64,000 bases of DNA from Nevskia sp. (GTDB lineage: Bacteria > Pseudomonadota > Gammaproteobacteria > Nevskiales > Nevskiaceae). Shown one piece after another: positions 1 to 64,000 of the stretch. The notes under the pieces are model-generated. The model saw only the letters and a program-made list of their open reading frames with translations. It was not told the DNA's origin and did no database searches. The stretch is from positions 1 through 64,000 of the forward strand of contig JAKFUK010000002.1 of assembly GCA_021732745.1 (NCBI GenBank), written 5' to 3'. A program made the translations under genes and the position numbers. Every line of letters starts with the position of its first letter. Position 1 is the first letter of the stretch.

Positions 1-70
1 CTTGATCGACCCCCGGCGGCTGCCGCCGCTTCGAATCCCGCGCTCTGCGCTCAGGTCGCACAAACAAAAA
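1..70. repeat. Host repeat unit, copy 1 (intact)
   Basis: This host sequence is repeated. Bases 22-64 are identical over 43 bp to 40497-40539, on the far side of the prophage, and bases 1-26 match 120-145 with one mismatch. The second copy is therefore the one the prophage split. The unit contains a tRNA T-loop-like stretch (TTCGAATCCCG) but does not fold as a complete tRNA. It is followed by a short hairpin of AACCCGAC and GTCGGTTT type near 70-90. No gene is seen in 1-145. Confidence 0.8.
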
Positions 71-119
71 ACCCGACATTGAGTCGGTTTCAGGGAGTCG
101 CCGTGCCCACCCTCCCGCT

Positions 120-145
120 CTTGATCGCCCCCCGGCGGCTGCCGC
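120..145. repeat. Host repeat unit, copy 2, left fragment ending in the 5-bp target duplication
   Basis: Bases 120-145 repeat bases 1-26 and stop at the prophage end. The last five bases, GCCGC (141-145), recur at 40497-40501 immediately after the right end of the prophage. A 5-bp duplication is what Mu-type transposition leaves. Confidence 0.85.
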
Positions 146-298
146 TGTGAGAGAGCAGATGGACCGAGGGTCCGGGATCGGATGGGATGAAACGGGATAA
201 TTCGGGACAAAACAGGGGTTTAGACTCGAATTAGCGACCAATCTGCTGCGCGATCGGTTTGAGGGTGAAATGACGGCGTGACGAGATGGTTTGAGGGG
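146..298. promoter_or_regulatory. Prophage left end with transposase-binding-like repeats
   Basis: Three related blocks of the form ATGGTTTGAGGGG are present: 159-170 (divergent, ATGGACCGAGGG), 254-265 and 286-298. The same motif occurs on the opposite strand at the right end (40471-40483 and 40449-40460). Multiple end-binding sites in inverted orientation are expected for MuA-family transposases. Assignment of these blocks as A-protein sites is inference. No gene was found here. Confidence 0.65.
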
Positions 299-1039
299 TC
301 ACGTCCAGAAACGACTTGAGATGTGAACGGCTCCGAGAATCTCGAATTCCTCGGCAGAGATCGTCGGCGGGATGACCATCGGCTGCGCTACCGCTGGGTT
401 CGCGCTGATCAGGATCACGCCGCCGCCCGGCGCGCGCTGGACGTATTTGACGATCAGCTCGTCGCCCAGCCTGATTGCATAGATGCAGCCGCTGCGGACG
501 TTGCAGTCGCTGCGATCGAACAGGAACAAGTCGCCGTTGAACAGGTCGCGCTCCATTGATGAGCCGGCCACCTCGCCCAGGGCGCAATGCTCGGGCTTGA
601 GACCCTTGCGGCGCAGCATTTCCCGGCTGAACGAGATTTCGCTTGCAGGCTCTTCATCGACAGCAATGCGCCCAGGTCCGGCCCCGAAGCGCAGCCGGTA
701 GCGCGGCACCGTGAGCTGATCGTGATCCGCGCCTTCAGCCCCTGTTTTCCCTCGCTTCAAGCCTTCCCCTGTTGCCAGCCATAGCAGGCACACGTTGCCG
801 CCTTTGGCGAGCTTGAGCAGGTTTTCACGGGAAGGGTCTGATTCGCCAGCGGCCCATTTCCTGATTACTCGTTCCGATAAACCGCACGAACGTGCCAACG
901 CGAGCGGGCCACCGCTGTCGCTGACCACTTCAGCAACGCGCTCGCAGAACTCGCGGTCACGGTTCGGAGCTTCAACTGTGACCGAGCACGCCGCGTCCAG
1001 GGCTCCGGTCACTGTTGCGCCAAGTATTTGATCCTGCAC
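299..1039 (-). CDS. LexA/CI-like phage repressor (S24 peptidase fold)
   Basis: This 246-residue lysogeny repressor is encoded divergently from the early operon. Residues about 43-80 form a helix-turn-helix region (LALARSCGLSERVIRKWAAG). The C-terminal half is an S24/LexA-like domain with Ser161 in a GSSME motif and Lys198 in IVKYV, the usual Ser/Lys dyad of self-cleaving repressors, so SOS-linked induction is plausible. The GTG start at 1037-1039 was chosen because AGGA lies seven bases upstream. A longer in-frame upstream extension has no ribosome site and would cross the operator region. Repeated decamers at 954-1088, partly inside its own coding sequence, are candidate operators. Confidence 0.9.
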   Translation of the reverse strand: MQDQILGATVTGALDAACSVTVEAPNRDREFCERVAEVVSDSGGPLALARSCGLSERVIRKWAAGESDPSRENLLKLAKGGNVCLLWLATGEGLKRGKTGAEGADHDQLTVPRYRLRFGAGPGRIAVDEEPASEISFSREMLRRKGLKPEHCALGEVAGSSMERDLFNGDLFLFDRSDCNVRSGCIYAIRLGDELIVKYVQRAPGGGVILISANPAVAQPMVIPPTISAEEFEILGAVHISSRFWT

Positions 1040-1088
1040 GACTATTCCTCTATTTCCGCATGTTCGGTCAATGTTCAAACTGTGACCG
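954..1088. promoter_or_regulatory. Five decamer repeats, candidate repressor/Ner operators
   Basis: The decamer CGGTCACNGT or a close relative occurs five times: 954-963 (+), 975-984 (-), 1006-1015 (+), 1065-1074 (+) and 1079-1088 (-). The first two and the last two form inverted pairs. Three copies lie within the 5-prime end of the repressor gene and two in the divergent intergenic region. Seen directly; the binding protein is inferred. Confidence 0.7.
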
Positions 1089-1100
1089 GAATATTTGTGC

Positions 1101-1130
1101 TTGACGTTCGGAATGAACGTGCCGTATGTT
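1101..1130 (+). promoter_or_regulatory. Putative early promoter upstream of ner
   Basis: TTGACG at 1101-1106 is followed 18 bases later by TATGTT at 1125-1130, facing ner. A perfect inverted repeat ACGTTC-N5-GAACGT (1104-1120) overlaps the spacer and could be an autoregulatory operator. The -10 lies very close to the ner start, so the transcript would have almost no leader, or the start lies elsewhere. Confidence 0.5.
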
Positions 1131-1137
1131 TGCTTCC

Positions 1138-1497
1138 ATGCCGAAGATAGACAGCACCCTGAAGCGCCTCTTTCTGGACCCGAAAAAACGTCGGGCCTGG
1201 GTGATTTATCAGCTCCAGCTTCAAGGGCGGACGCTCGCCAGCGTCGCCGCCGAGCACGGTTGCAAGCGGCAGACGCTCTATGCCGCTTTCGGCAAGCGCT
1301 ATCCGGCGATGGAACATCGCATCGCCGCCGCCCTCGACCTGACACCGCAAGAACTGTTTCCAGACCGCTACGACGCCGACGGCCTGCCGAAACGGCAGCG
1401 CGGCGGGCAACGCAGCGGCCGGAAAATTTGCTGTCATGGTGCCAATGCTACGCCGGATGTTGCAGCGCGCAATACGCGGTTGAAGGCAGCCGCATAG
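1138..1497 (+). CDS. ner: Ner-like early transcriptional regulator
   Basis: First gene of the rightward early operon, 119 residues. Residues about 15-75 match the Ner/Nlp layout of Mu: an RAW-containing first helix, then a helix-turn-helix (SVAAEHGCKRQTLYAAFGKR), then a segment ending in ELFPDRY, which parallels the WPSRY end of Mu Ner. In Mu, Ner turns down early and repressor transcription. The C-terminal 45 residues are an extension not present in short Ner proteins. ATG at 1138 is preferred over 1126 because 1126 lies inside the predicted -10 element. Confidence 0.85.
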   Translation: MPKIDSTLKRLFLDPKKRRAWVIYQLQLQGRTLASVAAEHGCKRQTLYAAFGKRYPAMEHRIAAALDLTPQELFPDRYDADGLPKRQRGGQRSGRKICCHGANATPDVAARNTRLKAAA

Positions 1498-1499
1498 AC

Positions 1500-1937
1500 A
1501 TGCGCCGCGAGACCCGAACCATCGAGATGGACTTTTTCGAGGTGCCGCGCCCGGCGAACCCTTGCCCGGGCAGCCACGACTACCGGACACAGGTCTCGGA
1601 AATCGTCTCGAAGATGCTCGCGGACTCACCCGACGACCGGTACGCAATTGCAGCATCAATGAGCCGCCTGCTCGGGCGCGATGTCAGCAAGTACATGCTC
1701 GACGCCTACAGCGCGCCGGGACGTGAGGAATACAACCTGCCGTTCTATCTGGTGGCCGCCCTTGAAGTGGCGTGTCACAGCCACGCCCTGACGCTCTGGC
1801 TGACCGATGTGCGCGGCGGTCGCCTGCTGATTGGCAAGGAAGCCCTGAACGCTGAGCTGGGCCGCTTGCAGAAGCAACGCGACGACGCTGCCGTCCGCAT
1901 GCGCGAGCTCAAGAAGATGATGGGGGAGCCGGAATGA
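1500..1937 (+). CDS. Early phage protein of unknown function
   Basis: 145 residues between ner and the transposase gene, overlapping the latter by four bases (ATGA), so translation is probably coupled. The middle segment is mixed alpha/beta without a motif I can name; residues about 110-140 (ELGRLQKQRDDAAVRMRELK) look like a short coiled coil. Start at ATG 1500, two bases after the ner stop; ATG 1527 is an alternative. Small proteins of this type sit at this place in several Mu-like phages, but I do not recognise the family. Confidence 0.7.
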   Translation: MRRETRTIEMDFFEVPRPANPCPGSHDYRTQVSEIVSKMLADSPDDRYAIAASMSRLLGRDVSKYMLDAYSAPGREEYNLPFYLVAALEVACHSHALTLWLTDVRGGRLLIGKEALNAELGRLQKQRDDAAVRMRELKKMMGEPE

Positions 1938-4096
1938 AGCGCTGGCTCGCTGCTGCCGAGCTGGTCGGGCTGCCCGGTCTGCCCGCGACCAAATCCGGTT
2001 TCATCCGGCTCGCAACGCGCGAAGCGTGGCCGTGCCGGCCGCGCTCGGGCCGAGGCGGTGGCGCGGAATACCAGGTCGAAGCCCTTCCGGCTGCCACCCG
2101 TTCCGCCCTGACCTGCCGCGAAATGGCGGCCGCTGCCGCCGCAGAGCGCCAGTCGATCGGAGCGGCCTCAGCAGCGCCGCGCGACAGCCGCCAGGCAACA
2201 GCCGAAAGCAGCCTGAAAGCCACCGCCGGGCTGACCGGCTGGAAACGCGAGCATCTCGATCTGCGCGCCGCGCTTTGGCAGGCCCTGGACGAGCATCACC
2301 GCCGCAGCGGATGCAGCTGGGGCGCAACGCTGGCGGCTTACAACAGCGGCGCGTTGATCGTTGCGAAGGCTGTGCGGGCCTACCGGCCGACCCTGAGCGC
2401 GATCACGCTGGAACGCATGCGCGCAGCGGTCAACAGCGGCGGTACGGCCGCGCTGACCACCGCCTACGGCAACCGCAAGGACAGCGGCGCAGTTGACAGC
2501 CAGCCAGCGCTTCGCGAGTTCGTGCTGGCCATGCTGGCCGAGCACCCCCATGCCCGCGCCTCGCAGATCCTGATTGCCGCCGAACGGCGCTTCCGCAACG
2601 TGCCGGACATGCGCCTGCCAAGCGAATGCCGGCTACGCGCGTGGATGAAGGCCTGGCGCAGCGAAAACCGGTCTCTGGCCACGGCGCTCACCAGCCCGGA
2701 CCAGTGGAAGAACAAATACATGACGGCGTTCGGCGACGCTGATCAGTTCGTGCTGCGCTTGAACCAGCGCTGGGAGATGGACAGCACGCCGGCCGACGTG
2801 CAGTGCATCGACGGCCGCCACGCGATTGTCGGCTGCATCGACGTGTTCAGCCGCCGGCTCAAGATGCTGGTGTCGCGCGTCTCGAAATCCGAGGCCATTG
2901 CCGGGCTGCTGCGCGAATGCATCCTTGACTGGGGCGTTCCCGAAACAGTCGGCACCGATCAGGGCAAGGACTACGTCGGCAAACACATGACGCGGGTGCT
3001 CGGCGACCTCGAAATCGAGCAAAGCCGCGCCAACAAGTTCAGCCCCTGGGAAAAGCCGTTCATCGAACGCTCCCTTGGTGTTTTCTCGCACGACGCCGCT
3101 ATCGAGCTGCTGCCCAGCTTCATCGGCCACGACGTTGAAGAGCGCCAGGCGATCCGCAGCCGCCTGAGCTTCGCGCAGCAGCTATTCAGCAAGAACGACA
3201 CCGTGCCCTGCGATCTCACGGGCGCGCAATTGCAGGCGATTTGCGACCTGTACACGGACGAAATCTATGCCCACCGCCGGCACGGCGGCATCGACTGCAC
3301 GCCGGTTGAAAAGGCGGCGAGCTGGCAGCAGGTGCCGCGCCGCATCAGCGACGTGCGTGCGCTCGACTTGCTGCTATGCCCGGCCGTCAGCAACGACGGC
3401 TGGCGCACGGTGACCAAGAACGGCATCAGCGTCGACAACGCCTGGTACATCGCCGCTGAACTTGGCCCTCGTGCCGGTGAGCGCGTGCGCTGCCTCACGC
3501 ATCCGAAAGACCAGGGGCTGATCGAGGTCTACGCCACCGATCCGGACACCGGCGAGCTGGCCTGGCTGTGCGAAGCGGTGGCGGCTGAATACGCCGGCAT
3601 CGATCGCCGCGATATCGCCACCAAAGCGCGTCAGCTACAGGCCGCGCAGATCAGTCGCCTGCGCACCGAAATCCGCAGCAGCGCCCGCCGGCTCAAAACT
3701 CGCGATGTCGCAGCCGAGCTGCTCGACGATGCCCGCGCCCGGCGCGGCAACGTGGTGGCGCTGCCGCAGCCATCCACGCCCTACAGCACGCCTGCGCTCA
3801 ACGCCGCTGCCAGCAGCGCCGCCGGGCCGCAGATGCCGGCATCAGCGGGTCTGGACCAACGCGGCCGCGACCTGCTGCGCGAACTCGAAGCCCGGCCCCC
3901 TGCGCAAGTTGTGCAGATGCCGGCACGGCCGGTGAACCCTCAGATCGGCGTCGACAACCGCATCAGCCGTTTCCTCGACATCGAGCGCCGGATCGGCGCT
4001 GGCGAGGCCGTCGGCGATGACGAACGCAAGTGGTTCCACAACTACCAGACCACGTCGGAATACCGCGTGGGGATGCTGCTCAGAAAGGGCCTTTAA
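1934..4096 (+). CDS. MuA-type DDE transposase
   Basis: 720 residues. The N-terminal 65 residues resemble the Mu-type winged helix DNA-binding domain (MKRWLAAAELVGLPGLP). The integrase-fold core has Asp283 (EMDST), Asp342 (GTDQGKDY) and Glu378 (FIERS). The last two are separated by 35 residues, the D-D-35-E spacing of MuA and retroviral integrases. A C-terminal beta-barrel-like region and a tail follow, the latter expected to contact the B ATPase and ClpX-type unfoldases (family knowledge). It cuts and joins the phage ends at 146 and 40496 for integration and replicative transposition. It overlaps the preceding gene by four bases. Confidence 0.96.
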   Translation: MKRWLAAAELVGLPGLPATKSGFIRLATREAWPCRPRSGRGGGAEYQVEALPAATRSALTCREMAAAAAAERQSIGAASAAPRDSRQATAESSLKATAGLTGWKREHLDLRAALWQALDEHHRRSGCSWGATLAAYNSGALIVAKAVRAYRPTLSAITLERMRAAVNSGGTAALTTAYGNRKDSGAVDSQPALREFVLAMLAEHPHARASQILIAAERRFRNVPDMRLPSECRLRAWMKAWRSENRSLATALTSPDQWKNKYMTAFGDADQFVLRLNQRWEMDSTPADVQCIDGRHAIVGCIDVFSRRLKMLVSRVSKSEAIAGLLRECILDWGVPETVGTDQGKDYVGKHMTRVLGDLEIEQSRANKFSPWEKPFIERSLGVFSHDAAIELLPSFIGHDVEERQAIRSRLSFAQQLFSKNDTVPCDLTGAQLQAICDLYTDEIYAHRRHGGIDCTPVEKAASWQQVPRRISDVRALDLLLCPAVSNDGWRTVTKNGISVDNAWYIAAELGPRAGERVRCLTHPKDQGLIEVYATDPDTGELAWLCEAVAAEYAGIDRRDIATKARQLQAAQISRLRTEIRSSARRLKTRDVAAELLDDARARRGNVVALPQPSTPYSTPALNAAASSAAGPQMPASAGLDQRGRDLLRELEARPPAQVVQMPARPVNPQIGVDNRISRFLDIERRIGAGEAVGDDERKWFHNYQTTSEYRVGMLLRKGL

Positions 4097-4171
4097 GCCC
4101 GGCTTCAAAACCCGTTTCAAAGCCAGCCGGAAGCCCGGCGACTTGTCATCACCACCGCAAGGGAGCCACAC

Positions 4172-4921
4172 ATGCAGCAGGGGAACAGCATCGCCAGCCA
4201 TGACGGCGCAACCGCCGCCATCAGCAACGTGGCCCAGGTCATGCGGGCTTTGGATCGGGCGATCACCGCGCCGAACCATCTGCCGAAGATCGTGGTTCAC
4301 AACGGGCCTTCGGGCTACGGCAAGAGCTTCGGTGCCACCCGCGCCGCCAATCACTACCGCGCCTACTACGTGGAGGTGAAAAGCACCTGGACCAGCAAGG
4401 CGCTGCTGATCGCCATCTTGAAAGAGATGCAGATCAAACCGGCGAAAACCATCTACGAGATGGGCGATCAGGCCGCCGAGCAACTGGCACTTTCAGGGCG
4501 GCCGTTGATCGTGGACGAGTTCGATTTCCTGGTCGATCGCTCGGCAGTGGAAGTGATCCGCGATCTCCACGAAGCGGCCGGCGGCGTGCCCATTCTGCTG
4601 GTCGGTGAAGAGCACCTGGAAAAGAAGTTGCGGCAGTGGGAGCGCTTCCACAACCGCGTTCTGGAATGGTTCCCGGCGCTGCCGGCCACCGCCGACGACA
4701 CCCGCAAGCTGGCCGATCTGTACTGCCGCCGCGTGGAAGTAGCCGAAGACCTGCTGGCAGCCATCCACCAGGTGGGCCGGGGCATCGTCCGCCGCATTGT
4801 GGTGAACCTGGAACGGGTTCAGGAATTCGGCGTCACGCATGGCTTCGAGCGGGTGACGCTCAAGGACTATGGCAATGACGGCTTCTACACCGGCGAAGCG
4901 CCGCGCCGGCTGGCCGCGTGA
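4172..4921 (+). CDS. MuB-like AAA+ ATPase, transposition target-selection protein
   Basis: 249 residues. Walker A is GPSGYGKS (45-52) and Walker B is PLIVDEFD (111-118). The domain order fits the C-terminal ATPase part of MuB; the N-terminal DNA-binding segment is short here, and a separate Cro-like protein encoded at 5604 may supply that function (inference). MuB coats target DNA, stimulates the transposase and gives target immunity. ATG 4172 has AAGGGAG upstream. A 75-base gap separates it from the transposase gene. Confidence 0.93.
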   Translation: MQQGNSIASHDGATAAISNVAQVMRALDRAITAPNHLPKIVVHNGPSGYGKSFGATRAANHYRAYYVEVKSTWTSKALLIAILKEMQIKPAKTIYEMGDQAAEQLALSGRPLIVDEFDFLVDRSAVEVIRDLHEAAGGVPILLVGEEHLEKKLRQWERFHNRVLEWFPALPATADDTRKLADLYCRRVEVAEDLLAAIHQVGRGIVRRIVVNLERVQEFGVTHGFERVTLKDYGNDGFYTGEAPRRLAA

Positions 4922-5607
4922 TGAGCCAGCCCATGAGCAAGACGCCAGGCACGCCGCCGGGCACGCCCTTGAGCCGGGAGCAAGTGGTGGCGCTCAAGCA
5001 CCGTCGCGGCCGCAAGCCGGTGGATCTGCTGGTAGACCATCCGCGCCCGCAGGGCCGGCAGGCCATCTGGTCCGCCATCCGCAAGCTGCGCAGCTTCCGC
5101 CTGGCCGAGCTCGAGCATGAGACGCACATCGGCGAAGCCACCCTGCGCAGCTACCTGCAAGGGCTGGTGGCGGCGGGCTACCTGAGCGCCGCGCTTGAGA
5201 CGGCGGCCCAGCAGCGCTACGCGCCGCTGCGCTACACGCTGGTGCGCGATGTGGGCGTGGAAGCCCCGCGTGTGACCAAAGCCGGCAAGCCGGTGACCCA
5301 GGGCTTGAGCCGCGAGCTGCTGTGGCGTGCCATGCGCATCCTCCAGGAGTTCGGTGCGGACGATTTGGCGGAGTCCGCCAGCATCGCCGCCTGCCGCGTC
5401 GACCCGGAAGACACTCGGGATTACATCAAGCATTTGAAGGCCGCCGGCTATCTGCGGGTGGTCGTCGAGCACACGCCCCAGCGCCCGGCGCGCTATCGGC
5501 TGATCCCGGTCCGCAACACCGGGCCGCAGGCACCGCAGGTGCAGCGCGTGCAGCAGGTGTTTGATCCCAATCTGGGCCGGGTGATGAGTCCGGAGGCCGC
5601 GTCATGA
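4921..5607 (+). CDS. Early phage protein with paired winged-helix-like segments
   Basis: 228 residues from ATG 4921, sharing one base with the stop of the B gene; GTG 4918 is also possible. Two similar segments (about 45-100 and 130-185) each contain a helix-rich stretch followed by GLVAAGYL or HLKAAGYL and a basic YRLIP/YTLVR strand, the look of tandem winged helices. A DNA-binding role in early replication or transcription is inferred. The C-terminus is Pro/Gln rich. Confidence 0.75.
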   Translation: MSQPMSKTPGTPPGTPLSREQVVALKHRRGRKPVDLLVDHPRPQGRQAIWSAIRKLRSFRLAELEHETHIGEATLRSYLQGLVAAGYLSAALETAAQQRYAPLRYTLVRDVGVEAPRVTKAGKPVTQGLSRELLWRAMRILQEFGADDLAESASIAACRVDPEDTRDYIKHLKAAGYLRVVVEHTPQRPARYRLIPVRNTGPQAPQVQRVQQVFDPNLGRVMSPEAAS

Positions 5608-6014
5608 AGGCCTCTTGCGTCGACGTGGCCACGGCGGCCTGGCAGCCGGAATGCCCCGCCTGGGTGCTGCAACTGGCGGAAGCCTGCGATGCCAGCGGCA
5701 AGGCCGCAGTGGCCCGCCGCCTGCGCTATTCCGATGCCGTGGTCGGCGAAGTGATCCGCCACAAATACACCGGCAGTTACGCAGCTGTGGAGCGTGCGGT
5801 TCACGGCGTGTTTGCCAACGCCACGGTACCGTGCCCGGTGCTTGGCGACATCCTGGAACACGCCTGCCTTGAGCACCAGCGCAAGCCGTTTGCGGCCACC
5901 AATCGCGCCCGCGTAACCCTGTACCGGGCTTGCCGGAACGGCTGCGCGCATTCCCGCATTGCGCCTTCCGGAACGGCTGCGCGCGTTCCTGCACCCAACG
6001 CCAGCGAGGCCTGA
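5604..6014 (+). CDS. Small Cro-like helix-turn-helix phage protein
   Basis: 136 residues, overlapping the preceding gene by four bases. Residues about 25-70 (ARRLRYSDAVVGEVIRHKY, then SYAAVERAVHGVF) resemble the helix-turn-helix found at the N-terminus of MuB-type proteins. The C-terminal 30 residues come from a 35-bp tandem duplication: the 17-mer at 5933-5949 recurs at 5968-5984. That region may be a recent addition. Function in early gene control or transposition is inferred. Confidence 0.7.
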   Translation: MKASCVDVATAAWQPECPAWVLQLAEACDASGKAAVARRLRYSDAVVGEVIRHKYTGSYAAVERAVHGVFANATVPCPVLGDILEHACLEHQRKPFAATNRARVTLYRACRNGCAHSRIAPSGTAARVPAPNASEA

Positions 6015-6125
6015 ATGAGCAACTTCGTGGCGATCTTGATCCTGATGCTGATCTTCGATGCCGGCTTCGTTGCCGGCGCTGTGTGGAACCAATGGAGGCA
6101 TGACCGTGCAGACCATCAATCGTGA
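6015..6125 (+). CDS. Very small single-span membrane protein
   Basis: 36 residues. It begins immediately after the preceding stop and has one hydrophobic segment (FVAILILMLIFDAGFVAGAV) followed by a basic tail. The 3-prime end overlaps the next gene. Seen only as an open frame with good position and a clear membrane segment; no function can be assigned. Confidence 0.5.
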   Translation: MSNFVAILILMLIFDAGFVAGAVWNQWRHDRADHQS

Positions 6126-6300
6126 TGTGGGGACTTTCATGGGCGGCTGCCGCAGCCGCCCGGTGCCCCGCAAGCCCTTCACCGGCTTTGGCATCTGGCT
6201 GCGCCGGATTCAGCGGCGCATGGCCCAGGCGCGCAACTGCGAAGCGGCCGTGCTGGTGCGCCGCTATGAAGTGCTGTGCGATCGGGATTTTGGCTCGTGA
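6106..6300 (+). CDS. Small basic phage protein
   Basis: 64 residues, strongly basic (RKPFTGFGIWLRRIQRRM). GTG 6106 was chosen because GGAGG at 6094-6098 is well spaced from it; ATG 6100 is in frame but only one base from that site. It overlaps the preceding membrane ORF in another frame and the next gene by four bases. Function unknown. Confidence 0.55.
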   Translation: MQTINRDVGTFMGGCRSRPVPRKPFTGFGIWLRRIQRRMAQARNCEAAVLVRRYEVLCDRDFGS

Positions 6301-7355
6301 GGCCGCTCCTGGCAGTAGAAGCAGAGGTGCTCCAACTGCTGCGTGATGCGGGCGGCAGCGTGAAGTTGACCGCGCTTCAGAAATCATCATGGCTCGGTGC
6401 CATCGAGCTGAAAGCGGCATTGGACGCGCTGCAAATTCGTGACCTGGTGGAGCGCATCGATACCGGCCGCGAAGTGGTTTACGCCGCACTGGCCGCGCCC
6501 GCCGCCGCAACGCTGCAAGCGGCCGCCATAGCGGCGGCACCGGCCGCGCCCGCCGCCGCATCGCTGGCCCGCAGCGTTCCCGCCGGCAGCAGTGCGTGCC
6601 AGGAAAACCAGAAGCGCATCGTGGCCTACCTCGGTACACAGCCGGGCTATGGCGCGATCGGCCGGCAGATTTTCGATGCGCTGAACATCACCCAGAGCGC
6701 CTTTAGCCAGGCCGTTCTCAAGCTTTGCTTCGCAGATCAGGTGGTGCGCAGGGGCTCGGCCGGCGTTCCCCTGTACTGCCTGTCGCCGAAAGCCGTGGAG
6801 GCGCTCGGTTTGAGTGCCACGGGTGAAGCCGCAGCCGCAGGCACGTCCACCTCCGAATTCCCTCCGGCGCTTGCTACGCCGGCTGTGCAGCCGATCGACA
6901 CAGCAACATCGACGGCAGTTCCGGCGGCCCAGACTGATCTCCCAAGGGCAGTGACGGAACCGGCTGGCTCACGTCACGAGCTTTCTGATTCTGATGCCGA
7001 TGTCGATCCCGATTCTTTCTTTGAGGCCGACATCGACCCGCTGCTGGCCTGGCACGCGGACCGCGCCGACAAGGAAGCTGCGCGACGCGAGCAGCAACGG
7101 CAGTGCCCCGCTGCGCCGTTTCTGGCGCTGCCGGACGCCATGCGCAACACCGGCCAGGCCATCCCTTGCTCGATCGGCGAAATCGCCGAATTCGACGTGG
7201 CTACCAGCCTTCAGATTGACAGTGCCAGCTATGCGCTGTGGAGCGATGGCCGGCTGGAGATCGATGCCGGTGACCAGCACATCGCCTTGAGCTCGTCCGC
7301 CACGCGCGCGTTGATTGATTACCTCGATCGCGTCTGCGCGATCGAGCTGCACTGA
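6297..7355 (+). CDS. Phage protein with two winged-helix-like regions and an Ala-rich linker
   Basis: 352 residues from GTG 6297, which overlaps the upstream stop. Residues 5-65 and about 100-170 look like winged helices (AIGRQIFDALNITQSAFSQA in the second). They are separated by a low-complexity Ala/Pro linker; an acidic Asp/Ser-rich stretch follows. The last 70 residues form a compact domain ending in ATRALIDYLDRV. A transcriptional regulator of early phage genes is plausible but unproven. Confidence 0.65.
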   Translation: MRPLLAVEAEVLQLLRDAGGSVKLTALQKSSWLGAIELKAALDALQIRDLVERIDTGREVVYAALAAPAAATLQAAAIAAAPAAPAAASLARSVPAGSSACQENQKRIVAYLGTQPGYGAIGRQIFDALNITQSAFSQAVLKLCFADQVVRRGSAGVPLYCLSPKAVEALGLSATGEAAAAGTSTSEFPPALATPAVQPIDTATSTAVPAAQTDLPRAVTEPAGSRHELSDSDADVDPDSFFEADIDPLLAWHADRADKEAARREQQRQCPAAPFLALPDAMRNTGQAIPCSIGEIAEFDVATSLQIDSASYALWSDGRLEIDAGDQHIALSSSATRALIDYLDRVCAIELH

Positions 7356-7374
7356 ACCACCCCGGAGCCGACTC

Positions 7375-7998
7375 ATGAGCCACAACGAAAACACCGCGCC
7401 CGCCGGTTACTGGCGCGATGCCCAAGGCCGGCTGGTTGCCGAAGCCCTCATCAAGCCGATCGACAAGGCGCGCGAAGCGCTGGTGTTGGAACTGATCGAA
7501 AAGGCGCGCCTGCTATCGCGACAGATCGAGCTGTTCAAGTCCACCGCCTTTGCGGACATCGCCGCCTTCGTCGAGCTGAGTGCCGAGCAATACGGCGCGA
7601 AGATTGGCGGCAACAAGGGCAATGTCACCTTGACCAGCTATGACGGGCGCTACCGCATCCAGCGCTCTATCCAGGACAGCCTGGTCTTTGACGAACGCCT
7701 GCAAGCCGCCAAGCAGCTGATCGACGCCTGCGTGCAGACCTGGGGCGCGAACGGCGACCCCAAGATCATGACCTTGGTCAACGATGCCTTTCAGGTGGGC
7801 AAGGAAGGGCGCATCAACACCGGCCGTGTGCTGGGCCTGCGCCATCTCGACATTCGCGATGACGACTGGCAGCGCGCCATGCAGGCCATCGGCGACAGCG
7901 TGCGTGTTGCCAGCAGCAAGCCCTACGTCCGCTTTTATGAGCGGATCGGCGACAGCGATCAGTACCAGGCCATCAGCCTCGACGTGGCTTCGCTGTGA
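7375..7998 (+). CDS. DUF3164 family phage protein
   Basis: 207 residues with the features of the DUF3164 proteins common in Mu-like early operons: an N-terminal YWRDAQGRLV segment, a long helix, then GGNKGNVTLTSYDGRYRIQR. The molecular role is unknown; such proteins are sometimes mislabelled sulfate transporters. ATG 7375 has GGAG nine bases upstream. It overlaps the next gene by four bases. Confidence 0.85.
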   Translation: MSHNENTAPAGYWRDAQGRLVAEALIKPIDKAREALVLELIEKARLLSRQIELFKSTAFADIAAFVELSAEQYGAKIGGNKGNVTLTSYDGRYRIQRSIQDSLVFDERLQAAKQLIDACVQTWGANGDPKIMTLVNDAFQVGKEGRINTGRVLGLRHLDIRDDDWQRAMQAIGDSVRVASSKPYVRFYERIGDSDQYQAISLDVASL

Positions 7999-8258
7999 AA
8001 GCGCCCAGCCGCGTGGTGCTCGAATGCACGGCCAAGGGCTGGAGCGTCAGCGTGTACGCCGGGGACCGGCTGCTGGTCGACAACCGCTGGGGGCTGCTGA
8101 CTCATGGTTCCGCGAAGGCAGCGCCGAGCAACGTGGAGCTCGAAACCGCGCTCGACGGTTACGACGAGCTGGTTGACGCGATCGACGAAATCGCCGACTT
8201 CGGCGTTTTTGACGTCAGCGGCGCGCTGCTCAACATCCGCGAGGAACGCGACTCATGA
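7995..8258 (+). CDS. Small acidic phage protein, unknown
   Basis: 87 residues, GTG start overlapping the DUF3164 stop. The N-terminal half is predicted beta-rich and the C-terminal half acidic (DELVDAIDEIADFGVFD). Four-base overlaps on both sides show that it belongs to the early operon. No recognised domain. Confidence 0.65.
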   Translation: MKAPSRVVLECTAKGWSVSVYAGDRLLVDNRWGLLTHGSAKAAPSNVELETALDGYDELVDAIDEIADFGVFDVSGALLNIREERDS

Positions 8259-8506
8259 GCTGCGGCCAGAAACAGTGCCCGGACAATGTCGCCGGCCGTG
8301 TCAAAGGCACCGCCTTCGCGGAGAGCATCCAGACGCATATCGACCAGACGCAGTGCAAGGCTGGCTTCTTTGCCGGGGTGATGTCGGCGCTGCTGCGGCA
8401 GATCGTCACCACGCTGGGCCATGAAGGCGCGCTGACGCTGCTGGTGACCTGCTACGGCGCAGTCATGAGCGAACACAACCGCCAAAGCGCTGGGAAGCTG
8501 CACTGA
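8255..8506 (+). CDS. Small phage protein, unknown
   Basis: 83 residues, ATG overlapping the upstream stop. It has two Cys near the N-terminus (CGQKQC) and a helical core (FFAGVMSALLRQIVTTLG). Position suggests an accessory early function; no family recognised. Confidence 0.6.
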   Translation: MSCGQKQCPDNVAGRVKGTAFAESIQTHIDQTQCKAGFFAGVMSALLRQIVTTLGHEGALTLLVTCYGAVMSEHNRQSAGKLH

Positions 8507-8509
8507 CCC

Positions 8510-9295
8510 ATGACGCGCGCCAAGGCCAAGGCCCAGCCCCTGCATGTGCGGTTCTCGCCGGACGACGTGCTGCTGATGCAGTCCATCTCCGGGGCTGAGG
8601 ATCCTCACGATGCTCTGAACACCCCTGATTGCCCGCCGCGCAAAAAGTGGACGGAAGTGGATATCGCGTTGCTATGCGATCTCTATCCGGATAGCCCTAC
8701 GGCTGCGATCGCCGCTCGTCTGGATCGACCGATCGAGCGCGTCTATGCATTTGCCAACAAGCTGGGCCTGCGCAAAAGCAAGGCTTTTCTTGCCAGCCCG
8801 GCCGCCCACCGCTTGGACGGCAGGATCGGCAAGGACTGCCGATTCAAGCCCGGCTTGGTGCCTGCAAACAAGGGCCTGCGACGGCCGGGCTGGGCTCCGG
8901 GGCGCATGGCCTCGACGCAGTTCAAAGCCGGCGTGAAGCCAGCGAACACCTGGCGGCCGATCGGCACCGAGGTCTGCGTCGATGGCTACTGGAAAGTGAA
9001 GGTTTCCGACTCCGCGCTTCCCGGCCAGTCCCGCTTCGACTGGAAGATGAAACATGTCCTGGTGTGGGAACAGGCCAATGGCCCGGTGCCGACGGGCAGC
9101 GTGATCGTGTTCCGCGATGGCAACCGGAATCACATTGAGCCGGCAAATCTCGAATGCGTCTCCCGCGCCGAGCTGCAACGGCGCAACTCGTACCACACCC
9201 GTTACCCGAAAGAGATCGGGCTGCTGATCCAGGCACGCGGTGCACTGCAACGGCAGATCAACAAATTGGAGAAGGCCAATGAAAAACAAAGCTGA
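8510..9295 (+). CDS. HNH endonuclease with N-terminal DNA-binding segment
   Basis: 261 residues. Residues about 45-85 (WTEVDIALLCDLYPDSPTAA) look like a SANT/Myb-type or helix-turn-helix DNA reader. The C-terminal part is an HNH_3-type nuclease beginning at KHVLVWEQ with His182, followed by VIVFRDGNRNHIEPANLECV. Phage HNH enzymes of this design act as homing-like or packaging-associated nucleases. Here, inside the early operon with no split host gene, it looks like a free-standing selfish insertion or a helper nuclease (inference). Confidence 0.88.
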   Translation: MTRAKAKAQPLHVRFSPDDVLLMQSISGAEDPHDALNTPDCPPRKKWTEVDIALLCDLYPDSPTAAIAARLDRPIERVYAFANKLGLRKSKAFLASPAAHRLDGRIGKDCRFKPGLVPANKGLRRPGWAPGRMASTQFKAGVKPANTWRPIGTEVCVDGYWKVKVSDSALPGQSRFDWKMKHVLVWEQANGPVPTGSVIVFRDGNRNHIEPANLECVSRAELQRRNSYHTRYPKEIGLLIQARGALQRQINKLEKANEKQS

Positions 9296-9524
9296 AGATC
9301 TGCGGAACCATCTGTTCGCGACCATCGAAGCGCTTCAGGACGAAGACAAGCCAATGCCGCTGGATCGCGCCAAGGCGATCGCCGAAGTTGCCCAAGTGGT
9401 GATCAATCTGGCCAAAGTCGAAGTGGACTACCTCAAGGCCTCGCAAGGCATCCAGACCACCGGTTTCTTTCCGGACGACCGCGCGCTTGGCATGGACGGC
9501 AAGTTGGTTCCCGTGCGGAACTGA
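9279..9524 (+). CDS. Small early phage protein, unknown
   Basis: 81 residues, overlapping the HNH gene end by 17 bases; ATG 9279 has GGAG upstream. Predominantly helical (EDLRNHLFATIEALQDE then AKAIAEVAQVVINLAKVEVDYLKAS). Proteins with this AEVAQVVINLAKVE core occur widely in phages without known function. Confidence 0.7.
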   Translation: MKNKAEDLRNHLFATIEALQDEDKPMPLDRAKAIAEVAQVVINLAKVEVDYLKASQGIQTTGFFPDDRALGMDGKLVPVRN

Positions 9525-9525
9525 C

Positions 9526-9777
9526 GTGAGCACATGTCCCGTCCCTGGCTGCACCGCCAGTGCGCGTCCAGGGCAGCTGCTGTGCCCCGCGCATTGGAAA
9601 GCGACACCGTCGACTCACAAGCACGCCGTGTGGACTTCGTGGCGGGCGCTTCGCCATCGCAGTGGAAAAAACCCGCAGACGCTGATCGCGGATGTCCGCG
9701 TCTATCGCGCCGCCTGTGATGCCGCGATCAAGGCGGTGGCCACCGCCGAATCTCCGCTTTGCCCCGCAAGCCTCTGA
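9526..9777 (+). CDS. Small zinc-ribbon-like phage protein
   Basis: 83 residues from GTG 9526. The N-terminus CPVPGC followed by CPAHW gives four metal-ligand candidates in a C-x4-C-x10-C-x2-H arrangement. The rest is helical and basic. Function unknown. Confidence 0.6.
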   Translation: MSTCPVPGCTASARPGQLLCPAHWKATPSTHKHAVWTSWRALRHRSGKNPQTLIADVRVYRAACDAAIKAVATAESPLCPASL

Positions 9778-9778
9778 C

Positions 9779-9865
9779 ATGGCGCGCGTTGCTGAAATTT
9801 TTGAAAAGCCACCCCGGCCCACAGGGCCAGCCTTATGCGCCAAGTCTCGGCGGGAGCCACGATGA
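9779..9865 (+). CDS. Possible 28-residue leader-like ORF
   Basis: This short frame (MARVAEIFEKPP...) starts one base after the preceding stop and its TGA overlaps the next ATG, so it may couple translation of the DUF7220-like gene. Support is only its position and overlaps. Confidence 0.3.
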   Translation: MARVAEIFEKPPRPTGPALCAKSRREPR

Positions 9866-10428
9866 TGCAAACCAAACGACACAGCCTGATCGAGAGTTGC
9901 AGCAATACGGCAATCGGCTACGTGGTGGCGATTCTCAGCCAGTTGGCGATTTTCCCGATGTTTGGGATTCACCTGCCGCTTCACGACAACCTGATGATCG
10001 GCGCGTGGTTCACCGGCATCAGCGTTGTGCGGGGCTACGTGCTGCGCCGGTGGTTCACCCGCAGGACTGAGAGTTCCAGCGCCAGCGTTCAGCAAGGCAA
10101 AGATGTCGGACGCAATGCCTTGTCGGGCTACGGCTGCTTGGACTTTTGCGAGACCCACGGTCGCGACGAAATAGCGCTCGACAACGACGGCGCAGAGTTT
10201 TGCAACGAGTGCGCTGCTGACGGATGGAATGGCGAACTGTGCTCGCCAGCGCCAGATTCATGCAGCCTCTCGGACCCGCAGTCCAACGAACGGGAACGGC
10301 AATTCATGTGCCCGATCCACGCGGCCGAGCATGTTGCTTTCTGCGCTGAGTCTTTTCCGCCCAACGCCAGCTTCAGCCGGAGCGATAGCGAATCGGCTGC
10401 AAGCGACAGTTGTACTGGAGGGCAGTGA
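9862..10428 (+). CDS. DUF7220-like membrane protein fused in frame to an integron-cassette frame
   Basis: 188 residues. Residues 1-70 resemble the small phage membrane family DUF7220 (IGYVVAILSQLAIFPMFGI, then LMIGAWFTGISVVRGYVLRR). Such proteins normally end soon after that point. Here the frame runs on through attC site A (residues 71-89, GKDVGRNAL) into cassette 1, giving a Cys-rich domain with CLDFCETHG, CNEC and MCPIHAAEH, a probable metal-binding fold. It stops just inside the next cassette. The fused protein may be made as such, or the DUF7220 stop was lost on insertion. Start at ATG 9862; ATG 9865 also possible. Confidence 0.65.
   Translation: MMQTKRHSLIESCSNTAIGYVVAILSQLAIFPMFGIHLPLHDNLMIGAWFTGISVVRGYVLRRWFTRRTESSSASVQQGKDVGRNALSGYGCLDFCETHGRDEIALDNDGAEFCNECAADGWNGELCSPAPDSCSLSDPQSNERERQFMCPIHAAEHVAFCAESFPPNASFSRSDSESAASDSCTGGQ
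10074..10128 (+). repeat. attC site A (degenerate left arm)
   Basis: The right arm runs from GGCAAAGATG to the core GTCGGGC at 10122-10128. It aligns base for base with the right arms of sites C and E. The left arm begins TTCCAGCGCCAG, close to the left arm of site B but with a poor inverse core. Its own upstream cassette boundary could not be found. Confidence 0.7.
10359..10415 (+). repeat. attC site B
   Basis: Inverse core GCCCAAC (10359-10365) and core GTTGTAC (10409-10415). The arms CTTCAGCCG and CGGCTGCAAG pair with one bulged base, the typical extrahelical position of attC. Confidence 0.88.
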
Positions 10429-10430
10429 CG

Positions 10431-10601
10431 ATGCCGAGTTTAGGGTGCGGCCGTTTTTGGGAAAGCGACCCACGCCGATGGGAGCGATGCCGCCGACGCG
10501 CGACTGCCGAAATGGTGGCGTCCGGCTGGAAAACCTACGCGCGAAAGTTTGATGAAGTGATGACGCGCAAGGCCCGCAAGCTGTGGGCTTCCGGGTCGTG
10601 A
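10431..10601 (+). CDS. Cassette 2 ORF, small basic protein of unknown function
   Basis: 56 residues, rich in Arg and Trp (ESDPRRWERCRRRATAEM). It starts 21 bases into the cassette with GGAGG (10417-10421) nine bases before ATG, and ends two bases before attC site C, exactly the spacing typical of integron cassette genes. No homology is recognised, as is common for chromosomal-integron cassettes. Confidence 0.7.
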   Translation: MPSLGCGRFWESDPRRWERCRRRATAEMVASGWKTYARKFDEVMTRKARKLWASGS

Positions 10602-10602
10602 C

Positions 10603-10704
10603 GTACAACGCCGAAATTAACCCGCGTTCTTGCCCCGGAGAAAACTCGAATGGATGAGCCGAACCACGCGGGGCAAGAACGTCGGGTTGAATGCCTGGTT
10701 AGCC
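10603..10704 (+). repeat. attC site C
   Basis: Inverse core GTACAAC (10603-10609) and core GTTAGCC (10698-10704). The arms contain a perfect 12-bp stem (CGTTCTTGCCCC with its complement) and AACCCG/CGGGTT, with bulged T and G in the right arm. Confidence 0.92.
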
Positions 10705-10721
10705 CTGCGCTGCCGCGACGT

Positions 10722-11060
10722 GTGCGGCTGAGCCGGGCGAAGGGTTGGCGGATGCCGCCGAACACCGTGAAGGTGGACCGAACCACCAAGTGGGGGAACC
10801 CATTTATGCCGGGCAACGCCAAGAACCCGCTGGGCCTGCCGGTGAAAGACAAGCGACATGCCTTTGTGCTCTACCGCTCGGTAGCTGGCGACAACGCGAC
10901 GCTCGTTGCCGCTGCACAGGCCGAGTTGCGAGGGAAGAACTTGGCGTGCTGGTGCGACCACGAAGACCCCTACGAAGATGCGTGCCATGCCGCTGTGCTT
11001 TTGATGCTGGCTAACGCTGACGTTCACGCGACCGCTGGCCGCGAACAGAAGCCGGATTGA
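10722..11060 (+). CDS. Cassette 3 ORF, DUF4326-like protein
   Basis: About 112 residues from GTG 10722. It contains the DUF4326 signature: RLSRAKGWRMPPNTVKVDR, TKWGNPF and, later, LACWCDHE. Function of the family is unknown. The frame is open back to ATG 10650 inside attC site C, but that start would lie outside the circular cassette, so a start after 10699 is preferred. No convincing ribosome site is seen. The TGA is directly followed by attC site D. Confidence 0.78.
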   Translation: MRLSRAKGWRMPPNTVKVDRTTKWGNPFMPGNAKNPLGLPVKDKRHAFVLYRSVAGDNATLVAAAQAELRGKNLACWCDHEDPYEDACHAAVLLMLANADVHATAGREQKPD

Positions 11061-11110
11061 AGTAACGAAAAACGCGCGGCCAGTGGGTCGCGTGCAATGG
11101 CTGGTTATGA
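11061..11110 (+). repeat. attC site D (degenerate left arm)
   Basis: Core GTTATGA at 11104-11110. The right arm (CGCGTGCAATGGCTG) follows the pattern of site C. The left arm begins AAGTAAC directly after the cassette 3 stop codon; ACGCG pairs with CGCGT. Confidence 0.75.
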
Positions 11111-11126
11111 CGGATAGGAGAGTCAA

Positions 11127-11327
11127 ATGTTTGGAATGCTAACGAATCTCACAAAGGCGGTTGTAGCTGTGGCCGTGGCCCCAGTTGATGCAGTAGTTGA
11201 CGTGATTACCTTGCCAGCAAGCGCGAGCGATGGAACCGGGCCTTTTGACCGGACGGCCAAGCGTCTTTCTCAAGCCGCTGATGCGATGGACGCGGCGCTG
11301 AAGCCAGACTATGAAAGCAAGTCATAA
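11127..11327 (+). CDS. Cassette 4 ORF, small hydrophobic protein
   Basis: 66 residues with a hydrophobic N-terminal half (LTKAVVAVAVAPVDAVVDVI) and a polar, helical C-terminal half. AGGAG lies six bases before ATG, 22 bases into the cassette, and the stop codon overlaps the inverse core of site E. Small proteins of this look occur in phages and plasmids; function unknown. It may be a membrane-associated or exported peptide (inference). Confidence 0.75.
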   Translation: MFGMLTNLTKAVVAVAVAPVDAVVDVITLPASASDGTGPFDRTAKRLSQAADAMDAALKPDYESKS

Positions 11328-11422
11328 CGCCAAAGTTGAGCCGGGGCTTTGCCCGGCCGAGAAACCCGATGAAAAGTGAAACGCAGGAAGGCAAAGACCT
11401 CGGCTCGAACGCCTTGTTGGAC
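11322..11422 (+). repeat. attC site E
   Basis: Inverse core TCATAAC (11322-11328), which includes the stop codon of the cassette 4 ORF, and core GTTGGAC (11416-11422). The arms GAGCCG/CGGCTC and CTTTGCC/GGCAAAG pair, with bulged T and G at the same places as site C. Confidence 0.92.
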
Positions 11423-11632
11423 AAGCGCAGCGCCCGAGACCACGGCCCTTTCAGTGCTTATTGCAAGGTTTGCTGGAATCCCTGTTACATCTTTTGGATT
11501 GATACCGAGCCTCATGGAGGCGTCTGCATGTTCGGTCATGAGCGCGCAGGCCAATGTCCTGATGCGATGGCTGCCGCCAAGAACACGGCTGCTTTCCGGC
11601 GGATCAATGATTTTGTGTCCAACGCCAATTAA
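11369..11632 (+). CDS. Cassette 5 ORF, Cys-containing small protein
   Basis: 87 residues if begun at ATG 11369, which lies in the loop of attC site E; the frame then crosses the right arm (GKDLGSNALLD) into cassette 5. Within the cassette itself the first in-frame start is TTG 11417. The cassette part has CKVCWNPC and CMFGH, suggesting a small metal site, and it stops inside attC site F. The attC-derived peptide GKDLGSNAL parallels the GKDVGRNAL of the DUF7220 fusion. Confidence 0.6.
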   Translation: MKSETQEGKDLGSNALLDKRSARDHGPFSAYCKVCWNPCYIFWIDTEPHGGVCMFGHERAGQCPDAMAAAKNTAAFRRINDFVSNAN

Positions 11633-11660
11633 CCGACCCATGCAAGGTTGAAATGTCCTA
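11617..11660 (+). repeat. attC site F (terminal, right core not consensus)
   Basis: Inverse core GTCCAAC (11617-11623) is a perfect partner for the cassette 5 start. The arms AACC/GGTT pair with a bulged G, but the right core is not GTTRRRY. This is expected where the last cassette abuts non-integron DNA. The start codon of the next phage gene (11653) lies within the right arm. Confidence 0.75.
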
Positions 11661-11949
11661 CCGCCGAACCTCCAAAGCTGTTCGCTGCCGCGCGCCTCGC
11701 CAGGGGGGCGATCCGTCTGCTGTGGACCGCGTTGATCGCTGGCAGCCGCCTGCATTGCGGCGGCTGATCGAGATCACGGATTACGACTGCGGCGAGGTGA
11801 AGCATCGGATCGAGCTGCGCCGATCGAATCGGATCGACTGCTACGAAGTGCATGTCGACGGCCGCCTGTGGAAAAAGCGCATCGGCTGGAGCCGGGCGCT
11901 GGCCGGCATTCGCAAGGCGCTGCCGCGCATGTCCATCTTCAGCGCATGA
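11653..11949 (+). CDS. Small basic phage protein downstream of the cassette array
   Basis: 98 residues. Its ATG sits in the right arm of attC site F and only AAGG five bases upstream resembles a ribosome site. The 5-prime end may therefore have been remodelled by cassette insertion. The C-terminal half (CYEVHVDGRLWKKRIGWSRA) looks folded; no family recognised. It overlaps gemA by four bases, which places it in the phage operon. Confidence 0.6.
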   Translation: MSYRRTSKAVRCRAPRQGGDPSAVDRVDRWQPPALRRLIEITDYDCGEVKHRIELRRSNRIDCYEVHVDGRLWKKRIGWSRALAGIRKALPRMSIFSA

Positions 11950-12422
11950 ACACCGTCCGCGATCCTCGCCGGGTCGATCTGGCCCGCATCCATCTGCTCA
12001 AGGCGCAGATCGGCATGACGCGGGAGCAGTACGAGGCCGTGCTCTGGCTCGCCGCACAGGTGGATTCCTCGGCCGATGCCGACGAAACCGGACGCCAGGC
12101 CATCATCCGGCAGCTCGAATCGCGCCTGACCCCGGCCCAGCGCGCCCAGCCCCGGAAAACACCGCGAGCGGCCCCGGCTGGCAAGGCCAAGCCTCGCCAG
12201 CGGCCTGCGGAAGACAAGGCGCGGCAGGTGGCAAAGATTCGCGCATTGCTGATCAACCATCCCGGCGGCCGCCGTGCAGACGCTTATGCGGATGCCATGA
12301 GCCAGAAAATGTTCGGTGTCGATCTCTACACCTGGTGCACCAGCGATCAGCTCGGCAAGCTGATTGCCGCCCTGGTCATCGACACCCGCCGCAGTGCGCA
12401 GGCCGGCCCAGGCAAGCCATGA
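11946..12422 (+). CDS. GemA/Gp16 family protein
   Basis: 158 residues. The N-terminal part (ARIHLLKAQIGMTREQYEAVL) and C-terminal part (MSQKMFGVDLYTWCTSDQLGKLIAAL) are characteristic of Mu gp16/GemA proteins. They modulate host gene expression or DNA supercoiling in Mu; the exact role is not settled. A Lys/Pro/Ala-rich linker (90-120) joins the two parts. It overlaps the next gene by four bases. Confidence 0.88.
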   Translation: MNTVRDPRRVDLARIHLLKAQIGMTREQYEAVLWLAAQVDSSADADETGRQAIIRQLESRLTPAQRAQPRKTPRAAPAGKAKPRQRPAEDKARQVAKIRALLINHPGGRRADAYADAMSQKMFGVDLYTWCTSDQLGKLIAALVIDTRRSAQAGPGKP

Positions 12423-12787
12423 CCACCGCCGCGCCCGATGCCGCTCCGGAAGCGGACCTTTCTCACAAATGGCCCGCGCGCTTGATCGAGATCGTGGACC
12501 ATCTGGCGCACGATCTGCAGCGGGACCACGCACCAGCGGCTGCGCGCGCGTTGGCCGAGCGGGCCGTGCTGGCGCTGGCCAAGGTGGCCGGCGGTCACCC
12601 CATCTACCTGCCGATGGGCCGGCGGCTGGAGATCGCCCTGCGTGACCAGCAGATCTGGGAAACCTTCAACGGCACCAACTACGATGCGCTGGCCACCGCG
12701 CACGGCCTGTGCGAACAGCAGGTGCGCAAGATCATCGAATTCCAGAAAGCGATTGCAGTATCCAAACGGCAGCGGACGCTGCTTTGA
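12419..12787 (+). CDS. Mor/C-type middle-late transcription activator
   Basis: 122 residues. The C-terminal helix-turn-helix region (NYDALATAHGLCEQQVRKII) and the mid-region beta strand (GGHPIYLPMGRR) fit the Mor family of Mu, which activates the middle promoter leading to late gene expression. No separate C activator was seen, so this protein may drive the late operons itself. The palindromic element at 13170 and 24125 is a candidate target (inference). Confidence 0.88.
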   Translation: MTTAAPDAAPEADLSHKWPARLIEIVDHLAHDLQRDHAPAAARALAERAVLALAKVAGGHPIYLPMGRRLEIALRDQQIWETFNGTNYDALATAHGLCEQQVRKIIEFQKAIAVSKRQRTLL

Positions 12788-12805
12788 CCAGGGAGAGCGA
12801 GCGAC

Positions 12806-13084
12806 ATGAATGCGATGCGGAAGCAGTACGTGGTTCAGCTGCGCCAGAACAGTCATTACCCCATGTTCCGGCGCGTGATCGGCTTCGTGACGGCGATCGG
12901 GCTGATCGCGGCCTTGATTGTGGTGGTGGGCGCTTTCTCCAGCGGTAGCCCGGTCATCGGCATCGTTTCGGGGAGCCTGATCGCGGTGGCGGTGCTCGTG
13001 CTCAAGGAAGTGTCGGAGATGGTGGCCGACATCGCTGACGCGACGCTCGATGGCGCGTATCGCAGTTCGACGGCTGGTCAGTAA
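12806..13084 (+). CDS. Small two-span membrane protein
   Basis: 92 residues with two hydrophobic helices (about 27-45 and 50-68) and a charged C-terminal tail. It has a strong AGGGAGAG ribosome site. Located just before the lysis genes, it could be a holin or antiholin, but a better holin candidate follows the endolysin. Function uncertain. Confidence 0.6.
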   Translation: MNAMRKQYVVQLRQNSHYPMFRRVIGFVTAIGLIAALIVVVGAFSSGSPVIGIVSGSLIAVAVLVLKEVSEMVADIADATLDGAYRSSTAGQ

Positions 13085-13141
13085 CTGGTAGCTCAAGCCT
13101 GGGCCTGCTGATCGGCTCAGGGCGCATCGATGTCGGTGAAA

Positions 13142-13165
13142 GGCCCGCCCCGCGCGGGCCTTTTT
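13142..13165 (+). terminator. Rho-independent terminator ending the early/middle operon
   Basis: A stem of GGCCCGC (13142-13148) with GCGGGCC (13154-13160) is followed by TTTTT. It separates the regulatory block from the lysis/late genes. Confidence 0.88.
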
Positions 13166-13169
13166 GTTG

Positions 13170-13183
13170 AGTCGCGCACGCGA
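13170..13183 (+). promoter_or_regulatory. Candidate late control element, copy 1
   Basis: AGTCGCGCACGCGA contains the perfect palindrome TCGCG-CA-CGCGA. The same 14-mer occurs at 24125-24138. In both places exactly 38 bases separate it from the next start codon, each at the head of a late gene block after a gap. The equal spacing argues for a shared activator or initiation function. Confidence 0.6.
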
Positions 13184-13221
13184 CATACCAGCGCCCTCGC
13201 GCGCGGGCGAAGGTGCGCGGC

Positions 13222-13737
13222 ATGAGATTGATCAAGCGCCTCGTCATTCATTGCTCGGCCAGCCCGAACGGCCGCGCCGTGTCCATTGCCGATATCGACC
13301 GCTGGCACCGCGAACGCGGGTTCAAGCGGCAGGCGGCGGCGCGGAAGGCATTCCGGCCTGAGCTGGGGTCTATCGGTTACCACTACGTGATCGAGCTGGA
13401 CGGCACGCTGCGTGCCGGCAGGCTGGCGGACGAAGTGGGCGCGCATGCCGCCGGGCACAACGCGGACTCGATCGGCGTGTGCATCGTCGGCACCGACGCC
13501 TTCACTGCCGGGCAATGGAAAACGCTGGCGAAAGTGGTGGCGGAGATGCAGGGCCGCTTCGGCCCGCTGGCCGTTCTGGGGCACCGCGATCTGTCGCCGG
13601 ACAAGGACGGCGACGGCAAGGTCGAACAGCACGAATGGCTGAAGACCTGCCCGGGGTTCGACGTAGCCGCGTGGCTCGCCGCCGGCATGAAGCCGGACAG
13701 CAAGCACGTTCTGCCGAACCACAAGGCCGCGCTGTGA
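13222..13737 (+). CDS. Phage endolysin, N-acetylmuramoyl-L-alanine amidase (amidase_2)
   Basis: 171 residues. The zinc-amidase fold is indicated by LVIHCSAS at the N-terminus, GYHYVIELDG, HAAGHNADSIGVCIVG and VLGHRDLSPDKDGDGK, which supply the conserved His ligands and the catalytic Glu/Lys region. There is no signal peptide, so export needs a holin. The protein cleaves the amide bond between muramic acid and the stem peptide. Start ATG 13222; GTG 13213 is also in frame. It overlaps the putative holin gene by four bases. Confidence 0.92.
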   Translation: MRLIKRLVIHCSASPNGRAVSIADIDRWHRERGFKRQAAARKAFRPELGSIGYHYVIELDGTLRAGRLADEVGAHAAGHNADSIGVCIVGTDAFTAGQWKTLAKVVAEMQGRFGPLAVLGHRDLSPDKDGDGKVEQHEWLKTCPGFDVAAWLAAGMKPDSKHVLPNHKAAL

Positions 13738-13970
13738 ACCGCCCGCGCCTGGTGCCGAACTGGAAAACCAGCCTGCGCTGGTGGTCCGTGCGGCTATCGC
13801 TGCTGAACGTCGCGCTGCTTCAAGTGTGGCTCGAGCTGCCGCCCGACCTGAAAGCCGCAATCCCCCCGAACTGGATGGCCACCGCCGCAAGCGTGCTGGC
13901 GCTGCTGGCGGTGGCCGGCCGTGTTGTTGCCCAGGAAGCCCCCGCTACTACCACGGAGAACCGCTCATGA
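13734..13970 (+). CDS. Putative holin (DUF7940-like)
   Basis: 78 residues from GTG 13734. Two hydrophobic segments (about 17-35 and 46-66) with a short linker match small holin-like proteins placed between endolysin and spanin genes. It overlaps the endolysin and spanin genes by four bases each, giving a compact lysis cassette. Assignment rests on size, topology and position. Confidence 0.72.
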   Translation: MNRPRLVPNWKTSLRWWSVRLSLLNVALLQVWLELPPDLKAAIPPNWMATAASVLALLAVAGRVVAQEAPATTTENRS

Positions 13971-14680
13971 GCTTCATCGCTGTATTTCTAGCTGAGCATT
14001 TGGGCAAGCGCGTCGGCGCAAGCCTGGCCGCTCTCATGCCCGTACTGCTGATCGTGGCCGCTGCCGCGATGCTGTTTCTCGGTGGCAATGCCAGCGGCAG
14101 GGCCGAAGCCAAAGCGGGCTACGACGCGGCCATTGCCGCAAAAGAACTCGGCAACGAGCGAGCCCTGTCGCAGCAGCGCGCTGACGCCCTTGCCGATCTC
14201 GAAGCGGCCGTCGCCCTGGGCGAGCGCCTGCAAGCCGAAATCGACGCGCTATCTGAACGCCGTGAGCAAGCCGTTCGCACTATCGTCAAGAGGATTCCGC
14301 ATGTCACGACCGTCTACCTGCCGGCCCCTGGGGCCGAGCCTGTTGCTTTGCCTGCTTGCCCTTTTACCGTTGGCTATCAGCGGTTGTGGAATGCAGCCCT
14401 CACGCTCGATCGCCTGCGACCCGATCCCGATGCCCCGGCCGCCGGAATGGATGCTGCGGCCGAGCCCGCCGCCGATTCTGCTGCTGCCGGAGCCGACCAC
14501 ACCGCCGGAGCCGACCCCGGCAGCGCCGCCGATTCCGCACTCCAGATCGCCGCCGGGCTGACACCCGCCGCCATCCTTGAAAACCACACGCTCAATGCCG
14601 AGCGATGCGCTGGCATTGAGGTGAGCCGCCGGGCGTTGCTCGCATGGCATCGAGAGCAAAAGGTCGCTGCCGCCCCATGA
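13967..14680 (+). CDS. Inner-membrane spanin (Rz-like)
   Basis: 237 residues. One N-terminal membrane helix (about 18-40) is followed by a long predicted coiled coil (about 48-105, AIAAKELGNERALSQQRADA). The C-terminal part is Ala/Asp/Pro rich, longer than classical Rz. The o-spanin gene lies completely inside it in the +1 frame, as in lambda-type Rz/Rz1 pairs. The two proteins together disrupt the outer membrane at the end of lysis. Confidence 0.82.
   Translation: MSFIAVFLAEHLGKRVGASLAALMPVLLIVAAAAMLFLGGNASGRAEAKAGYDAAIAAKELGNERALSQQRADALADLEAAVALGERLQAEIDALSERREQAVRTIVKRIPHVTTVYLPAPGAEPVALPACPFTVGYQRLWNAALTLDRLRPDPDAPAAGMDAAAEPAADSAAAGADHTAGADPGSAADSALQIAAGLTPAAILENHTLNAERCAGIEVSRRALLAWHREQKVAAAP
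14301..14561 (+). CDS. Outer-membrane spanin lipoprotein (Rz1-like), nested in the i-spanin gene
   Basis: 86 residues in the +1 frame. A signal peptide with lipobox ISGC (LLALLPLAISGC) precedes a short, very proline-rich mature region (PPEWMLRPSPPPILLLPEP), the hallmark of Rz1-type lipoproteins. Fully nested genes of this sort are well known for phage spanins. Confidence 0.85.
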   Translation: MSRPSTCRPLGPSLLLCLLALLPLAISGCGMQPSRSIACDPIPMPRPPEWMLRPSPPPILLLPEPTTPPEPTPAAPPIPHSRSPPG

Positions 14681-15036
14681 GCCTGCTGCCGATCAAGCAC
14701 GATTTCGGCACCCTGACGCGCGGTGACACCACGGACGCCCGTGGTTTCACCATCGATATCGACGGAGCCCCGGCAATATGGGGCGACGGTGCCAGCGCGT
14801 TCTGCCAGGCGCGCGATATCCAGACCGGCGACCTCGTTGTGGAGTGGTCCACCGCTGCCGGCACGTTGCTGCTGGCCGATGGGGCGGTGCTGCTCAACGA
14901 GCTGCCGCCCGCCACGACGCGCGATCTGCCCGTGACCCGTTGCACTTGCGAGTTGGAAATCACCTACGGCGATGGCCGGGTGAAAACCTGGCTGCGCGGG
15001 CCGCTACTGATTGAAGCCGACATCGCCAAGCAATGA
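14677..15036 (+). CDS. Small predicted beta-sandwich virion-accessory protein
   Basis: 119 residues, beta-rich, with a DGAPAIWGDGASAFCQARD and TWLRGPLLIEADI pattern seen in small phage proteins encoded next to tail-fibre genes. It overlaps the spanin gene and the next gene by four bases. A structural role near the adsorption apparatus is inferred. Confidence 0.55.
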   Translation: MSLLPIKHDFGTLTRGDTTDARGFTIDIDGAPAIWGDGASAFCQARDIQTGDLVVEWSTAAGTLLLADGAVLLNELPPATTRDLPVTRCTCELEITYGDGRVKTWLRGPLLIEADIAKQ

Positions 15037-15548
15037 CCGCACCGATCAATCTCAACAGCGCAACGCAGGTGTCGGTGCTGCCGGAGCGCTTTCACGCGGT
15101 GCTGCAGGGCCTTTCGGCGTACCAGATCGCGCTGCGCAATGGCTTTGCGGGCAGCGAGGCGGAGTGGCTGGAATCGCTGGCCAACGGCGGGGCGCTCCCG
15201 GCGAACCTGATCCAGCTCACGGCCGGAGCGGCACTGAGCGGCCATCGCGCTATACGCCTCGCCACCAGCACCAGCGTGCTCTACGCCAGCGCCAACGAGC
15301 CGGAGGATGCCGCCACCGTGTTCGGGATCAGTGTCGCAGCGGCCGCGTCAGGCGCGCCGATCGTGATCCGGACCGGCGGCATCGAAACATTTTCCGGTTG
15401 GGCCTTTACGCCGGGCGATCCCGTGTTTGTGGGCGTCAATGGCCTGCTCACGCAGACGCCGCCGACCACGGGCGCTGAAATTCAAATCGGGGTGGCGATC
15501 GCCGCCACCACGCTGTTGGTTCGTATCGGTACCCCCTTCTACCTCTGA
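15033..15548 (+). CDS. Tail-fibre-associated protein
   Basis: 171 residues. Residues about 28-50 (SAYQIALRNGFAGSEAEWLE) are the short repeat often found in phage tail fibres. The C-terminal half (PVFVGVNGLLTQTPPT then IQIGVAIAATTLLVRIG) resembles capsid-fibre or decoration modules. Likely part of the virion adsorption structure; exact role unknown. Confidence 0.65.
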   Translation: MTAPINLNSATQVSVLPERFHAVLQGLSAYQIALRNGFAGSEAEWLESLANGGALPANLIQLTAGAALSGHRAIRLATSTSVLYASANEPEDAATVFGISVAAAASGAPIVIRTGGIETFSGWAFTPGDPVFVGVNGLLTQTPPTTGAEIQIGVAIAATTLLVRIGTPFYL

Positions 15549-15557
15549 GGATTTTCA

Positions 15558-16067
15558 ATGGCTGCCAAGAGTTTTTATCGCCGCGTCGCCGGCAAATGGA
15601 CCCAGATTTTCGGAATCGTGGTTTCTGCCGGTGCTGCCAACGACGGCGACATCCCTGCGCTGGATGCGACGGGCCGTCTCGACGGCTCGGTCATGCCGGT
15701 GGGGCTGGGTGCCGATACCGCGTCCATCCTCGCCAGCGAAGCGCTCGCGGCTGGCGATCTCGTCAACGTGTACACGAACGCCGGTGCGGCCAACGTCCGC
15801 AAGGCGGATGCGTCCACGCCGGGCAAGGAAGCCAACGGCTTCGTGCTGGCCGCTGTCTCCAACGGCGCGAACGCCACCGTGTATTTCGAGGGCACCAACA
15901 CGCAGCGCGGCGGCCTGACGCCAGGTTCCCGCTATTACCTCGCGGCCACGGCCGGCAGCATCACGGCCACCCCGATCACCACCGTGGGCCAGGTGGACCA
16001 GTTCGTGGGCACGGCAGTCAGCGCCACGGCGCTGTCGTTTGAGCCGGATGACGGGGTGAATCTGTAA
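15558..16067 (+). CDS. Virion protein with DUF2190-like/tail-fibre features
   Basis: 169 residues. It begins with a short basic segment, then LDATGRLDGSVMPVGLG, a motif typical of phage fibre shaft-to-head regions. The remainder (AAGDLVNVYTNAGAANVRKA, GLTPGSRYYLAATAG) resembles small beta-barrel decoration domains. Separated from its neighbour by nine bases with AGGA. Confidence 0.65.
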   Translation: MAAKSFYRRVAGKWTQIFGIVVSAGAANDGDIPALDATGRLDGSVMPVGLGADTASILASEALAAGDLVNVYTNAGAANVRKADASTPGKEANGFVLAAVSNGANATVYFEGTNTQRGGLTPGSRYYLAATAGSITATPITTVGQVDQFVGTAVSATALSFEPDDGVNL

Positions 16068-16489
16068 TGGCCACCCGCAGGCCGCTGGTCCGCCTCGAGG
16101 GCAAAAGCGCTGCCATGCCCGCTGGCGACCGGCTGCCTGCGGATTGTCTGCCCGTTGCAGCCATGTACGACGCTGGCAACAGCGGAGCCGCCATCACCAT
16201 CGACGGCCTGAACGGGGCGAATCAGACGGTGCTGCTGACGGCGGCAACGGTCATCATCACCATCGTCAATCTCGCGCAGGTGGGCCGTCTTCGGCTGGTA
16301 CGGCGGCAAGACAGCACCGGCGGCCGGGCGGCGAGTTACGTCATTTCCGGCCGGACACTGCTTTACCAGGGCGGCACCGCTCCGCTTTCGAGCACCGCCC
16401 CTAACGCGCGCGATGTTCATGTGCTCACGGATGACGCGGTGTCGGGGGTCGTTGATGTTGATGCTGGTGTGGGATACGCCGCGCCGTGA
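16067..16489 (+). CDS. Predicted beta-rich virion-associated protein
   Basis: 140 residues, no known motif. It is tightly packed (one-base and four-base overlaps with neighbours), which places it in the fibre-like block. Predicted beta strands dominate (TVLLTAATVIITIVNLAQVG). Confidence 0.5.
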   Translation: MATRRPLVRLEGKSAAMPAGDRLPADCLPVAAMYDAGNSGAAITIDGLNGANQTVLLTAATVIITIVNLAQVGRLRLVRRQDSTGGRAASYVISGRTLLYQGGTAPLSSTAPNARDVHVLTDDAVSGVVDVDAGVGYAAP

Positions 16490-17274
16490 GTCGTCAATAT
16501 GGGGCGGGAAACAACAAGTACATAGCGCGGAATAACGCGCTGACGCTACCGACGCCTTTGAAATTGACGGATATCGCATGGATCCGCTTGGATTCTGACG
16601 TTCAAGAGAATTCAAGAGCGGGCGCGCTAACCGCTTTCACGCAAGGAGCGGACAGCGGCGGCTTCGCCTACATTTCTAACGAGGCGTTCATCGACGACGG
16701 CTCGTTTACCCAAAATGCTCTGTACACCCAACTCGAAACAGTGTTCGGAGGGTTTGAACGCCTGTGGGACGGCGGCAACGGGACGCAATATGCACGCCCA
16801 AACGACTGTTTTGACCAGTCTGCGGGTTGGACTTGCTTGGCGTATGTGATCGACCACACTACAACGCCGTTGCGAATGGATCTCTACTCCCGCCAAGGAA
16901 ACCAAATACTCAAAACCGTTTGCGACCTGCCTGAGCCGATTCAAACAAATCTGGATAGCTATTCGGTCGGGGCTTTTCTTGGTTTTCCGGGAGGCGCGCT
17001 GCCAGGCAAAGTCGGCCCTCGGTACACCTGGTTCGATGCTCTCAGCGAGGCTGAGATCATCGCGCAAATGAATCAGATCGCGCCCGTTCGACAGTCGCAT
17101 CTCGAACATTTCAGCCCCGGTTTGGACTCTCCGGTTTTGAAAAACTACGCGCCGGGGAAGTCTGATTTCACTGGATGGAGCGGCGCTGGAACGCCAGAAG
17201 CGGACGTTTCTGAAATCACGGTTTCACCGTCAAACCCGCCACTCTCCTGGACCCGATCCGGGGGGCTGCTGTGA
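16486..17274 (+). CDS. Putative receptor-binding or tail-fibre protein, compositionally distinct
   Basis: 262 residues from GTG 16486. Base composition is visibly more AT-rich than neighbouring genes, suggesting transfer as a separate module. The region YISNEAFIDDGSF to LRMDLYSRQGNQILKTVCD has the look of a lectin/LamG-like jelly roll, fitting a host-recognition domain (inference). It lies between the lysis and terminase genes, not at the tail-gene end. Confidence 0.5.
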   Translation: MSRQYGAGNNKYIARNNALTLPTPLKLTDIAWIRLDSDVQENSRAGALTAFTQGADSGGFAYISNEAFIDDGSFTQNALYTQLETVFGGFERLWDGGNGTQYARPNDCFDQSAGWTCLAYVIDHTTTPLRMDLYSRQGNQILKTVCDLPEPIQTNLDSYSVGAFLGFPGGALPGKVGPRYTWFDALSEAEIIAQMNQIAPVRQSHLEHFSPGLDSPVLKNYAPGKSDFTGWSGAGTPEADVSEITVSPSNPPLSWTRSGGLL

Positions 17275-17513
17275 CCGACATCGTCGACATCGCCAATGAC
17301 CTCGCCCAGCGCGAACGCGATGACGCGCTGGCGGCCCATCATGCACGGCGGCCAGCACAAGCCAGCGGCTCATCACGCGGCCGCTGTTGCGTGGATTGCG
17401 GGCGCGCCATTCCGGCCAAACGCCTTGAGGCCAACCCGGCCGCCACGCGCTGCATCGACCATGCGCGCGCGCAGGAAACCCGCCTTAAAACTACCTTTGG
17501 AGCGCGCCCTTGA
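17271..17513 (+). CDS. TraR/DksA-type zinc-finger phage protein
   Basis: 80 residues, GTG start overlapping the upstream stop. The zinc-finger segment CVDCGRAIPAKRLEANPAA, then TRCIDHA, follows the DksA/TraR pattern C-x2-C-x17-C-x2-H, with His in place of the last Cys. Phage TraR-like proteins bind RNA polymerase through the secondary channel and alter promoter choice. Confidence 0.82.
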   Translation: MTDIVDIANDLAQRERDDALAAHHARRPAQASGSSRGRCCVDCGRAIPAKRLEANPAATRCIDHARAQETRLKTTFGARP

Positions 17514-17905
17514 ACTGGCTGGAAATCATCAAGCTGGCGTTCACCGCGCTCACCTTTCTGCTCAGTCTCACCAGCCTGATCGTCGCCGCGTTGATCCGCA
17601 GAGACTCTGCCGCCAAAGCTGCGCTGCGCACGGTTCAGCTCGAGTTGGCGTCCAGGATCGACGTCAACCAGACCCGGCAAGACAGCCAGCTCGCCGGCAT
17701 GACAACACGCTTCGACGGCCTCAGCTTGCAGGTGTCGCAAATGGCGGAGGCGATCAAGCATGTGCCCACGCATCACGACATGACCGCGCTGCGCGAGGCC
17801 ATGACCAGCCTGAGCAATGTGGTGGCCGAGCTGAAAGGAAGCCAGGACGCGAACACCCGCATGGTGGAGCGCATGAACCAGTATCTGATGGAGCGCGGAA
17901 CGTGA
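17510..17905 (+). CDS. DUF2730 family membrane protein
   Basis: 131 residues, TTG start in a TTGA overlap. One N-terminal membrane helix (LAFTALTFLLSLTSLIVAAL) is followed by a long coiled coil. This topology and its place before the terminase genes are typical of DUF2730 in Mu-like phages; role unknown. Confidence 0.8.
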   Translation: MNWLEIIKLAFTALTFLLSLTSLIVAALIRRDSAAKAALRTVQLELASRIDVNQTRQDSQLAGMTTRFDGLSLQVSQMAEAIKHVPTHHDMTALREAMTSLSNVVAELKGSQDANTRMVERMNQYLMERGT

Positions 17906-18204
17906 AAAAGAGCTATCAGCAACTGGTGGCTGAAGAGGCACGGCTGGTGGTGCTGCGGGTGCTCGCCGAAGCGCCCGCTTACGAAGCCAACAGCAGCACC
18001 CTGCAGATGATCCTGCCGGAGTACGCGCTGAACCTCAGCCGCGATCAGCTCCACACCGAACTGGCATGGCTTGCCGAACAAGGGCTGGTGAGCACCCGCG
18101 CGATCGCCACGGTGGTGATCGCCACCATCACCGCGCGCGGCCTGGACGTAGCCCACGCGCGCGCGCAGGTGCCCGGCGTGAAGCGGCCGGGGCCACCCGC
18201 GTGA
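17902..18204 (+). CDS. VpaChn25_0724-like phage protein (winged-helix type)
   Basis: 100 residues from GTG 17902. The body (LVVLRVLAEAPAYEANSSTL, then LHTELAWLAEQGLVSTR) has a winged-helix appearance and matches the small protein always found before the Mu-type small terminase gene. Possible regulator or packaging accessory. Confidence 0.75.
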   Translation: MKKSYQQLVAEEARLVVLRVLAEAPAYEANSSTLQMILPEYALNLSRDQLHTELAWLAEQGLVSTRAIATVVIATITARGLDVAHARAQVPGVKRPGPPA

Positions 18205-18758
18205 GCCGGAAAAGCTCCATCTCCAAGCTGCCGCTGCCGGTTCGCAAGGCGATTGACGATGCTCTGAAAGCCGGCCGCTTCACGCTGGACGAGATCGTGG
18301 CGTCGATCAAGGGCGAATTCGGCGTGGCGCTTGCGCCCAGCCGCTCGGCCCTGGGCCGCTATTCGGAGCGCTTCGAGGAAGTGGGCAAGCGCATGCGTCA
18401 ATCGCGCGAGGTGGCGCAGGTATGGGCGGACCGCCTCGGCAACGAGCCATCGGGCGATATCGGCAAGCTGGTCATGGAACTGCTGCGAACGCTGGCGTTC
18501 GATGCCACGCTCGCCATGAGCGAGCCGGGTGAAGACGGCGGCGCGGTGGTGGTGGACCCGAAAGCGCTGAACTCGCTGGCGCTGGCGATTCACCGGCTGG
18601 AGACCGCCGGGCGGCACAACATCGAGCGCGAAGAAAAGATGCGCAAGGCCGCGTTTGAAGCCGCTGCCGAGGCCGCTGTGAAGGCAGTGAAGAAGAAGGG
18701 CATCAGCGCCACCACCAGCGAAAGCATCCGCCGCGAAATTCTGGGGATCGGCGCGTGA
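18201..18758 (+). CDS. DUF3486 family, Mu gp27-like small terminase subunit
   Basis: 185 residues from GTG 18201, overlapping neighbours by four bases on both sides. The N-terminal helix-turn-helix (LPLPVRKAIDDALKAGRFTLDE) and the central helices fit the DUF3486 family, regarded as the small terminase of Mu-like phages. It would recognise the phage end and recruit the large subunit for headful packaging. Confidence 0.87.
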   Translation: MSRKSSISKLPLPVRKAIDDALKAGRFTLDEIVASIKGEFGVALAPSRSALGRYSERFEEVGKRMRQSREVAQVWADRLGNEPSGDIGKLVMELLRTLAFDATLAMSEPGEDGGAVVVDPKALNSLALAIHRLETAGRHNIEREEKMRKAAFEAAAEAAVKAVKKKGISATTSESIRREILGIGA

Positions 18759-20245
18759 GCCAGGCCGCGCCTGCCGCCCTGCTCGGCTATCAGCAGCGCT
18801 GGCTGGATGAAGCGGCCGATGTCGCACTCTGGGAGAAATCCCGCCGCGTCGGCGCAAGCTGGTGCGACGCCGCCGACAGCGTGCTGTTCGCCGCTACGGA
18901 AGGCGGCCAGGACGCCATGTACATCGGCTATTCCGAAGACATGACCCGGGAGTACATCGACGACTGCGCCATGTGGGCGCGGGCATTCAACAGCGCCGCC
19001 GGGGCCGTTGAAGATTGCCTGTTCGAGGAAACCGGCGAGCGCGGGGAAGCCAAGGCGATCAAGGCGTTCCGCATTGATTTCGGCAGCGGCAACAAGATTC
19101 TGGCGCTGTCGTCCCGGCCGCGTTCGATTCGCGGCAAGCAGGGCAAGATCACGATCGACGAAGCGGCGTTCCATGACGATCTGCCGGGCTTGATGAAAGC
19201 CGCGCTCGCCATGCTGATCTGGGGCGGCAAAGTGCGCCTGGTGTCCAGCCACAACGGCGAGGCCAACTATTTCAACGAGCTGGTGCTCAACGTGCGTGCC
19301 GGCCGCCTGCCTTACGCCCTGCACCGCACCACGATCGAAGACGCGCTGGCGGATGGCCTTTATCAGCGGGTGTGCCTCAAGACCGGCAAGCCCTGGAGTG
19401 CTGAAGCCCAGGCCGAATGGCGTGCGGACCTGTTCGCGCGCTACAGGGCCAATCTGGATGAAGAACTGCTGTGCATTCCCAGCGCCGGCACCGGCATCTG
19501 GCTGACCCGCGCCCTGGTCGAAGCGCGGATGCGCAGCGAGTACCGGGTGATCCGATATTCCGCGCCCAAGGGCATGGCGCTGTGGCCTGAGCATCTGATC
19601 GATGCGGAGATCGCCGACTGGTGCCGGGCCGAACTGGATCCGGAACTGCGCAAGCTGGACCCGCTGAAGCGCAGCGCGTTTGGTCAGGATTTCGGCCGGC
19701 ATGTGGACTTAAGCGTGATCGCGCCGATGCAGATCGCCGCGACGCTGGCTCGGCATGTGCCGTTCCTGGTGGAGCTTTCCAACGTGCCGTATCGCGCCCA
19801 GAAAAGCATCCTGCTGTATATCGCCCGGCGGCTGCCGCGTTTCTCGGCGGGCAAGCTCGATGCCGGCGGCAATGGCGATTATCTGGCGGAAGAACTGCAA
19901 CGCGAGTTCGGCGAGGCCGTGATCGAGAAAGTGCATTTCACCGAAGCCTGGTACCGCGAAAACACGGCACCGCTCAAGGCCGATCTGGAAGACGGCCTGA
20001 TGCTGATTCCGAAGGATGACGAAGTGGCCGGCGACTTGACCGCCTTTCGCATGATGCGTGGCGTGCCGCGCGTGCCCGATCTGCGCGTGACTGCGGAAGG
20101 CGGGGGCAAGCGTCACGGCGACGCCGGCATCGCCATGCTGCTGGCCCACGCCGCCAGCCGCGCCGATTACTGCCCCATCGAATATGAAAGCGACGGCGAA
20201 CCGCGCGGTGCCTTCAACACAGGCGATTACTTCCGGAGCATGTGA
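18755..20245 (+). CDS. Terminase large subunit, Mu gp28-like
   Basis: 496 residues. The ATPase region has EKSRRVGASW as Walker A-like segment (about 27-36) and KITIDEAAF as Walker B (about 131-139). The C-terminal nuclease domain includes GQDFGRHVDLSVI and LDAGGNGDYLAEEL, providing acidic metal ligands. It powers DNA translocation into the prohead and cuts host-joined phage DNA. Confidence 0.93.
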   Translation: MSQAAPAALLGYQQRWLDEAADVALWEKSRRVGASWCDAADSVLFAATEGGQDAMYIGYSEDMTREYIDDCAMWARAFNSAAGAVEDCLFEETGERGEAKAIKAFRIDFGSGNKILALSSRPRSIRGKQGKITIDEAAFHDDLPGLMKAALAMLIWGGKVRLVSSHNGEANYFNELVLNVRAGRLPYALHRTTIEDALADGLYQRVCLKTGKPWSAEAQAEWRADLFARYRANLDEELLCIPSAGTGIWLTRALVEARMRSEYRVIRYSAPKGMALWPEHLIDAEIADWCRAELDPELRKLDPLKRSAFGQDFGRHVDLSVIAPMQIAATLARHVPFLVELSNVPYRAQKSILLYIARRLPRFSAGKLDAGGNGDYLAEELQREFGEAVIEKVHFTEAWYRENTAPLKADLEDGLMLIPKDDEVAGDLTAFRMMRGVPRVPDLRVTAEGGGKRHGDAGIAMLLAHAASRADYCPIEYESDGEPRGAFNTGDYFRSM

Positions 20246-21756
20246 TGGAACTCGCTGAAACCGTCTCAAAGACGCCCTCAAGCCCGCCATTGGGGGAGTC
20301 GGCACCGATCGCGCGCGACCCATTCGTTGCGCAGTTCGACAATCTGATCCGGGCCGATGACGACACCCTGCTCACCCGGGGTGGCGGCAAGGGCCTGCGG
20401 ATCTACGACGAGCTCGAGCGCGACCCGCACTGCTATGCCGTGCTGCAAAAACGCAAGCTGGCGCTGATTTCCCGTGAGTGGACCCTTGAGCCCGGCGGTA
20501 CCAGCCGCGCCGACAAGACCGCCGCCGCGATCTGCGACGAGCAATTGCGCGCGCTGCCGTTCGATCTCATCTGTCTGAACCTGCTGGATGCCACCCTCAA
20601 GGGATACGCGGTAGGCGAAATCCTGTGGGCCAACCGCGCCGGCACGGTGGCCGTCGACGTGCTGGCGCGTGCCCAGCGCCGTTTCGTGTTCGGCCGGGAC
20701 TACCGGCCGCGCCTGCTCACGGCGCAAAGCCTGAACGACGGCGAGGAACTGCCGGAGCGCAAGTTCATCATCCATCGCTTCGGCTCGAAAGACGGCAACC
20801 CCTACGGCCTGGGCCTGGGCACGCGGCTGTTCTGGCCGGTGTTTTTCAAGCGCCAGGGTTTGCAGTTCTGGCTGACCTTTGCCGACAAGTTCGGCAACCC
20901 CACGCTGTGGGGGCAGTACCCTCCCGGGGCATCGCCAGCCGACAAGAACACCCTGCGCTCGGCGCTGCGGGCGGTCAGCAGCGAGGCCAACATTTCAACG
21001 CCCGTCGGCATGGACATCAAGCTGCTCGAGGCGCAGCGCAGCGGCACGGTCACCACCTATGAAAGCCTGCTGCGCTACATGGATGAGGAAATCAGCAAGG
21101 CGGTGCTTGGCGAAACCATGACCACCAGCGGTGCCGGTGGCGGTGGCGGCATGGGTTCCAACCAGGCCAGCGTGCAGAACGAAGTGCGGCTGGAAATCAC
21201 CAAGGCCGATGCTGATCTGCTGGCCACCACGCTGCGCAGCACGCTGCTGGAGTGGATCACCTTCTACAACCGGCCGGGTGCGGCGACCCCGGTCCTGAAA
21301 TGGGATTTCAGCGAGCCGGAGGATCTGAAAGCCCGCGCCGAGCGCGACCAGATCATCGTGGCGATCGGCTACGAGCCCACCCCGCAGTACATCAAGGACA
21401 CCTATGGCGACGGCTTCGTCAAGAAAGTGGTGCCGCCGCCCGCTGGCATGGCGGCGGGTTTGCAGATCGCCGGGCCGCTCACGCCGGCCGATCTGGCCGA
21501 GCCCGGCCGGAGCGCGCCGCGCAGGAATGCCGGGGATCAGGTGGCAGACGCGCTCGAGCCGTTCGCGGCCGCGATCACCGCCCAGATTGCTGATCCGGTG
21601 AAACGCCTGGTCGACAGCGCGGCCGATTTTGCCGAAGTCCTGGCCGGCATCGATCGCCTGGCGGCCAATCTGGACGCCACACAGCACGCGAGCCTGCTCC
21701 GGGATGCCATTGCACTCACGCATTTGCGTGCTCGGGCGGATGTCCGCGCCGAATGA
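20245..21756 (+). CDS. Portal protein, DUF935/Mu gp29-like
   Basis: 503 residues from ATG 20245 (GTG 20242 is the in-frame alternative). Typical DUF935 segments are LRIYDELERDPHCYAVLQKR, KFIIHRFGSKDGNPYGLGLG and a glycine-rich loop GAGGGGGMGS before the clip region. The portal ring is the DNA gate of the capsid. It overlaps the large terminase stop by one base. Confidence 0.93.
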   Translation: MELAETVSKTPSSPPLGESAPIARDPFVAQFDNLIRADDDTLLTRGGGKGLRIYDELERDPHCYAVLQKRKLALISREWTLEPGGTSRADKTAAAICDEQLRALPFDLICLNLLDATLKGYAVGEILWANRAGTVAVDVLARAQRRFVFGRDYRPRLLTAQSLNDGEELPERKFIIHRFGSKDGNPYGLGLGTRLFWPVFFKRQGLQFWLTFADKFGNPTLWGQYPPGASPADKNTLRSALRAVSSEANISTPVGMDIKLLEAQRSGTVTTYESLLRYMDEEISKAVLGETMTTSGAGGGGGMGSNQASVQNEVRLEITKADADLLATTLRSTLLEWITFYNRPGAATPVLKWDFSEPEDLKARAERDQIIVAIGYEPTPQYIKDTYGDGFVKKVVPPPAGMAAGLQIAGPLTPADLAEPGRSAPRRNAGDQVADALEPFAAAITAQIADPVKRLVDSAADFAEVLAGIDRLAANLDATQHASLLRDAIALTHLRARADVRAE

Positions 21757-21896
21757 GCGGCGCAAATACCTTTAGAAGGCCTTTAGACGGCGACGTGAGC
21801 GATTTTCGCCGCCCGGGCCTTATCCGAGTGGCAGGGCGCGCAGGCCGCGCGCAGCGGGGCCGGTTTTCCGGCCTGTGCCCAGCCGGCGAAATCTGA
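21753..21896 (+). CDS. Possible 47-residue ORF between portal and MuF
   Basis: This basic, Gly/Arg-rich frame starts in an ATGA overlap with the portal stop and ends two bases before the GTG start of the MuF gene, filling the gap. It could be a small gene or a coupling leader. Only position supports it. Confidence 0.35.
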   Translation: MSGANTFRRPLDGDVSDFRRPGLIRVAGRAGRAQRGRFSGLCPAGEI

Positions 21897-21898
21897 CC

Positions 21899-23311
21899 GT
21901 GCCGGACACCCCGCGCCCGCTGCCCGCGAACCTGAACCCGAACGCCTTCCGGGAGCAGATCAGCTTCCTGCTGGCAAAGGAAAACATCCCTACGGCCGGG
22001 TGGACGGACGTCTGGAAAGGCGCGCATGACACCGGCTTCGTCGTGGCCGGGGCGTACCAGGCGGAGCTGCTGTCCGATCTGCGCGGCGCGGTGGAGCGGG
22101 CCATCACCGAAAGCCGCAGCCTGGCGCAGTTCCGCGCGGAGTTCGATCAGATCGTCCAGCGCCACGGCTGGAGCTACAACGGTGGCCGGGGCTGGCGCAC
22201 GCGCCTGATCTATGAAACCAACCTGCAAACCAGCTATCAGGCCGGCCGCTACGCGCAGTTGACCGACCCGGCGCTACTCCGCACGCGCCCATTCTGGCGG
22301 TACTCGCATTCGGACTTCGTTCAGCACCCGCGCGTTCAGCATCTGGCCTGGGACAACCTGGTGCTGCGCTACGACGACCCCTGGTGGCAAACCCACTACC
22401 CGCCGAACGGCTGGGGCTGCCGGTGCACGGTCTATGCGGAATCCCGCCGCACGCTGGAAGCCCAGGGCCTCAGCGTGGGCACGGCTCCGCCGATCGTGCT
22501 CGAGGATGTAACGGTGGGGGTGCGCTCCGGCAACCCGCGAACCGTGCGGGTGCCGCAAGGCATCGACCCCGGCTGGGACTACGCGCCAGGCGCGCGGGTG
22601 GCCGAGTCGGTCAGGGGCAACCCGGTGACCGCGCCGCAGACACCGGCACGCGCTGCTGCCGCCGATCTGCGGCCGAAACTGCCCGAACCGCTTCGCGATG
22701 CCCTTGATCGCCAGATCGCCTCGGTGCCCGCCGCGCCGCCGGCACCACGGCCAGACTTCCGCCAGCCGCCCCCGCGTGTCGACGACGTGGTCCCGGATTT
22801 CGGCAGCCCGGTGCAGCCGGATGTTTCCACGCCTGCCCGCCGGGCCGCCGTGGAATTTGAAAACAGGATCCGCAACGAGCTGCGCGAGCACGGCGCGTTC
22901 TTCGATGCCGAAGGGCGTGCGCTTCATGAAGTCATCGGGGAGTTCGATCGCATCGGCGTCGAAGAACGCATTCTGGAATCGCTGCGCGGCAGTGCGTTCA
23001 GCCATAACCATCCCGGAGGGCTGTCGTTCTCCGTGGAGGATGTGATTCTGGCGGCGACCTATGGCCTCGTCGAACTGCGGGTGGTGACCGACCGCTTGCG
23101 CTATAGCCTCACTGGCCTCGACCAGATTACGGACCGGGCCGCATTCGCGGCCGTCATCCAGGAAGAGCGGCTGCGGACCAACGCCGACCTTGCCGCAGCG
23201 GTGCGATTCGAGCGCCTGAACCTGTACGACTTCGATCTATACTCGGCGCACGTCGTCTGGCAGCGAGTAGCGCGACGATTGCGCCTCAATTACCGGCGAG
23301 AGGTGTCATGA
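21899..23311 (+). CDS. MuF-like minor head protein with extra C-terminal domain
   Basis: 470 residues from GTG 21899; GTG 21875 is an alternative. Residues 1-180 are the Mu F/gp30 head-morphogenesis domain (TSYQAGRYAQ, YSHSDFVQHPRVQHLAWDN, HYPPNGWGCRCTV). After a proline-rich linker (about 245-310) there is a separate C-terminal domain with HNHPGGLSFSVED (His369, His371, Ser378, Asp381), resembling a JAB/RadC metal motif but slightly shorter. MuF proteins often carry C-terminal toxin domains delivered with the virion, so this is a candidate effector. The activity is not established. Confidence 0.85.
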   Translation: MPDTPRPLPANLNPNAFREQISFLLAKENIPTAGWTDVWKGAHDTGFVVAGAYQAELLSDLRGAVERAITESRSLAQFRAEFDQIVQRHGWSYNGGRGWRTRLIYETNLQTSYQAGRYAQLTDPALLRTRPFWRYSHSDFVQHPRVQHLAWDNLVLRYDDPWWQTHYPPNGWGCRCTVYAESRRTLEAQGLSVGTAPPIVLEDVTVGVRSGNPRTVRVPQGIDPGWDYAPGARVAESVRGNPVTAPQTPARAAAADLRPKLPEPLRDALDRQIASVPAAPPAPRPDFRQPPPRVDDVVPDFGSPVQPDVSTPARRAAVEFENRIRNELREHGAFFDAEGRALHEVIGEFDRIGVEERILESLRGSAFSHNHPGGLSFSVEDVILAATYGLVELRVVTDRLRYSLTGLDQITDRAAFAAVIQEERLRTNADLAAAVRFERLNLYDFDLYSAHVVWQRVARRLRLNYRREVS

Positions 23312-23547
23312 CAACGGTCTATTTCGACGGCGGGCCGCGCCTGTTCCCGAAAGTCTCGCAGTGCCTGATCTGCCAGCACCGCATCGAAGCCCACACCTGC
23401 CGGGCTTACCCGCAGGGCATCCCCGAACGCATCTACGACAACGCGCTGGATCACCGCGAAGCACAAGCGGGTGATTCCGGTCTGCGCTACCAATTCGACG
23501 CGGCGCGAGCTGAGGCCTGGCATGCGTCTCTGAGCCTGCCGGCATGA
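23308..23547 (+). CDS. Small Cys-containing conserved protein downstream of MuF
   Basis: 79 residues, overlapping the MuF and the morphogenesis genes by four bases each. The motif CLICQHRIEAHTCRAYPQGI, then PERIYDN, is seen in a widespread small protein family without known function. Because it directly follows a MuF gene with an effector-like C-terminus it could be a cognate immunity or chaperone protein; this is inference only. Confidence 0.6.
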   Translation: MTTVYFDGGPRLFPKVSQCLICQHRIEAHTCRAYPQGIPERIYDNALDHREAQAGDSGLRYQFDAARAEAWHASLSLPA

Positions 23548-24029
23548 CTGCCGGGTTCAGCGCTCGGTTCACGGGCTTTCCTCAAGCGCAGGCCCAGCTT
23601 CAACGCCTGAAAGACGCCGGGCAGAATCTGGACGGCCCGCTCAAGGCGATCGGCGATAGCCTGACGGCCAGCACCCGCCACCGCTTCACAACGCACACCG
23701 GCCCGGATGGTGAGCCCTGGGCGGCCGTCAGCCCGAAGTACGCCAGGCGCAAGGCCGCCGGCAAGGCCACACAGAACCCCGGCGATGCGCGAACCCGAAA
23801 CCCGGGCGATCTGCTGGTGCTCACGGGGCAGTTGATCGGCGGTATCAATTACGCCGTGCAGAGCGAGACCCTGCGCATCGGGTCGCCAGATGTCTACGCC
23901 CCGGTTCACCAGTTCGGCTGGCCGGGCCGCAACATTCCGGCGCGGCCGTTCATTGGTGTTTCGGAAGCGGACCTGAAGCTGATCCGGGCCACGATCGACG
24001 ATCATCTGGAAGCTGCCGCCGAAGGCTGA
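23544..24029 (+). CDS. Phage virion morphogenesis protein, Mu gpG/gp31-like
   Basis: 161 residues. Characteristic pieces are LKAIGDSLTASTRHRF, PDGEPWAAVSPKYARRK, LVLTGQLIGGINYAV and VHQFGWPGRNIPARPF. This family is required for head or tail completion in Mu. A gap of about 150 bases follows, holding control sequences. Confidence 0.9.
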   Translation: MTAGFSARFTGFPQAQAQLQRLKDAGQNLDGPLKAIGDSLTASTRHRFTTHTGPDGEPWAAVSPKYARRKAAGKATQNPGDARTRNPGDLLVLTGQLIGGINYAVQSETLRIGSPDVYAPVHQFGWPGRNIPARPFIGVSEADLKLIRATIDDHLEAAAEG

Positions 24030-24062
24030 CCGGACGGTTTCCGGTCAAGCATCCGGGTCAAG

Positions 24063-24138
24063 TTAACGGGTTCCGTTAATCCGTCAAGTGAGCCGAAGGC
24101 TCCCGCGCGCGACCCGGCGCAATAAGTCGCGCACGCGA
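24063..24138 (+). promoter_or_regulatory. Late intergenic control region: inverted repeat, hairpin and element copy 2
   Basis: A perfect inverted repeat TTAACGG-GTT-CCGTTAA (24063-24079) is followed by a GAGCC-GAA-GGCTC hairpin (24090-24102). AGTCGCGCACGCGA (24125-24138) repeats the element at 13170, again 38 bases before a start codon. Probably a late promoter/operator zone for the head genes; no clear -35/-10 pair is visible. Confidence 0.55.
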
Positions 24139-24176
24139 AACACCCGGCGAGCTGCCGCGCTTGCACGCTTCAGTCC

Positions 24177-25310
24177 ATGAAGCGCGTCCACACTCTGAAG
24201 CACGGCAAGTTCACTGATTCCAGCGGGCGCGAGGTCGTGATCGACGCTCGCGTGATCGCCGACCTGGCCGAAAGCTACGACCCCGCCCGGCATCGCGCTC
24301 CGCTGGTGGTGGGCCACCCGAAAACCAACGCCCCGGCCTATGGCTGGGTGGCAAAGCTGGTTCAGCGTGGCAACGATCTGTTCGCCGAGCCGGAGCAGGT
24401 CAACCCCGATTTCTCCGAAGCCGCCCGTACGGGCAGCTACCCCATGCGCTCGGCCAGCCTCTGGCCGCCTGAGCACAAGGGCAACCCGACGCCGGGCAAG
24501 TGGAGCCTCCGTCATATCGGCTTCCTGGGCGCACAGCCGCCAGCCATCAAGGGTCTGGAAGCCATCGAGTTCGCCGAAGACGCAGCTTGCGTGACGGTGG
24601 ATTTCGCCGGGCCGTTTGCCGATCAGACCCTCGCCGGCCTGCTGCGCCGTTTGCGCGAGTTCGTCCTGGTCAAGTTCGGCGCGGAAGACGCAGACCGCGC
24701 CCTGCCGGCCTATGAGCTGGAGCATCTCGAAATCGCTGCCCGCGAAGGCCTCCGAAAGGAACTGGAGCCGGATGGCGCATCGCCGCTGGCTTTGGCCGAG
24801 CCCGCAACCACCGAAAAACCCGACGAGACCGATATGACTGTCACTGCCCAGCAGATTGCCGCCGATCGCGCCAAGCTCGATGCCGACATTGCCGATTTCA
24901 ACGCCGCGAAGAAGGCTGATGCAGACGCCAGGCGCGCCACGGAAGTGGCGAGCTTCGCGGACGGCCTCAAGGCCAGCGGCAAGCTGCGGGCGGTCGACGC
25001 GCCGGTGCTGGTCGAACTGCTGAGCAACCTCGACGCCGAAACCGAGATCGAGTTCAGCGACGGCAGCGACAAGATCAAGCAGGCCCCGCGTGCGGCCATG
25101 CAGAAGTTCCTGGACCGCTACCTCCCCGTGGTCGTGGATCTGAACGAGCGCGCGGCCAGCGAAGACGACCCGGCGCTGATCGAGTTCAACGCGCCCTCCG
25201 GTGCCCCGGTGGATCCCGGTCTGCTCAGGGTCCATGCCGCCGCCGTCCAGTACCAGGCGGCGCATCCAGGTACTTCGTACTTCGCGGCCGTCACGGCTGT
25301 GAGTTCCTGA
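24177..25310 (+). CDS. Head maturation protease/scaffold, Mu gpI-like
   Basis: 377 residues. The N-terminal protease part includes HRAPLVVGHPKTNAPAYGWV and MRSASLWPPEHKGNPTPGKW, typical of Mu gpI. The C-terminal part, from about residue 215, is Ala/Asp/Lys-rich and helical, fitting a scaffold. In Mu the scaffold is also made separately from an internal start; a candidate lies at 24834. Confidence 0.9.
   Translation: MKRVHTLKHGKFTDSSGREVVIDARVIADLAESYDPARHRAPLVVGHPKTNAPAYGWVAKLVQRGNDLFAEPEQVNPDFSEAARTGSYPMRSASLWPPEHKGNPTPGKWSLRHIGFLGAQPPAIKGLEAIEFAEDAACVTVDFAGPFADQTLAGLLRRLREFVLVKFGAEDADRALPAYELEHLEIAAREGLRKELEPDGASPLALAEPATTEKPDETDMTVTAQQIAADRAKLDADIADFNAAKKADADARRATEVASFADGLKASGKLRAVDAPVLVELLSNLDAETEIEFSDGSDKIKQAPRAAMQKFLDRYLPVVVDLNERAASEDDPALIEFNAPSGAPVDPGLLRVHAAAVQYQAAHPGTSYFAAVTAVSS
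24834..25310 (+). CDS. Possible internally started scaffold protein
   Basis: An in-frame ATG at 24834 (MTVTAQQIAADRAKLDADI) would give a 158-residue protein identical to the C-terminus of the protease, matching the Mu gpI/gpZ arrangement. The upstream ribosome site is weak (GACGAGA). Family precedent is the main support. Confidence 0.45.
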   Translation: MTVTAQQIAADRAKLDADIADFNAAKKADADARRATEVASFADGLKASGKLRAVDAPVLVELLSNLDAETEIEFSDGSDKIKQAPRAAMQKFLDRYLPVVVDLNERAASEDDPALIEFNAPSGAPVDPGLLRVHAAAVQYQAAHPGTSYFAAVTAVSS

Positions 25311-25357
25311 GCGGCTTGCCGCCTTCACCCCCTTCATTTTGACGCCGGAGACCCATC

Positions 25358-25702
25358 ATGGGCCGCGAAACTCTGCCTGTTCTGACCCTTCCCATCCCGC
25401 TCGCCGGCACCGTTGCCGTGGAGCGCTTCGTCACCTATGGCGGCGCACAGGCCGGGGCTGCCGCCAACACCATCGGTGTGGCGCAAACCAACGGTGTGGC
25501 CGGTCAGGTCATTCCCGTGATCGCCGATGGTCTGGCGGCAGTTGAGGCCGGTGCCGCGATCGCTGCCGGTGTCGCCGTCGAGACCGACGCCCAGGGCCGC
25601 GCCATCACCCGCACCAGCGGGCCGATCGTCGGCCGCATGTTCCCCGGCGAGGTCGCGGTGGCTGCCGGTGATCGCGTGGTCATCCGTCTCATTCCGAACT
25701 AG
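25358..25702 (+). CDS. DUF2190-like capsid decoration protein
   Basis: 114 residues, small beta-rich protein with repeated Gly/Ala/Val stretches (AAIAAGVAVETDAQGRAI, PIVGRMFPGEVAVAAGDRVV) typical of capsid fibre/decoration proteins encoded between protease and major capsid genes. GGAG lies upstream of ATG. Confidence 0.78.
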   Translation: MGRETLPVLTLPIPLAGTVAVERFVTYGGAQAGAAANTIGVAQTNGVAGQVIPVIADGLAAVEAGAAIAAGVAVETDAQGRAITRTSGPIVGRMFPGEVAVAAGDRVVIRLIPN

Positions 25703-25760
25703 GCCGCCCGGCCGCCGCTCGCCACTTACCGCCTGACCCGAATCCCGAAGGAGTATCTCA

Positions 25761-26699
25761 ATGGCGCTCAACCCGTCCGAAGCTCGCATCATCAACCCCA
25801 TCCTGACGAACCTCGCGCAGGGTTATTCGGACCCGGAGTTCGTCGGGTTCACGCTGTTTCCGCCGGTGCCGGTGGCCGTCGCCGGTGGCCAGGTGCTGGA
25901 GTTCGGCAAGGAATCGTTCCGCCGGCACAGCACGGCGCGCGCGCCGGGCACGGAGATCAAGCGGGTGACCTACGGTTACTTGGGCAAGCCCTATGCGCTG
26001 GAGAATCACGCCATCGCCGGCCAGGTGCCGGTGGAAACCCAGCGTGATGCCAAGGCGGTGCCGGGGATAGATACCGCTGCCGGTGCTGCCGAATTGGCGA
26101 TGAAGATCGTCCGGCGTGGGCTGGAAGTGCAGCAGGCCACCGTGGCCACGAATGCCGCGAACTACGGCAACAACAACAAGATCGCGCTTACCGGCGCCGG
26201 CAAGTTCAGTGACCCGGCGTCCACGCCGATCCTCGCGATGGACGGCTTCCGCGAAGCGGTGCGCTCGTCCTGCGGCCTGTATCCGAATGCCGGCGTGTTC
26301 TCGGCCTTAGCCTGGATCGCGTTCAAGAACAATCCGAGCGTCAAGGCCACGCTCAGCGACAACCGCAGCCGCACGGTCACCCTGGCCGATGCGCGGGATC
26401 TGCTGCAGATCCCGAACCTCGCCATCGGCACGGCAGTGGGCTATGTCGACAGCGCCGACAACTTCAACGCCAATGGCGATCTCTGGGGCAACAACATCGT
26501 GCTCGGTGTCACCGCGCTCGGCTCCAAGAGCAATGCGATGCCGAGCTATGGCTACACCTACACCATGTCCGGTCACCCGGCGTTCTTCAATCCGTACTAC
26601 GACCCGGGCACCAATAGCTGGGTCTACCCGGCGGTGTACGAGCGCATCCCGGTGCTTTCCGGCATCGCCTCCGGCTTTCTCGTCCAGAACCCGGCGTAA
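25761..26699 (+). CDS. Major capsid protein
   Basis: 312 residues. Position after protease/scaffold and decoration genes, size, a strong AAGGAG ribosome site and sequence pieces such as NPILTNLAQGYSDPEFVG, LFPPVPV, MKIVRRGLEVQQATVATNA and GVTALGSKSNAMPSYGYTYT match the capsid proteins of Mu-like siphophages. An HK97-type shell fold is expected. Confidence 0.88.
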   Translation: MALNPSEARIINPILTNLAQGYSDPEFVGFTLFPPVPVAVAGGQVLEFGKESFRRHSTARAPGTEIKRVTYGYLGKPYALENHAIAGQVPVETQRDAKAVPGIDTAAGAAELAMKIVRRGLEVQQATVATNAANYGNNNKIALTGAGKFSDPASTPILAMDGFREAVRSSCGLYPNAGVFSALAWIAFKNNPSVKATLSDNRSRTVTLADARDLLQIPNLAIGTAVGYVDSADNFNANGDLWGNNIVLGVTALGSKSNAMPSYGYTYTMSGHPAFFNPYYDPGTNSWVYPAVYERIPVLSGIASGFLVQNPA

Positions 26700-26726
26700 G
26701 CGCGCGCAGCGCTGTCCGTCAACCGC

Positions 26727-26749
26727 AGCGCCCGGCCAGCCCGGGCGCT
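26727..26749 (+). terminator. GC-rich hairpin after the capsid gene
   Basis: Perfect 9-bp stem AGCGCCCGG (26727-26735) with CCGGGCGCT (26741-26749). No T-run follows, so it may attenuate transcription or stabilise the capsid mRNA; it is not a clear terminator. Confidence 0.5.
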
Positions 26750-26779
26750 TGCTGAATCCGCAGGTACCAGGAGCATCCG

Positions 26780-26995
26780 ATGGCCAATCCCAAACCCAAG
26801 TCTCCGCCGGCCGCTGATGCGCCGCCTTCCGAAACCGTCAAGGCCGTGGCACTGACGCCGCTGTTCAACGGCGCGCTGCGCATCGAGCCCGGCGACACGC
26901 TGATGTTGTCGGAAAAGGCCTTTGCCGAGCTCGCGGCCATGCAGCCGCCGGCCGCCGAACTGTTCGTCGAGCCCGCAACGCCGCCCGCCGCGTGA
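26780..26995 (+). CDS. DUF7210-like small phage protein
   Basis: 71 residues. A Pro/Lys-rich N-terminus is followed by VALTPLFNGALRIEPGDTLMLSEKAFAEL, a pattern common in small proteins after the major capsid gene. Role unknown; perhaps head-tail joining. Confidence 0.7.
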   Translation: MANPKPKSPPAADAPPSETVKAVALTPLFNGALRIEPGDTLMLSEKAFAELAAMQPPAAELFVEPATPPAA

Positions 26996-27414
26996 GCTAT
27001 TGCACTGCCAGCCAGTACGCGGATCAGTTCGGCGAAACCGAGCTGATCCAGCGTACCGATCGTGACCGCGATGGCGTCGCCGACACCGGCGTCTACGACC
27101 GCGCGGCTGCGCTGGCGGACGGCGAGATCGACGGCTACCTGGCCGGCCGCTACCAGGTACCGCTGACCGTGATCCCGCCGGTTGTGCAGCGAGTGGCGGG
27201 CTACCTCACGCGCTATCACCTGTTCGCCCAGGGCCGCACGGCAGAAATCCGGGAGGACTATCTGGACGCCTGCAAGCTGCTCAAGAACCTGTCCGATGGC
27301 ACGGCCAGGTTGGGGCTTCCGGAGCAGGCCGCGCCGGCAACCGCCGAAAGCAGCAGCGCCGCTTTCGATGCCGCACCGCGTGTCTTCACCAGCGCCAGCC
27401 TGCGCGATTTCTGA
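26992..27414 (+). CDS. DUF1320 family head-tail joining protein, Mu gp36-like
   Basis: 140 residues from GTG 26992. The signature SYCTASQYADQFGETELIQ, DRAAALADGEIDGYLAGRYQ and YLTRYHLF identifies DUF1320. These small helical proteins act as neck connectors between portal and tail. Confidence 0.9.
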   Translation: MSYCTASQYADQFGETELIQRTDRDRDGVADTGVYDRAAALADGEIDGYLAGRYQVPLTVIPPVVQRVAGYLTRYHLFAQGRTAEIREDYLDACKLLKNLSDGTARLGLPEQAAPATAESSSAAFDAAPRVFTSASLRDF

Positions 27415-27863
27415 TGCTCGATCTCGCCGCCATCGACTCGGCGATCTGCGCTCGACTGAAAGCGTCGGTGCCGGCGCTCGTCGCCGTTGCCACGCTCAAC
27501 AGCGAAGACGAACTGACGCAAGACACGGTGCCGCCGCCCTGCGCCTATGTGCTGGTGCGCGGCGGGCGCTTCGACGAAGCACGCGGCCGTTCGCAATTGC
27601 AGGAAGGCCAGGCGGACGTGATGGTCTATCTCAAGGCCTTGAACGTGTCGGCCGTTCGCGGTGCCGCCAGGGCCGGAGCAGACGGCGTTTACGAGCTGGT
27701 CCAGCAGGCCATCGCCGCGCTCGCCGGCTGGGAGCCTGAGGGCTGCCATGAGCTGAACCTCGCCGAATTCGGCGTCTACCGATTGCCCGCCGGGCGCTTC
27801 ACCGCCTGCATGGCATTGCGCTTCACCCTGCGTCTCGAAATCGACCACGAGCAAGCCCCATGA
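27414..27863 (+). CDS. DUF1834 family protein, Mu gp37-like
   Basis: 149 residues. Mixed alpha/beta, beginning IDSAICARLKASVPALVAV and containing QEGQADVMVYLKALN, typical of Gp37/DUF1834 tail-completion proteins. One-base and four-base overlaps with its neighbours indicate coupled translation. Confidence 0.87.
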   Translation: MLDLAAIDSAICARLKASVPALVAVATLNSEDELTQDTVPPPCAYVLVRGGRFDEARGRSQLQEGQADVMVYLKALNVSAVRGAARAGADGVYELVQQAIAALAGWEPEGCHELNLAEFGVYRLPAGRFTACMALRFTLRLEIDHEQAP

Positions 27864-28828
27864 GCAATACCATCTATCACGGCCGCCATTTCACGCTGGC
27901 TGCTGGCTTCGAGCCCGACTATCGGCAAGCCCAGAGTACGCCCGCCGCGCAGTTGCTGAAATACAGCACCCTGGACTTCAACCGCAATCCGCAGCGCCAG
28001 GAAGACGAGACCATCGACCCCCAGGCGCTCGCCAACAAGCGGGATGAAGGCGACGAAACGCCCGAAGGCACGCTGAACGCCATCATGTGCCTGAACGATT
28101 TCGGGTTCTGGGCCAAGATGATGTGGGGTCAGCCGGTGACCACCGGCAGCGCCGGGGCCTATACCCATGTTTTCAGCCTGGGCCTCAACGACCGGCCGAG
28201 CGCGCTTTTCGAGCTGGCGGGTGTCCGCAGCGGCGGCAGCCGCTTCCACCGCTTCCTGGGCGGCATGCTGCGCACCCTGAGCTGGGATGTGCTGGCCGCG
28301 CAGCAGTCGATCGAAACCAGCCTGCTGTTCTCGAATGAGGTCCGGCCGCAGCCGACCACGGCTTACATGACCACGCCTGCGGCGAAGCGCGTGAAAGCCC
28401 GCGCGGAGCCCAGCCGGGCGGCGATCTACGACGTGCAAGGCTCGAGCACGCTCGGCCGCGTGGGCGGCTGCACCGTCAGTTTCGACAACGATCTGGATCC
28501 TCAGGCAATCGGCGACGCGCTGCCGGGCTACGGCGTGGTGCTGCTGGGTCAGCCCAAGCTCAGCGGTACGCTGAAGGTGTTTTTCGAGGATGGCACGGTG
28601 GTCGACCATGCCCGCGCCAATCTGTCGCGCCGGCTGGTCTGCTCCGCATCCAGCCGGAACGGTGCCGAGACGCTCGTCCTGAACATTCCGGATGTCCAGT
28701 TCGACGAGCCGCCCACCGCCATCCCGGCCGGCCGAGGCCTGACGGCCGACATCCAGTGGTCCGCGCATTACGCCGCCGGCTCGGCCGCGCCGACGCTGAC
28801 GCTGACCAACGCGATCCCGACGTACTGA
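27860..28828 (+). CDS. Major tail tube protein (siphovirus type)
   Basis: 322 residues. Position before tail chaperones and tape measure, and segments such as GAYTHVFSLGLNDRPSALFE, GGCTVSFDNDLDPQAIG and LSGTLKVFFEDGTVVDHAR, fit long-tail tube proteins. No sheath gene is adjacent, so the tail is non-contractile, unlike Mu itself. Confidence 0.85.
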   Translation: MSNTIYHGRHFTLAAGFEPDYRQAQSTPAAQLLKYSTLDFNRNPQRQEDETIDPQALANKRDEGDETPEGTLNAIMCLNDFGFWAKMMWGQPVTTGSAGAYTHVFSLGLNDRPSALFELAGVRSGGSRFHRFLGGMLRTLSWDVLAAQQSIETSLLFSNEVRPQPTTAYMTTPAAKRVKARAEPSRAAIYDVQGSSTLGRVGGCTVSFDNDLDPQAIGDALPGYGVVLLGQPKLSGTLKVFFEDGTVVDHARANLSRRLVCSASSRNGAETLVLNIPDVQFDEPPTAIPAGRGLTADIQWSAHYAAGSAAPTLTLTNAIPTY

Positions 28829-29013
28829 TGAGCCTCGGGTCCGAAACGGATACCGCACCGTCGGAAATCGAGGGGCTGCGGAAGAACTTGCTTGGCGCGC
28901 AGCAGGAAATCCTGCATCGAGCGCGGGTCGAGCAAGTGCTGATCGCCGCTGGCCTGCTGACCAGGGAAAAGCTGGAACAGGCGCATGCGCTGGTGCGCAG
29001 CTGCAAGTTTTAA
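28828..29013 (+). CDS. Small phage tail-region protein, unknown
   Basis: 61 residues, starting within the tube gene stop (TGATG). Mostly one amphipathic helix (EIEGLRKNLLGAQQEILHRA). No family recognised. Confidence 0.6.
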   Translation: MSLGSETDTAPSEIEGLRKNLLGAQQEILHRARVEQVLIAAGLLTREKLEQAHALVRSCKF

Positions 29014-29049
29014 GCCCTTCCAAAACCCATCTTCAAGGAATTCCAAACC

Positions 29050-29475
29050 ATGCTTTTGATCGGCAAGCTGAAAATCTGGGCACCGTGGGAAGCCGCCGGC
29101 GTCAAGCTGCTGCTCACCCCGCTGGACGTTGCCACCAAGCAGCGGCTGGTCGCCGAAACCACGACCTATGTCTACGACGACGCCGGCAAGCTCACCAAGG
29201 TTGATCGCGATGTGCCCGCCTACAGCCGGGCCATCGGCCGCGCTTGCGTGCTGGGCTGGGATGGCCTGATCGGTGAAGCGGAAGACGGCAGCATCGTGCC
29301 GCTGCCGTTCACGCCCGAGAACGTCGACCAGCTCATGGACACCACCATGGCCAGCGACTGGATCATCGGCCAGGTGGACGGCGTGACCCTCAACTATTTC
29401 AAGACCGTGGACGAAGCGGGAAACGCCTTGGCCGCCTCGCGAGCTGGGTGCGCGGCGGCGGCCCCGGCTGGCTGA
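29050..29475 (+). CDS. Tail assembly chaperone, short form (lambda G-like)
   Basis: 141 residues. The gene precedes the tape measure gene, as tail chaperones do. Near its 3-prime end the codons GCG GGA AAC contain the slippery heptamer GGGAAAC (29418-29424), exactly in the X-XXY-YYZ phase. Most ribosomes would finish this frame at 29475; a fraction would shift. Confidence 0.82.
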   Translation: MLLIGKLKIWAPWEAAGVKLLLTPLDVATKQRLVAETTTYVYDDAGKLTKVDRDVPAYSRAIGRACVLGWDGLIGEAEDGSIVPLPFTPENVDQLMDTTMASDWIIGQVDGVTLNYFKTVDEAGNALAASRAGCAAAAPAG

Positions 29476-29765
29476 AGTCGATCCTTGATAACGGTGACGA
29501 ACCCAGCCCGGAAGACCTGCCTCCCAGCCTCGGCTGGGAGCATCCCGTCTGGGACTGGTACGAGCGCTTGCGCGCAGCCGTCCACCGCAGCAAGGACGGC
29601 AAGCCGATCGCGCTCGATCGCGCGGCGTGGTGGCCGGTCATCGATCGTGAAAGCTGGAATGCGCAGGTGGCGATTCGCCTGGTCGACGCGCTCGATGCCG
29701 CGCTGTTCTCCGCAGATGCCGAGCGCCCTCTCGATGACCCGGACCCCGACCCTGATCCCGCCTGA
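29050..29765 (+). CDS. Tail assembly chaperone, -1 frameshift fusion form (lambda GT-like)
   Basis: The predicted fusion has 125 residues of the short form followed by 114 encoded in the -1 frame, starting RLGRLASWVRGGG and ending in an acidic Asp/Pro tail. The second frame alone has only a GTG at 29448 with no ribosome site. Family precedent (G/GT of lambda) and the in-phase heptamer support the fusion. The long form would link the tape measure protein to tail-tube subunits. Confidence 0.8.
29418..29424 (+). other. Programmed -1 ribosomal frameshift site GGGAAAC
   Basis: Canonical heptamer in the zero frame of the short chaperone. After a -1 slip the new frame is open from 29424 to 29765. 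GC-rich sequence just downstream (29441-29470) could form the stimulatory structure. Lambda uses GGGAAAG at the equivalent place. Confidence 0.85.
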
Positions 29766-29780
29766 GGCCGCCCGCGCCGC

Positions 29781-32621
29781 ATGACCAACAGGGTCGAACT
29801 GCTGCTCACCGTCAACGGCCGCCAGTATCGCGGCGAGCTGGCGGCCGCCAGCGAATCCCTTCAGCAGATGGGAACTGCCGCCGGCACCGCAGGCAAAGCG
29901 GTGGAGGCCGTCGGCATGGCGGCTGAGCGCAGCGCGCCCCGGAAGCGCCGTTTGAAGACGGAAGCGGATGGCGCGTCCGCCGCATTGGGCGGCGTCGCTA
30001 CGCAGGCGGGAAATGCCACGCGCGGGGTTGACCGCACCGCTGCCGCCTCCGATCGCGGGGCCATCGCACAAAGGCGGCTGCGCGCGGATGTCGACAACAC
30101 GGCCGGTGCCCTGGGCGGAGTCGGCAACCGCGCGCGCACGGTATCGGACATCTTTTTGGCGAACGAAAGAGCAGCCGAAAGCAGCGCCGCCGGCTTCAGC
30201 CAGCTGACCGGCCTGCTCGGCAGCCTGGGCTTGGCCTACTCCGCGCTCGAGGTCGGCCGCTTTTTCACGGGTGCGGCATTGGGCCTGGATGCCGTCAACA
30301 CGCGGCTGGTGACCGTGTTCGGCTCGCAGCAGGCGGCCAATGAACAGTTCGAGTTCGCTGAGCGCCTGAGCCGTCGCCTGGGAACAAGCCTCATCAGCAC
30401 GGCGGATTCCTACGCCGGGTTTTCTGCCGCCACCCGGGGAACGATCCTTGAAGGCGAACAGACCCGTGAAGTGTTCAGCGCCGTTTCCGAAGCCGCCGCC
30501 CGCCTGCGGCTGTCCACGGCCGACACCAACGGCGTGCTGCTGGCGCTGACCCAGATCGTGTCGAAAGGCACGGTGTCGGCCGAAGAACTGCGCGGTCAAC
30601 TCGGCGAGCGGCTCCCTGGCGCATTCCGCATCGCGGCTGAAGCCATCGGCGTCACACAGGCCGAGCTTGGCAAGCTGCTGGAGCAAGGGGCCATCGCCTC
30701 GGATGATTTCCTGCCCAAGTTCGGCCGAGCGCTGCGCGAAAATTTCGGTACCAGCGCGCTGACGGAGGTGGACTCGCTGGCCAGCGGTTTCGAGCGGCTA
30801 AAGAACGAAATTCTGGCCGCCGCCGATGCCACCTCGCGCCCTGTCGTGGGCGCGGCTGGGCAGGGAGCCAACTATCTCGCCGAATTGCTCCGCTACGATC
30901 GTGAGGGTGGCTTCGTTGCCGGCGTGGAAACCGCCTTTGCGCCGCTTGTCGATCCGATCATCCTCGCCAACAACTTTGTGAGCGGGCAGCGGAACCAGAC
31001 AATCGGGCAGCGCGCCAGGAGCACCAATAGCGCCCGCAGCTTCGTGGCAGAAAATCCTTTCAGCCCACAGATCTACAACCCGAATGCCGCCCCGGCCGAA
31101 CGCTTTTTCGGCCCTGGAACCCCGGCGGCCGTCAACGGCGGTTTGTCTGGGGAGCGGCTGTTGGCAGCGCCAGGCGCAGCCCGTGTGGACGCCGGCAACG
31201 TCGCCGAACTCCAGCGCGAGATCGCGCTGCTGGACCGGCGCAGCGCTTTGGAGCGGGCCGACTACGAAATCAGCAATGGCAAGCTCAAGAACGCCAGCGA
31301 ATACGAAAAATCGCTGGCCCGCGAATTGGCTGCTCGTCAAGACGCGCTTGCTGCCGAAAAAACGGCGCGCACGCGGCTGACGGCCGAAGGCAGGGAAGCG
31401 CTCAAGGACGCGGGCGAGCTTTCCAAGGTTGAGGCTGAGCGCGCGGAAAACGCAGACAAGCTGATCGTCGCCGTTCAAGCACGCCTCTCTGGCGCGGAAG
31501 AAGAACTCGACACCGGCCGCAAGCTCACCGAAGCCGGCCGCGAACTGGCCCGCCTGAAAGCCGGCGAGTACGACAGTGTGCTGGCCGGCCTAGAGCCGCA
31601 GCGAGAGCTGCTTCGGATCGAGCTCATGAAGCTCGACACGCTTCAGCAGCAGCAAGCCAGCCTCAAGGACGCCGCACAGGCGCGGCAGCAGGCCGAGCGC
31701 GCGGGCGAGGCCTACCTGCGCGGCAGACGGCCTGATTTCGGCGATCGTCGCGGCCTGGCGGATCCCGATCCGTTCGGCCGTCTGGATGCCATCCGATCAG
31801 GTCAACAGCGCCAGGAAAGCGAAGCGTTCAGAGCCGCCGATCAAGCGAACACGCGCGCCGCCGAGCTGGATCCAGACAATGGCAAGGAATACCGCCGCCG
31901 CGAGCTCGAGCTGGCCCAGGCGCATGCCGAGGCCCAGATCAGGATCGATGAGGAATACGTGGCGGCGCGCATGCAGGTTTACGCCAGCATTGCCACGGGT
32001 ACCGCCACCGTGTTCGGTCAAGTCGCCGACATCGCGGCTTCGTTCGGGCGCAAGGGCTATGCGGTCTACAAGGCATTCGCCATCGGTCAGGCCTTGCTTG
32101 AGATTCCGCAGATCGCCATCGCCGCATTCAAGTCAGCGCTGGCGGTGCCGGTGTTCGGCCCGGTGCTTGCTCCGATCGCTGCGGCAACAGCCGTGGCGGC
32201 CCAGGGTATTCACATTGCCAACCTGCGCAGGAGCCAGCCGCCTGGCCGCCGCTTCGGCGGCAGCGTCATTGCCGGCAATCCATACGAGATCGACGAAGGC
32301 GGCTCCACCGAAGTGTTCCGCAACAAGAGCACCGGGCGTTCCTATCTCATCCCGGGTGCCGATGGCGAAGTCATTCCCGCCAACCGTGCTGCGCCTGCGG
32401 GCATTGCAGGCGGCGGGCGTTCTGAAGTCCGCCTGGTCGTCGACGTGGTCAACCAGACCCGCAATACACAAGTGCGCGTAGAGCCGGTGACGCGAAGCGA
32501 CGGCTTTGATGGCCTGCGGGTGCTGGTGCAGGAAATCGTGGTGGGCGGCATCGATGGCGATGGGCCGATCAACAGCGCGCTGCTGCGGCGCGGCGTGCCG
32601 CGCTATGCGAGAACGATATGA
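29781..32621 (+). CDS. Tape measure protein
   Basis: 946 residues, the longest phage protein. Residues about 150-340 match the tape measure N-terminal domain (LRLSTADTNGVLLALTQIVS, then SAEELRGQLGERLPGAFRIA). A long coiled-coil middle follows (480-700), then a hydrophobic region (about 740-810, AVPVFGPVLAPIAAATAVAA). It sets the length of the tail and is probably injected ahead of DNA. Length would predict a tail of roughly 130-150 nm by the usual rule (inference). Confidence 0.92.
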   Translation: MTNRVELLLTVNGRQYRGELAAASESLQQMGTAAGTAGKAVEAVGMAAERSAPRKRRLKTEADGASAALGGVATQAGNATRGVDRTAAASDRGAIAQRRLRADVDNTAGALGGVGNRARTVSDIFLANERAAESSAAGFSQLTGLLGSLGLAYSALEVGRFFTGAALGLDAVNTRLVTVFGSQQAANEQFEFAERLSRRLGTSLISTADSYAGFSAATRGTILEGEQTREVFSAVSEAAARLRLSTADTNGVLLALTQIVSKGTVSAEELRGQLGERLPGAFRIAAEAIGVTQAELGKLLEQGAIASDDFLPKFGRALRENFGTSALTEVDSLASGFERLKNEILAAADATSRPVVGAAGQGANYLAELLRYDREGGFVAGVETAFAPLVDPIILANNFVSGQRNQTIGQRARSTNSARSFVAENPFSPQIYNPNAAPAERFFGPGTPAAVNGGLSGERLLAAPGAARVDAGNVAELQREIALLDRRSALERADYEISNGKLKNASEYEKSLARELAARQDALAAEKTARTRLTAEGREALKDAGELSKVEAERAENADKLIVAVQARLSGAEEELDTGRKLTEAGRELARLKAGEYDSVLAGLEPQRELLRIELMKLDTLQQQQASLKDAAQARQQAERAGEAYLRGRRPDFGDRRGLADPDPFGRLDAIRSGQQRQESEAFRAADQANTRAAELDPDNGKEYRRRELELAQAHAEAQIRIDEEYVAARMQVYASIATGTATVFGQVADIAASFGRKGYAVYKAFAIGQALLEIPQIAIAAFKSALAVPVFGPVLAPIAAATAVAAQGIHIANLRRSQPPGRRFGGSVIAGNPYEIDEGGSTEVFRNKSTGRSYLIPGADGEVIPANRAAPAGIAGGGRSEVRLVVDVVNQTRNTQVRVEPVTRSDGFDGLRVLVQEIVVGGIDGDGPINSALLRRGVPRYARTI

Positions 32622-33418
32622 GTCTGTGGCCGTCAAGTCTCATCCAATACCCGCTCCGGGCGTCCTTCGCGGAATCCCCGGGAGACAACCTGCTGCGTAC
32701 CAGCAGCGAGCAGGGGCCGGGCAAGCGTCGGCGCGCGTTCACGGCCGTCGATGATCCGGTGACGTGCTCGGTGGTGCTGCGCTCGCAGGAAGAAAAAGAC
32801 CTGCTGCGCGGATGGTTTACCGGCACGCTGGCGAGCGGGGCGCTGTCGTTTCAGTGGCCGCAGCTTTCGCAAGCGCTGGGGGCGTTGAATCTGGTCAGCA
32901 AGTCGACGTTCGAGGATCTTCAACTTGGACAATGGCAGGCTTTCGGATCGGCCCCATTGCAGCCGGGATTTGAGCCGCCAAGCACCAGCTATTTCATTCT
33001 GCAGGCGGGGCAATTTGCGCTAGACCTGAAGGATTTTCACGTTGCGGCCGGAGAGCGCTTTTGGTGCGAGGCCACCATTTGGAGCGGGCCGGCGAATTTT
33101 GCCTGCCAGTTTGGCGTGAGCATGTTGAACGCGGCCAATCAATATGCCGGTCAGATCGTGCCCTGCGAAGTCGCGGCTGGTCAGATCCCGACGCATCTGA
33201 CTGGCAGTGGCGTCGTTCCTGATGGGGCGATTTTAGGTAGAGGCATCGCGCAATTTGCCGGACCAAGCGGATCAGATTTTGGGCTTGCTACGTTCGGAAA
33301 TCTCTACGTCGGCCGCGCGCCCCGTTCCCCGTTCTACCAGTTCGCCAGCCCGCCCCAATTCGCCAAGCGCGGCGCACGCGGCTGGACAGCGGAACTCAGC
33401 CTGGTGCGCAAGCCATGA
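32618..33418 (+). CDS. Distal tail protein with inserted domain
   Basis: 266 residues. The N-terminal 85 residues (LIQYPLRASFAESPGDNLLR, ALSFQWPQ) and the C-terminal 30 (QFASPPQFAKRGARGWTAEL) look like one tail protein. Residues about 88-230, encoded by more AT-rich DNA, appear to be an inserted beta-rich, carbohydrate-binding-like domain. The base change at both edges supports insertion. Confidence 0.65.
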   Translation: MSLWPSSLIQYPLRASFAESPGDNLLRTSSEQGPGKRRRAFTAVDDPVTCSVVLRSQEEKDLLRGWFTGTLASGALSFQWPQLSQALGALNLVSKSTFEDLQLGQWQAFGSAPLQPGFEPPSTSYFILQAGQFALDLKDFHVAAGERFWCEATIWSGPANFACQFGVSMLNAANQYAGQIVPCEVAAGQIPTHLTGSGVVPDGAILGRGIAQFAGPSGSDFGLATFGNLYVGRAPRSPFYQFASPPQFAKRGARGWTAELSLVRKP

Positions 33419-33882
33419 CCCTGTCCATTGCCGCGCTGCGCGCCGTGCTGGCGGAAACCACGGACGAAGTATTCCTCGAGTGCCTGACGATCTCCGGCTC
33501 CGGGCTGGCCACGCCAATCCGCGTGGTGAACGATCCCGTTCCGCTCGTTCGCAGCGCTGGCACCTTCCAGCCGCTGTCGTTTGAGCTGACCTTGCCCACG
33601 GACTCTGACGAGTCTTTGCCGCAGGTGAACTTGAGCGTCGACAACGTCGATCAGCAGATCGAAGCCACGTTGCGCGCGATCACCGGCGTGCCGATCGTGA
33701 CGCTGGAAGTGGTGCTGGCCAGCCAGCCGGATGTGGTGGAAGTGGGGCCGTATGTGCTGGCGGTGAAATCGGAATCGGCCGACGCCAGCGCAGTGCAGTG
33801 CTCGCTGGGCTACGATGACGTGCTCGATGAGCCCTACCCGCGTGATCAGTTCACGCCGGTCAACTCGCCGGGGCTGTTCTGA
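33415..33882 (+). CDS. DUF1833 family tail protein
   Basis: 155 residues. TDEVFLECLTISGSGLATPI, FELTLPTDSDESLPQVNLSV and VDNVDQQIEATLRAI are typical of DUF1833, a minor tail component encoded before the NlpC/P60-like protein in siphophages. Confidence 0.85.
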   Translation: MTLSIAALRAVLAETTDEVFLECLTISGSGLATPIRVVNDPVPLVRSAGTFQPLSFELTLPTDSDESLPQVNLSVDNVDQQIEATLRAITGVPIVTLEVVLASQPDVVEVGPYVLAVKSESADASAVQCSLGYDDVLDEPYPRDQFTPVNSPGLF

Positions 33883-36629
33883 TGCGCGCCGAGCTGGCTC
33901 CATTTCTGCAAGTGCCCTATCTCGACATCGGCCGAGACCCGGCAGTGGGGCTGGATTGCTGGGGCATGGTGAAGGCCGTGCGGGAAACCGTGTACGGCCT
34001 GGCCACTCCGGACTATGCCGACCAATGCGATCCGGATCAGACCGACCGATTCGAGCTCATCGAGCGCGAAGCGGCAGCCTGGCAGCGCGTGGATGAGCCG
34101 CAGCCCGGCGACATGGTGCTGTTCCGTATCGGTCGCCATCTGCGCCATGCCGGCGTGGTGGTGGGCACGGCCCCGCTCACCATGATCAACACCACGGACG
34201 GCATCGGCGCGTCGATCGAAGCGCTGGATCAGCCGCGTTGGCGCTCGCGGGTGGCGGGCTTTTACCGCGCGCCGATCGCGTTGCCCGCGAATCTGAAGGT
34301 GGCCGAAGCCCCGGTCAAAATCCGGGTTTATGCCCACCCGCTGAAGGCAGATTCCGTAGAAGCCGAAGCGGCTTCCGGAGCCAGCCTGGCCGTACTGCTG
34401 GGCGATGCGGCCAGCCACTTTCAGGCGTCCGTGAACGGCGTGGAGGTCCCGCGCGAATGGTGGCCGCGCGTTCGCCCGAAGCCCGGCGCTGTGGTGGACG
34501 TGCGGGCAGTGCCGCAGCGCTTCATCCGCCGGATTCGCCGGCTGCTGAGCCGCCTTGCTCCGCACGACCGCTTCGTCCGCAAGCAGCTCAAGAAGCTGCT
34601 GACGCCGCCGCTGCCCAAGCTCGGGCAGGAAGATTCGTTCAACCGGCGGAACGCGCTGACCGGCGTGCGCAACGAGGCCGCCCCCTATCGGCCCATCCCC
34701 CGCGTGTTCGGCCGCATGCGCTATTTCCCGCCTTTCGCGGCATTGCCGTTTACCGAGACGGTGGGGGAAATCCAGTATCTGCGCGCATTGCTCATGCTCG
34801 GCTATGGCCCGCTGACAATCAGCGATATCCGCATCGGCACCACGCCAATCAGCGAATACGAGGGGGTCGAGATGGAGATCGGCCCGGCTCCAGCCTTGTT
34901 CGCCAATGACGTTTCGGAAGAACAATTCGAGATCGTGCTGAACGCGGTGGCCAGCACGGCCACACGCACCACGGCGCTTGGTATCGACGAGTTTCATGTC
35001 GACCTGGTGTTCGGCAACGGCCTGTTCGCAACCGACGACCGCAATCGCACGCGCACGGCCACCGTGCGCTTTCTGTTGCAGTACCGCGCCGCCGGCAGCG
35101 GCGGGGCCTGGATCAACCCGGTGGGGACCGGGGACATCAGCTATTCGGCCGGCTGGATCAGCCGCGCGGGCACGGATGACCACATCAGCCTGATCGGCAT
35201 GACGCGCGAAACCCGCATGGCGGGCATCCGGGTCAAGGTGCCGAACGGCCAGTACGAGGTTCGGCTGACCCGGGCCACCACCGTTTTCGAGATTGGCAGC
35301 CCGGAAGCCACCTATGCCGACTGCGCCTGGTCAGCCCTGCGCGGCATCACCTACACGCTGCCCAGTGTGGTGCCGAACACCGTGCTGCTGGCACTGCGCA
35401 TTCGCTCCACGGACCAGCTCAATGGTGTGATCGATGCCATCAACCTGATTGCCGAAGCGCACCTGCCAGTGTGGAACGGCAGCGCCTGGGTAGTGCAGCC
35501 CACGCGCAGCCCAGCCTGGGCCTATGTGGACGTGTTCTGCGGTATCGCCACCGAGCGCGCGGTGAACCGGGATGCCGGCATCAACCTGGCCGCGATCGTG
35601 GACTGGGCGGCCGAATGCACCACGCGCGGCCGCACTTTCGACGCGGTGATCGACGCCGCGACTACCGTGTTTGAGTTGGCCGGCGACATCGCCAGCGTAG
35701 GCCGCGCCGCTTTCAGCCAGCGCGATGGCCGCATCACCGTGGTTCGGGACGAAGCGGTCACGGTTCCGGTGCAATGGTTCACGCCCCGCAACACGTCGGG
35801 GTTCCGGCGCTTGACCTCACGCGATGAGGCCGCGCATGCAGTGCGCGTGCGTTTCGTCAACCCGGCGCTCGATTGGCAGCAGGACGAAATCGTGGTGCCG
35901 GCACCGGGCTATACAGCGCTGACCGCCACCCGCTTCGAGACCCTGCAATTGCGCGGCGTCACCAGCCCGCAGCAGGCCTGGTACGGCGGCGTCTATTTTC
36001 TGGCCAGCGCCGAGCTGCGGCGATCGAACTACAGCCTGAGCGTTGACGTGGAAAACCTCGTCGCTCAGCGTGGCGACCTTGTTGGCGTGGTCAACGAACG
36101 GATCAGCGCCGGTCTGGGCGCGGGGCGCATCCGCCGCATCGTGACCAATGGCGGCGGGGCGGCGATCCAGATCGAGATCGACGAATTCCTGACCCTGCAG
36201 GCCGGCACCAGCTACGCGCTGCGCGTGCGTCTGAGCAACGGCACTTCGGTGATCGCGCCGATCGCGGCGGCGGCAGGCGAGACCAACCTGTTCGTGTTGA
36301 ATTCCCCGCTGGGAGGCGTGCAGATCGGCGATCTGGCGATGGTTGGCACGCTGGGTTCGGAATCCCGAATGATGCGCGTGGTGCTGGTAGAGCCGCAGTC
36401 GGAACTGTCGGCGAATGTGAGCCTGGTCGACGACGCGCCTTCGCTGCGCGAAACGCAGAACCTGACCCCGCCTGCTTTCCCCCCGCCCGGCGAGATCGTG
36501 ATCGACCCTTCGCTGATTCGCTGCTGCCCGCCGAACCCGACGATCGGCAGCGGCGGCATGCAGGGCGATTCGCCCACCACCAATCCGGGCGGCTCGCCGC
36601 GCCCGGTGATCCGAGTGATGATCCCGTGA
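33882..36629 (+). CDS. Fused NlpC/P60 hydrolase and J-like tail tip protein
   Basis: 915 residues. The first 130 residues form an NlpC/P60 cysteine peptidase with Cys26 (DCWGM) and His89 (RHAGVVVG), expected to open peptidoglycan. The following part (AAPYRPIPRVFGRMRYFPPF, then SPAWAYVDVFCG) resembles lambda J/host-specificity proteins of the tail tip. In lambda these functions are the separate genes K, I and J, so this is a fusion. It overlaps both neighbours. Confidence 0.87.
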   Translation: MRAELAPFLQVPYLDIGRDPAVGLDCWGMVKAVRETVYGLATPDYADQCDPDQTDRFELIEREAAAWQRVDEPQPGDMVLFRIGRHLRHAGVVVGTAPLTMINTTDGIGASIEALDQPRWRSRVAGFYRAPIALPANLKVAEAPVKIRVYAHPLKADSVEAEAASGASLAVLLGDAASHFQASVNGVEVPREWWPRVRPKPGAVVDVRAVPQRFIRRIRRLLSRLAPHDRFVRKQLKKLLTPPLPKLGQEDSFNRRNALTGVRNEAAPYRPIPRVFGRMRYFPPFAALPFTETVGEIQYLRALLMLGYGPLTISDIRIGTTPISEYEGVEMEIGPAPALFANDVSEEQFEIVLNAVASTATRTTALGIDEFHVDLVFGNGLFATDDRNRTRTATVRFLLQYRAAGSGGAWINPVGTGDISYSAGWISRAGTDDHISLIGMTRETRMAGIRVKVPNGQYEVRLTRATTVFEIGSPEATYADCAWSALRGITYTLPSVVPNTVLLALRIRSTDQLNGVIDAINLIAEAHLPVWNGSAWVVQPTRSPAWAYVDVFCGIATERAVNRDAGINLAAIVDWAAECTTRGRTFDAVIDAATTVFELAGDIASVGRAAFSQRDGRITVVRDEAVTVPVQWFTPRNTSGFRRLTSRDEAAHAVRVRFVNPALDWQQDEIVVPAPGYTALTATRFETLQLRGVTSPQQAWYGGVYFLASAELRRSNYSLSVDVENLVAQRGDLVGVVNERISAGLGAGRIRRIVTNGGGAAIQIEIDEFLTLQAGTSYALRVRLSNGTSVIAPIAAAAGETNLFVLNSPLGGVQIGDLAMVGTLGSESRMMRVVLVEPQSELSANVSLVDDAPSLRETQNLTPPAFPPPGEIVIDPSLIRCCPPNPTIGSGGMQGDSPTTNPGGSPRPVIRVMIP

Positions 36630-38671
36630 CCGCGCTTTGCCAGCCGATCAGCTACTACGAAGTGCGCATTCGGCCGGCCGCTGTGCCCGATCAGTGGACC
36701 TACCACCGCTTCAACCCCGCGCAGCCGATCCTGCTGCATGGGGTCGAGATCGGCACGATGTACGTGGTGGAGGTGCGCTGCATCCCCGTGGCAGGCATGC
36801 CCAGCGTCTGGGCGTCGATCAGCCACATGGTGCAGGCCTCTACCCTGTACCTGCCGCAGATCGTGGGCGTTGTGGCCACCCCGCTGGCGGACGGCGTGCA
36901 TCTGATCTGGACTCGCCCGCCTGGGCTGGCGGCCGACGTTCGCATCGAGATCTATCGTGCGCCTGATGCCGGCGGTATCCCGGGCATGTTCACGCTGCTC
37001 TATACCGCGCCAGGAACCGCCTACAACGATGCCGTGGTCGACGGCGCGCCCTACTGGTACACGATGAGGTTCATCGACTACGCGGGCAGCGGCGGCACTT
37101 ACAGCACGCCGGTCTTTGCCCGGGCCAAGACCGTGGCGAACGGTGCCACCGTGGGCGGCACGCTCGGTGTCGACGTGATAGCCGCGCCAGGCGGCCCGGT
37201 CTTGACCAATCTGGATCAAATGCCGGAAGGCCCGATCTACCAGCGCGACACGTTCCGCAAGAGCGCGGACCTCATCGCCAATGGCGATTTCGAGGCAGGC
37301 GATACCTTGCCGCCGCCGCTATGGTCGGCTGGCCCCACAGGGCTCATGGCGGGCGAGGCGGGACCGAATGCGCCGGCCGGGCTGGCCTATCTCAACGGCC
37401 TGTCCGCGTACAACGGGCAGCGCAGCTTGCAGGTGGCGTGCAGCGGCGATTACCAGGGCGTCGCCGCGCGGCAATCCTTGCGCGTGGTCCCCGGCGAGAG
37501 CTTTGTCCTGTCTGCCGTTGGCATCGCATCGACAGGCGAGATGCGCGTGATCGTTCGCTGGTATGACCGGCTTCAGCAGTGGCTGTTCACGGACGCCATC
37601 CTGACCTTTGGCTTCGAGGCCTGGGCGGAGCAGACTGCCACCATCGTGGCTCCGGCAAACGCCTACAACGCCATTCTGCTGGCCGACAACAGCAATAGCG
37701 GCGGCAGCACTTTTTACCTCGACAACGTGGTGCTGCGGCGTGTGAGCCTGCTGGATATTGATGTTCAGGACGGCGCGACCTATGGGCGCACGCGGCTGGA
37801 CATTCTCACCGGGGGCCGGCCGGACATGTCCAAGCCCATCGTCAACAACACGGCCGACTATGTGCTGCAAACAGAGACCCGGCGTTGGGCTGCCGAAACC
37901 GGTGCCCAGGTCGTTACTGGCAAGCCGCTCGACATCCTGTCGGACGGCACCGTCTATGGCAGGCCTCGGCTTGACATCCTGACCGATGGCCGGCCGGACA
38001 TGTCCAAGCCCATCGTCAACAACACGGCCGACTATGTGCTGCAAACAGAGACCCGGCGTTGGGCAGGCGAAACTGGGGCCACCGTTGGAGCGCGGGCCGG
38101 GCTAAACCTGCTGAGCAATGCTGGGGCCATGCTTGGCGATAGTGAAATCGTCACGTCTCAAGGCACCGCGAACGATGTAACCAACGTCAATGGGGTGTCG
38201 GCGGCGACTGTTCGCACCAACGCACAGACCGGTGCATTCCTGACGCTGGCAACGTCAGGCGTGCGGATCGGCGGTGGTCGAAATCTGCCGCCGGTGCGAA
38301 CCGCGAATGCTGGTGCGTTATGGAACGGCCTCACGCTCGGGGCTTCCTGGGACACCGCCACCCCTGCAAACGTGACGCTGTCGGCCTCGGCCGCGACCCT
38401 ACAGCAGGGCAGCTACGCAGCCAGCTTCGGCGCTTCGAGCGTCACGGTGTCGGGCATCACGCGAGGCGTGCCGCAGACATACCGGCTGTTTTACGAGGGG
38501 TCGTCAGTTTTGAGCGGCGGCACGTTTTCATTGCAGGCGACTACTAGCCAAATCACCGTGGTCAGCTCCGACACGCGCATTCACGTCGGCAACATCACAT
38601 TCACCGTGCCGGCCAGCGGTGGCGGTTCTGGCGGCACGGGTAGCGGCGGCGGCGGAGGCCAAATCCCATGA
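36626..38671 (+). CDS. Tail tip/fibre protein with FN3-like domain and internal duplication
   Basis: 681 residues from GTG 36626. Residues about 85-170 look like a fibronectin type III repeat (VHLIWTRPPGLAADVRIEIY). Residues about 215-370 form a carbohydrate-binding-like jelly roll (LIANGDFEAGDTLPPPLW). A 58-residue unit (LDILTGGRPDMSKPIVNNTA) is then repeated; a Gly-rich end follows. Likely the central fibre or receptor-binding protein. Confidence 0.75.
   Translation: MTALCQPISYYEVRIRPAAVPDQWTYHRFNPAQPILLHGVEIGTMYVVEVRCIPVAGMPSVWASISHMVQASTLYLPQIVGVVATPLADGVHLIWTRPPGLAADVRIEIYRAPDAGGIPGMFTLLYTAPGTAYNDAVVDGAPYWYTMRFIDYAGSGGTYSTPVFARAKTVANGATVGGTLGVDVIAAPGGPVLTNLDQMPEGPIYQRDTFRKSADLIANGDFEAGDTLPPPLWSAGPTGLMAGEAGPNAPAGLAYLNGLSAYNGQRSLQVACSGDYQGVAARQSLRVVPGESFVLSAVGIASTGEMRVIVRWYDRLQQWLFTDAILTFGFEAWAEQTATIVAPANAYNAILLADNSNSGGSTFYLDNVVLRRVSLLDIDVQDGATYGRTRLDILTGGRPDMSKPIVNNTADYVLQTETRRWAAETGAQVVTGKPLDILSDGTVYGRPRLDILTDGRPDMSKPIVNNTADYVLQTETRRWAGETGATVGARAGLNLLSNAGAMLGDSEIVTSQGTANDVTNVNGVSAATVRTNAQTGAFLTLATSGVRIGGGRNLPPVRTANAGALWNGLTLGASWDTATPANVTLSASAATLQQGSYAASFGASSVTVSGITRGVPQTYRLFYEGSSVLSGGTFSLQATTSQITVVSSDTRIHVGNITFTVPASGGGSGGTGSGGGGGQIP
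37814..38064 (+). repeat. Tandem duplication inside the tail fibre gene
   Basis: Bases 37814-37890 (77 bp) are identical to 37988-38064, offset by 174 bases (58 codons), so the frame is kept. Exact identity implies recent duplication or gene conversion. Confidence 0.95.
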
Positions 38672-39144
38672 GTTACAGCGTTGTCACCGATCCCGCCGTC
38701 CTGGCGATCTTCACGGTGGAGGATCCTCAGACAGGCGAGGCAGTCAGCGTGATCGCACCGGATGAGCAGCTGCTGCAATTAGACACAGGCGAGTTCGTGG
38801 CGGCATCGAGTTCGGCTTATCGCGACGAGTTCACCAATGGGCGAACGCTGCAGGCGATCGTGCGCTGGCTGGGCGAAGACGGCAGCCTGCAGGTCGATGC
38901 ATTCGGACGCCCGGTGCTGACAGTGTTCCCCCACGGAGCCAGTGCGGGTCAGATCGCGCAATACACGGAGCCCGCGCTGCGCAAGGAGCTGCTGCTGATG
39001 ATGCTGGGAGAGCCGCCATCGTTGGTTGGCGGCGAGCCTTTAATCGTTTGGCCGGACGAAATCCGGGCCTGCGTCAGCATCCGTAGCGCTATTGCAGCCG
39101 CATCGAGTGAAGGCCCTGCGTATGACTTGGAGACCCTACTTTGA
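38668..39144 (+). CDS. Tail-region protein, unknown
   Basis: 158 residues. The first 55 residues look like a small beta domain; the middle (LQAIVRWLGEDGSLQVDAFGR) is helical. It follows the fibre gene with a four-base overlap, suggesting a fibre-assembly or tail-tip accessory. No family recognised. Confidence 0.55.
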   Translation: MSYSVVTDPAVLAIFTVEDPQTGEAVSVIAPDEQLLQLDTGEFVAASSSAYRDEFTNGRTLQAIVRWLGEDGSLQVDAFGRPVLTVFPHGASAGQIAQYTEPALRKELLLMMLGEPPSLVGGEPLIVWPDEIRACVSIRSAIAAASSEGPAYDLETLL

Positions 39145-39482
39145 CCACCCTCTTGAAGCTCATCGTCGAGCTGGGCGACGTGACGCTTGATGCCCAACCC
39201 TTGCCAATCGGGAAACCTGCCGAAATCCTGCTGGGTGACGAGGCCTTGACGCTGAAATCGGCGTCCGAGCAATGGCGCGTCGCAGTGATCAACAGCGGAG
39301 ATGTTGGCAGCAGCAACGTCGAAGCGAATGTGTTCTACGAAGGCATAGGCGATGCCGGGGTGCCTTCGGAACGCTACGTCTTGATTCCGCGTGGTCAGAG
39401 CCAGTTTGGGTCGAGCATTGTCCTGGAAGGCGAATCAGGCGACCTGGCGACGCTGCGGTTACCGAAGATGCCTTCGTCATAA
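39141..39482 (+). CDS. Small tail-region protein, unknown
   Basis: 113 residues, TTG start in a TTGA overlap. Predicted beta-sandwich (WRVAVINSGDVGSSNVEANV, YVLIPRGQSQFGSSIVL). Between it and the methylase gene (39483-39634) only a 15-codon frame at 39503 is seen, which I do not call. Confidence 0.55.
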   Translation: MTTLLKLIVELGDVTLDAQPLPIGKPAEILLGDEALTLKSASEQWRVAVINSGDVGSSNVEANVFYEGIGDAGVPSERYVLIPRGQSQFGSSIVLEGESGDLATLRLPKMPSS

Positions 39483-39634
39483 AGCCCAAAGAGGAAGCGG
39501 CCATGCCGGCGTTGGAGCGCCGACATGACCACCAGAACCCGGTGCAATGACCGTGGACCAGCCGAGGCTCCCTCACCCTGCGCAGGGCGTAAGGAGACTC
39601 ACACGCGGCTTAGGTCGCGTCAATCGAGGTTCCC

Positions 39635-40447
39635 ATGTCTTTGCCCATCATTCCCTGGCTTGGCGGCAAGCGCCGTCTTGCCTCGTCCATCCTGCCCTTG
39701 TTCGGCCCTCATGGCTGCTATGTCGAGCCCTTTTGCGGCGGCGCGGCCATTTTCTTCATGAAGCAGCCCAGCGATGTCGAGGTCATCAACGACATCAATG
39801 GCGAGCTCGTGAACCTCTATCGCATCGTCCAGTGCCATCTCGAGGAATTCGTCAGGCAGTTCAAATGGGCGCTGACCAGCCGCAAAATCTTTGAATGGGA
39901 GCAGATCAAGGACCCGCGCACGCTTACGGACATTCAGCGCGCGGCCAGGTTTTACTACCTTCAGCGCAACGCTTTTGGCGGACGTATAGACGGCCAGAAT
40001 TTCGGATATGCGACCACCGCGCCGCCTCGGCTGAATCTGTTAAGGCTTGAGGAAGACCTTAGCGCTGCTCATTTGCGGCTATCGACCGCCTATGTCGAAA
40101 ACCTGCCCTGGACAGACTGTATCCGCCGCTACGACCGCCCGCACACCTTGTTCTACTGCGACCCGCCTTACTGGCAAACCGAAGGCTATGGCATGGATTT
40201 CGGCTTCGAGAACTATGAGGAAATGGCAAGCCTGGCCAGCAACATCGCCGGCACCCTGATCATCTCGATCAATGACCATCCAGCCATCCGGAAAGCCTTC
40301 AAAGGCCTGCCAATGCGCGAAGTTTCGACCACCTATCTCGTTGCCGGAAGCGACAGCCCAAAGGCCGCGAACGAACTGATCATCGGAAATTGGCGCGACG
40401 GCTGGCCCGAGCCCCGCCCTTTAACCCAGCCAATGACCCTATTTTGA
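39635..40447 (+). CDS. Dam-type N6-adenine DNA methyltransferase (D12 class)
   Basis: 270 residues. Motif I is YVEPFCGGAAIFF, motif IV is YCDPPYW, and the N-terminus IPWLGGKRRLASSILPL is the class signature. It transfers methyl from S-adenosylmethionine to adenine, probably in GATC-like sites, protecting phage DNA or timing expression. Its place at the extreme right end parallels the mom DNA-modification gene of Mu. No partner restriction enzyme is present. Confidence 0.92.
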   Translation: MSLPIIPWLGGKRRLASSILPLFGPHGCYVEPFCGGAAIFFMKQPSDVEVINDINGELVNLYRIVQCHLEEFVRQFKWALTSRKIFEWEQIKDPRTLTDIQRAARFYYLQRNAFGGRIDGQNFGYATTAPPRLNLLRLEEDLSAAHLRLSTAYVENLPWTDCIRRYDRPHTLFYCDPPYWQTEGYGMDFGFENYEEMASLASNIAGTLIISINDHPAIRKAFKGLPMREVSTTYLVAGSDSPKAANELIIGNWRDGWPEPRPLTQPMTLF

Positions 40448-40496
40448 GCCCTCAAACCACCCGCCCGATGCCCCTCAAGCCATTTGCGCGTTTACA
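40448..40496. promoter_or_regulatory. Prophage right end with inverted transposase-site-like repeats
   Basis: On the minus strand, ATGGCTTGAGGGG (40471-40483) and GTGGTTTGAGGG (40449-40460) repeat the left-end motif in inverted orientation. The terminus TTTACA is followed by GCCGC, the target duplication. Confidence 0.7.
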
Positions 40497-40547
40497 GCCG
40501 CCGCTTCGAATCCCGCGCTCTGCGCTCAGGTCGCACAAATAAAAAAG
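40497..40547. repeat. Host repeat unit, copy 2, right fragment starting with the target duplication
   Basis: GCCGC (40497-40501) is the duplicated target. The following bases to 40539 equal 27-64 of copy 1, and similarity continues to the A-run. With 120-145 it forms one complete repeat unit once the prophage is removed. Confidence 0.88.
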
Positions 40548-40568
40548 CCCCATTCAAGGGGCTTTTTT
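40541..40568. terminator. Bidirectional terminator downstream of tRNA-Ser
   Basis: AAAAAAGCCCC (40541-40551) pairs with GGGGCTTTTTT (40558-40568). It would end tRNA-Ser transcription (minus strand) and any rightward transcript leaving the prophage. Confidence 0.88.
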
Positions 40569-40575
40569 ATTTGTG

Positions 40576-40667
40576 TGGCGGAGAGAGCGGGATTCGAACC
40601 CGCGATACGATTTGACTCGTATACACGCTTTCCAGGCGTGCTCCTTCAACCGCTCGGACACCTCTCC
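40576..40667 (-). tRNA. tRNA-Ser(GGA)
   Basis: 92 nt including encoded CCA. Acceptor GGAGAGG pairs with the 3-prime end, the anticodon loop reads CTGGAAA with anticodon GGA, a long variable arm (TACGAGTCAAATCGTA) marks a class II tRNA, and the T-arm has GGGTTCGAATCCC. It lies 75 bp from the prophage end but was not itself the target. Confidence 0.97.
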
Positions 40668-40723
40668 GTGTCTTTCAAACCTTGCCGTGTCGCGGCGCGC
40701 GCATTCTAACGAAATGGCGGGGC

Positions 40724-41041
40724 TTACGGGGTTGTTTCTGGGGCCAGCACCAGCACCGGCGGATGATCCAGGCAGTGCAGGCGCGTTTTGCCGGGTTTGT
40801 CGGGGTCCGGGGTGTAGTAGCCGAAGGTCACTGAATCGACCTTGACGTCCGGCACCTTGAGCGCAGTGCTGGGCGACTGGATGCTCAGGCCTTCCGGTGC
40901 CTTGATCGGCGGAATCGACACCGCGTTCTCGTAGGGCTGCGGCGATTTGCAGTAGGCGTTGGTGGTGCAACCGGTCGTTGCGGCGAGCATTGCCAGCGCG
41001 GCGACGGCAACAAGGTGACGTCGGGGTTTCAGGGTCAGCAT
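40724..41041 (-). CDS. Small lipoprotein next to dapA
   Basis: 105 residues. A signal peptide with lipobox ATTGC (LAMLAATTGC) precedes about 80 mature residues, with no membrane span. Start ATG 41041 overlaps the dapA stop (TGATG), so it is cotranslated with dapA. In many gammaproteobacteria this place is held by bamC (nlpB), but this protein is far shorter and I see no BamC helix-grip domain, so the name is not used. Confidence 0.75.
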   Translation of the reverse strand: MLTLKPRRHLVAVAALAMLAATTGCTTNAYCKSPQPYENAVSIPPIKAPEGLSIQSPSTALKVPDVKVDSVTFGYYTPDPDKPGKTRLHCLDHPPVLVLAPETTP

Positions 41042-41919
41042 CAAAGTGCTCCCGCCGCGCGCAGGCTTTCGCGCACGACGTCGACATGGTCAGGGTTCAT
41101 CGGCACCAGCGGCAGGCGGATGCCGCCGGCAATCCGGCCCATGGCTTCCAGTGCCCACTTGGCGGGAATCGGGTTCGGATCAACGAACAGGTTCTTGTGC
41201 AGCAGACTCAAGGTGGCGTCGATCATGCCCGCAGACGCGGCATCGCCGGCAATCGCGGCCACGCACATCGCGTGCATCTTGCGCGGGGCGACGTTGGCGG
41301 TCACCGAGATGTCGCCGTGAAAGCCGAGCAACATGGATTCGCGCGCCGTGGCGTCGTCGCCGGTGTACAGCGCGAAATCCTTCGGCAGCCCCAGCGCCAG
41401 CAATTCGCGCACGCGGCTCAATTCGCCCTTGGCTTCCTTGATGCCGACGATGTTGGCGATCTGCGCCAACCGGGCGACCGTGGCCGGCAGCATGTCGCAG
41501 CCGGTGCGGCCGGGCACGTTGTAAAGCACGATCGGGGTCGCCACCGCTTCGGCAATCGCCTTGAAATGACGATACAGGCCTTCCTGCGGCGGCTTGTTGT
41601 AGTACGGCGTGACAATCAGGCAGGCGTCGGCACCCGCGTCCTTGGCCAGGCGCGTCAGTTCGATCGCTTCGGTGGTCGAATTGGCGCCGGTTCCGGCCAG
41701 CACCGGCACCCGCTTGGCCGACACTTCGACCACTTTCCGCACCACCGCGATGTGCTCTTCGACGCTCAAGGTGGCCGATTCGCCAGTGGTGCCGACCGCC
41801 ACGATGGCGTCGGTGCCTTCGGCGATGTGCCATTCGACGAGCGCAGCCAGCGCGTCGAAATCGACGTCACCGGCAGGCGTCATCGGCGTGACGATCGCGA
41901 CTATGCTGCCCTGGATCAT
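41041..41919 (-). CDS. dapA: 4-hydroxy-tetrahydrodipicolinate synthase
   Basis: 292 residues from MIQGSIVAIVTPM. It condenses pyruvate and aspartate semialdehyde in lysine/diaminopimelate synthesis. Key residues are Thr44 and Thr45 (AVGTTGES), Tyr133 and Arg138 (YNVPGRTG) and the Schiff-base Lys161 (GIKEAKG), at the E. coli numbering. Upstream extension to 41964 is open but unnecessary. Divergent from gcvR. Confidence 0.97.
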   Translation of the reverse strand: MIQGSIVAIVTPMTPAGDVDFDALAALVEWHIAEGTDAIVAVGTTGESATLSVEEHIAVVRKVVEVSAKRVPVLAGTGANSTTEAIELTRLAKDAGADACLIVTPYYNKPPQEGLYRHFKAIAEAVATPIVLYNVPGRTGCDMLPATVARLAQIANIVGIKEAKGELSRVRELLALGLPKDFALYTGDDATARESMLLGFHGDISVTANVAPRKMHAMCVAAIAGDAASAGMIDATLSLLHKNLFVDPNPIPAKWALEAMGRIAGGIRLPLVPMNPDHVDVVRESLRAAGAL

Positions 41920-42039
41920 GCGGAATTGGGTGCGGGTGGCTAAACTGCGATTATAACGGAACAAGGTCGGCAGCCCGCGCGGGCCAGCCGGCTGACTTCG
42001 CCCTTCACTGATTTCCCGTGTCCTGCAATCGTTCCCTCA

Positions 42040-42579
42040 ATGGCCGTCCCTGAAAACCTGCTGTCGATTTCCGTCCTGGGCCAGCCGCGCCCGCAACTGG
42101 CCCTTGAGCTGTTCAAGGCGATCCGCGAGCGCGGTGGCGAAGTCGAGGATTGCCGCATCGCGCCGATCGGCGATCGCCTGACCGCGAACCTGGTGGTGTC
42201 CGGCAACTGGAGCGCGCTCGGCCGCCTGGAAACCGCGCTGCCCGGCATCGCCGAAAAGCTGGAACTTCAGGTTCGCTTCCAGCGCTGCAACATGCGTGAG
42301 CAGAACCCGGAATTCCGTCCCTACGCCGCCGATGTGATCGCACCGCAGCAACCGGACCTGCTGGTCCATCTGCTGGAGTTCTTCCACAGCCAGGACGTGC
42401 AGGTGGCCGAGATGTCGACACAGAAGTACCAGTCGACCCATACCGGTGCCGGCATGGTCAGCGTGCAGATGGTGCTGCATGTGCCGGTCAACCAGCACCC
42501 GCAGGCGCTGCGCGAGTCGTTCATGGACCTTTGCGACGATCTGAACGCCGACGGCATGCTTGATCCGATCAAGAGCTGA
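42040..42579 (+). CDS. gcvR: Glycine cleavage system repressor family protein (two ACT domains)
   Basis: 179 residues. Two ACT domains: LLSISVLGQPRPQLALELFK at the N-terminus and a second beginning LLVHLLEFFHSQDVQVAEM. GcvR binds glycine and controls GcvA, the activator of the glycine cleavage operon. Its place between dapA and bcp matches related genomes. Confidence 0.88.
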   Translation: MAVPENLLSISVLGQPRPQLALELFKAIRERGGEVEDCRIAPIGDRLTANLVVSGNWSALGRLETALPGIAEKLELQVRFQRCNMREQNPEFRPYAADVIAPQQPDLLVHLLEFFHSQDVQVAEMSTQKYQSTHTGAGMVSVQMVLHVPVNQHPQALRESFMDLCDDLNADGMLDPIKS

Positions 42580-42690
42580 TTCGGGGACGCTGAAAGGCCT
42601 GAATCTTGCCGTCTTGAACCTGCAAGGCAGGTGTAGTCTGATCGCCAGCAGACCCCACCTCTCCACCTCCCGCGACCGAGGACCCGCTGC

Positions 42691-43158
42691 ATGAGTCTGA
42701 CCATTGGCGACAAGCTTCCCGACCTGACCCTGGCCGCCAGCGGCGGAAAATCGGTGAGCCTTGCAAAGGACTACAAGGGCAAGAAGCTGGTCGTCTACTT
42801 CTATCCGAAGGACAACACGCCAGGCTGCACGGTCGAAGGCAACGAATTCACGGCCCTGCATGCCGAGTTCGTGGCGGCGGGAGCCGAAATCCTCGGCGTG
42901 TCCAAGGACAGCGTGAAATCGCACGACAACTTCTGCGCCAAGTTCGGCTTCCCGTTCCTGCTGCTGTCGGACGCTGACGAAGCGATGTGCACGGCCTTCG
43001 GTGCCATCGTCGAGAAAAGCATGTACGGCAAGAAGTACATGGGCATTGACCGCTGCACCTTTGTCTTCGATGCCAAGGGCAAGCTCGCCCGCGACTGGCG
43101 CAAGGTCTCGGCGAAGGGCCATGCCGCCGAAGTGCTGGAGGCCGTCAAGGCACTTTGA
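42691..43158 (+). CDS. bcp: Thiol peroxidase of the Bcp/PrxQ family
   Basis: 155 residues. Peroxidatic Cys46 lies in TPGCTVEG; the nearby second Cys of E. coli Bcp (five residues on) is absent, so resolution needs another Cys (Cys82) or an external thiol. It reduces hydrogen and organic peroxides with thioredoxin. Confidence 0.95.
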   Translation: MSLTIGDKLPDLTLAASGGKSVSLAKDYKGKKLVVYFYPKDNTPGCTVEGNEFTALHAEFVAAGAEILGVSKDSVKSHDNFCAKFGFPFLLLSDADEAMCTAFGAIVEKSMYGKKYMGIDRCTFVFDAKGKLARDWRKVSAKGHAAEVLEAVKAL

Positions 43159-43191
43159 CGCCCTTGTCGACCCTCATTCCCGCAACTTTTA

Positions 43192-43221
43192 AGCCGATGC
43201 GCGCCCTGTCGCGCATCGGCT
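43192..43221 (+). terminator. Hairpin terminator after bcp
   Basis: Perfect 12-bp stem AGCCGATGCGCG with CGCGCATCGGCT around a six-base loop, followed by CGTTTGTTT. Confidence 0.75.
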
Positions 43222-43246
43222 CGTTTGTTTCGCCCTCCGGAACTCG

Positions 43247-44686
43247 ATGAAAAAGAAGATCTTCGTGCTCGACACCAACGTGCTGATGCACGATCCGAGC
43301 TGCCTGTACCGTTTCGAGGAGCACGACATCTACATCCCGATGGTCGTGCTCGAAGAGCTCGACAACGGCAAGAAGGGCACCTCGGAAACCTCGCGCAACG
43401 TCCGTCAGGTGACCCGGATTCTCGATGGCCTGATGCACGGCAAGGACCATGCGCAGATCGAGAAAGGCATTCCGCTGCCGACCACGGTCAACAAGGGCGC
43501 CAACGGCAATGGCAACGGCCACACCGGCGGCACGCCGACGGCGCCCTCGTCCGGCCGCCTGTTCTTCCAGACCCGGCCGTCAGCCGCCGCGTTGCCGGAA
43601 ATGCTGCCGGGCAACAAGCCCGACAACAACATCCTGCTGGCCGCCCTTGGACTGCAAAGCCAGCATCCTTCGCGGACGATCACGCTGGTGTCGAAGGACA
43701 TCAACCTGCGGATCAAGGCGGCGATCGTTGGCGTCCACACCGAGGACTACCACAACGATCAGGTGCTCGATGACCTTGATCTGCTGTACTCGGGCTACGC
43801 CAAGCTGCCGGACGATTTCTGGACCACGCATGGCGAAAAGATGGACAGCTGGCAGGATGATCGCGGCCGCGCCTGCTACAAGGTCAGCGGTCCGAAGGTC
43901 AAGGAATGGCATGTCAACGAATTTCTGTACCTGCCGGACGAAGTCGAACGCGGCCTCGAACTGACCGTTCAGGCGCTCGACGGCGACACCGCCAAGCTGC
44001 ATGTGATCCGCGACTACCGCGCCGGCAAGACGCCGGTCTGGGGCATCCACGCCAAGAATCGCGAGCAGAACTTCGCGCTCAATCTGCTGCTCGATCCGGA
44101 CGTCGATTTCGTGTCGCTGCTCGGCGCTGCCGGCACCGGCAAGACGCTGCTGGCACTGGCGGCTGGCCTGGCGCAAACCCTGGACGAGCCGCGCTATCGC
44201 GAAATCATCATGACCCGCGTCACCGTGCCGCTCGGCGACGACATCGGCTTCCTCCCGGGCACCGAGGAAGAAAAGATGACGCCATGGATGGGCGCACTCA
44301 TGGACAACCTCGAAGTGCTGACCCAGACGAGCAATGCCGGTGACTGGGAACGCGCAGCGACCAACGACCTGTTGTCGAAGCGCATCAAGATCCGCAGCCT
44401 CAACTTCATGCGCGGCCGCACCTTCCTGAACCGCTACATCATCATCGACGAGGCCCAGAACCTGACCTCCAAGCAGATGAAGGCGCTGATCACCCGCTGC
44501 GGCCCCGGCTCGAAGATCGTCTGCCTCGGCAATCTGACCCAGATCGACACGCCGTACCTGTCGGAAACCACGTCCGGTCTGACCTACGTCGTCGATCGCT
44601 TCCGTGGCTGGCCGCACGGCGGCCATGTGACGCTGGCGCGCGGCGAACGCTCGCGACTGGCGGCTTTCGCTTCCGACATTCTCTGA
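43247..44686 (+). CDS. PhoH family protein with N-terminal PIN domain (PhoH2 type)
   Basis: 479 residues. The PIN RNase domain starts FVLDTNVLMHD with Asp residues in the right places. A Gly/Asn linker is followed by the PhoH ATPase with Walker A LLGAAGTGKT (about 292-300) and Walker B YIIIDEAQN (about 400). PIN-PhoH proteins are sequence-directed RNA helicase-nucleases. Confidence 0.93.
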   Translation: MKKKIFVLDTNVLMHDPSCLYRFEEHDIYIPMVVLEELDNGKKGTSETSRNVRQVTRILDGLMHGKDHAQIEKGIPLPTTVNKGANGNGNGHTGGTPTAPSSGRLFFQTRPSAAALPEMLPGNKPDNNILLAALGLQSQHPSRTITLVSKDINLRIKAAIVGVHTEDYHNDQVLDDLDLLYSGYAKLPDDFWTTHGEKMDSWQDDRGRACYKVSGPKVKEWHVNEFLYLPDEVERGLELTVQALDGDTAKLHVIRDYRAGKTPVWGIHAKNREQNFALNLLLDPDVDFVSLLGAAGTGKTLLALAAGLAQTLDEPRYREIIMTRVTVPLGDDIGFLPGTEEEKMTPWMGALMDNLEVLTQTSNAGDWERAATNDLLSKRIKIRSLNFMRGRTFLNRYIIIDEAQNLTSKQMKALITRCGPGSKIVCLGNLTQIDTPYLSETTSGLTYVVDRFRGWPHGGHVTLARGERSRLAAFASDIL

Positions 44687-44702
44687 ACAGGGACCACCGA
44701 CC

Positions 44703-45035
44703 ATGCTCAAGGGACTTGCCCGAGGCGTGAAAGACAGCGCCATCGCGATGACGCTGAAGGCCTATGTCAACGACAAGCTCTCGGCTTATGGCGAGATCGT
44801 CGACGTCACCATCGACACCGCCGTCAGCCGCCTGACCGCGCGCGCCATGCTCAAAGGCGAGCGCGACCCGGTGACCATCACCGTCGAGCGCTACGAAGTC
44901 GAGACGGAAGGCGAGGATCGCTACATCAAGCTGAAAACCTTCACCTCGTCGCGCGCCTGGCTGACCCAGATACTCAACAAGCTGCTCGCGGACAAGCGCT
45001 ACAAGATTCCGAACGCGGTCTCCAAACTGCTGTAG
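44703..45035 (+). CDS. Conserved hypothetical protein downstream of phoH
   Basis: 110 residues, alpha/beta (LSAYGEIVDVTIDTAVSRLT, then ITVERYEVETEGEDRYIKLK). No signal or membrane segment. It starts 16 bases after the PhoH gene with a GGGA ribosome site, so it is probably in the same operon. Confidence 0.75.
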   Translation: MLKGLARGVKDSAIAMTLKAYVNDKLSAYGEIVDVTIDTAVSRLTARAMLKGERDPVTITVERYEVETEGEDRYIKLKTFTSSRAWLTQILNKLLADKRYKIPNAVSKLL

Positions 45036-45039
45036 CGCA

Positions 45040-45825
45040 GTGCCGGAACTAGCTGAGGTCCTGACGCCAACGCTCGCCGCGCTCTGCGGCTTCGCGTTTC
45101 TCGCCGGCTTCATCGACGCCGTGGTCGGCGGCGGCGGCCTGATCCAGATTCCGGCGATGTTCATGCTGCTGCCCAACGTCGCGCCGGCCGCGATACTCGG
45201 CACCAACAAATTCGCCGCGATCTGGGGCACGGCGAGCGCCACCATCCAGTACGCGCGCCGGGTGCCGATCGACTGGAAGCTGGTCTTGCCGGCCGGCGTT
45301 GCCGCAGCCGTCTGCTCGTTCGCCGGTGCCCGCACGGTCAGCGCGCTCGGCAGTGCCGAATTGAAGCCGCTGATCCTTGTGATGATGGTCGCCGTGCTGG
45401 CGTACACGCTGTGGAAGAAGGATTTCGGCAAGTTGCATGCGCCGAAGCTCGATGCCGGCAGCCAGCGGCTGGTCGGCATCGCCATCGGTGCCGGCATTGG
45501 CTTTTACGACGGCTTCTTCGGCCCCGGCACCGGCAGCTTCCTGATCTTCGCCTTCGTCGGCCTGTTCGGCTTCAGCTTCCTGGTCGCCTCGGCCTCGGCG
45601 AAGGCCGTCAACACCATCACCAACCTCGCCGCCCTCGCCTGGTTCATGTCCAGCGGCAGCGTGATCTACGCCTACGCGGTGCCGATGGCGGCATTCAACG
45701 TCGCCGGCTCGCTGCTCGGCTCGCGGCTGGCCATCGCGAAAGGCAGCGGCTTCGTGCGGGTGCTCTTCATCGTCGTTGTCACGGCGCTGATTGCCCATTT
45801 CGCCCGGGACATCGCCCGCAACTGA
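45040..45825 (+). CDS. TSUP (TauE/SafE) family sulfite/anion permease
   Basis: 261 residues from GTG 45040. About eight membrane segments; the diagnostic pieces are AGFIDAVVGGGGLIQIP near the N-terminus and GIGFYDGFFGPGTGSFLIF in the second half. The family exports sulfite, sulfoacetate or related anions; the substrate cannot be read from sequence. Confidence 0.92.
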   Translation: MPELAEVLTPTLAALCGFAFLAGFIDAVVGGGGLIQIPAMFMLLPNVAPAAILGTNKFAAIWGTASATIQYARRVPIDWKLVLPAGVAAAVCSFAGARTVSALGSAELKPLILVMMVAVLAYTLWKKDFGKLHAPKLDAGSQRLVGIAIGAGIGFYDGFFGPGTGSFLIFAFVGLFGFSFLVASASAKAVNTITNLAALAWFMSSGSVIYAYAVPMAAFNVAGSLLGSRLAIAKGSGFVRVLFIVVVTALIAHFARDIARN

Positions 45826-45895
45826 CGTAGGTCCGGATTCATCCGGACGCTTACCTTATCGACAGGTGCGATGTCCGGATAAATCCGGACCTACG
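45826..45895. repeat. REP-like inverted repeat
   Basis: CGTAGGTCCGGATTCATCC to 45848 is mirrored by 45873-45895 (21 of 23 positions). Each arm is itself a palindrome around TCCGGAT. Such intergenic elements are common in gammaproteobacteria and lie here between convergent genes. Confidence 0.85.
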
Positions 45896-45900
45896 AACGT

Positions 45901-46878
45901 TCAGGCGCGCGGATCGTCGAAGGCCAGCACTTCGCCGATGGTCGGCAGATCGAGCAGCAGCATCAGCAGGCGATCAATGCCGATCGCAACCCCGGCGCAG
46001 GCCGGCAGACCGTGTTCCATCGCTTCGATCAGATGCCGGTCGTAGGGCGGCACGACGCGGTTTTCCGAAGCGCGACGCGCGCGATCAGCCTCGAAGCGGC
46101 GGCGCTGCTCGGCCCCATCAGTCAGCTCATGAAAGCCGTTGGCCAATTCAATCCCGCGCCAGAAAATCTCGAAACGCTCGGCGACTGGCGGATGGTCATG
46201 GCGGATGCGCGCCAGCGCCGCCTGCGAAGCCGGAAAGTCGTACAGCACCAGCGGCCGCTCGCGGCCCAGTTCCGGGCCGACGACATGGCTCATCAACAGA
46301 TCAAGCACCACATCGCGCGCCGCGCTGCTGTCGTCATCGTCCGGCAGGCTCAGTTCAGCCAGCGCAGCCGGCAAGGCGGCACGCAACACCGCCAGCGAAT
46401 CGCGTAGCGGATCAACCCCGGCGTAGCGCACGAAGGCCGCGCAGTAGCTCAGCCGTTCGCAGGCTTGTGCCGTGGCCCCGAGCGCTTGCAGCAGCGCGTC
46501 GCTTTCGTCGATCAGGCGATGGTGGTCCCAGCCGGGCCGATACCATTCGAGCAAGGTGAATTCGGGGTTGTGATGACGGCCGCTTTCGTCGATGCGGAAC
46601 ACCCGCGCGAGTTGCCAGATCGGCCCGCTGCCGGCGGCCAGCAGACGCTTCATCGCGAACTCCGGCGAGGTATGCAGCCAGCGCCCGCCCTGGGTGCTGA
46701 AACTGTCGATCTGGGGGTCGACCGTCGCGGCTCGCGACAGCACCGGCGTTTCAACTTCCAGCAGCCCGCGCGCATCGAAAAACGCCCTGATCCGGCGTAG
46801 CAGGCCCGCCCGCGAGCGCAGGGTTTCCAGACGCGCGGAAGGCCGCCACAGGGGCAGTCCGGAGGGCAATGGATTCAT
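45901..46878 (-). CDS. epmA: EF-P (R)-beta-lysine ligase
   Basis: 325 residues, the catalytic core of a class II lysyl-tRNA synthetase without anticodon domain. Motif 2 is FRIDESGRHHNPEFTLLEWY and motif 3 is GVAIGIDRLLML. It attaches beta-lysine to elongation factor P, which rescues ribosomes at proline stretches. Its start overlaps the dksA promoter. Confidence 0.95.
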   Translation of the reverse strand: MNPLPSGLPLWRPSARLETLRSRAGLLRRIRAFFDARGLLEVETPVLSRAATVDPQIDSFSTQGGRWLHTSPEFAMKRLLAAGSGPIWQLARVFRIDESGRHHNPEFTLLEWYRPGWDHHRLIDESDALLQALGATAQACERLSYCAAFVRYAGVDPLRDSLAVLRAALPAALAELSLPDDDDSSAARDVVLDLLMSHVVGPELGRERPLVLYDFPASQAALARIRHDHPPVAERFEIFWRGIELANGFHELTDGAEQRRRFEADRARRASENRVVPPYDRHLIEAMEHGLPACAGVAIGIDRLLMLLLDLPTIGEVLAFDDPRA

Positions 46879-46906
46879 TGACGCATATAAGGGTGAATGC
46901 TATAAA
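46878..46906 (+). promoter_or_regulatory. Sigma-70 promoter for the dksA region
   Basis: TTGACG (46878-46883), 17-base spacer, TATAAA (46901-46906): near-consensus. It lies 68 bases before the GTG start of the DksA extension and overlaps the epmA start codon. Confidence 0.85.
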
Positions 46907-46973
46907 CCGACGCTATCGGATCGCCGGTAGCGGTTCGATTTTACTTCCCCGGATCGCATTGCAGGAGAAGCTG

Positions 46974-47255
46974 GTGGCCATCAAGAAGACTGCGGCGAAA
47001 GCCAAGCCCGCTGCGAAGCCGGCGCTCAAGCCGGTAGCCGGTTCCAAAGCCGTGAAGGCGGTCAAGAAACTGATCGGTAAAGTCATCGCCAAGGCACCTG
47101 CTGCGGCCGAAAAAGCAGCCCCGGCGAAGAAAGCAGCAGCGAAGAAAGCAGCCGTCAAAGCTCCGACCCTTGCCCCCATCGCAGCCGTTGTCGCCAAGAA
47201 AGCAGCTCCGAAACCGGCCGCCAAGGCCGCATCGGTCGAAAAAAAAAAGCCGTAA
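46974..47255 (+). CDS. Lys/Ala/Pro-rich N-terminal extension of DksA (reading frame 1 of a frameshifted gene)
   Basis: 93 residues, histone H1-like (KKAAAKKAAVKAPTLAPIA), begun at GTG 46974 with AGGAG six bases upstream. The frame ends KKKP-stop right after a run of ten A (47239-47248). If one extra base is read at that run, the frame continues without stop through 47432 into DksA, giving a 294-residue protein. The lack of a ribosome site before the DksA ATG favours one fused protein. DksA with such tails is known in Xanthomonadales. Confidence 0.7.
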   Translation: MAIKKTAAKAKPAAKPALKPVAGSKAVKAVKKLIGKVIAKAPAAAEKAAPAKKAAAKKAAVKAPTLAPIAAVVAKKAAPKPAAKAASVEKKKP

Positions 47256-47431
47256 GTAGCAAGAAAGCCAGTTCCAGCCCCGGTTCGCAGGTCGACGACA
47301 GTCCCAGCGCCGGAAGTTCCGCCATCCACCGAGCCGTCGCCGTAAAAACCTCAGCCGCCAAAACGGCGACCCCAGCGGTCACCGACAAGCCCGCGCGTCC
47401 CGCACGCGCGCCGAAAGCCACTGCCGCGACG

Positions 47432-47857
47432 ATGAGCAACGTCGTCAACCTCACCGATGACGACATCCGCAAGATGTCCGAAGACGAGTACATGAACGAT
47501 GTGCAGATCGAGTTCTTCCGTCAGCGTCTGTTGAAGATGCGCGACGAAGTGCTCGCCCGCGAACTCGACGTCAAGGAACGCCTGCATCAGCGCGAAGTGT
47601 TCGCCGACCCCGCCGACCGCGCCACCGCCGAGGAAGAGCACTGGCTCGACCTGCGCCTGCGCGAACGCGAGTCGATGCTGATGCGCAAGATCGACGAATC
47701 CATGCGCCGCATCCGCGACAAGGAATACGGCTACTGCAACAAGACCGGCGAAGCCATCGGCATCCCGCGTCTGCTGGCACGCCCCACCGCCAGCGTCTGC
47801 GTCGACGTCAAGGGCCAGGACGAGAAGGTCGAAACGCACTTCCGCGACCGCTCGTAA
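47432..47857 (+). CDS. dksA: RNA polymerase-binding transcription factor DksA (core)
   Basis: 141 residues from ATG 47432. The coiled-coil tip region ADPADRATAEEE keeps the functional DPADRA acidic signature. The zinc-finger region reads YCNKTG, then SVCVDVKG, so only two of the four classical Cys remain (Thr and Val replace the others). It acts with ppGpp on RNA polymerase. The upstream frame from 47256 to 47431 is open and continues the Lys/Ala/Pro-rich tail, so the true start is probably 46974. Confidence 0.93.
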   Translation: MSNVVNLTDDDIRKMSEDEYMNDVQIEFFRQRLLKMRDEVLARELDVKERLHQREVFADPADRATAEEEHWLDLRLRERESMLMRKIDESMRRIRDKEYGYCNKTGEAIGIPRLLARPTASVCVDVKGQDEKVETHFRDRS

Positions 47858-47875
47858 GTCGCAAGCGGCACCCGC

Positions 47876-47914
47876 GCGACGCCGGATCGAACCCCGATCC
47901 GGCGTCGCGTTTTT
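47876..47914 (+). terminator. Terminator after dksA
   Basis: A 14-bp stem GCGACGCCGGATCG with its complement (47895-47908), then GTTTTT. Confidence 0.92.
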
Positions 47915-47949
47915 CGTCATGCCCATCGGCGATACAATGCTGACGCAAC

Positions 47950-48034
47950 GCGCCCGTGGCGGAATCGGTAGACGCCCGAGACTTAAAATCTTGTGACTTC
48001 GGTCGTGCCGGTTCGAGTCCGGCCGGGCGCACCA
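47950..48034 (+). tRNA. tRNA-Leu(UAA)
   Basis: 85 nt with encoded CCA. Acceptor GCGCCCG pairs with CGGGCGC, the anticodon loop CTTAAAA carries TAA, and a class II variable arm and the T-arm GGTTCGAGTCC are present. Confidence 0.97.
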
Positions 48035-48057
48035 GCCAGCAAGCCGCATCCCGACAC

Positions 48058-48133
48058 GCCCCGGTAGCTCAGTGGATAGAGCGACCGCCTCCTAAGCGGT
48101 AGGTCGCAGGTTCGATTCCTGCTCGGGGCACCA
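48058..48133 (+). tRNA. tRNA-Arg(CCU)
   Basis: 76 nt with encoded CCA. Acceptor GCCCCGG, anticodon loop CTCCTAA with anticodon CCT, T-arm GGTTCGATTCC. It follows tRNA-Leu by 23 bases and is probably cotranscribed. A T-run follows. Confidence 0.97.
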
Positions 48134-48268
48134 TTTTTTGCGTGGTCCGTTGGGGGGTTCGATTGCGCGCGCGCGATAAAAGTGCGTTCTCGCGGGCCGT
48201 GACGTGCCAGCTGCAGACATTCACGTCCGTCCGCTTAGGGCTTGCCGGCACAACCTGCGGGGCCGCTT

Positions 48269-49156
48269 TTACAGTGTGACTGTCACGCGCGAGAAGATCC
48301 CGATCGCCTTGCCTCCATGCGCGCGCATCGCGGCTTCGACTTCGCGAAACAGCGAGTGATAGCGGTAGAACGGCACTCGCGGGAACGCGTGATGGACCGA
48401 GTGCAAGGTCTGCCCAAGCCAGATCCATTCGAAGGGCTTCAACCAGCGCGGCACGATCAGGCTGCAGGTATCCGCGTATCGGCCGACGGTGTCGTACGGT
48501 ACATGCGGCCGGTAAGCGAACCAGTACACCGTGAAGAAGGCCCCCGCGATGTACCCGATCACGATCACAGCCAGCCCCGGTAGCAGGGGCACCTGGCTCA
48601 GGAATGCGATGCGCCATCCAAGGCTGAAGCTCACTTCGGCAATGTAGCGGCACTTTTCGCCGAAGCTGGCTCGCTGCTGCCAATGGTCGCGAAAGATGTA
48701 GGTGACATGAATCAACAGCAGCCGGAAAGGCGCGATCAGGAAGGCCCACGGACCGTTGCCCATCGAGCTGATGTGGAAGTCCGGATCACGCACCGGATCA
48801 TTGGTGTACCGGTGGTGGTTCATGTGCTCCAGCCGGTGCGAGCTGTGCGGCAGCATGATCATCGGCGCACACAGGTAACCGCAGAGTTCTCCGACCCAGC
48901 GGTAGCGCTCGTTGCGGCCGTGGATATTGCCGTGCGCGGCCTCGTGCAGTGGCGTGTAGGACGCATAGGTCAGCACAGCCAGCGCCACGGCTGCAGCCCA
49001 CGCCGGAATCATGCCGGCGGCGAACAGCCACAGATTGGCGATGGTTGCCGTGACGACCCCGATCACCAGCGCAACAGTGCCCCAGGCGACTTCGCCCATG
49101 TGCCTTTGTGCGGCGGCGATCGCCTCGCGGTTGAGACGATCAAGATCCGTCGACAT
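48269..49156 (-). CDS. Membrane fatty acid desaturase/hydroxylase family
   Basis: 295 residues from ATG 49156 (GGAG upstream); the frame is open to 49294 but lacks a better start. Three His boxes are present: HEAAH, HRLEHMNHH and HSVHH, with four membrane helices. The enzyme uses a di-iron centre and O2 on an acyl or related lipid substrate. It lies downstream of marR on the same strand, likely under its control. Confidence 0.9.
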   Translation of the reverse strand: MSTDLDRLNREAIAAAQRHMGEVAWGTVALVIGVVTATIANLWLFAAGMIPAWAAAVALAVLTYASYTPLHEAAHGNIHGRNERYRWVGELCGYLCAPMIMLPHSSHRLEHMNHHRYTNDPVRDPDFHISSMGNGPWAFLIAPFRLLLIHVTYIFRDHWQQRASFGEKCRYIAEVSFSLGWRIAFLSQVPLLPGLAVIVIGYIAGAFFTVYWFAYRPHVPYDTVGRYADTCSLIVPRWLKPFEWIWLGQTLHSVHHAFPRVPFYRYHSLFREVEAAMRAHGGKAIGIFSRVTVTL

Positions 49157-49188
49157 GCTGCTCTCCACTCGATCGGTCACCACACGGC

Positions 49189-49704
49189 TCATCTGCTTGC
49201 TCCATGGGACTGAGACCGAACCGACGATTTCTGCCGAGTCGGTTCCTTTTCCATCCGGGCCAGCCTGCGCATGCCCTGGAACAGCTCGTCCCATAGCGGA
49301 TCGCCGAGCTGCTGGCGCAGCGCCTCCTGAGCCTTGAGCCAGCGCGGAATCGTGGTCTTCAGTGCTTCGAAGCCACGATCGGTGAGGCGGACCTTGCGCT
49401 GCCGGCGATCCTCGCCGCCGACGATTTCCAGATGTCCGGAGCGCTCCAGGATCTGCACGTTGCGGGTCAGGGTCGTGCGATCGGTTTCGAGGTTCTGCGC
49501 CAGTCGCGACAGCGTGATCTCGCCGAAGTAGTACAGCCGGATCAGCAGCGACAGCTGGGCGATACCGATATCGGCATCACCCAGATGCTCGGTGTACAGC
49601 TTGGTGATCGCACGGTTCGCCGAGCGCAGCTGTTCGGCGAAGCAGACATGGCGCTGAGTGCGGACGTCTTCGAGGAAAGGCAGGTGGTAGCGCTTGGCGT
49701 TCAT
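49189..49704 (-). CDS. MarR family transcriptional regulator
   Basis: 171 residues. The winged helix includes LSRLAQNLETDRTTLTRNVQ and the wing GGEDRRQRKVRLT. Divergent from the molybdopterin oxidoreductase gene; the palindrome at 49709-49720 immediately upstream is its probable operator. Ligand unknown, likely a lipid or aromatic substrate of the neighbouring enzymes. Confidence 0.92.
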   Translation of the reverse strand: MNAKRYHLPFLEDVRTQRHVCFAEQLRSANRAITKLYTEHLGDADIGIAQLSLLIRLYYFGEITLSRLAQNLETDRTTLTRNVQILERSGHLEIVGGEDRRQRKVRLTDRGFEALKTTIPRWLKAQEALRQQLGDPLWDELFQGMRRLARMEKEPTRQKSSVRSQSHGASR

Positions 49705-49708
49705 TTGA

Positions 49709-49720
49709 GTGTATATACAC
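49709..49720. promoter_or_regulatory. Palindromic MarR operator candidate
   Basis: GTGTATATACAC is a perfect 12-bp palindrome four bases upstream of the marR start codon in the divergent intergenic region. Confidence 0.7.
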
Positions 49721-49770
49721 GCACCATATCAGCCTGTCACGGCCTGACCCCTTCATCCAGGAAGCTCACG

Positions 49771-52017
49771 ATGCCCGGCGCCCCTTCGATCACCCCTTCC
49801 GCCGCTGGCAGCAAAAGCATCCCGCGTCCGCATCAGCGCCCCGGCATCACGACCCGAAAGACGCTGTGTGCAAGCTGCGATATCGCCTGCAGCGTGGTCA
49901 CCGAAGTGCAGAAAGGCCGGGTGACGCGCGTGCGCTCCTCCGACAATCCGCTGTTCAAGGACAACATCTGCATCAAGGGCATCACGGCACCTAAGAATTT
50001 CGCCAACCCCGACCGCGTGCTCTATCCGCAACGACGGGTCGGCGAGCGTGGCTCCGGCAAGTTCGAGCGCGTCAGCTGGGACGAAGCACTGGCCGACATC
50101 GGCACGCGCCTGAAGAAGATCATCGACGAGCACGGCCCCGAAGCCTGGGCGGTGTCGACCAGCCAGTGGAATACCGGCACCGATCACGGCCTCGGCCGGC
50201 GGATCATGAATCACGTCGGTTCGCCGAACTGGATCAGCGGCGTCGCGCTGTGCGCAGGCAACACCGCAGCAGTCAATCGCCTCACTTACGGCTGGTATCC
50301 CTGGCCGGACTACGACAACACGAATTGCGTGGTGCTGTTCGGCCACAACCCGGGCAAGAACAGCTGGGTGCCGGTCTACAACCAGATCCAGCGCGTGAAG
50401 GCGCGCGGCGGCAAGCTGATCGTGCTCGATCCGCGCAAGAGCGAATGCGCCGAGATGGCTGACCTGTGGCTGCCACTGAAGGTCGGCAGCGATGCCGCGA
50501 TGATGCTCGGCTGGTTGAAGGTTATCTTCGATGAAGGCCTGTATGACCGCGCCTTCGTCGAACGCTGGACCATCGGGTTCGAGGATCTACGCAAGCGGGT
50601 CGACGAGTTCCCGCTGTCGAGAGTCGCCGAGCTCACCGGCTGCTCGCCGGAGATGATCGCCAAGGCCGCACGCATGTACGCGACGATGGGGCCGTCGGTG
50701 ATCCCGTGGACGCCGATCACCGACCAGCAGCGCAACAGCACTTCGGGCATCCGTCTGCAGAGCATCCTGCGCGCGGTCTGCGGCTACCTCGATGTGCCGG
50801 GCGGCGAAGCGCTGATGGGCTTTCATCCGAAGATCGTCTCGGAATCCGAGATCGAGATGCACGAGGCGCTGCCGGAGTCGCAGAAGGCCAAGCAGCTCGG
50901 CTCGGATGCACATCCGGTGTTCACCTATCGCGGCCAGGCCGCGCTGCGCGAGCCCTGCAAGCGGGTCTGGGGCCATGAGTACGCGAATCAGGTCACCGGC
51001 TGCTTCATGGCCAATCCCTCGGCCGTGTTTCGGGCCATGGCCGGCGAAGGGCCGTATCCGGTGAAGGCGCTGTTCTCGATCGGCAACAACACGCTGATGG
51101 GCTTCGCCAACATGCCGCTGATCCTCAAGGCCCTGCTGAACCAGGACCTGATCGTGGTGCAGGAGCACGTGATGACGCCGACCGCCCAGCTCGCCGACTA
51201 CGTGCTGCCCGGCGATTCCTGGCTGGAGCGGCCGTGGATGTTCGATGGCTACGGCTGGCTGTCGATCTACAAGCCTTCGCAGAAATCCATGGAGCCGCCG
51301 GGCGAATGCACCAGCACCTTCGAGTTCTGGAAGCGGATCGCCGGCGCGCTCGGCCGACCCGAGCTGGTGCCCTGGCCGACCTTGGAAGCGCTGTACGACT
51401 GGCGACTGGAGGCGCTCGGTGTCGACTTCGAAACCTTCGCCGAGACCTACGAGGTCCACGCCGACAAGCTCGAATTCCGCAAGTACGAAAAGACAGGCTT
51501 CGCCACGCCCAGCGGCAAGGTCGAACTGCGTTCGTCGATCCTCGACGACCTCGGCTTCGATCCGCTGCCGTACTGGCGCGACGCACCGCCGCCGGATGCC
51601 GAGTACCCGCTCACCATGTTCACCGGCGTGCGCGAGGCCGAGTACTTCCAGACCGGTGGCCGCCACGTGCCCGAGCTGCGCGCACGCAAACCGGAACCGG
51701 TGCTGTTCGTCAGTCCGACCACGGCGAAAGCACAGGGCTTGAGCGAAGGCGAATGGGTGCAGGTCGAAACCCGCACCGGCAAGGTCGACATTCAGGTCGG
51801 CGTGCGCACCAACATGCCCGATGGCCTGGTGCGCATTCCACACGGTTGGTGGAAGCCGGAGACCGAGCGCGGCCTTGGCAAGCTGTCCGGCGCGATGCAG
51901 TACGCCGACGCCCAGCTGTGCCCGGATGATGGCGAGTACCTCGATGTCGAGCAGGGCGTGCCGCATCTGAAAGGCCTGCCCTGCCGCATCGTCAAGCGCA
52001 GCGGAGCGCTCGCATGA
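49771..52017 (+). CDS. Molybdopterin-dependent oxidoreductase (DMSO reductase superfamily)
   Basis: 748 residues. An N-terminal [4Fe-4S] ligand set Cys33, Cys36, Cys40 and Cys67 (CASCDIAC, NICIKG) is followed by the bis-MGD catalytic domains (VVLFGHNPGKNSW, FATPSGKVELRS, and the C-terminal barrel). No twin-arginine signal, so it is cytoplasmic. ATG 49771 has GGAA upstream; a longer open frame upstream overlaps marR and is not used. Substrate unknown; context suggests lipid, steroid or hydrocarbon breakdown. Confidence 0.92.
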   Translation: MPGAPSITPSAAGSKSIPRPHQRPGITTRKTLCASCDIACSVVTEVQKGRVTRVRSSDNPLFKDNICIKGITAPKNFANPDRVLYPQRRVGERGSGKFERVSWDEALADIGTRLKKIIDEHGPEAWAVSTSQWNTGTDHGLGRRIMNHVGSPNWISGVALCAGNTAAVNRLTYGWYPWPDYDNTNCVVLFGHNPGKNSWVPVYNQIQRVKARGGKLIVLDPRKSECAEMADLWLPLKVGSDAAMMLGWLKVIFDEGLYDRAFVERWTIGFEDLRKRVDEFPLSRVAELTGCSPEMIAKAARMYATMGPSVIPWTPITDQQRNSTSGIRLQSILRAVCGYLDVPGGEALMGFHPKIVSESEIEMHEALPESQKAKQLGSDAHPVFTYRGQAALREPCKRVWGHEYANQVTGCFMANPSAVFRAMAGEGPYPVKALFSIGNNTLMGFANMPLILKALLNQDLIVVQEHVMTPTAQLADYVLPGDSWLERPWMFDGYGWLSIYKPSQKSMEPPGECTSTFEFWKRIAGALGRPELVPWPTLEALYDWRLEALGVDFETFAETYEVHADKLEFRKYEKTGFATPSGKVELRSSILDDLGFDPLPYWRDAPPPDAEYPLTMFTGVREAEYFQTGGRHVPELRARKPEPVLFVSPTTAKAQGLSEGEWVQVETRTGKVDIQVGVRTNMPDGLVRIPHGWWKPETERGLGKLSGAMQYADAQLCPDDGEYLDVEQGVPHLKGLPCRIVKRSGALA

Positions 52018-52223
52018 AGCAGCCCTACATCGTTCGCGTGGCGCTGGCCAAGGTCGGCTTCGCGCTGGCCAAGAAGGCTTCGCGCAACCAGACCTGGTTC
52101 GACCGCCTCGCGCGGCGCGTGCTCGAACGAGTGCTGCACTTCAACTTCGATCTCGACGAAATGGTGCTGACTGACCAGGGCTACGACCCGGACGAACTGG
52201 AGCGTTACCAGAACCGACGTTGA
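52014..52223 (+). CDS. Small basic protein coupled to the oxidoreductase
   Basis: 69 residues, ATGA overlap with the oxidoreductase stop. A basic amphipathic N-terminus (IVRVALAKVGFALAKKASRN) and an acidic C-terminus. Possibly a dedicated maturation or anchor subunit; not recognised. Confidence 0.6.
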   Translation: MKQPYIVRVALAKVGFALAKKASRNQTWFDRLARRVLERVLHFNFDLDEMVLTDQGYDPDELERYQNRR

Positions 52224-52479
52224 GGTCAGAACATCGAACCATGACGATCTTTGATCGCGCTGAAAGTCTGTGCTCCGTAGGGGTGTAGCGCCGTGACGAC
52301 AGGCGAATGTCTGCTTCCCGGCATTGAAGCGCAGGCGTAATCCGTCGGCCTCGGGCTGAAAGCAGTCGCTCGTCGATGTCATGCAGAACGGCATCGAGGC
52401 AGGCGGAATTACGGTGATACCTTACCAATTCCCCGATTGACGAACGAACCACCTTTGTTGGATTCGCTTTCGTCCGCTG

Positions 52480-53410
52480 ACTTCATCGCACTACTTCGTG
52501 CTTTAGCGCGCGGGAAGCTTCAACCGCTTCCCGCTTTCCTTGTCGCCCAAGGAAAGTAACCAAAGGAAGGGCGCCCGGCATGTCGTCGACTCGCGAGAAC
52601 TCCTCATTGACCCCCGGCCCGGCCAAACAACACGGCCGGGCGTTCAGATTCGCTGCGAGCAGTGCTCGCAAAGCGCGAATCTTCACCCTGTGCTTCTCGC
52701 GCTCTCCGGGGTACCGCGCTGACGGGCCATCCCTGGCCCGGCATCGCTCGACCGGCATCCATGCGTTCGGGTTCGCAGCGAGCAGTGCTCGCTAAGCGCG
52801 AACCCTCACCCCCTCCGATCGCTGCGATGCTCGGTGCCATGCAATGGGGGAGAAAGGCGGAAGCAACAGCCAAGCAACGGCAGCAGCAACAACCAATCAA
52901 AACCGAAACGGCTCCCTCCCCCGACTGCGGGGGAGGGCTGGGGTGGGGGCGGTCGGCCAAGCGCCATGTCGGCAAAGGATTGCCGACCTACGGCCGAACA
53001 ACCGCCGCGCGAAGCGCGGCGGCCGTGGCTTTTGATGTGCCGTGGCGGTTGCTGTGGCTTTTGCCGTAAATCCCCCTTTGAGCGCGCCGAGCATCGCAGG
53101 ACATGGCGGAATAGGCCCCGCAGGGGGCGAGGCAGGAGCCGAAGCCTTTTCGCCGCGCCAGGGATGGCGCGTCGAAAAGCCCCACCATGTCCGAGAAGCG
53201 GAGGGTGAAGATTTGCGCTTTGCGAGCACTGCTCGCAGCGAATCTGAACGCCCGGCCGTGATGTTGGGCCGGGCCGGGGGTCAATGAGGAGTTCTCGCGA
53301 ACCGACGCAGCGACGGGGCCGCATTCCTTTTGGTAACTTTTCCTTGTGCGTTTCAAGGAAAAGCGGGAAGCGGTTAAAGCTTCCCGCGCGCGATAGCGCG
53401 GAATAACTCG
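52480..53410. repeat. Non-coding repeat island with long imperfect inverted arms
   Basis: No gene is supported between 52224 and 53563. The left arm (about 52497-52685) is mirrored by the right arm (about 53205-53405): both hold GCGGGAAGC/GCTTCCCGC pairs, a GGAGTTCTCGCGA-type block and a GGGCCGGG-rich block. The palindrome GCGAGCAGTGCTCGC, or its complement, occurs at about 52657, 52782 and 53225. ORFs here are Pro/Arg/Ser-rich and resemble no protein. Probably a host dispersed repeat assembled as a partial inverted duplication. Confidence 0.75.
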
Positions 53411-53563
53411 ATGCAGCCAGATCAGTCAGGGAGGTAGGCGGCACCGAATCCGTCGGGATGCGTGATAAAGCTGCTTTGCCGACCTACTCGGGCTTTGTTC
53501 GGCCGAGCCTTCCCCTCTTGCGATCAAATCGTTTCGTCGACGAAAGCCTTGATCCTGCCGCAC

Positions 53564-53824
53564 TCACATCAGGTAGATGCCCATCACGGTGCCGGCAGCC
53601 GCGATCACCCAGATCACGCCGGCCATCTGCCAGGGGCGCGGTGCCCCGCGCAGTTCCATGAAATGGGACATCACCAGGCCGACCTTGACGGCCGCGATCA
53701 CCATCACCGCGAGCGTGCCGAGCACTGGCGAGAACGTCGGCTGCGCGAACCACCAGGTCGAGGCGGCAGTGCTCAGCATCAGCAGCAGCCAGACGGCGAT
53801 CACGGATTTGACGGCACTTTCCAT
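53564..53824 (-). CDS. Cytochrome c oxidase subunit IV-like membrane protein
   Basis: 86 residues with three membrane helices; VKVGLVMSHFMELRGAPRPW is the prokaryotic COX4/NorF-like signature. Encoded directly after the subunit III-like gene, so the two probably act together in a heme-copper oxidase or NorE/NorF-type accessory pair. Confidence 0.87.
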   Translation of the reverse strand: MESAVKSVIAVWLLLMLSTAASTWWFAQPTFSPVLGTLAVMVIAAVKVGLVMSHFMELRGAPRPWQMAGVIWVIAAAGTVMGIYLM

Positions 53825-53827
53825 GCG

Positions 53828-54433
53828 CTATCTCACCAGGTACAGCAGCGGGAAGATGCAGACCCACAACAGGTCGACCATGTGCCAGTAGGTGGCCCCG
53901 CCTTCGTACAGCGCAACACTGCAACCCGGACGTTCCGAACGCGACTTGGCCGCCAGCACCGCGATGATGATCGTCCCCACTGCGACATGGCCGAGATGCA
54001 GGCCGGTCATGATGAAGTAGTACTGGAAGAACGCATTGCTGGTCAGGCCGATGCCGGCATCGAACTTGTAACCGTATTCGAGAATCTTGGAGACGATGAA
54101 GGCGACGCCGCAGGCCGCAGCACTGCCGAAGAATCCGGGTGCCAGATGCGTGCGGCCAGCCTTCAGCGCGTCCACTCCCAGCACCACCAGCATCGAACTG
54201 GTCAGCAGGATCAGCGTATTGACGCCGCCGAAGTTCAGGCTCAATGCCTGACGCGAGGACTCGAACAGCTCCGGCGCCTGGTGCCGATCCCACATGAAGC
54301 AGCCGAACATCAGCGCGAACACTGCCATGTCGGCGTAGACGAAAACCCATACCCCTTCGACGCCGGGCAGGTGTCGTTCGCGTTTGCTGCCGGCCGGGCT
54401 CGTGCTTAGTCCCGCCTCCGTATTCACCGTCAT
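53828..54433 (-). CDS. Heme-copper oxidase subunit III family protein (NorE-like)
   Basis: 201 residues, five membrane helices. GVWVFVYADMAVFALMFGCF, YYFIMTGLHLGHVAVG and YWHMVDLLWVCIFPLLYLV are typical subunit III motifs. No subunit I or II gene is in the window, so the partner catalytic subunits are encoded elsewhere, or the protein serves another membrane enzyme. Confidence 0.9.
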   Translation of the reverse strand: MTVNTEAGLSTSPAGSKRERHLPGVEGVWVFVYADMAVFALMFGCFMWDRHQAPELFESSRQALSLNFGGVNTLILLTSSMLVVLGVDALKAGRTHLAPGFFGSAAACGVAFIVSKILEYGYKFDAGIGLTSNAFFQYYFIMTGLHLGHVAVGTIIIAVLAAKSRSERPGCSVALYEGGATYWHMVDLLWVCIFPLLYLVR

Positions 54434-54463
54434 GGGTTCCCCCGCAATTCGCCGCTGTGACGA

Positions 54464-55249
54464 CTAGCTGATCGTCTGCTTCGCGACGGCTGCGGCAGGC
54501 CGCAACGTGCTTGCGACCGGCAGCGGCGCTTCTTCACCTTCGCCCACTTCGACGCGACGCTTGAGGTCGCCGAGCAGGAAGTAGCTGGCGATGTACATCC
54601 AGATCAGCCAGGCCGGGTACGGCACCCAATAGCCGAGCAGGCCGTCGTAGGCAAACGGACCATCTCTGAGGATCGCAGTGAGGCTCGCCGGGAAGAAGGT
54701 GGCACCGCAGAAGATCGTCAGGTAGCAGGCCCAGTTCGGCATCACCGGTACCTTGGCCTTCTTGTCGTGCAAGATGCACAGCGCCATCGCCCACATCTGC
54801 ATCGTGGTGCACATGTAGAGCGTGTCGTTCATCAGCCAGCCGGCGTCGGTCAGCATCTGCGTGATTTCCGGCATGCGTTCCGGCCGCTGTGCGGCCACCA
54901 CCCAGCACCACATGCTGATCGACACGACGATCACCGTCAGGCAACCGCCGAGCAGTTGCGTATAGGCCAGCACTGGATACGGACCGGTCTCGATGCGCTT
55001 CATCCGAGTCGTCACGTAGGCCGTCCACGGCAGGTACAAGCAGATGGTGACCAGTGCCACCAGGAAGCCGACCCTGATCTCGGCGAGATTGTTGACGTAG
55101 CGATCGGTGAACGCCTGCGCCGGCCAGTCCGGATGCGGCGGCGGCAGGTTATTGCCGAGCCAGCCCCAGAAGATCACGAAGGTCGTGACGAAGATCGGCC
55201 CCATGAAGATCGACAGCTTCTGGTAGAAAATCTTGGTTTGTTCATCCAT
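54464..55249 (-). CDS. Polytopic membrane protein of unknown function
   Basis: 261 residues from MDEQTKIFYQKL, with about six membrane segments. It overlaps no neighbour but is 30 bases from the subunit III gene, so an operon of three is likely. Conserved-looking aromatic/charged pieces (WGWLGNNLPPPHPDW, LLGYWVPYPAWLIWMYIASY) do not identify a family. It may be a substrate transporter or redox partner for the adjacent catabolic genes. Confidence 0.72.
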   Translation of the reverse strand: MDEQTKIFYQKLSIFMGPIFVTTFVIFWGWLGNNLPPPHPDWPAQAFTDRYVNNLAEIRVGFLVALVTICLYLPWTAYVTTRMKRIETGPYPVLAYTQLLGGCLTVIVVSISMWCWVVAAQRPERMPEITQMLTDAGWLMNDTLYMCTTMQMWAMALCILHDKKAKVPVMPNWACYLTIFCGATFFPASLTAILRDGPFAYDGLLGYWVPYPAWLIWMYIASYFLLGDLKRRVEVGEGEEAPLPVASTLRPAAAVAKQTIS

Positions 55250-55336
55250 TGCACTCACTCCGGTGACACAAGGAAATGGCGTCTGGCGCGCCATCGGGAG
55301 CAGCGTCTGATTCGCTGCCAAATTTGTTTGGACCCG

Positions 55337-55864
55337 TCAGGCCGCCATTCGCAGCGCCCGCGGCGACTTGTCGAGCGACACGACAAGCTTCCGCAGCACG
55401 CGCTCCAGCACCGCGAATTCGTTGGCATCGAGATCGGAAAAAGCGTTCTCGATCGGCTCGCGCAACTGCGGCGCGGCTTCAAGCGCTTTCGCTCGCCCGA
55501 CGGGGGTGATCGAGATGACATGGCGACGCGCGTCGCGGGAGTCGATGCTGCGTGCGATGTAACCGTCTTCGAGCAGTTCTTCCAGCAACCGCGTCATGTT
55601 GGCGCGGCTGGTGCCGACCATTTCGCTGAGTTCGCCGGGCGAGGCATTGCCGGATTCGCTGGCCAGCAGCAGACACAGGACGTGAAACGTGTTCTCGGTC
55701 AGGCCCATCGCCCGGAACACCGGCTCGAAGTAGTTGCCGAGGCCGAATTCCGTCGCGCGCAGCAGCCGCACCATCACGGTGCCGGGCATCAGCAGATCAG
55801 GCAGTGCTCGCTGCATGCGCGGGGTGCTGTCGGCAATCTGGGTGAGACGTTCTGATCCTTTCAT
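55337..55864 (-). CDS. MarR family transcriptional regulator
   Basis: 175 residues. Winged helix SPGELSEMVGTSRANMTRLL and wing SRDARRHVISITPVG. Located between the respiratory-type genes (same strand) and the Baeyer-Villiger monooxygenase gene (divergent), so it may govern both. AT-rich, partly palindromic DNA at about 55874-55905 could be its operator. Confidence 0.92.
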   Translation of the reverse strand: MKGSERLTQIADSTPRMQRALPDLLMPGTVMVRLLRATEFGLGNYFEPVFRAMGLTENTFHVLCLLLASESGNASPGELSEMVGTSRANMTRLLEELLEDGYIARSIDSRDARRHVISITPVGRAKALEAAPQLREPIENAFSDLDANEFAVLERVLRKLVVSLDKSPRALRMAA

Positions 55865-56292
55865 GATCGTTACGCATATAGTTTATGTATGAAATATATT
55901 GCATGAATTTTTTAGCTGCTGCCAGCCCCCCGTCAGACTGGTGCCGCCCTGTCAGGACAACCCCTGGGGGCGTTCGGCAGAGCGCCACATCGGCAAAGGA
56001 TTGCCGACCTACGGTTCAACACAGAATCTGTCGGGATGCGCGGTGAGGCCGTCTTCCCGACCCTACTCGGGCTGGTCAAGATCACTCTCAAGCCTCATTT
56101 CGAGCGACCAAGTCGCTCACGAGCCCGCCCGCTCATCTACCCAGCCGCCACCCACCGCACCACCCAATCGGGCAGGTTCTGACGCGGGCTACCCCATCTG
56201 GTGGGATGGGCGCGCTTCTGGTTTCATGTGTCATGGGCCAGCGCCGTTCGCGGCAGCATCAGAGCCCGTCATGCCAACCGGAGGAGCCCCCG
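55865..56292. other. Intergenic region with promoter-like AT-rich DNA and a dispersed host repeat
   Basis: 428 bases without a gene. The first 45 are AT-rich (ATAGTTTATGTATGAAATAT), a probable promoter/operator. Bases about 55974-56016 carry GGATTGCCGACCTACGG, also found near 52980. The next 40 bases (CTGTCGGGATGCG) resemble 53446-53462. These are dispersed host repeats. The BVMO ribosome site GGAGGAG ends the region. Confidence 0.7.
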
Positions 56293-57933
56293 ATGAGTGC
56301 TGTTGCCAGGATGTCCGCTGCTGAAACCGCGCACTACGACGTTGTCGTCATCGGCGCAGGTGTGGCCGGTCTGTATCAGGTGTATCGACTGCGCGAGGCG
56401 GGCTTCAAGGTCAAGGCCTTCGAGGCGGGGTCGGCGGTGGGGGGAACCTGGTACTGGAATCGCTATCCCGGTGCCCGCTTCGATTCCGAGGCCGAGATCT
56501 ACCAGTACTGGTTCTCGAAGGACATGTACGCGCAGTGGAAGCCCACCGAGCGCTTCCCGGCCCAGCCGGAGACCGAGGCCTGGCTGAATCACGTTGCCGA
56601 TCTGCACGATCTGCGCAAGCACTACAGCTTTTCCACGCGCGTCACCGCTGCCCATTACGACGAAACGGCGAAGCGCTGGACGGTGAATACCGATCAGGGC
56701 GATACGGTGACGGCGCAGTTCTTCGTCAGTTGCGGCGGCATGCTGTCGGCACCGCTGGAAAACCGCTTTCCGGGCCAGGTTACCTTCAAGGGCCGGGTTT
56801 TCCACACGGCGCGCTGGCCGAAGGAAGCCATCGACTTCACCGGCAAGACGGTCGGCGTGGTCGGCACCGGTGCCACCGGCATCCAGGTGATCCAGACCAT
56901 CGCGCCGATGGTGGGCCAGCTCAAGGCTTTCGTGCGCACGCCGCAGTACATCATTCCGATGAACAACCCGAAGTATTCGGAAGCCGACTGGGCGAAGAAG
57001 TCCGAGGGCTTCGAAGCGCTGAAAGCGCGCGTGCAGTCGACGTTCTCGGGCTTCGAGTACGACTTCGCCAACGGCTCCTGGCATGACCACACGCCTGAGC
57101 AGCGCCGCGCGATCTACGAGCATTACTGGAAGGACGGCTCGCTGGCGCTGTGGCTGTCGGGCTTCCCGGAAGTGTTTTCCGAAGAGGAAGCCAGCAAGGA
57201 CATTTCCGCGTTCGTGCGCGAAAAGATGAGCGAGCGCCTGAACCACGATCCCGATCTGATCGCCAAGCTGGTGCCGCAGGATTCCGACTACGGCTTCGGC
57301 ACCCATCGCGTGCCGCTGGAAAGCAAGTATCTGGAAACCTATTTGCGGCCGAATGTGACGGTGGTCGACTGCCGCGAATCGGCGATCGAGCGCGTGGTGC
57401 CGAACGGCGTGCAGATGAAGAACGGCACCGTGCACGAGGTCGACATCCTGATCCTGGCCACCGGCTTCGATGCCGGCACCGGTGCCCTGACCCGCATCGA
57501 CATTCGCGGCCGTGGCGGCCGTTCGCTGAAGGACGACTGGGGCCGCGACATCCGCACGGCGATGGGGCTGGGCGTGCACGGCTATCCGAACCTGTTCACC
57601 ACGGCGGCACCGCTGGCGCCCTCGGCCGCGCTCTGCAACATGACCACCTGCTTGCAGCAGCAGGTCGACTGGATTTCCGACTGCCTGATTGCGCTGCGCG
57701 CCAAAGGCAAGAACGAAATCGAGGCGACCAAGGAATTCGAGGACGCCTGGGTCAAGCACCACGATGAAACGGCGAATGCCACGCTGATCGTCAAGACCGA
57801 TAGCTGGTACATGGGCTCGAACATCGAAGGCAAGCCGCGCCGGCTGCTGTCGTACTGCGGTGGCGTCGGTGTCTATCGCGGCAAGTGCGAAGAGGTTGCG
57901 GCGAAAGGCTACGAGGGCTTCGCGATCAGCTGA
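56293..57933 (+). CDS. Baeyer-Villiger flavin monooxygenase
   Basis: 546 residues. FAD motif VVIGAGVAGLYQ (19-30), the BVMO fingerprint FKGRVFHTARWP (about 165-176) and the NADPH motif VVGTGATGIQ (about 190-199). It inserts oxygen next to a ketone, giving an ester or lactone; the family includes cyclohexanone, phenylacetone and steroid monooxygenases. ATG 56293 has GGAGGAG six bases upstream. Confidence 0.95.
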   Translation: MSAVARMSAAETAHYDVVVIGAGVAGLYQVYRLREAGFKVKAFEAGSAVGGTWYWNRYPGARFDSEAEIYQYWFSKDMYAQWKPTERFPAQPETEAWLNHVADLHDLRKHYSFSTRVTAAHYDETAKRWTVNTDQGDTVTAQFFVSCGGMLSAPLENRFPGQVTFKGRVFHTARWPKEAIDFTGKTVGVVGTGATGIQVIQTIAPMVGQLKAFVRTPQYIIPMNNPKYSEADWAKKSEGFEALKARVQSTFSGFEYDFANGSWHDHTPEQRRAIYEHYWKDGSLALWLSGFPEVFSEEEASKDISAFVREKMSERLNHDPDLIAKLVPQDSDYGFGTHRVPLESKYLETYLRPNVTVVDCRESAIERVVPNGVQMKNGTVHEVDILILATGFDAGTGALTRIDIRGRGGRSLKDDWGRDIRTAMGLGVHGYPNLFTTAAPLAPSAALCNMTTCLQQQVDWISDCLIALRAKGKNEIEATKEFEDAWVKHHDETANATLIVKTDSWYMGSNIEGKPRRLLSYCGGVGVYRGKCEEVAAKGYEGFAIS

Positions 57934-57957
57934 TCGCGGTCGGTCCGGGTTGCAGCG

Positions 57958-57990
57958 AGCCCTGTCGATCAACGATCGGCAGGGCTTTTT
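57958..57990 (+). terminator. Terminator after the BVMO gene
   Basis: AGCCCTGTCGATC with GATCGGCAGGGCT, one mismatch, followed by TTTTT. Confidence 0.9.
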
Positions 57991-58115
57991 CACGGCCAGA
58001 CGAAAGGCGGGTCGCTCGGTAAGGCGATGGCGCGCAAGGCGATCGGCCTCGGCATACTTGCCGCGCCCGCTGCACGGCGGCGCGCCCTTCCCCACTTCCA
58101 GATTCCGACACGCGC

Positions 58116-59087
58116 ATGAAGACCAGAGTCACCGAACTGCTCGGCAGCCGATATCCGATCATCCAGGGCGGCATGATGTGGGTCGGCCGCGCCGAACTCG
58201 TCGCCGCCGTGTCCAATGCCGGCGGCTTCGGCGTCATCACCGCGCTCACTCAACCGACGCCTGAAGATCTGGTCAAGGAAATCATCCGCTGCCGCGAGAT
58301 GACCGACCAGCCGTTCGGCGTCAACCTCACCATCCTGCCCAGCGCCAAGCCGCCGCCTTACGAGGCCTATCTCGATGCCGCGCTCGACAACGGCATCAAG
58401 GTGCTGGAAACCGCCGGCAACAATCCGAAGGAATTCATCGCCAAGGCGAAAGCGCGCGGCGTGAAGATCATCCACAAGTGCACCGCCGTGCGCCATGCGC
58501 TGTCGGCCGAGCGCAACGGGGTGGATGCGGTGTCGATCGACGGCTACGAGTGCGCTGGCCATCCGGGCGAAGACGGCATCGGCTGCCTGATCCTGTTCGC
58601 GCTGGCCGCCCGCAAGGTGAAGATTCCGCTGATCGCCTCCGGCGGCATCGCCGATGGCCGCACGATGGCCGCCGCCTTCGCGCTCGGCATCGAAGGCGTC
58701 AACATGGGCACCCGCTTCTGCGTCACCAAGGAAGCGCCGATCCACGACAACATCAAGCAGTTGCTGGTCACCAAATCCGAGCGCGACACCAACCTCATCT
58801 TCCGCACCCTGCACAACACCGGCCGGGTGCTGAAAACCAGCGTCTCGGACGAGGTGGTGGCGATCGAGAACCGCCCGGGCGGCTGCACCTTCGCCGACAT
58901 CCAGCATCTGGTGTCCGGGGCCAAGGGCCGCGTGGCGCTGGAAACCGGCGACGAAAGCGCCGGGCTGATCTGGGCCGGCCAGTCGGTGGGCCTGATCGAC
59001 GATATCCCGACCTGTGCCGAGCTGATCGAACGCATGGTCGGCGAATGCCGCGAGCTGCTGGCAGTTGCTCATCAACGCATGAACTGA
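58116..59087 (+). CDS. Nitronate monooxygenase/2-nitropropane dioxygenase family
   Basis: 323 residues, FMN-dependent TIM barrel. Motifs: PIIQGGMMWVGRAELVAAVS, IDGYECAGHPGEDGIG and IASGGIADGRTMAAAFALG. Members oxidise nitronates or act as related reductase-type enzymes in steroid and lipid catabolism; the real substrate here is unknown. Probably cotranscribed with the GST gene 14 bases downstream. Confidence 0.93.
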   Translation: MKTRVTELLGSRYPIIQGGMMWVGRAELVAAVSNAGGFGVITALTQPTPEDLVKEIIRCREMTDQPFGVNLTILPSAKPPPYEAYLDAALDNGIKVLETAGNNPKEFIAKAKARGVKIIHKCTAVRHALSAERNGVDAVSIDGYECAGHPGEDGIGCLILFALAARKVKIPLIASGGIADGRTMAAAFALGIEGVNMGTRFCVTKEAPIHDNIKQLLVTKSERDTNLIFRTLHNTGRVLKTSVSDEVVAIENRPGGCTFADIQHLVSGAKGRVALETGDESAGLIWAGQSVGLIDDIPTCAELIERMVGECRELLAVAHQRMN

Positions 59088-59101
59088 ACAGGAGAACCCG
59101 C

Positions 59102-59734
59102 GTGCTGAAGATCCATCATCTGGTGCTGTCCCGTTCCGAGCGCATCGTCTGGCTGGCCGAAGAACTCGGCATTGCCTATGAAGCCGTGCGCCACATCCGC
59201 GATCCACAGACCTTCCGCGCGCCCGATTCCCTGCGCGCCGTCACGCCGCTGGCCAAGGCACCGGTGATCGAGGACGAGGGCATCGTGGTCGAGGAATCCT
59301 CGGTGATCTGCGATTACCTCATCGACCGCCACGGCAGCGGCCGCCTGCGCCCGGAAGCCGGGAGTGCCGCGCGCCGCCAGTACGACTACTGGATGGCCTG
59401 CGCCGAATCGACCCTGATGTACCCGGTGCTGATCGACCTGCTGTCGGTGCTGACGCAGTCCGACGCGCCGGGCCTCAACGCCTTCGCGATGGGCGAATAC
59501 CACGCGATGTTCGCGCATGTCGAACGCAGCCTGGGCGACGGCGAATTCCTGGTCGACAACCAGTTTTCGGCCGCCGACGTGATGGTCTATTACACGCTGG
59601 CGATGGCCGCCGGCACGGCGATCCCGTTCCCGACCCATGCGCCGATGGACGCCTTCCCGAAAGTGCGCGCCTACCTCGCCCGCCTCGAACAGCGCCCCGC
59701 CTGGCAGCGCGCGACACAGGTTTGCGCGGCCTGA
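59102..59734 (+). CDS. Glutathione S-transferase
   Basis: 210 residues from GTG 59102 (AGGAG upstream). The N-terminal thioredoxin fold has HLVLSRSERIVWLAEELGI and the cis-Pro region AKAPVIEDEGIVVEESSVI; the all-helical C-terminal domain follows. Likely detoxifies or isomerises a product of the neighbouring oxygenases. Confidence 0.93.
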   Translation: MLKIHHLVLSRSERIVWLAEELGIAYEAVRHIRDPQTFRAPDSLRAVTPLAKAPVIEDEGIVVEESSVICDYLIDRHGSGRLRPEAGSAARRQYDYWMACAESTLMYPVLIDLLSVLTQSDAPGLNAFAMGEYHAMFAHVERSLGDGEFLVDNQFSAADVMVYYTLAMAAGTAIPFPTHAPMDAFPKVRAYLARLEQRPAWQRATQVCAA

Positions 59735-59775
59735 GCCGGCGCTGACCACAGCCCATCGCAGCCCCCAAAAGACAC

Positions 59776-59810
59776 AAAAAAAGCCGCAGATCCTTGACGG
59801 ACTGCGGCTT
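59776..59810 (-). terminator. Terminator downstream of tRNA-Ala
   Basis: AAGCCGCAG (59781-59789) pairs with CTGCGGCTT (59802-59810); the run of A at 59776-59782 is a U-run on the minus strand, ending tRNA-Ala transcription. Confidence 0.85.
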
Positions 59811-59825
59811 CGCGAGCGTGTCGAT

Positions 59826-59901
59826 TGGTGGAGCGGAGGAGGATCGAACTCCCGACCTCTGCATTGCGAACGCAGCGCTCTCCCAGCTGAGCTACCGCCC
59901 C
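59826..59901 (-). tRNA. tRNA-Ala(CGC)
   Basis: 76 nt with encoded CCA. 5-prime GGGGCGGTAGCTCAGCTGGG, anticodon loop TTCGCAA with anticodon CGC (reads GCG, alanine), T-arm GGAGTTCGATCC. Confidence 0.95.
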
Positions 59902-60101
59902 ACACGACGACGCGCAGTTTACCAAGATCGCGCCGGGATCGGGGGAACAATTTTCCCGGGATTGCGTTGTCGAAGGCAGACGCCGCTGGTCGCGGCATCA
60001 CTGCCACTCGCGCGTCGCCGGTATTCGCCGGTGACACCCTTCCCGTTTCGTCGCTGATGATGCGGCGACCGATCACCTTCCGCCGTCCGGAGATGCCGTC
60101 C

Positions 60102-62363
60102 ATGAAACATGTGCCTGTGCGGGTGCTGGCCGCTGCCTGCGCCGCTGTCTTCGCGACACCCTCCGCGCAGGCGATAGGCCCCGCACACGGGGCCGATCCA
60201 GCCAGCGCGGCCAGCGCAAGCCGCCATCTGCCGTTTCGCGCGGGCGAGCTGATCGTCAAGTACCGGGCCACGGCCAACGCACCGGCCATCGCCGCGATGA
60301 CTGCCAGCCACGGCATGAAAACCGGCGAGCGGATGTTCGACGGCCGCTTCGAGCGCCTGAAGCTGCCGTCGACGATGGACGTGCCCGGCGCGGTGGCGAT
60401 GCTGTCGGCCGATCCGCTGGTGGAGTACGCGGAGCCGAATTTCCTGCGCCGCCGCCATCAGGCGGTTCCCAACGATCCGCAGTTCGCGGCTCAGTGGGGT
60501 TTGCGCAACACCGGGCAGGCGAATTTCTTCCCCGATGGTCCGGCCGGCATTCCTGGCGGCGATCTCAATGCCGTCAATGCCTGGGATGCCGACGGCAATG
60601 CGGTGGCCGATCGCGCCGGGCGCGGCAATGTGATCATCGCGGTCATCGACGATGCCTTCGAGACCACGCACCCCGATCTGGCCGGCAACATGGTGGCCGG
60701 CTTCGATTTCGTCGACAACGACAGCAACCCGGCCCCGACCTCGAACAGCGAAGCGCATGGCACCGCAGTGGCGGGCGCAGCGGCGGCAGTGGGCAACAAC
60801 GGCGTCGGCGTGGCCGGTACCGCCTGGAACGAGCGGATCATGCCGCTGCGCTTCGGTTTCGACGTTGCGACCCAGTTGCGCGCCTTCGATTTCGCCAGAG
60901 TCAACGGCGCGCGGATCGTCAACGCCAGCTATGGCGGGCCGGGTTACGCGCAGAGCGAGGTCGATGCGATCGCGATGCTCGGCAATGCCGGCATCCTGTT
61001 CGTTGCCTCGTCCGGCAACCAGGACTCGAATCTCGATTTTTCCGGCGCGACCTACCCCGCCAACTATCGTCTGCCCAATGTGCTCGCGGTGGCCGCCACC
61101 AATCGCCAGGACGGCATCGCCAGCTTTTCGACCTACGGCCCGGTGACCGTGCCGCTCGCCGCACCCGGCCTGCAGATCATCACCACGACCCTCAACGGCG
61201 GCTACACCACCCCCAACGGCATCAGCGGCACCTCGTTTTCGGCCCCCTACGTGTCTGGCATCGCAGCACTGATCCGTGACTACCTGCCGACGGCGACGGT
61301 GCGCGAAGTGAAGGCGCGGCTGATCAATGCCGGCCAGCGCGGGGTCGATGGCAGCAGTCCGGCCAACCTGCGCACCGCCAGCGGCCGGCTCGACGCCAAT
61401 CGGGCGCTGAGCCTGCTGCCCGGCCCGGCGCTGGTGATCAGCCCGGCGCGGACCAGCAGCTACACCCTGCGCTTCAGCAGCGGCACCGTCGACATTCCGG
61501 TGTACGACCCGGTGGTCGTCGACGATGGCGGCAACCGCCGGCTCGATCCCGGTGAAACCGCGACCATCCGCGTCGCCATCGAAAACCTCTGGCAGACCGC
61601 CAGCAACGTCCGCGCAAGCCTGAGCGCCACCGGCGGCGTCATCGTCAACGGCGGTGCCACCAGTTTCGGCAGCATCGCCGAAGGCGCGGTGCAGAGCGGC
61701 AATTTCTCGGTCAGCGTGCCGTCGACCCTGAGCGGCTACCAGCAGATCGCCTTCACCCTGGCGATCACCGCCGATGGCGGCTACGCGACCAGCCGCAGCT
61801 TCCTGCTGGATGTCGGCCGCCTTAGCGAGGGTCAAACCGTGACCCAGAGCTTCCAGCCCGGTCTCTACGACGAGTTCCACACCTGGGTGATTGACGTTGC
61901 CAGCCTGCCGTTTGCCAACACCCGGCTGCGCTTGCAGTCCACCGGCAGCAGCGATGTGGACTTCTTCGTCCGCTACGGCGAGCCCGCGCAGTACAGCATT
62001 GATCTCGATGCCGCGACCGAAGTCAGCGAAGGCGACGACGCCTCGTTCTACTACATCAACGTCCCCGAATCGCAGCAGGGTAATGTCTCGCTCAACGGCA
62101 ACGAAACCGTGAGCCTCGGCGGCGCGCGCACCGGCAGCTACTACGTGACCGTGGTCAATTACGACCGCACGCCGGGCGCCACCTACACCTTGCGCGCCAG
62201 CCTGGAAGACGAAGGCGGAAGCGGCGATTCAGGCGGCGGTGCGGCATCGCCAGCGATGCTGATGGCGCTGTTCATCGGCCTGCTGGCCCGCTTGCGGCGA
62301 AGCGGGAAGCTGGCGCGGATCGTGACGCGTGACGGGGGGCTTCCCGGCTCGCCGAAAGCCTGA
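60102..62363 (+). CDS. Secreted subtilisin-like serine protease (S8) with GlyGly-CTERM-like anchor
   Basis: 753 residues from MKHVPVRVLAAACAAVFA, with GGAG nine bases upstream. Signal peptide 1-24; a prodomain (about 40-110, GELIVKYRATANAPAIAAMT); the catalytic domain with Asp183 (VIDDAF), His219 (EAHGTAVAG) and Ser378 (SGTSFSAP); then a beta domain and a PPC-like domain. The C-terminus has Gly/Ser followed by a short membrane helix and basic residues (MLMALFIGLLARLRR), like GlyGly-CTERM proteins processed by rhombosortase. Confidence 0.93.
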   Translation: MKHVPVRVLAAACAAVFATPSAQAIGPAHGADPASAASASRHLPFRAGELIVKYRATANAPAIAAMTASHGMKTGERMFDGRFERLKLPSTMDVPGAVAMLSADPLVEYAEPNFLRRRHQAVPNDPQFAAQWGLRNTGQANFFPDGPAGIPGGDLNAVNAWDADGNAVADRAGRGNVIIAVIDDAFETTHPDLAGNMVAGFDFVDNDSNPAPTSNSEAHGTAVAGAAAAVGNNGVGVAGTAWNERIMPLRFGFDVATQLRAFDFARVNGARIVNASYGGPGYAQSEVDAIAMLGNAGILFVASSGNQDSNLDFSGATYPANYRLPNVLAVAATNRQDGIASFSTYGPVTVPLAAPGLQIITTTLNGGYTTPNGISGTSFSAPYVSGIAALIRDYLPTATVREVKARLINAGQRGVDGSSPANLRTASGRLDANRALSLLPGPALVISPARTSSYTLRFSSGTVDIPVYDPVVVDDGGNRRLDPGETATIRVAIENLWQTASNVRASLSATGGVIVNGGATSFGSIAEGAVQSGNFSVSVPSTLSGYQQIAFTLAITADGGYATSRSFLLDVGRLSEGQTVTQSFQPGLYDEFHTWVIDVASLPFANTRLRLQSTGSSDVDFFVRYGEPAQYSIDLDAATEVSEGDDASFYYINVPESQQGNVSLNGNETVSLGGARTGSYYVTVVNYDRTPGATYTLRASLEDEGGSGDSGGGAASPAMLMALFIGLLARLRRSGKLARIVTRDGGLPGSPKA

Positions 62364-62425
62364 TAAAACGCGCGCCATCAGGGGTCGACGACTCACCAAC
62401 TTCATCCAGTGGAGCACGCGCAGGC

Positions 62426-62671
62426 ATGGCAGGAAGACCGGGCAAGAAAGCGCAACCGCCGCCCAAACCGTTCGACGAATTCGCCGACGAAACCGAGAGC
62501 TTCGACGACGACGCCCCGGCCCTCGACGCCAAGGGCAACCCGATGCCGACCACGCGCCGCGACTGGCGCGATGTCGAGAAATTTCGCGAAGACCGCGAGC
62601 TGCGCAAGCTGATCGGCGAAGACTTCGACGATCCCTTCGCCGAACGCCCGACCCGCCGCCCGGGTAACTGA
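62426..62671 (+). CDS. Small acidic conserved protein
   Basis: 81 residues. Basic N-terminus, acidic middle (EFADETESFDDDAPALD), then RRDWRDVEKFREDRELRKLI. The layout resembles the small PA3496-type proteins, but identity is uncertain. It lies between the protease and the epimerase. Confidence 0.65.
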   Translation: MAGRPGKKAQPPPKPFDEFADETESFDDDAPALDAKGNPMPTTRRDWRDVEKFREDRELRKLIGEDFDDPFAERPTRRPGN

Positions 62672-62693
62672 CCGACTCGCCGCAGGCGCTTCG

Positions 62694-63545
62694 ATGCGCG
62701 TGCTGGTCACCGGCAGCAGCGGCCGGGTCGGCAGCGCCATCGCGGCCCGGTTGGCGGCGCTGGGTCATGCGGTCACCGGCCTTGATCGCCTTGTCGGCCC
62801 TGCCACCGCACTGATCGGCTCGATCGACGATCCAGCGATCGTGCGCCGCGCGATGTCCGGCATCGACGGCGTGATCCACACCGCAGCCCTGCACGCGCCG
62901 CATGTCGGCGTGCTGCCTGACGCTGCATTTCGCGCCACCAACATCGACGGCAGCCGTTGCCTGCTCGAAGCCGCCCTCGCGGCCGGCGTGCGCCGCTTCG
63001 TGATGACCAGCAGCACTTCGATCTACGGTCAGGCGCTGGTTGCTGCGGAGCGCGCGGTCTGGGTCACCGAAGCGCTGACCCCGCAGCCACGCGATATCTA
63101 CGACGAAACCAAGCTCGCCGCCGAAAGCCTGTGCCGCGAAGCCGCAGAAGCCGGCTTGCCCTGCATCGTCCTGCGCATGTCGCGCTGCTTCCCCGAACCG
63201 CTGCGCGAGATGGCGATCTATCGCCTGCATCGCGGTGTCGATCTGCGCGATGTCGCCGCCGCGCATGCATTGGCGCTGGCAGCGGATCGCCCGGGTTTCG
63301 AGGTGTTCAACATTTCCGCCGCCAGCCCGTTCCTGATCCCCGACTGCCCCGAACTCCTGCACAACGCTGCCCGGGTAATCGCCCGCCGCGCGCCGGAAGT
63401 GCCCCCGCTGTTCGCCGCCCGCAGCTGGCTGCTACCGACCTCGATCGACCGCGTCTACGCAATCGACCACGCCGTCCGAACGCTGGGCTATCGCCCGCAG
63501 TTCGGAATCAAGTGCCTGCTCGACGCCACTTCCGCGCTTCTGTGA
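62694..63545 (+). CDS. NAD-dependent epimerase/dehydratase (extended SDR)
   Basis: 283 residues. Rossmann motif VTGSSGRVGSA (5-15), Ser/Thr at TSSTSIYG, and YDETK as catalytic Tyr-x3-Lys. Shorter than typical sugar epimerases; the substrate is unknown. It starts 22 bases after the small acidic protein. Confidence 0.9.
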   Translation: MRVLVTGSSGRVGSAIAARLAALGHAVTGLDRLVGPATALIGSIDDPAIVRRAMSGIDGVIHTAALHAPHVGVLPDAAFRATNIDGSRCLLEAALAAGVRRFVMTSSTSIYGQALVAAERAVWVTEALTPQPRDIYDETKLAAESLCREAAEAGLPCIVLRMSRCFPEPLREMAIYRLHRGVDLRDVAAAHALALAADRPGFEVFNISAASPFLIPDCPELLHNAARVIARRAPEVPPLFAARSWLLPTSIDRVYAIDHAVRTLGYRPQFGIKCLLDATSALL

Positions 63546-63763
63546 TCAAGGTCTGATTGCGCGAATCCGAAACAGTCCATTTGTCGGAATAAAGGCCGTT
63601 CCTTTGAGCCCGATCACAGTTTCCTGACACCGCGTCGATGACCATCCGGCATCGGTGATTTCAGCCCGACCCGCATGAACGTCGCCGATTACCGGGCGGC
63701 TTCCGGTGCCAAGCACCGGGAGTCGTCATCAAGATTGATAACTACAGTTCAGGGAGGTGTCCA

Positions 63764-64000
63764 ATGTCGAAACTCTCTTTATCACCCGCATGCAGTGCGC
63801 TGCACGCAGCACGGCGTTCAACGGATTCCCCGCTGGCAGGGCGTCGCCGTTCCGATATCGGTTCGCTGCTCGGCCGGGCGACGATGGCTGCACTCGGCAG
63901 TGCAATGCTTGCCGGGGCCGCGCATGCGCAGATCACCACGGAGTCCATCGAAAGCGGTGTAGTGACACCAGCGCAGATGGCCAGCACGCTCGCCGGTGAC
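63764..64000 (+). CDS. Secreted protein, 5-prime part only (cut by window end)
   Basis: 79 residues are visible. AGGGAGG lies six bases before ATG. A long basic N-region is followed by a signal peptide ending AGAAHAQ, then ITTESIESGVVTPAQMASTL. The mature start resembles choice-of-anchor L-type surface proteins, a guess from about 25 residues. Confidence 0.7.
   Translation, partial: MSKLSLSPACSALHAARRSTDSPLAGRRRSDIGSLLGRATMAALGSAMLAGAAHAQITTESIESGVVTPAQMASTLAGD

Follow-up and report, generated by a model that had tools for sequence, protein, structure and literature searches.

The window analysed here, 64,000 nucleotides from Nevskia sp. (contig JAKFUK010000002.1), carries a prophage with a row of small genes separated by sites that resemble the attC sites of integron cassettes. 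How does a phage come to hold integron-type cassettes with no integrase beside them? An earlier reading, made from the sequence only, had identified the prophage as Mu-like. We agree: it encodes a MuA-type transposase (1934..4096, + strand; PF02316 at 7e-14, PF00665 at 1.2e-8, PF09299 at 4.5e-7, and phrog_310 at 3.6e-89) and GemA (11946..12422, + strand; PF06252 at 2.2e-16 on the open reading frame 11868-12422), and these four Pfam domains together mark a Mu-like phage. The gemA gene forms the right border of the array. The left border is a DUF7220 phage gene (9868..10068, + strand), which was recognized from residues 11-75 of ORF 9835-10428 (PF23858, 8.8e-30). The open frame of the DUF7220 gene continues into cassette 1.

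Rfam at its gathering thresholds found tRNAs only in the window and no attC-type match, so we built a covariance model, R1, trained on 26 attC sites that neighbour intI genes at ten loci of the window's order, with window and phage sequences kept out of the training set. Across the 64 kb, R1 matched four sites (E-values from 7.7e-6 to 2.3e-11), all on the minus strand: B (10359..10415; 31.4 bits, E 1.7e-6), C (10603..10704; 48.4 bits, E 2.3e-11), D (11009..11110; 29.2 bits, E 7.7e-6), and E (11322..11422; 47.3 bits, E 4.8e-11). The next best match had an E-value of 0.18. The sequence-only reading had counted six attC-like sites and had proposed a covariance search of this kind, which recovered four of them. 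Site A (about 10074..10128, - strand), at the end of the array distal to the junction described below, has no R1 match. By eye, it is a decayed attC with both core triplets changed: TTCCAGC and GTCGGGC replace RYYYAAC and GTTRRRY. The sixth site, F, is not an attC.

A stem-and-core score over the 64 kb ranks C (19.6), E (17.6), and D (16.1) as the top three, followed by 12.8; the maximum in 40 Markov-1 resamples of window positions 1-32000 was 15.8. By that score alone, site B (12.3) is at noise level. The cores chain along the array: B to C, C to D, D to E, and E to F each match at 7/7 positions, which is better than had been claimed, and A to B matches at 6/7 (read by eye). As also claimed, alignments inspected by eye show both extrahelical bases in C and E and only the first in B, in the 3' arm of the plus strand. 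Site D has both too, in a less regular arm, and F, which was thought to show the first, lacks the L'/R' half of an attC. In B, C, D, and E, the extrahelical bases are confined to one arm, which is the asymmetry that governs strand choice at attC sites. The window array is a real integron-type cassette array.

Cassette 2 contains a 63-residue ORF without a known family (10410..10601, + strand), between the cores GTTGTAC and GTACAAC. Cassette 3 encodes a DUF4326 protein (10650..11060, + strand; PF14216, 4e-21) of 136 residues from the start at 10650, which lies within site C. The 66-residue product of cassette 4 (11127..11327, + strand) belongs to phrog_38693, a phage family of unknown function (1.2e-8). 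In cassette 5, an 87-residue ORF without a known family (11369..11632, + strand) lies between the cores GTTGGAC and GTCCAAC, and its start codons, including the ATG at 11369, are enclosed by site E. If starts inside the attC are disregarded, the minus strand has the longest ORF between the cores of cassette 5 (28 vs. 13 codons). Among GenBank phages, eight records had short matches to the block (71-78% identity), and these fall on the DUF7220 stretch, the preceding gene, and cassette 3. At the DNA level, the window's cassettes were not found in 84 other genomes of the order, where the sole match was to attC site E (74%, in G010).

Site F has the outer core of an attC (RYYYAAC, or R'') and lacks the L'/R' half. 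This core is part of a conserved element of about 30 bp, which we call attX, directly before a gene that we call X (98 amino acids; 11653..11949, + strand). In most relatives, attX is longer by one base than the window's copy (11617..11648, - strand), which comprises the plus-strand core GTCCAAC, a putative degenerate inverted L box, and the arm GACCCATGCAAGGT, also given as ACCGTGCAAGGT. In the attX alignment, [GT]ATTANNC is inverted relative to RYYYAAC and stands about 4-5 nt from it (by eye). The L boxes of attI sites are not known to follow a strict consensus. By the polarity of the attC sites, attX is in the position of attI and X is in the position of intI. Like an attI, attX has an R box (GTTRRRY) at the cassette border, with cassette polarity leading away from it.

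Relatives of X are found in 68 IMG/VR loci and nine bacterial genomes. X belongs to no Pfam or PHROG family and to no recombinase family, and tblastn found no match to it in phage or plasmid collections. Our first structural model of X has a pLDDT of 73.6; the second, from 56 sequences, has a pLDDT of 89.3 and consists of a helix, four strands, and a helix. Neither gave a confident fold match: Foldseek returned nothing at E ≤ 0.001, and the best VIA hit had a Z score of 3.9. Two weak matches to PUR domains (Z 2.8) appeared in one VIA listing and were not among the matches listed in the other, and we attach no weight to them.

The junction of attX and X is conserved across phages. Because IMG/VR includes many fragments and several near-duplicates, our counts are of records and not of independent events. 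The arm GACCGTGCAAGGT, with at most 3 mismatches, is present in 58 of 64 phage loci, and each of the 58 has AAC 15 or 16 nt upstream of the arm; the other 6 of the 64 have no recognizable arm. An attC match (E ≤ 0.01) lies upstream of X in 41 of the 51 loci with more than 1 kb of upstream sequence, while 10/51 have none at this threshold. With the same model, attC matches were found in just 2 of 35 DUF7220 phage loci. Of the 148 R1 matches at E ≤ 0.5 in the 610 kb that 66 X loci comprise, 146 are opposite to X. The phage attC sites have their extrahelical bases mostly in the 3' arm, with the junction at R''. Also, when the core of attX is compared with R' in the closest attC match upstream, 25 of 36 pairs are identical (4 more agree at 6/7 and 7 at 5/7 or fewer), as compared to a mean of 2.7 exact matches and a maximum of 10 in 10,000 shuffles.

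The pairing with a Mu-like phage had been called unusual, but it is not confined to such phages: the C-terminal domain of MuA is seen in 6 of 50 X-bearing virus records and not in the other 44 (many of the records are fragments). The array had also been likened to CALINs, the known attC clusters without an integrase. With four attC sites and no integron integrase (IntI) above the cut-off in the genome, it does have the composition of a CALIN. But its sixth site is an attI-like junction that is conserved beside X in otherwise different phages, which makes the array something other than an isolated CALIN that landed in a phage. Nor did we encounter relatives that carry the block as fixed phage genes, which the sequence-only reading had named as evidence against it; X and attX recur and the cassettes differ. 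For instance, in the sister phages L124 and L126, pieces of the backbone are 65-80% identical and attX with X is 83% identical, but their arrays have no cassette gene in common (by blastn) and share only one 72-bp attC, at 97%. The cargo that can be named in these arrays includes DNA methylases, a Mom-like protein, ASCH proteins, and DUF4326 proteins, and some of these look suited to countering host defence.

The orientation of the cassettes also sets these arrays apart. In the window, the ORFs follow phage transcription, as had been noted for the cassettes as a whole, but the attC sites that R1 identified, which had been taken to read with the ORFs, are on the minus strand, opposite to them. 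More broadly, most phage ORFs run counter to their own attC sites and head towards X. Among 39 core-matched phage cassettes from nine loci (a few intervals overlap), the ORF is opposite to the attC in 29, in the same direction in 6, and tied in 4. In 45 cassettes of chromosomal integrons, the corresponding counts are 4, 37, and 4 (Fisher's exact test versus phage, 5e-11). At the chromosomal X loci (L104-L107), the genes adjacent to attX point away from X, which is the usual arrangement in integrons. ORFs start inside the attC at 18 of 41 phage sites, which is suggestive only.

As the sequence-only reading had stated, no integrase accompanies the array: we found none in the phage or in its genome. 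In the window's genome (91% complete), the IntI model has two matches, both weak (30.7 and 20.9 bits versus a cut-off of 265), and no virus record has IntI above the cut-off (0/10 and 0/50, or 55 distinct records, many of them fragments). A complete integron, with intI beside attI, was found neither in the window's genome nor in those 55 records. A search of the host genome for IntI and attC sites had been proposed as well; it gave no IntI and eight further attC matches outside the window. Since no IntI was found in the host genome, the array is dormant here, barring an enzyme supplied from another source. Of 85 genomes in the window's order, 55 have an IntI above the cut-off. In E. coli, as reported in PMC9892861, five of six attC sites from other phages were recombined by IntI1.

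We think it likely that attX and X form an integron platform without an integrase, which is carried by phages and is most likely loaded by the host's IntI acting in trans, a mechanism that the sequence-only reading had already suggested. In this model, attX, which faces left directly upstream of X, would take in circular cassettes, and IntI would most likely be provided by whatever host the phage occupies. Each insertion would take place at the GTT core of attX, and the cassettes would pile up to its left as in an ordinary integron, with X occupying the intI position. In most phage cassettes, ORF and attC are oriented in opposite directions, so that the ORF follows the phage operon in the direction of X; reversed ORFs may have been selected. 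X probably acts on attX, and its candidate role is as a site-binding accessory factor and/or an autoregulator.

A more radical possibility is that attX and X are a self-contained exchange system of the phages, in which insertion at attX is directed or catalysed by X instead of by the host's IntI. The phages would then draw on a shared stock of reversed cassettes, mostly for counter-defence, that is independent of bacterial integrons. We consider this unlikely. Exchange without IntI, in which X is the enzyme or the directing factor, either alone or with a phage recombinase, is quite unlikely as well. Such exchange is consistent with X being the only protein cluster that is common to most loci (64/70), with its location in the intI position, and with its near-invariant R, D, and Y residues. 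IntI is not above the cut-off in four of the nine X-bearing bacterial genomes, nor in the window's genome. But X has only about 100 residues, with no recombinase family and no confident fold match, and the extrahelical bases on one side of the phage attC sites are known to be read by IntI.

Alternatively, attX and X might be a phage module, with homologous recombination between phages swapping the cassettes and with attC and attX-X as the anchors. Phage genomes are mosaic, which fits homologous exchange, and attX with X recurs in otherwise different phages with a variable right border near the end of X. In the loci L133, L134, L135, and L136, attX and X are 93-97% alike. The bases preceding AAC differ, and the variable DNA stops at the AAC of the attX core (L135 has only 29 nt of left flank). 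L133 and L134 have 346 bp in common on the right and nothing alignable in the left 3 kb. L133 and L136 do share a 91-bp piece (87%) to the left of attX, which coincides with attC matches and is the size of an attC. However, homologous exchange cannot explain why the left border is at the core AAC in all four, or why the end cassettes have cores of their own, which usually match their own R'. We view this alternative as improbable.

We are similarly doubtful that a chromosomal CALIN was captured by chance, via illegitimate or homologous recombination, so that the cassettes are passive cargo and attX is a mere leader of X. CALINs in phages are on record, and PMC9892861 explains how they got there by homologous recombination off target or by illegitimate recombination. 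The host genome, with eight other attC matches and no IntI found, also fits such capture. Furthermore, L093 (which is Mu-like) and L081 have pairs of attC sites and no X in the stretches read, which means that cassettes can also enter by a route other than attX. L093 (G005) is the other Mu-like prophage from the order, with a MuA that is 46% identical; X is not among its listed ORFs, so it cannot be used as an empty-site control. But chance capture cannot place attC sites upstream of one element and gene in 41/51 phage loci, cannot yield 25/36 exact matches between the attX core and the nearest attC, and leaves the reversed ORFs unexplained.

We dropped two other ideas: that attX is a copy of a host attI, as the regions upstream of six intI genes from bacteria that carry X look unlike attX (by eye), and that attX and X are the end of a prophage that inserted into a host attC, since phage genes flank attX and X on either side in the window, L123, and L124.

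Integrons are regarded as bacterial platforms that are defined by their integrase. Here, diverse phages keep the site and one linked gene, and they hold a changing stock of small genes at attX without an integrase. This makes three questions testable: how phages renew their accessory genes in the absence of homology, whether parasites exploit the integrons of their hosts, and what a partner protein does at an attI-like site. The attX core together with reversed ORFs gives a simple signature for finding further cases.

Cassettes in phages were already published: Qi et al. 2023 reported 17 CALINs in 10,705 genomes (PMC9892861). We did not find the shared dock, the partner gene, or the reversed cargo in print; specifically, we found no description of a common docking site for cassettes in phages in open-licence papers. 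Like the array here, the phage CALINs have attC clusters, small cassettes (including methyltransferases), and no integrase. Unlike the attX-X phages, they have no common docking site or partner gene in the portion of PMC9892861 that we draw on. Also, in TJE1, one of those CALIN phages, two attC matches are co-oriented with the ORFs, while the attC sites here run against them. Another known IntI target besides attI is the attG site (Loot et al. 2024, as cited in PMC12901181), which is found in bacterial genomes and is divergent. attG resembles attX as a target for cassette insertion other than attI, if attX is indeed used by IntI. As described in the passages of PMC12901181 that we consulted, attG differs from attX, whose sequence is conserved, which includes an arm, and which keeps the same neighbouring gene from phage to phage. 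Integron components in temperate phages are also known from Shewanella prophage M16-3 and from the class 1 integrons of phage P1, but, as far as the cited part of PMC9892861 describes them, these carry intI and a host-type attI. Finally, complete integrons share with attX-X the structure of the attC sites, the chaining of cores, and an attI-like end with cassettes stacked away from it; they differ in having intI, whereas the attX-X phages have X in its place and reversed ORFs.

A Mu-like prophage opens the window; its MuA domains lie at 1934-4096 and its GemA at 11946-12422. Between its DUF7220 gene and gene X, a 98-amino-acid ORF at 11653..11949 (+), there are small ORFs with attC-like sites between them. 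The sequence-only reading had reported six such sites (A to F). We built an attC covariance model, R1, from 26 sites at ten loci that adjoin integron integrase (intI) genes in further genomes from the window's order. The training sites were picked by repeats, cores, and stems, and window and phage sequences were excluded. R1 recovers four of the six sites: C (E = 2.3e-11), E (4.8e-11), B (1.7e-6), and D (7.7e-6). Beyond these, no match in the 64-kb window is better than E = 0.18. Judged by eye, site A is decayed; site F proves not to be an attC. The cores chain exactly at four successive junctions (GTTGTAC/GTACAAC, GTTAGCC/GGCTAAC, GTTATGA/TCATAAC, and GTTGGAC/GTCCAAC). Two weak R1 matches at 37852-37890 and 38026-38064 (14 bits, E = 0.18) have identical letters and lie 174 bp apart; they are probably a repeat rather than attC.

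Site F is a conserved element and a proposed dock, which we will call attX. An initial scan of viruses with the window's 98-residue X protein found a single relative, L055. Its contig also carries an attC, and there an R'' core and an almost identical sequence precede X, as in the window. Further scans found X at 10 IMG/VR loci and at 9 bacterial loci (seven from Amphritea/Aliamphritea/Marinobacterium, one from Pontibacterium, and one from a Geobacter MAG). An additional scan gave 9 matches, three of them on contigs already seen, and a profile of 21 X proteins found 68 IMG/VR loci, including the earlier ones. In the first 20 loci compared, attX reads RYYYAAC, about 4 nt, [GT]ATTANNC, 2-3 nt, and GACCGTGCAAGGT, followed by X. 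These parts are an R box, an apparent degenerate inverted L box, and a near-palindromic arm. The docking sites of integrons (attI) comprise an R box and a degenerate inverted L box, and attX resembles them in its R box and apparently in its L box. We took 67 of the 68 IMG/VR loci (leaving out L137), of which 64 had enough upstream sequence; the arm is present with at most 3 mismatches in 13 at 58 of these 64. The core AAC lies 15 or 16 nt ahead of the arm in 58/58. Several Oceanospirillales copies of attX are degenerate (such as L105, L106, L108, L109, and L111). In the chromosomal loci L107 and L110, the stretch between attX and X holds extra palindromic copies, such as ACCTTGCAAGGT.

Arrays of attC sites occur beside attX. 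Across 66 X loci (610 kb), R1 gave 148 matches at E <= 0.5, of which 146 were opposite to X and 2 were not. Among the 51 X loci with over 1,000 nt upstream, 41 had an upstream match at E <= 0.01. The loci with no such match were L148, L162, L170, L179, L180, L188, L203, L204, L208, and L210. In a comparison set of DUF7220 phage loci, 2/35 had a match at this threshold. Also, the attX core equals the complement of the nearest upstream R' at 25 of 36 loci, agrees at 6/7 positions in 4, and at fewer in 7; shuffling the partners gave a mean of 2.7 and a maximum of 10 in 10,000 shuffles. All these figures count records rather than independent events, since several records (L150/L151 and L177/L178, for instance) are near-duplicates. 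The MuA C-terminal domain was found in 6 of 50 virus records, and all six have attC matches at their X loci. Four of the six have a GemA-like ORF upstream of both the array and X, whereas GemA is downstream of X in the window, so the module occupies different places in Mu-like phages.

Some attC sites were seen at other phage loci. In L093, a Mu-like prophage of another genome (G005) from the window's family, attCs at 11332-11398 and 11693-11752 (1.6e-12 and 2.5e-6) have matching cores and flank a 94-aa ORF just after Mor; this ORF runs against the attCs, and we saw neither X nor attX at the locus. In a DUF7220 phage contig (L081:4909-5440), one attC at 3.5e-9 and a second attC-like site, found by eye, have an exact core match and enclose an ORF of ~130 aa, ~700 bp after DUF7220. 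Another DUF7220 contig (L066:10402-10472) has an R1 match of 25 bits (7e-4) ~4.4 kb beyond DUF7220.

Comparing related loci shows where they diverge. L133, L134, L135, and L136 are 93-97% identical across attX and X. The bases just before AAC differ among them, with TAT common to L134 and L135. For L133 and L134, the common stretch is 346 bp, and no part of the 3 kb to its left can be aligned. L133 and L136 do have a single piece in common on the left, 91 bp long (87%), and in both it falls on attC matches. On the right, L135 and L136 match as a single phage (8,079 bp at 95.2%), but the left flank of L135 is only 29 nt. L124 and L126 have backbone pieces at 65-80% and attX plus X at 83%, yet a blastn comparison of their arrays finds just one shared piece, a 72-bp attC (97%). 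These breakpoints and array differences are the pattern predicted by insertion and loss at the core.

The R1 matches for B, C, D, and E are all on the minus strand, because the unpaired bases of these sites are in the 3' arm of the plus strand. In canonical attC sites, the unpaired bases are in the R''-L'' arm. As a control, R1 was applied to 12 loci that had not been used for training and in which the direction of intI is known. Ten had matches at 0.01, and these pointed away from intI, with L037 a partial exception (two sites, plus two weaker second-strand matches). The attC polarity of the window therefore runs leftwards from site F, against the rightward ORFs. The ORF direction itself, along phage transcription as first proposed, is confirmed by family matches for cassette 3 (DUF4326, 4e-21) and cassette 4 (phrog_38693, 1.2e-8).

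This arrangement is the commoner one among the phage cassettes compared. Of 39 core-matched phage cassettes from nine loci (a few of these intervals overlap), 29 have their longest ORF opposite to the attC and 6 have it in the same direction, while 4 are undecided. The likely start codon of the window's cassette 5 falls within the attC, which is why this cassette is scored with the 6. For chromosomal integrons from the window's order, the counts are 4, 37, and 4 of 45 (Fisher test, phage vs. chromosomal: 5e-11). The phage cargo is turned round and reads with the phage genes. At 18 of 41 phage attC sites a plus-strand ORF begins within the attC, which suggests that these cassette proteins take their first residues from the recombination site. 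ORF starts of this kind occur in the window at 10603-10704 and 11322-11422, and also in L124-L128.

Besides DUF4326 in the window, cassettes of other phages, picked by eye and not by survey, encode, by Pfam match, Thg1, a methyltransferase, a C5 DNA methylase, an N6/N4 methylase, two ASCH proteins, and a Mom-like protein (27.0 bits, just under Pfam's cut-off of 27.1).

X is the only widely shared ORF cluster (64 of 70 loci, with flanks of ~6 kb a side). The second cluster (12 loci) is antisense to X, judging by the place of an example, and the example from the third (8 loci) is the GemA-like ORF of L205. An alignment of 56 X proteins (~100 residues) has invariant R39, D48, R64, D66, and R96 (numbered as in L169), and other residues, including Y68 and W83, are nearly invariant. 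AlphaFold predicts a helix, four strands, and a helix (pLDDT 89). Matches of X in Pfam and NCBIfam were no better than chance; it had no match in PHROGs, one weak match among PDB sequences (a plant protein, E = 0.01), and no confident match by structure comparison. X is linked to attX and has a near-palindrome next to its start codon, from which we propose that it binds at attX. In the window, the N-terminal third of X (11653-11760) is unlike its relatives, while the remainder is conserved; this could be a local frame change.

X and attX are also present in bacterial chromosomes with cargo directed away from X (L104, L105, L106, L107, L109, and L111). In L104, 3/3 cassettes point away from X; in L105, L106, and L107, the minus strand carries the genes to the left of attX, and in L108, L109, and L111 it carries most of them or the nearest ones. 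In bacteria, then, X occupies the position of intI. These chromosomal loci are perhaps the ancestor or a descendant of the phage module.

Using TIGR02249 at its cut-off, we found no integron integrase in two sets of virus records (0/10 and 0/50; 55 distinct, many of them fragments). Weak matches occurred in 8 of the 50, and 14 control genomes had matches of the same kind. Integrases above the cut-off were found in 5 of the 9 bacterial genomes with X and in 55 of 85 from the window's order, and none was found in the window's own genome. That genome has eight further attC matches, some single and two in pairs (C4 142060, 227999, and 228478; C5 89059, 163792, and 164373; C1 676973 and 1398594). 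With no integrase found in the host, the array is probably at rest in this lysogen. Most likely, a host integron integrase, if present, would join a circular cassette to the attX core by way of the cassette's folded attC strand. The newest cassette would then sit beside attX, with older ones shifted left. Cassettes with reversed ORFs would be expressed with the phage operon and hence retained, and the array would travel with the phage.

Cassettes in phages are already known. Qi et al. 2023 (PMC9892861) report three complete integrons, one lone integrase, and 17 CALINs (attC clusters without an integrase) in 10,705 phage genomes, and IntI1 was active on 5 of 6 phage attC sites. For the entry of cassettes into phages, that paper raises off-target homologous or illegitimate recombination, and its accessible text describes no shared dock for the phage CALINs. 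In TJE1, a phage from that study, R1 finds two attCs (9.3e-4 and 1.5e-3), which run with the ORFs. In searches of the open-licence literature, we found no account of an attI-like dock that is conserved and comes with a partner gene and reversed cargo.
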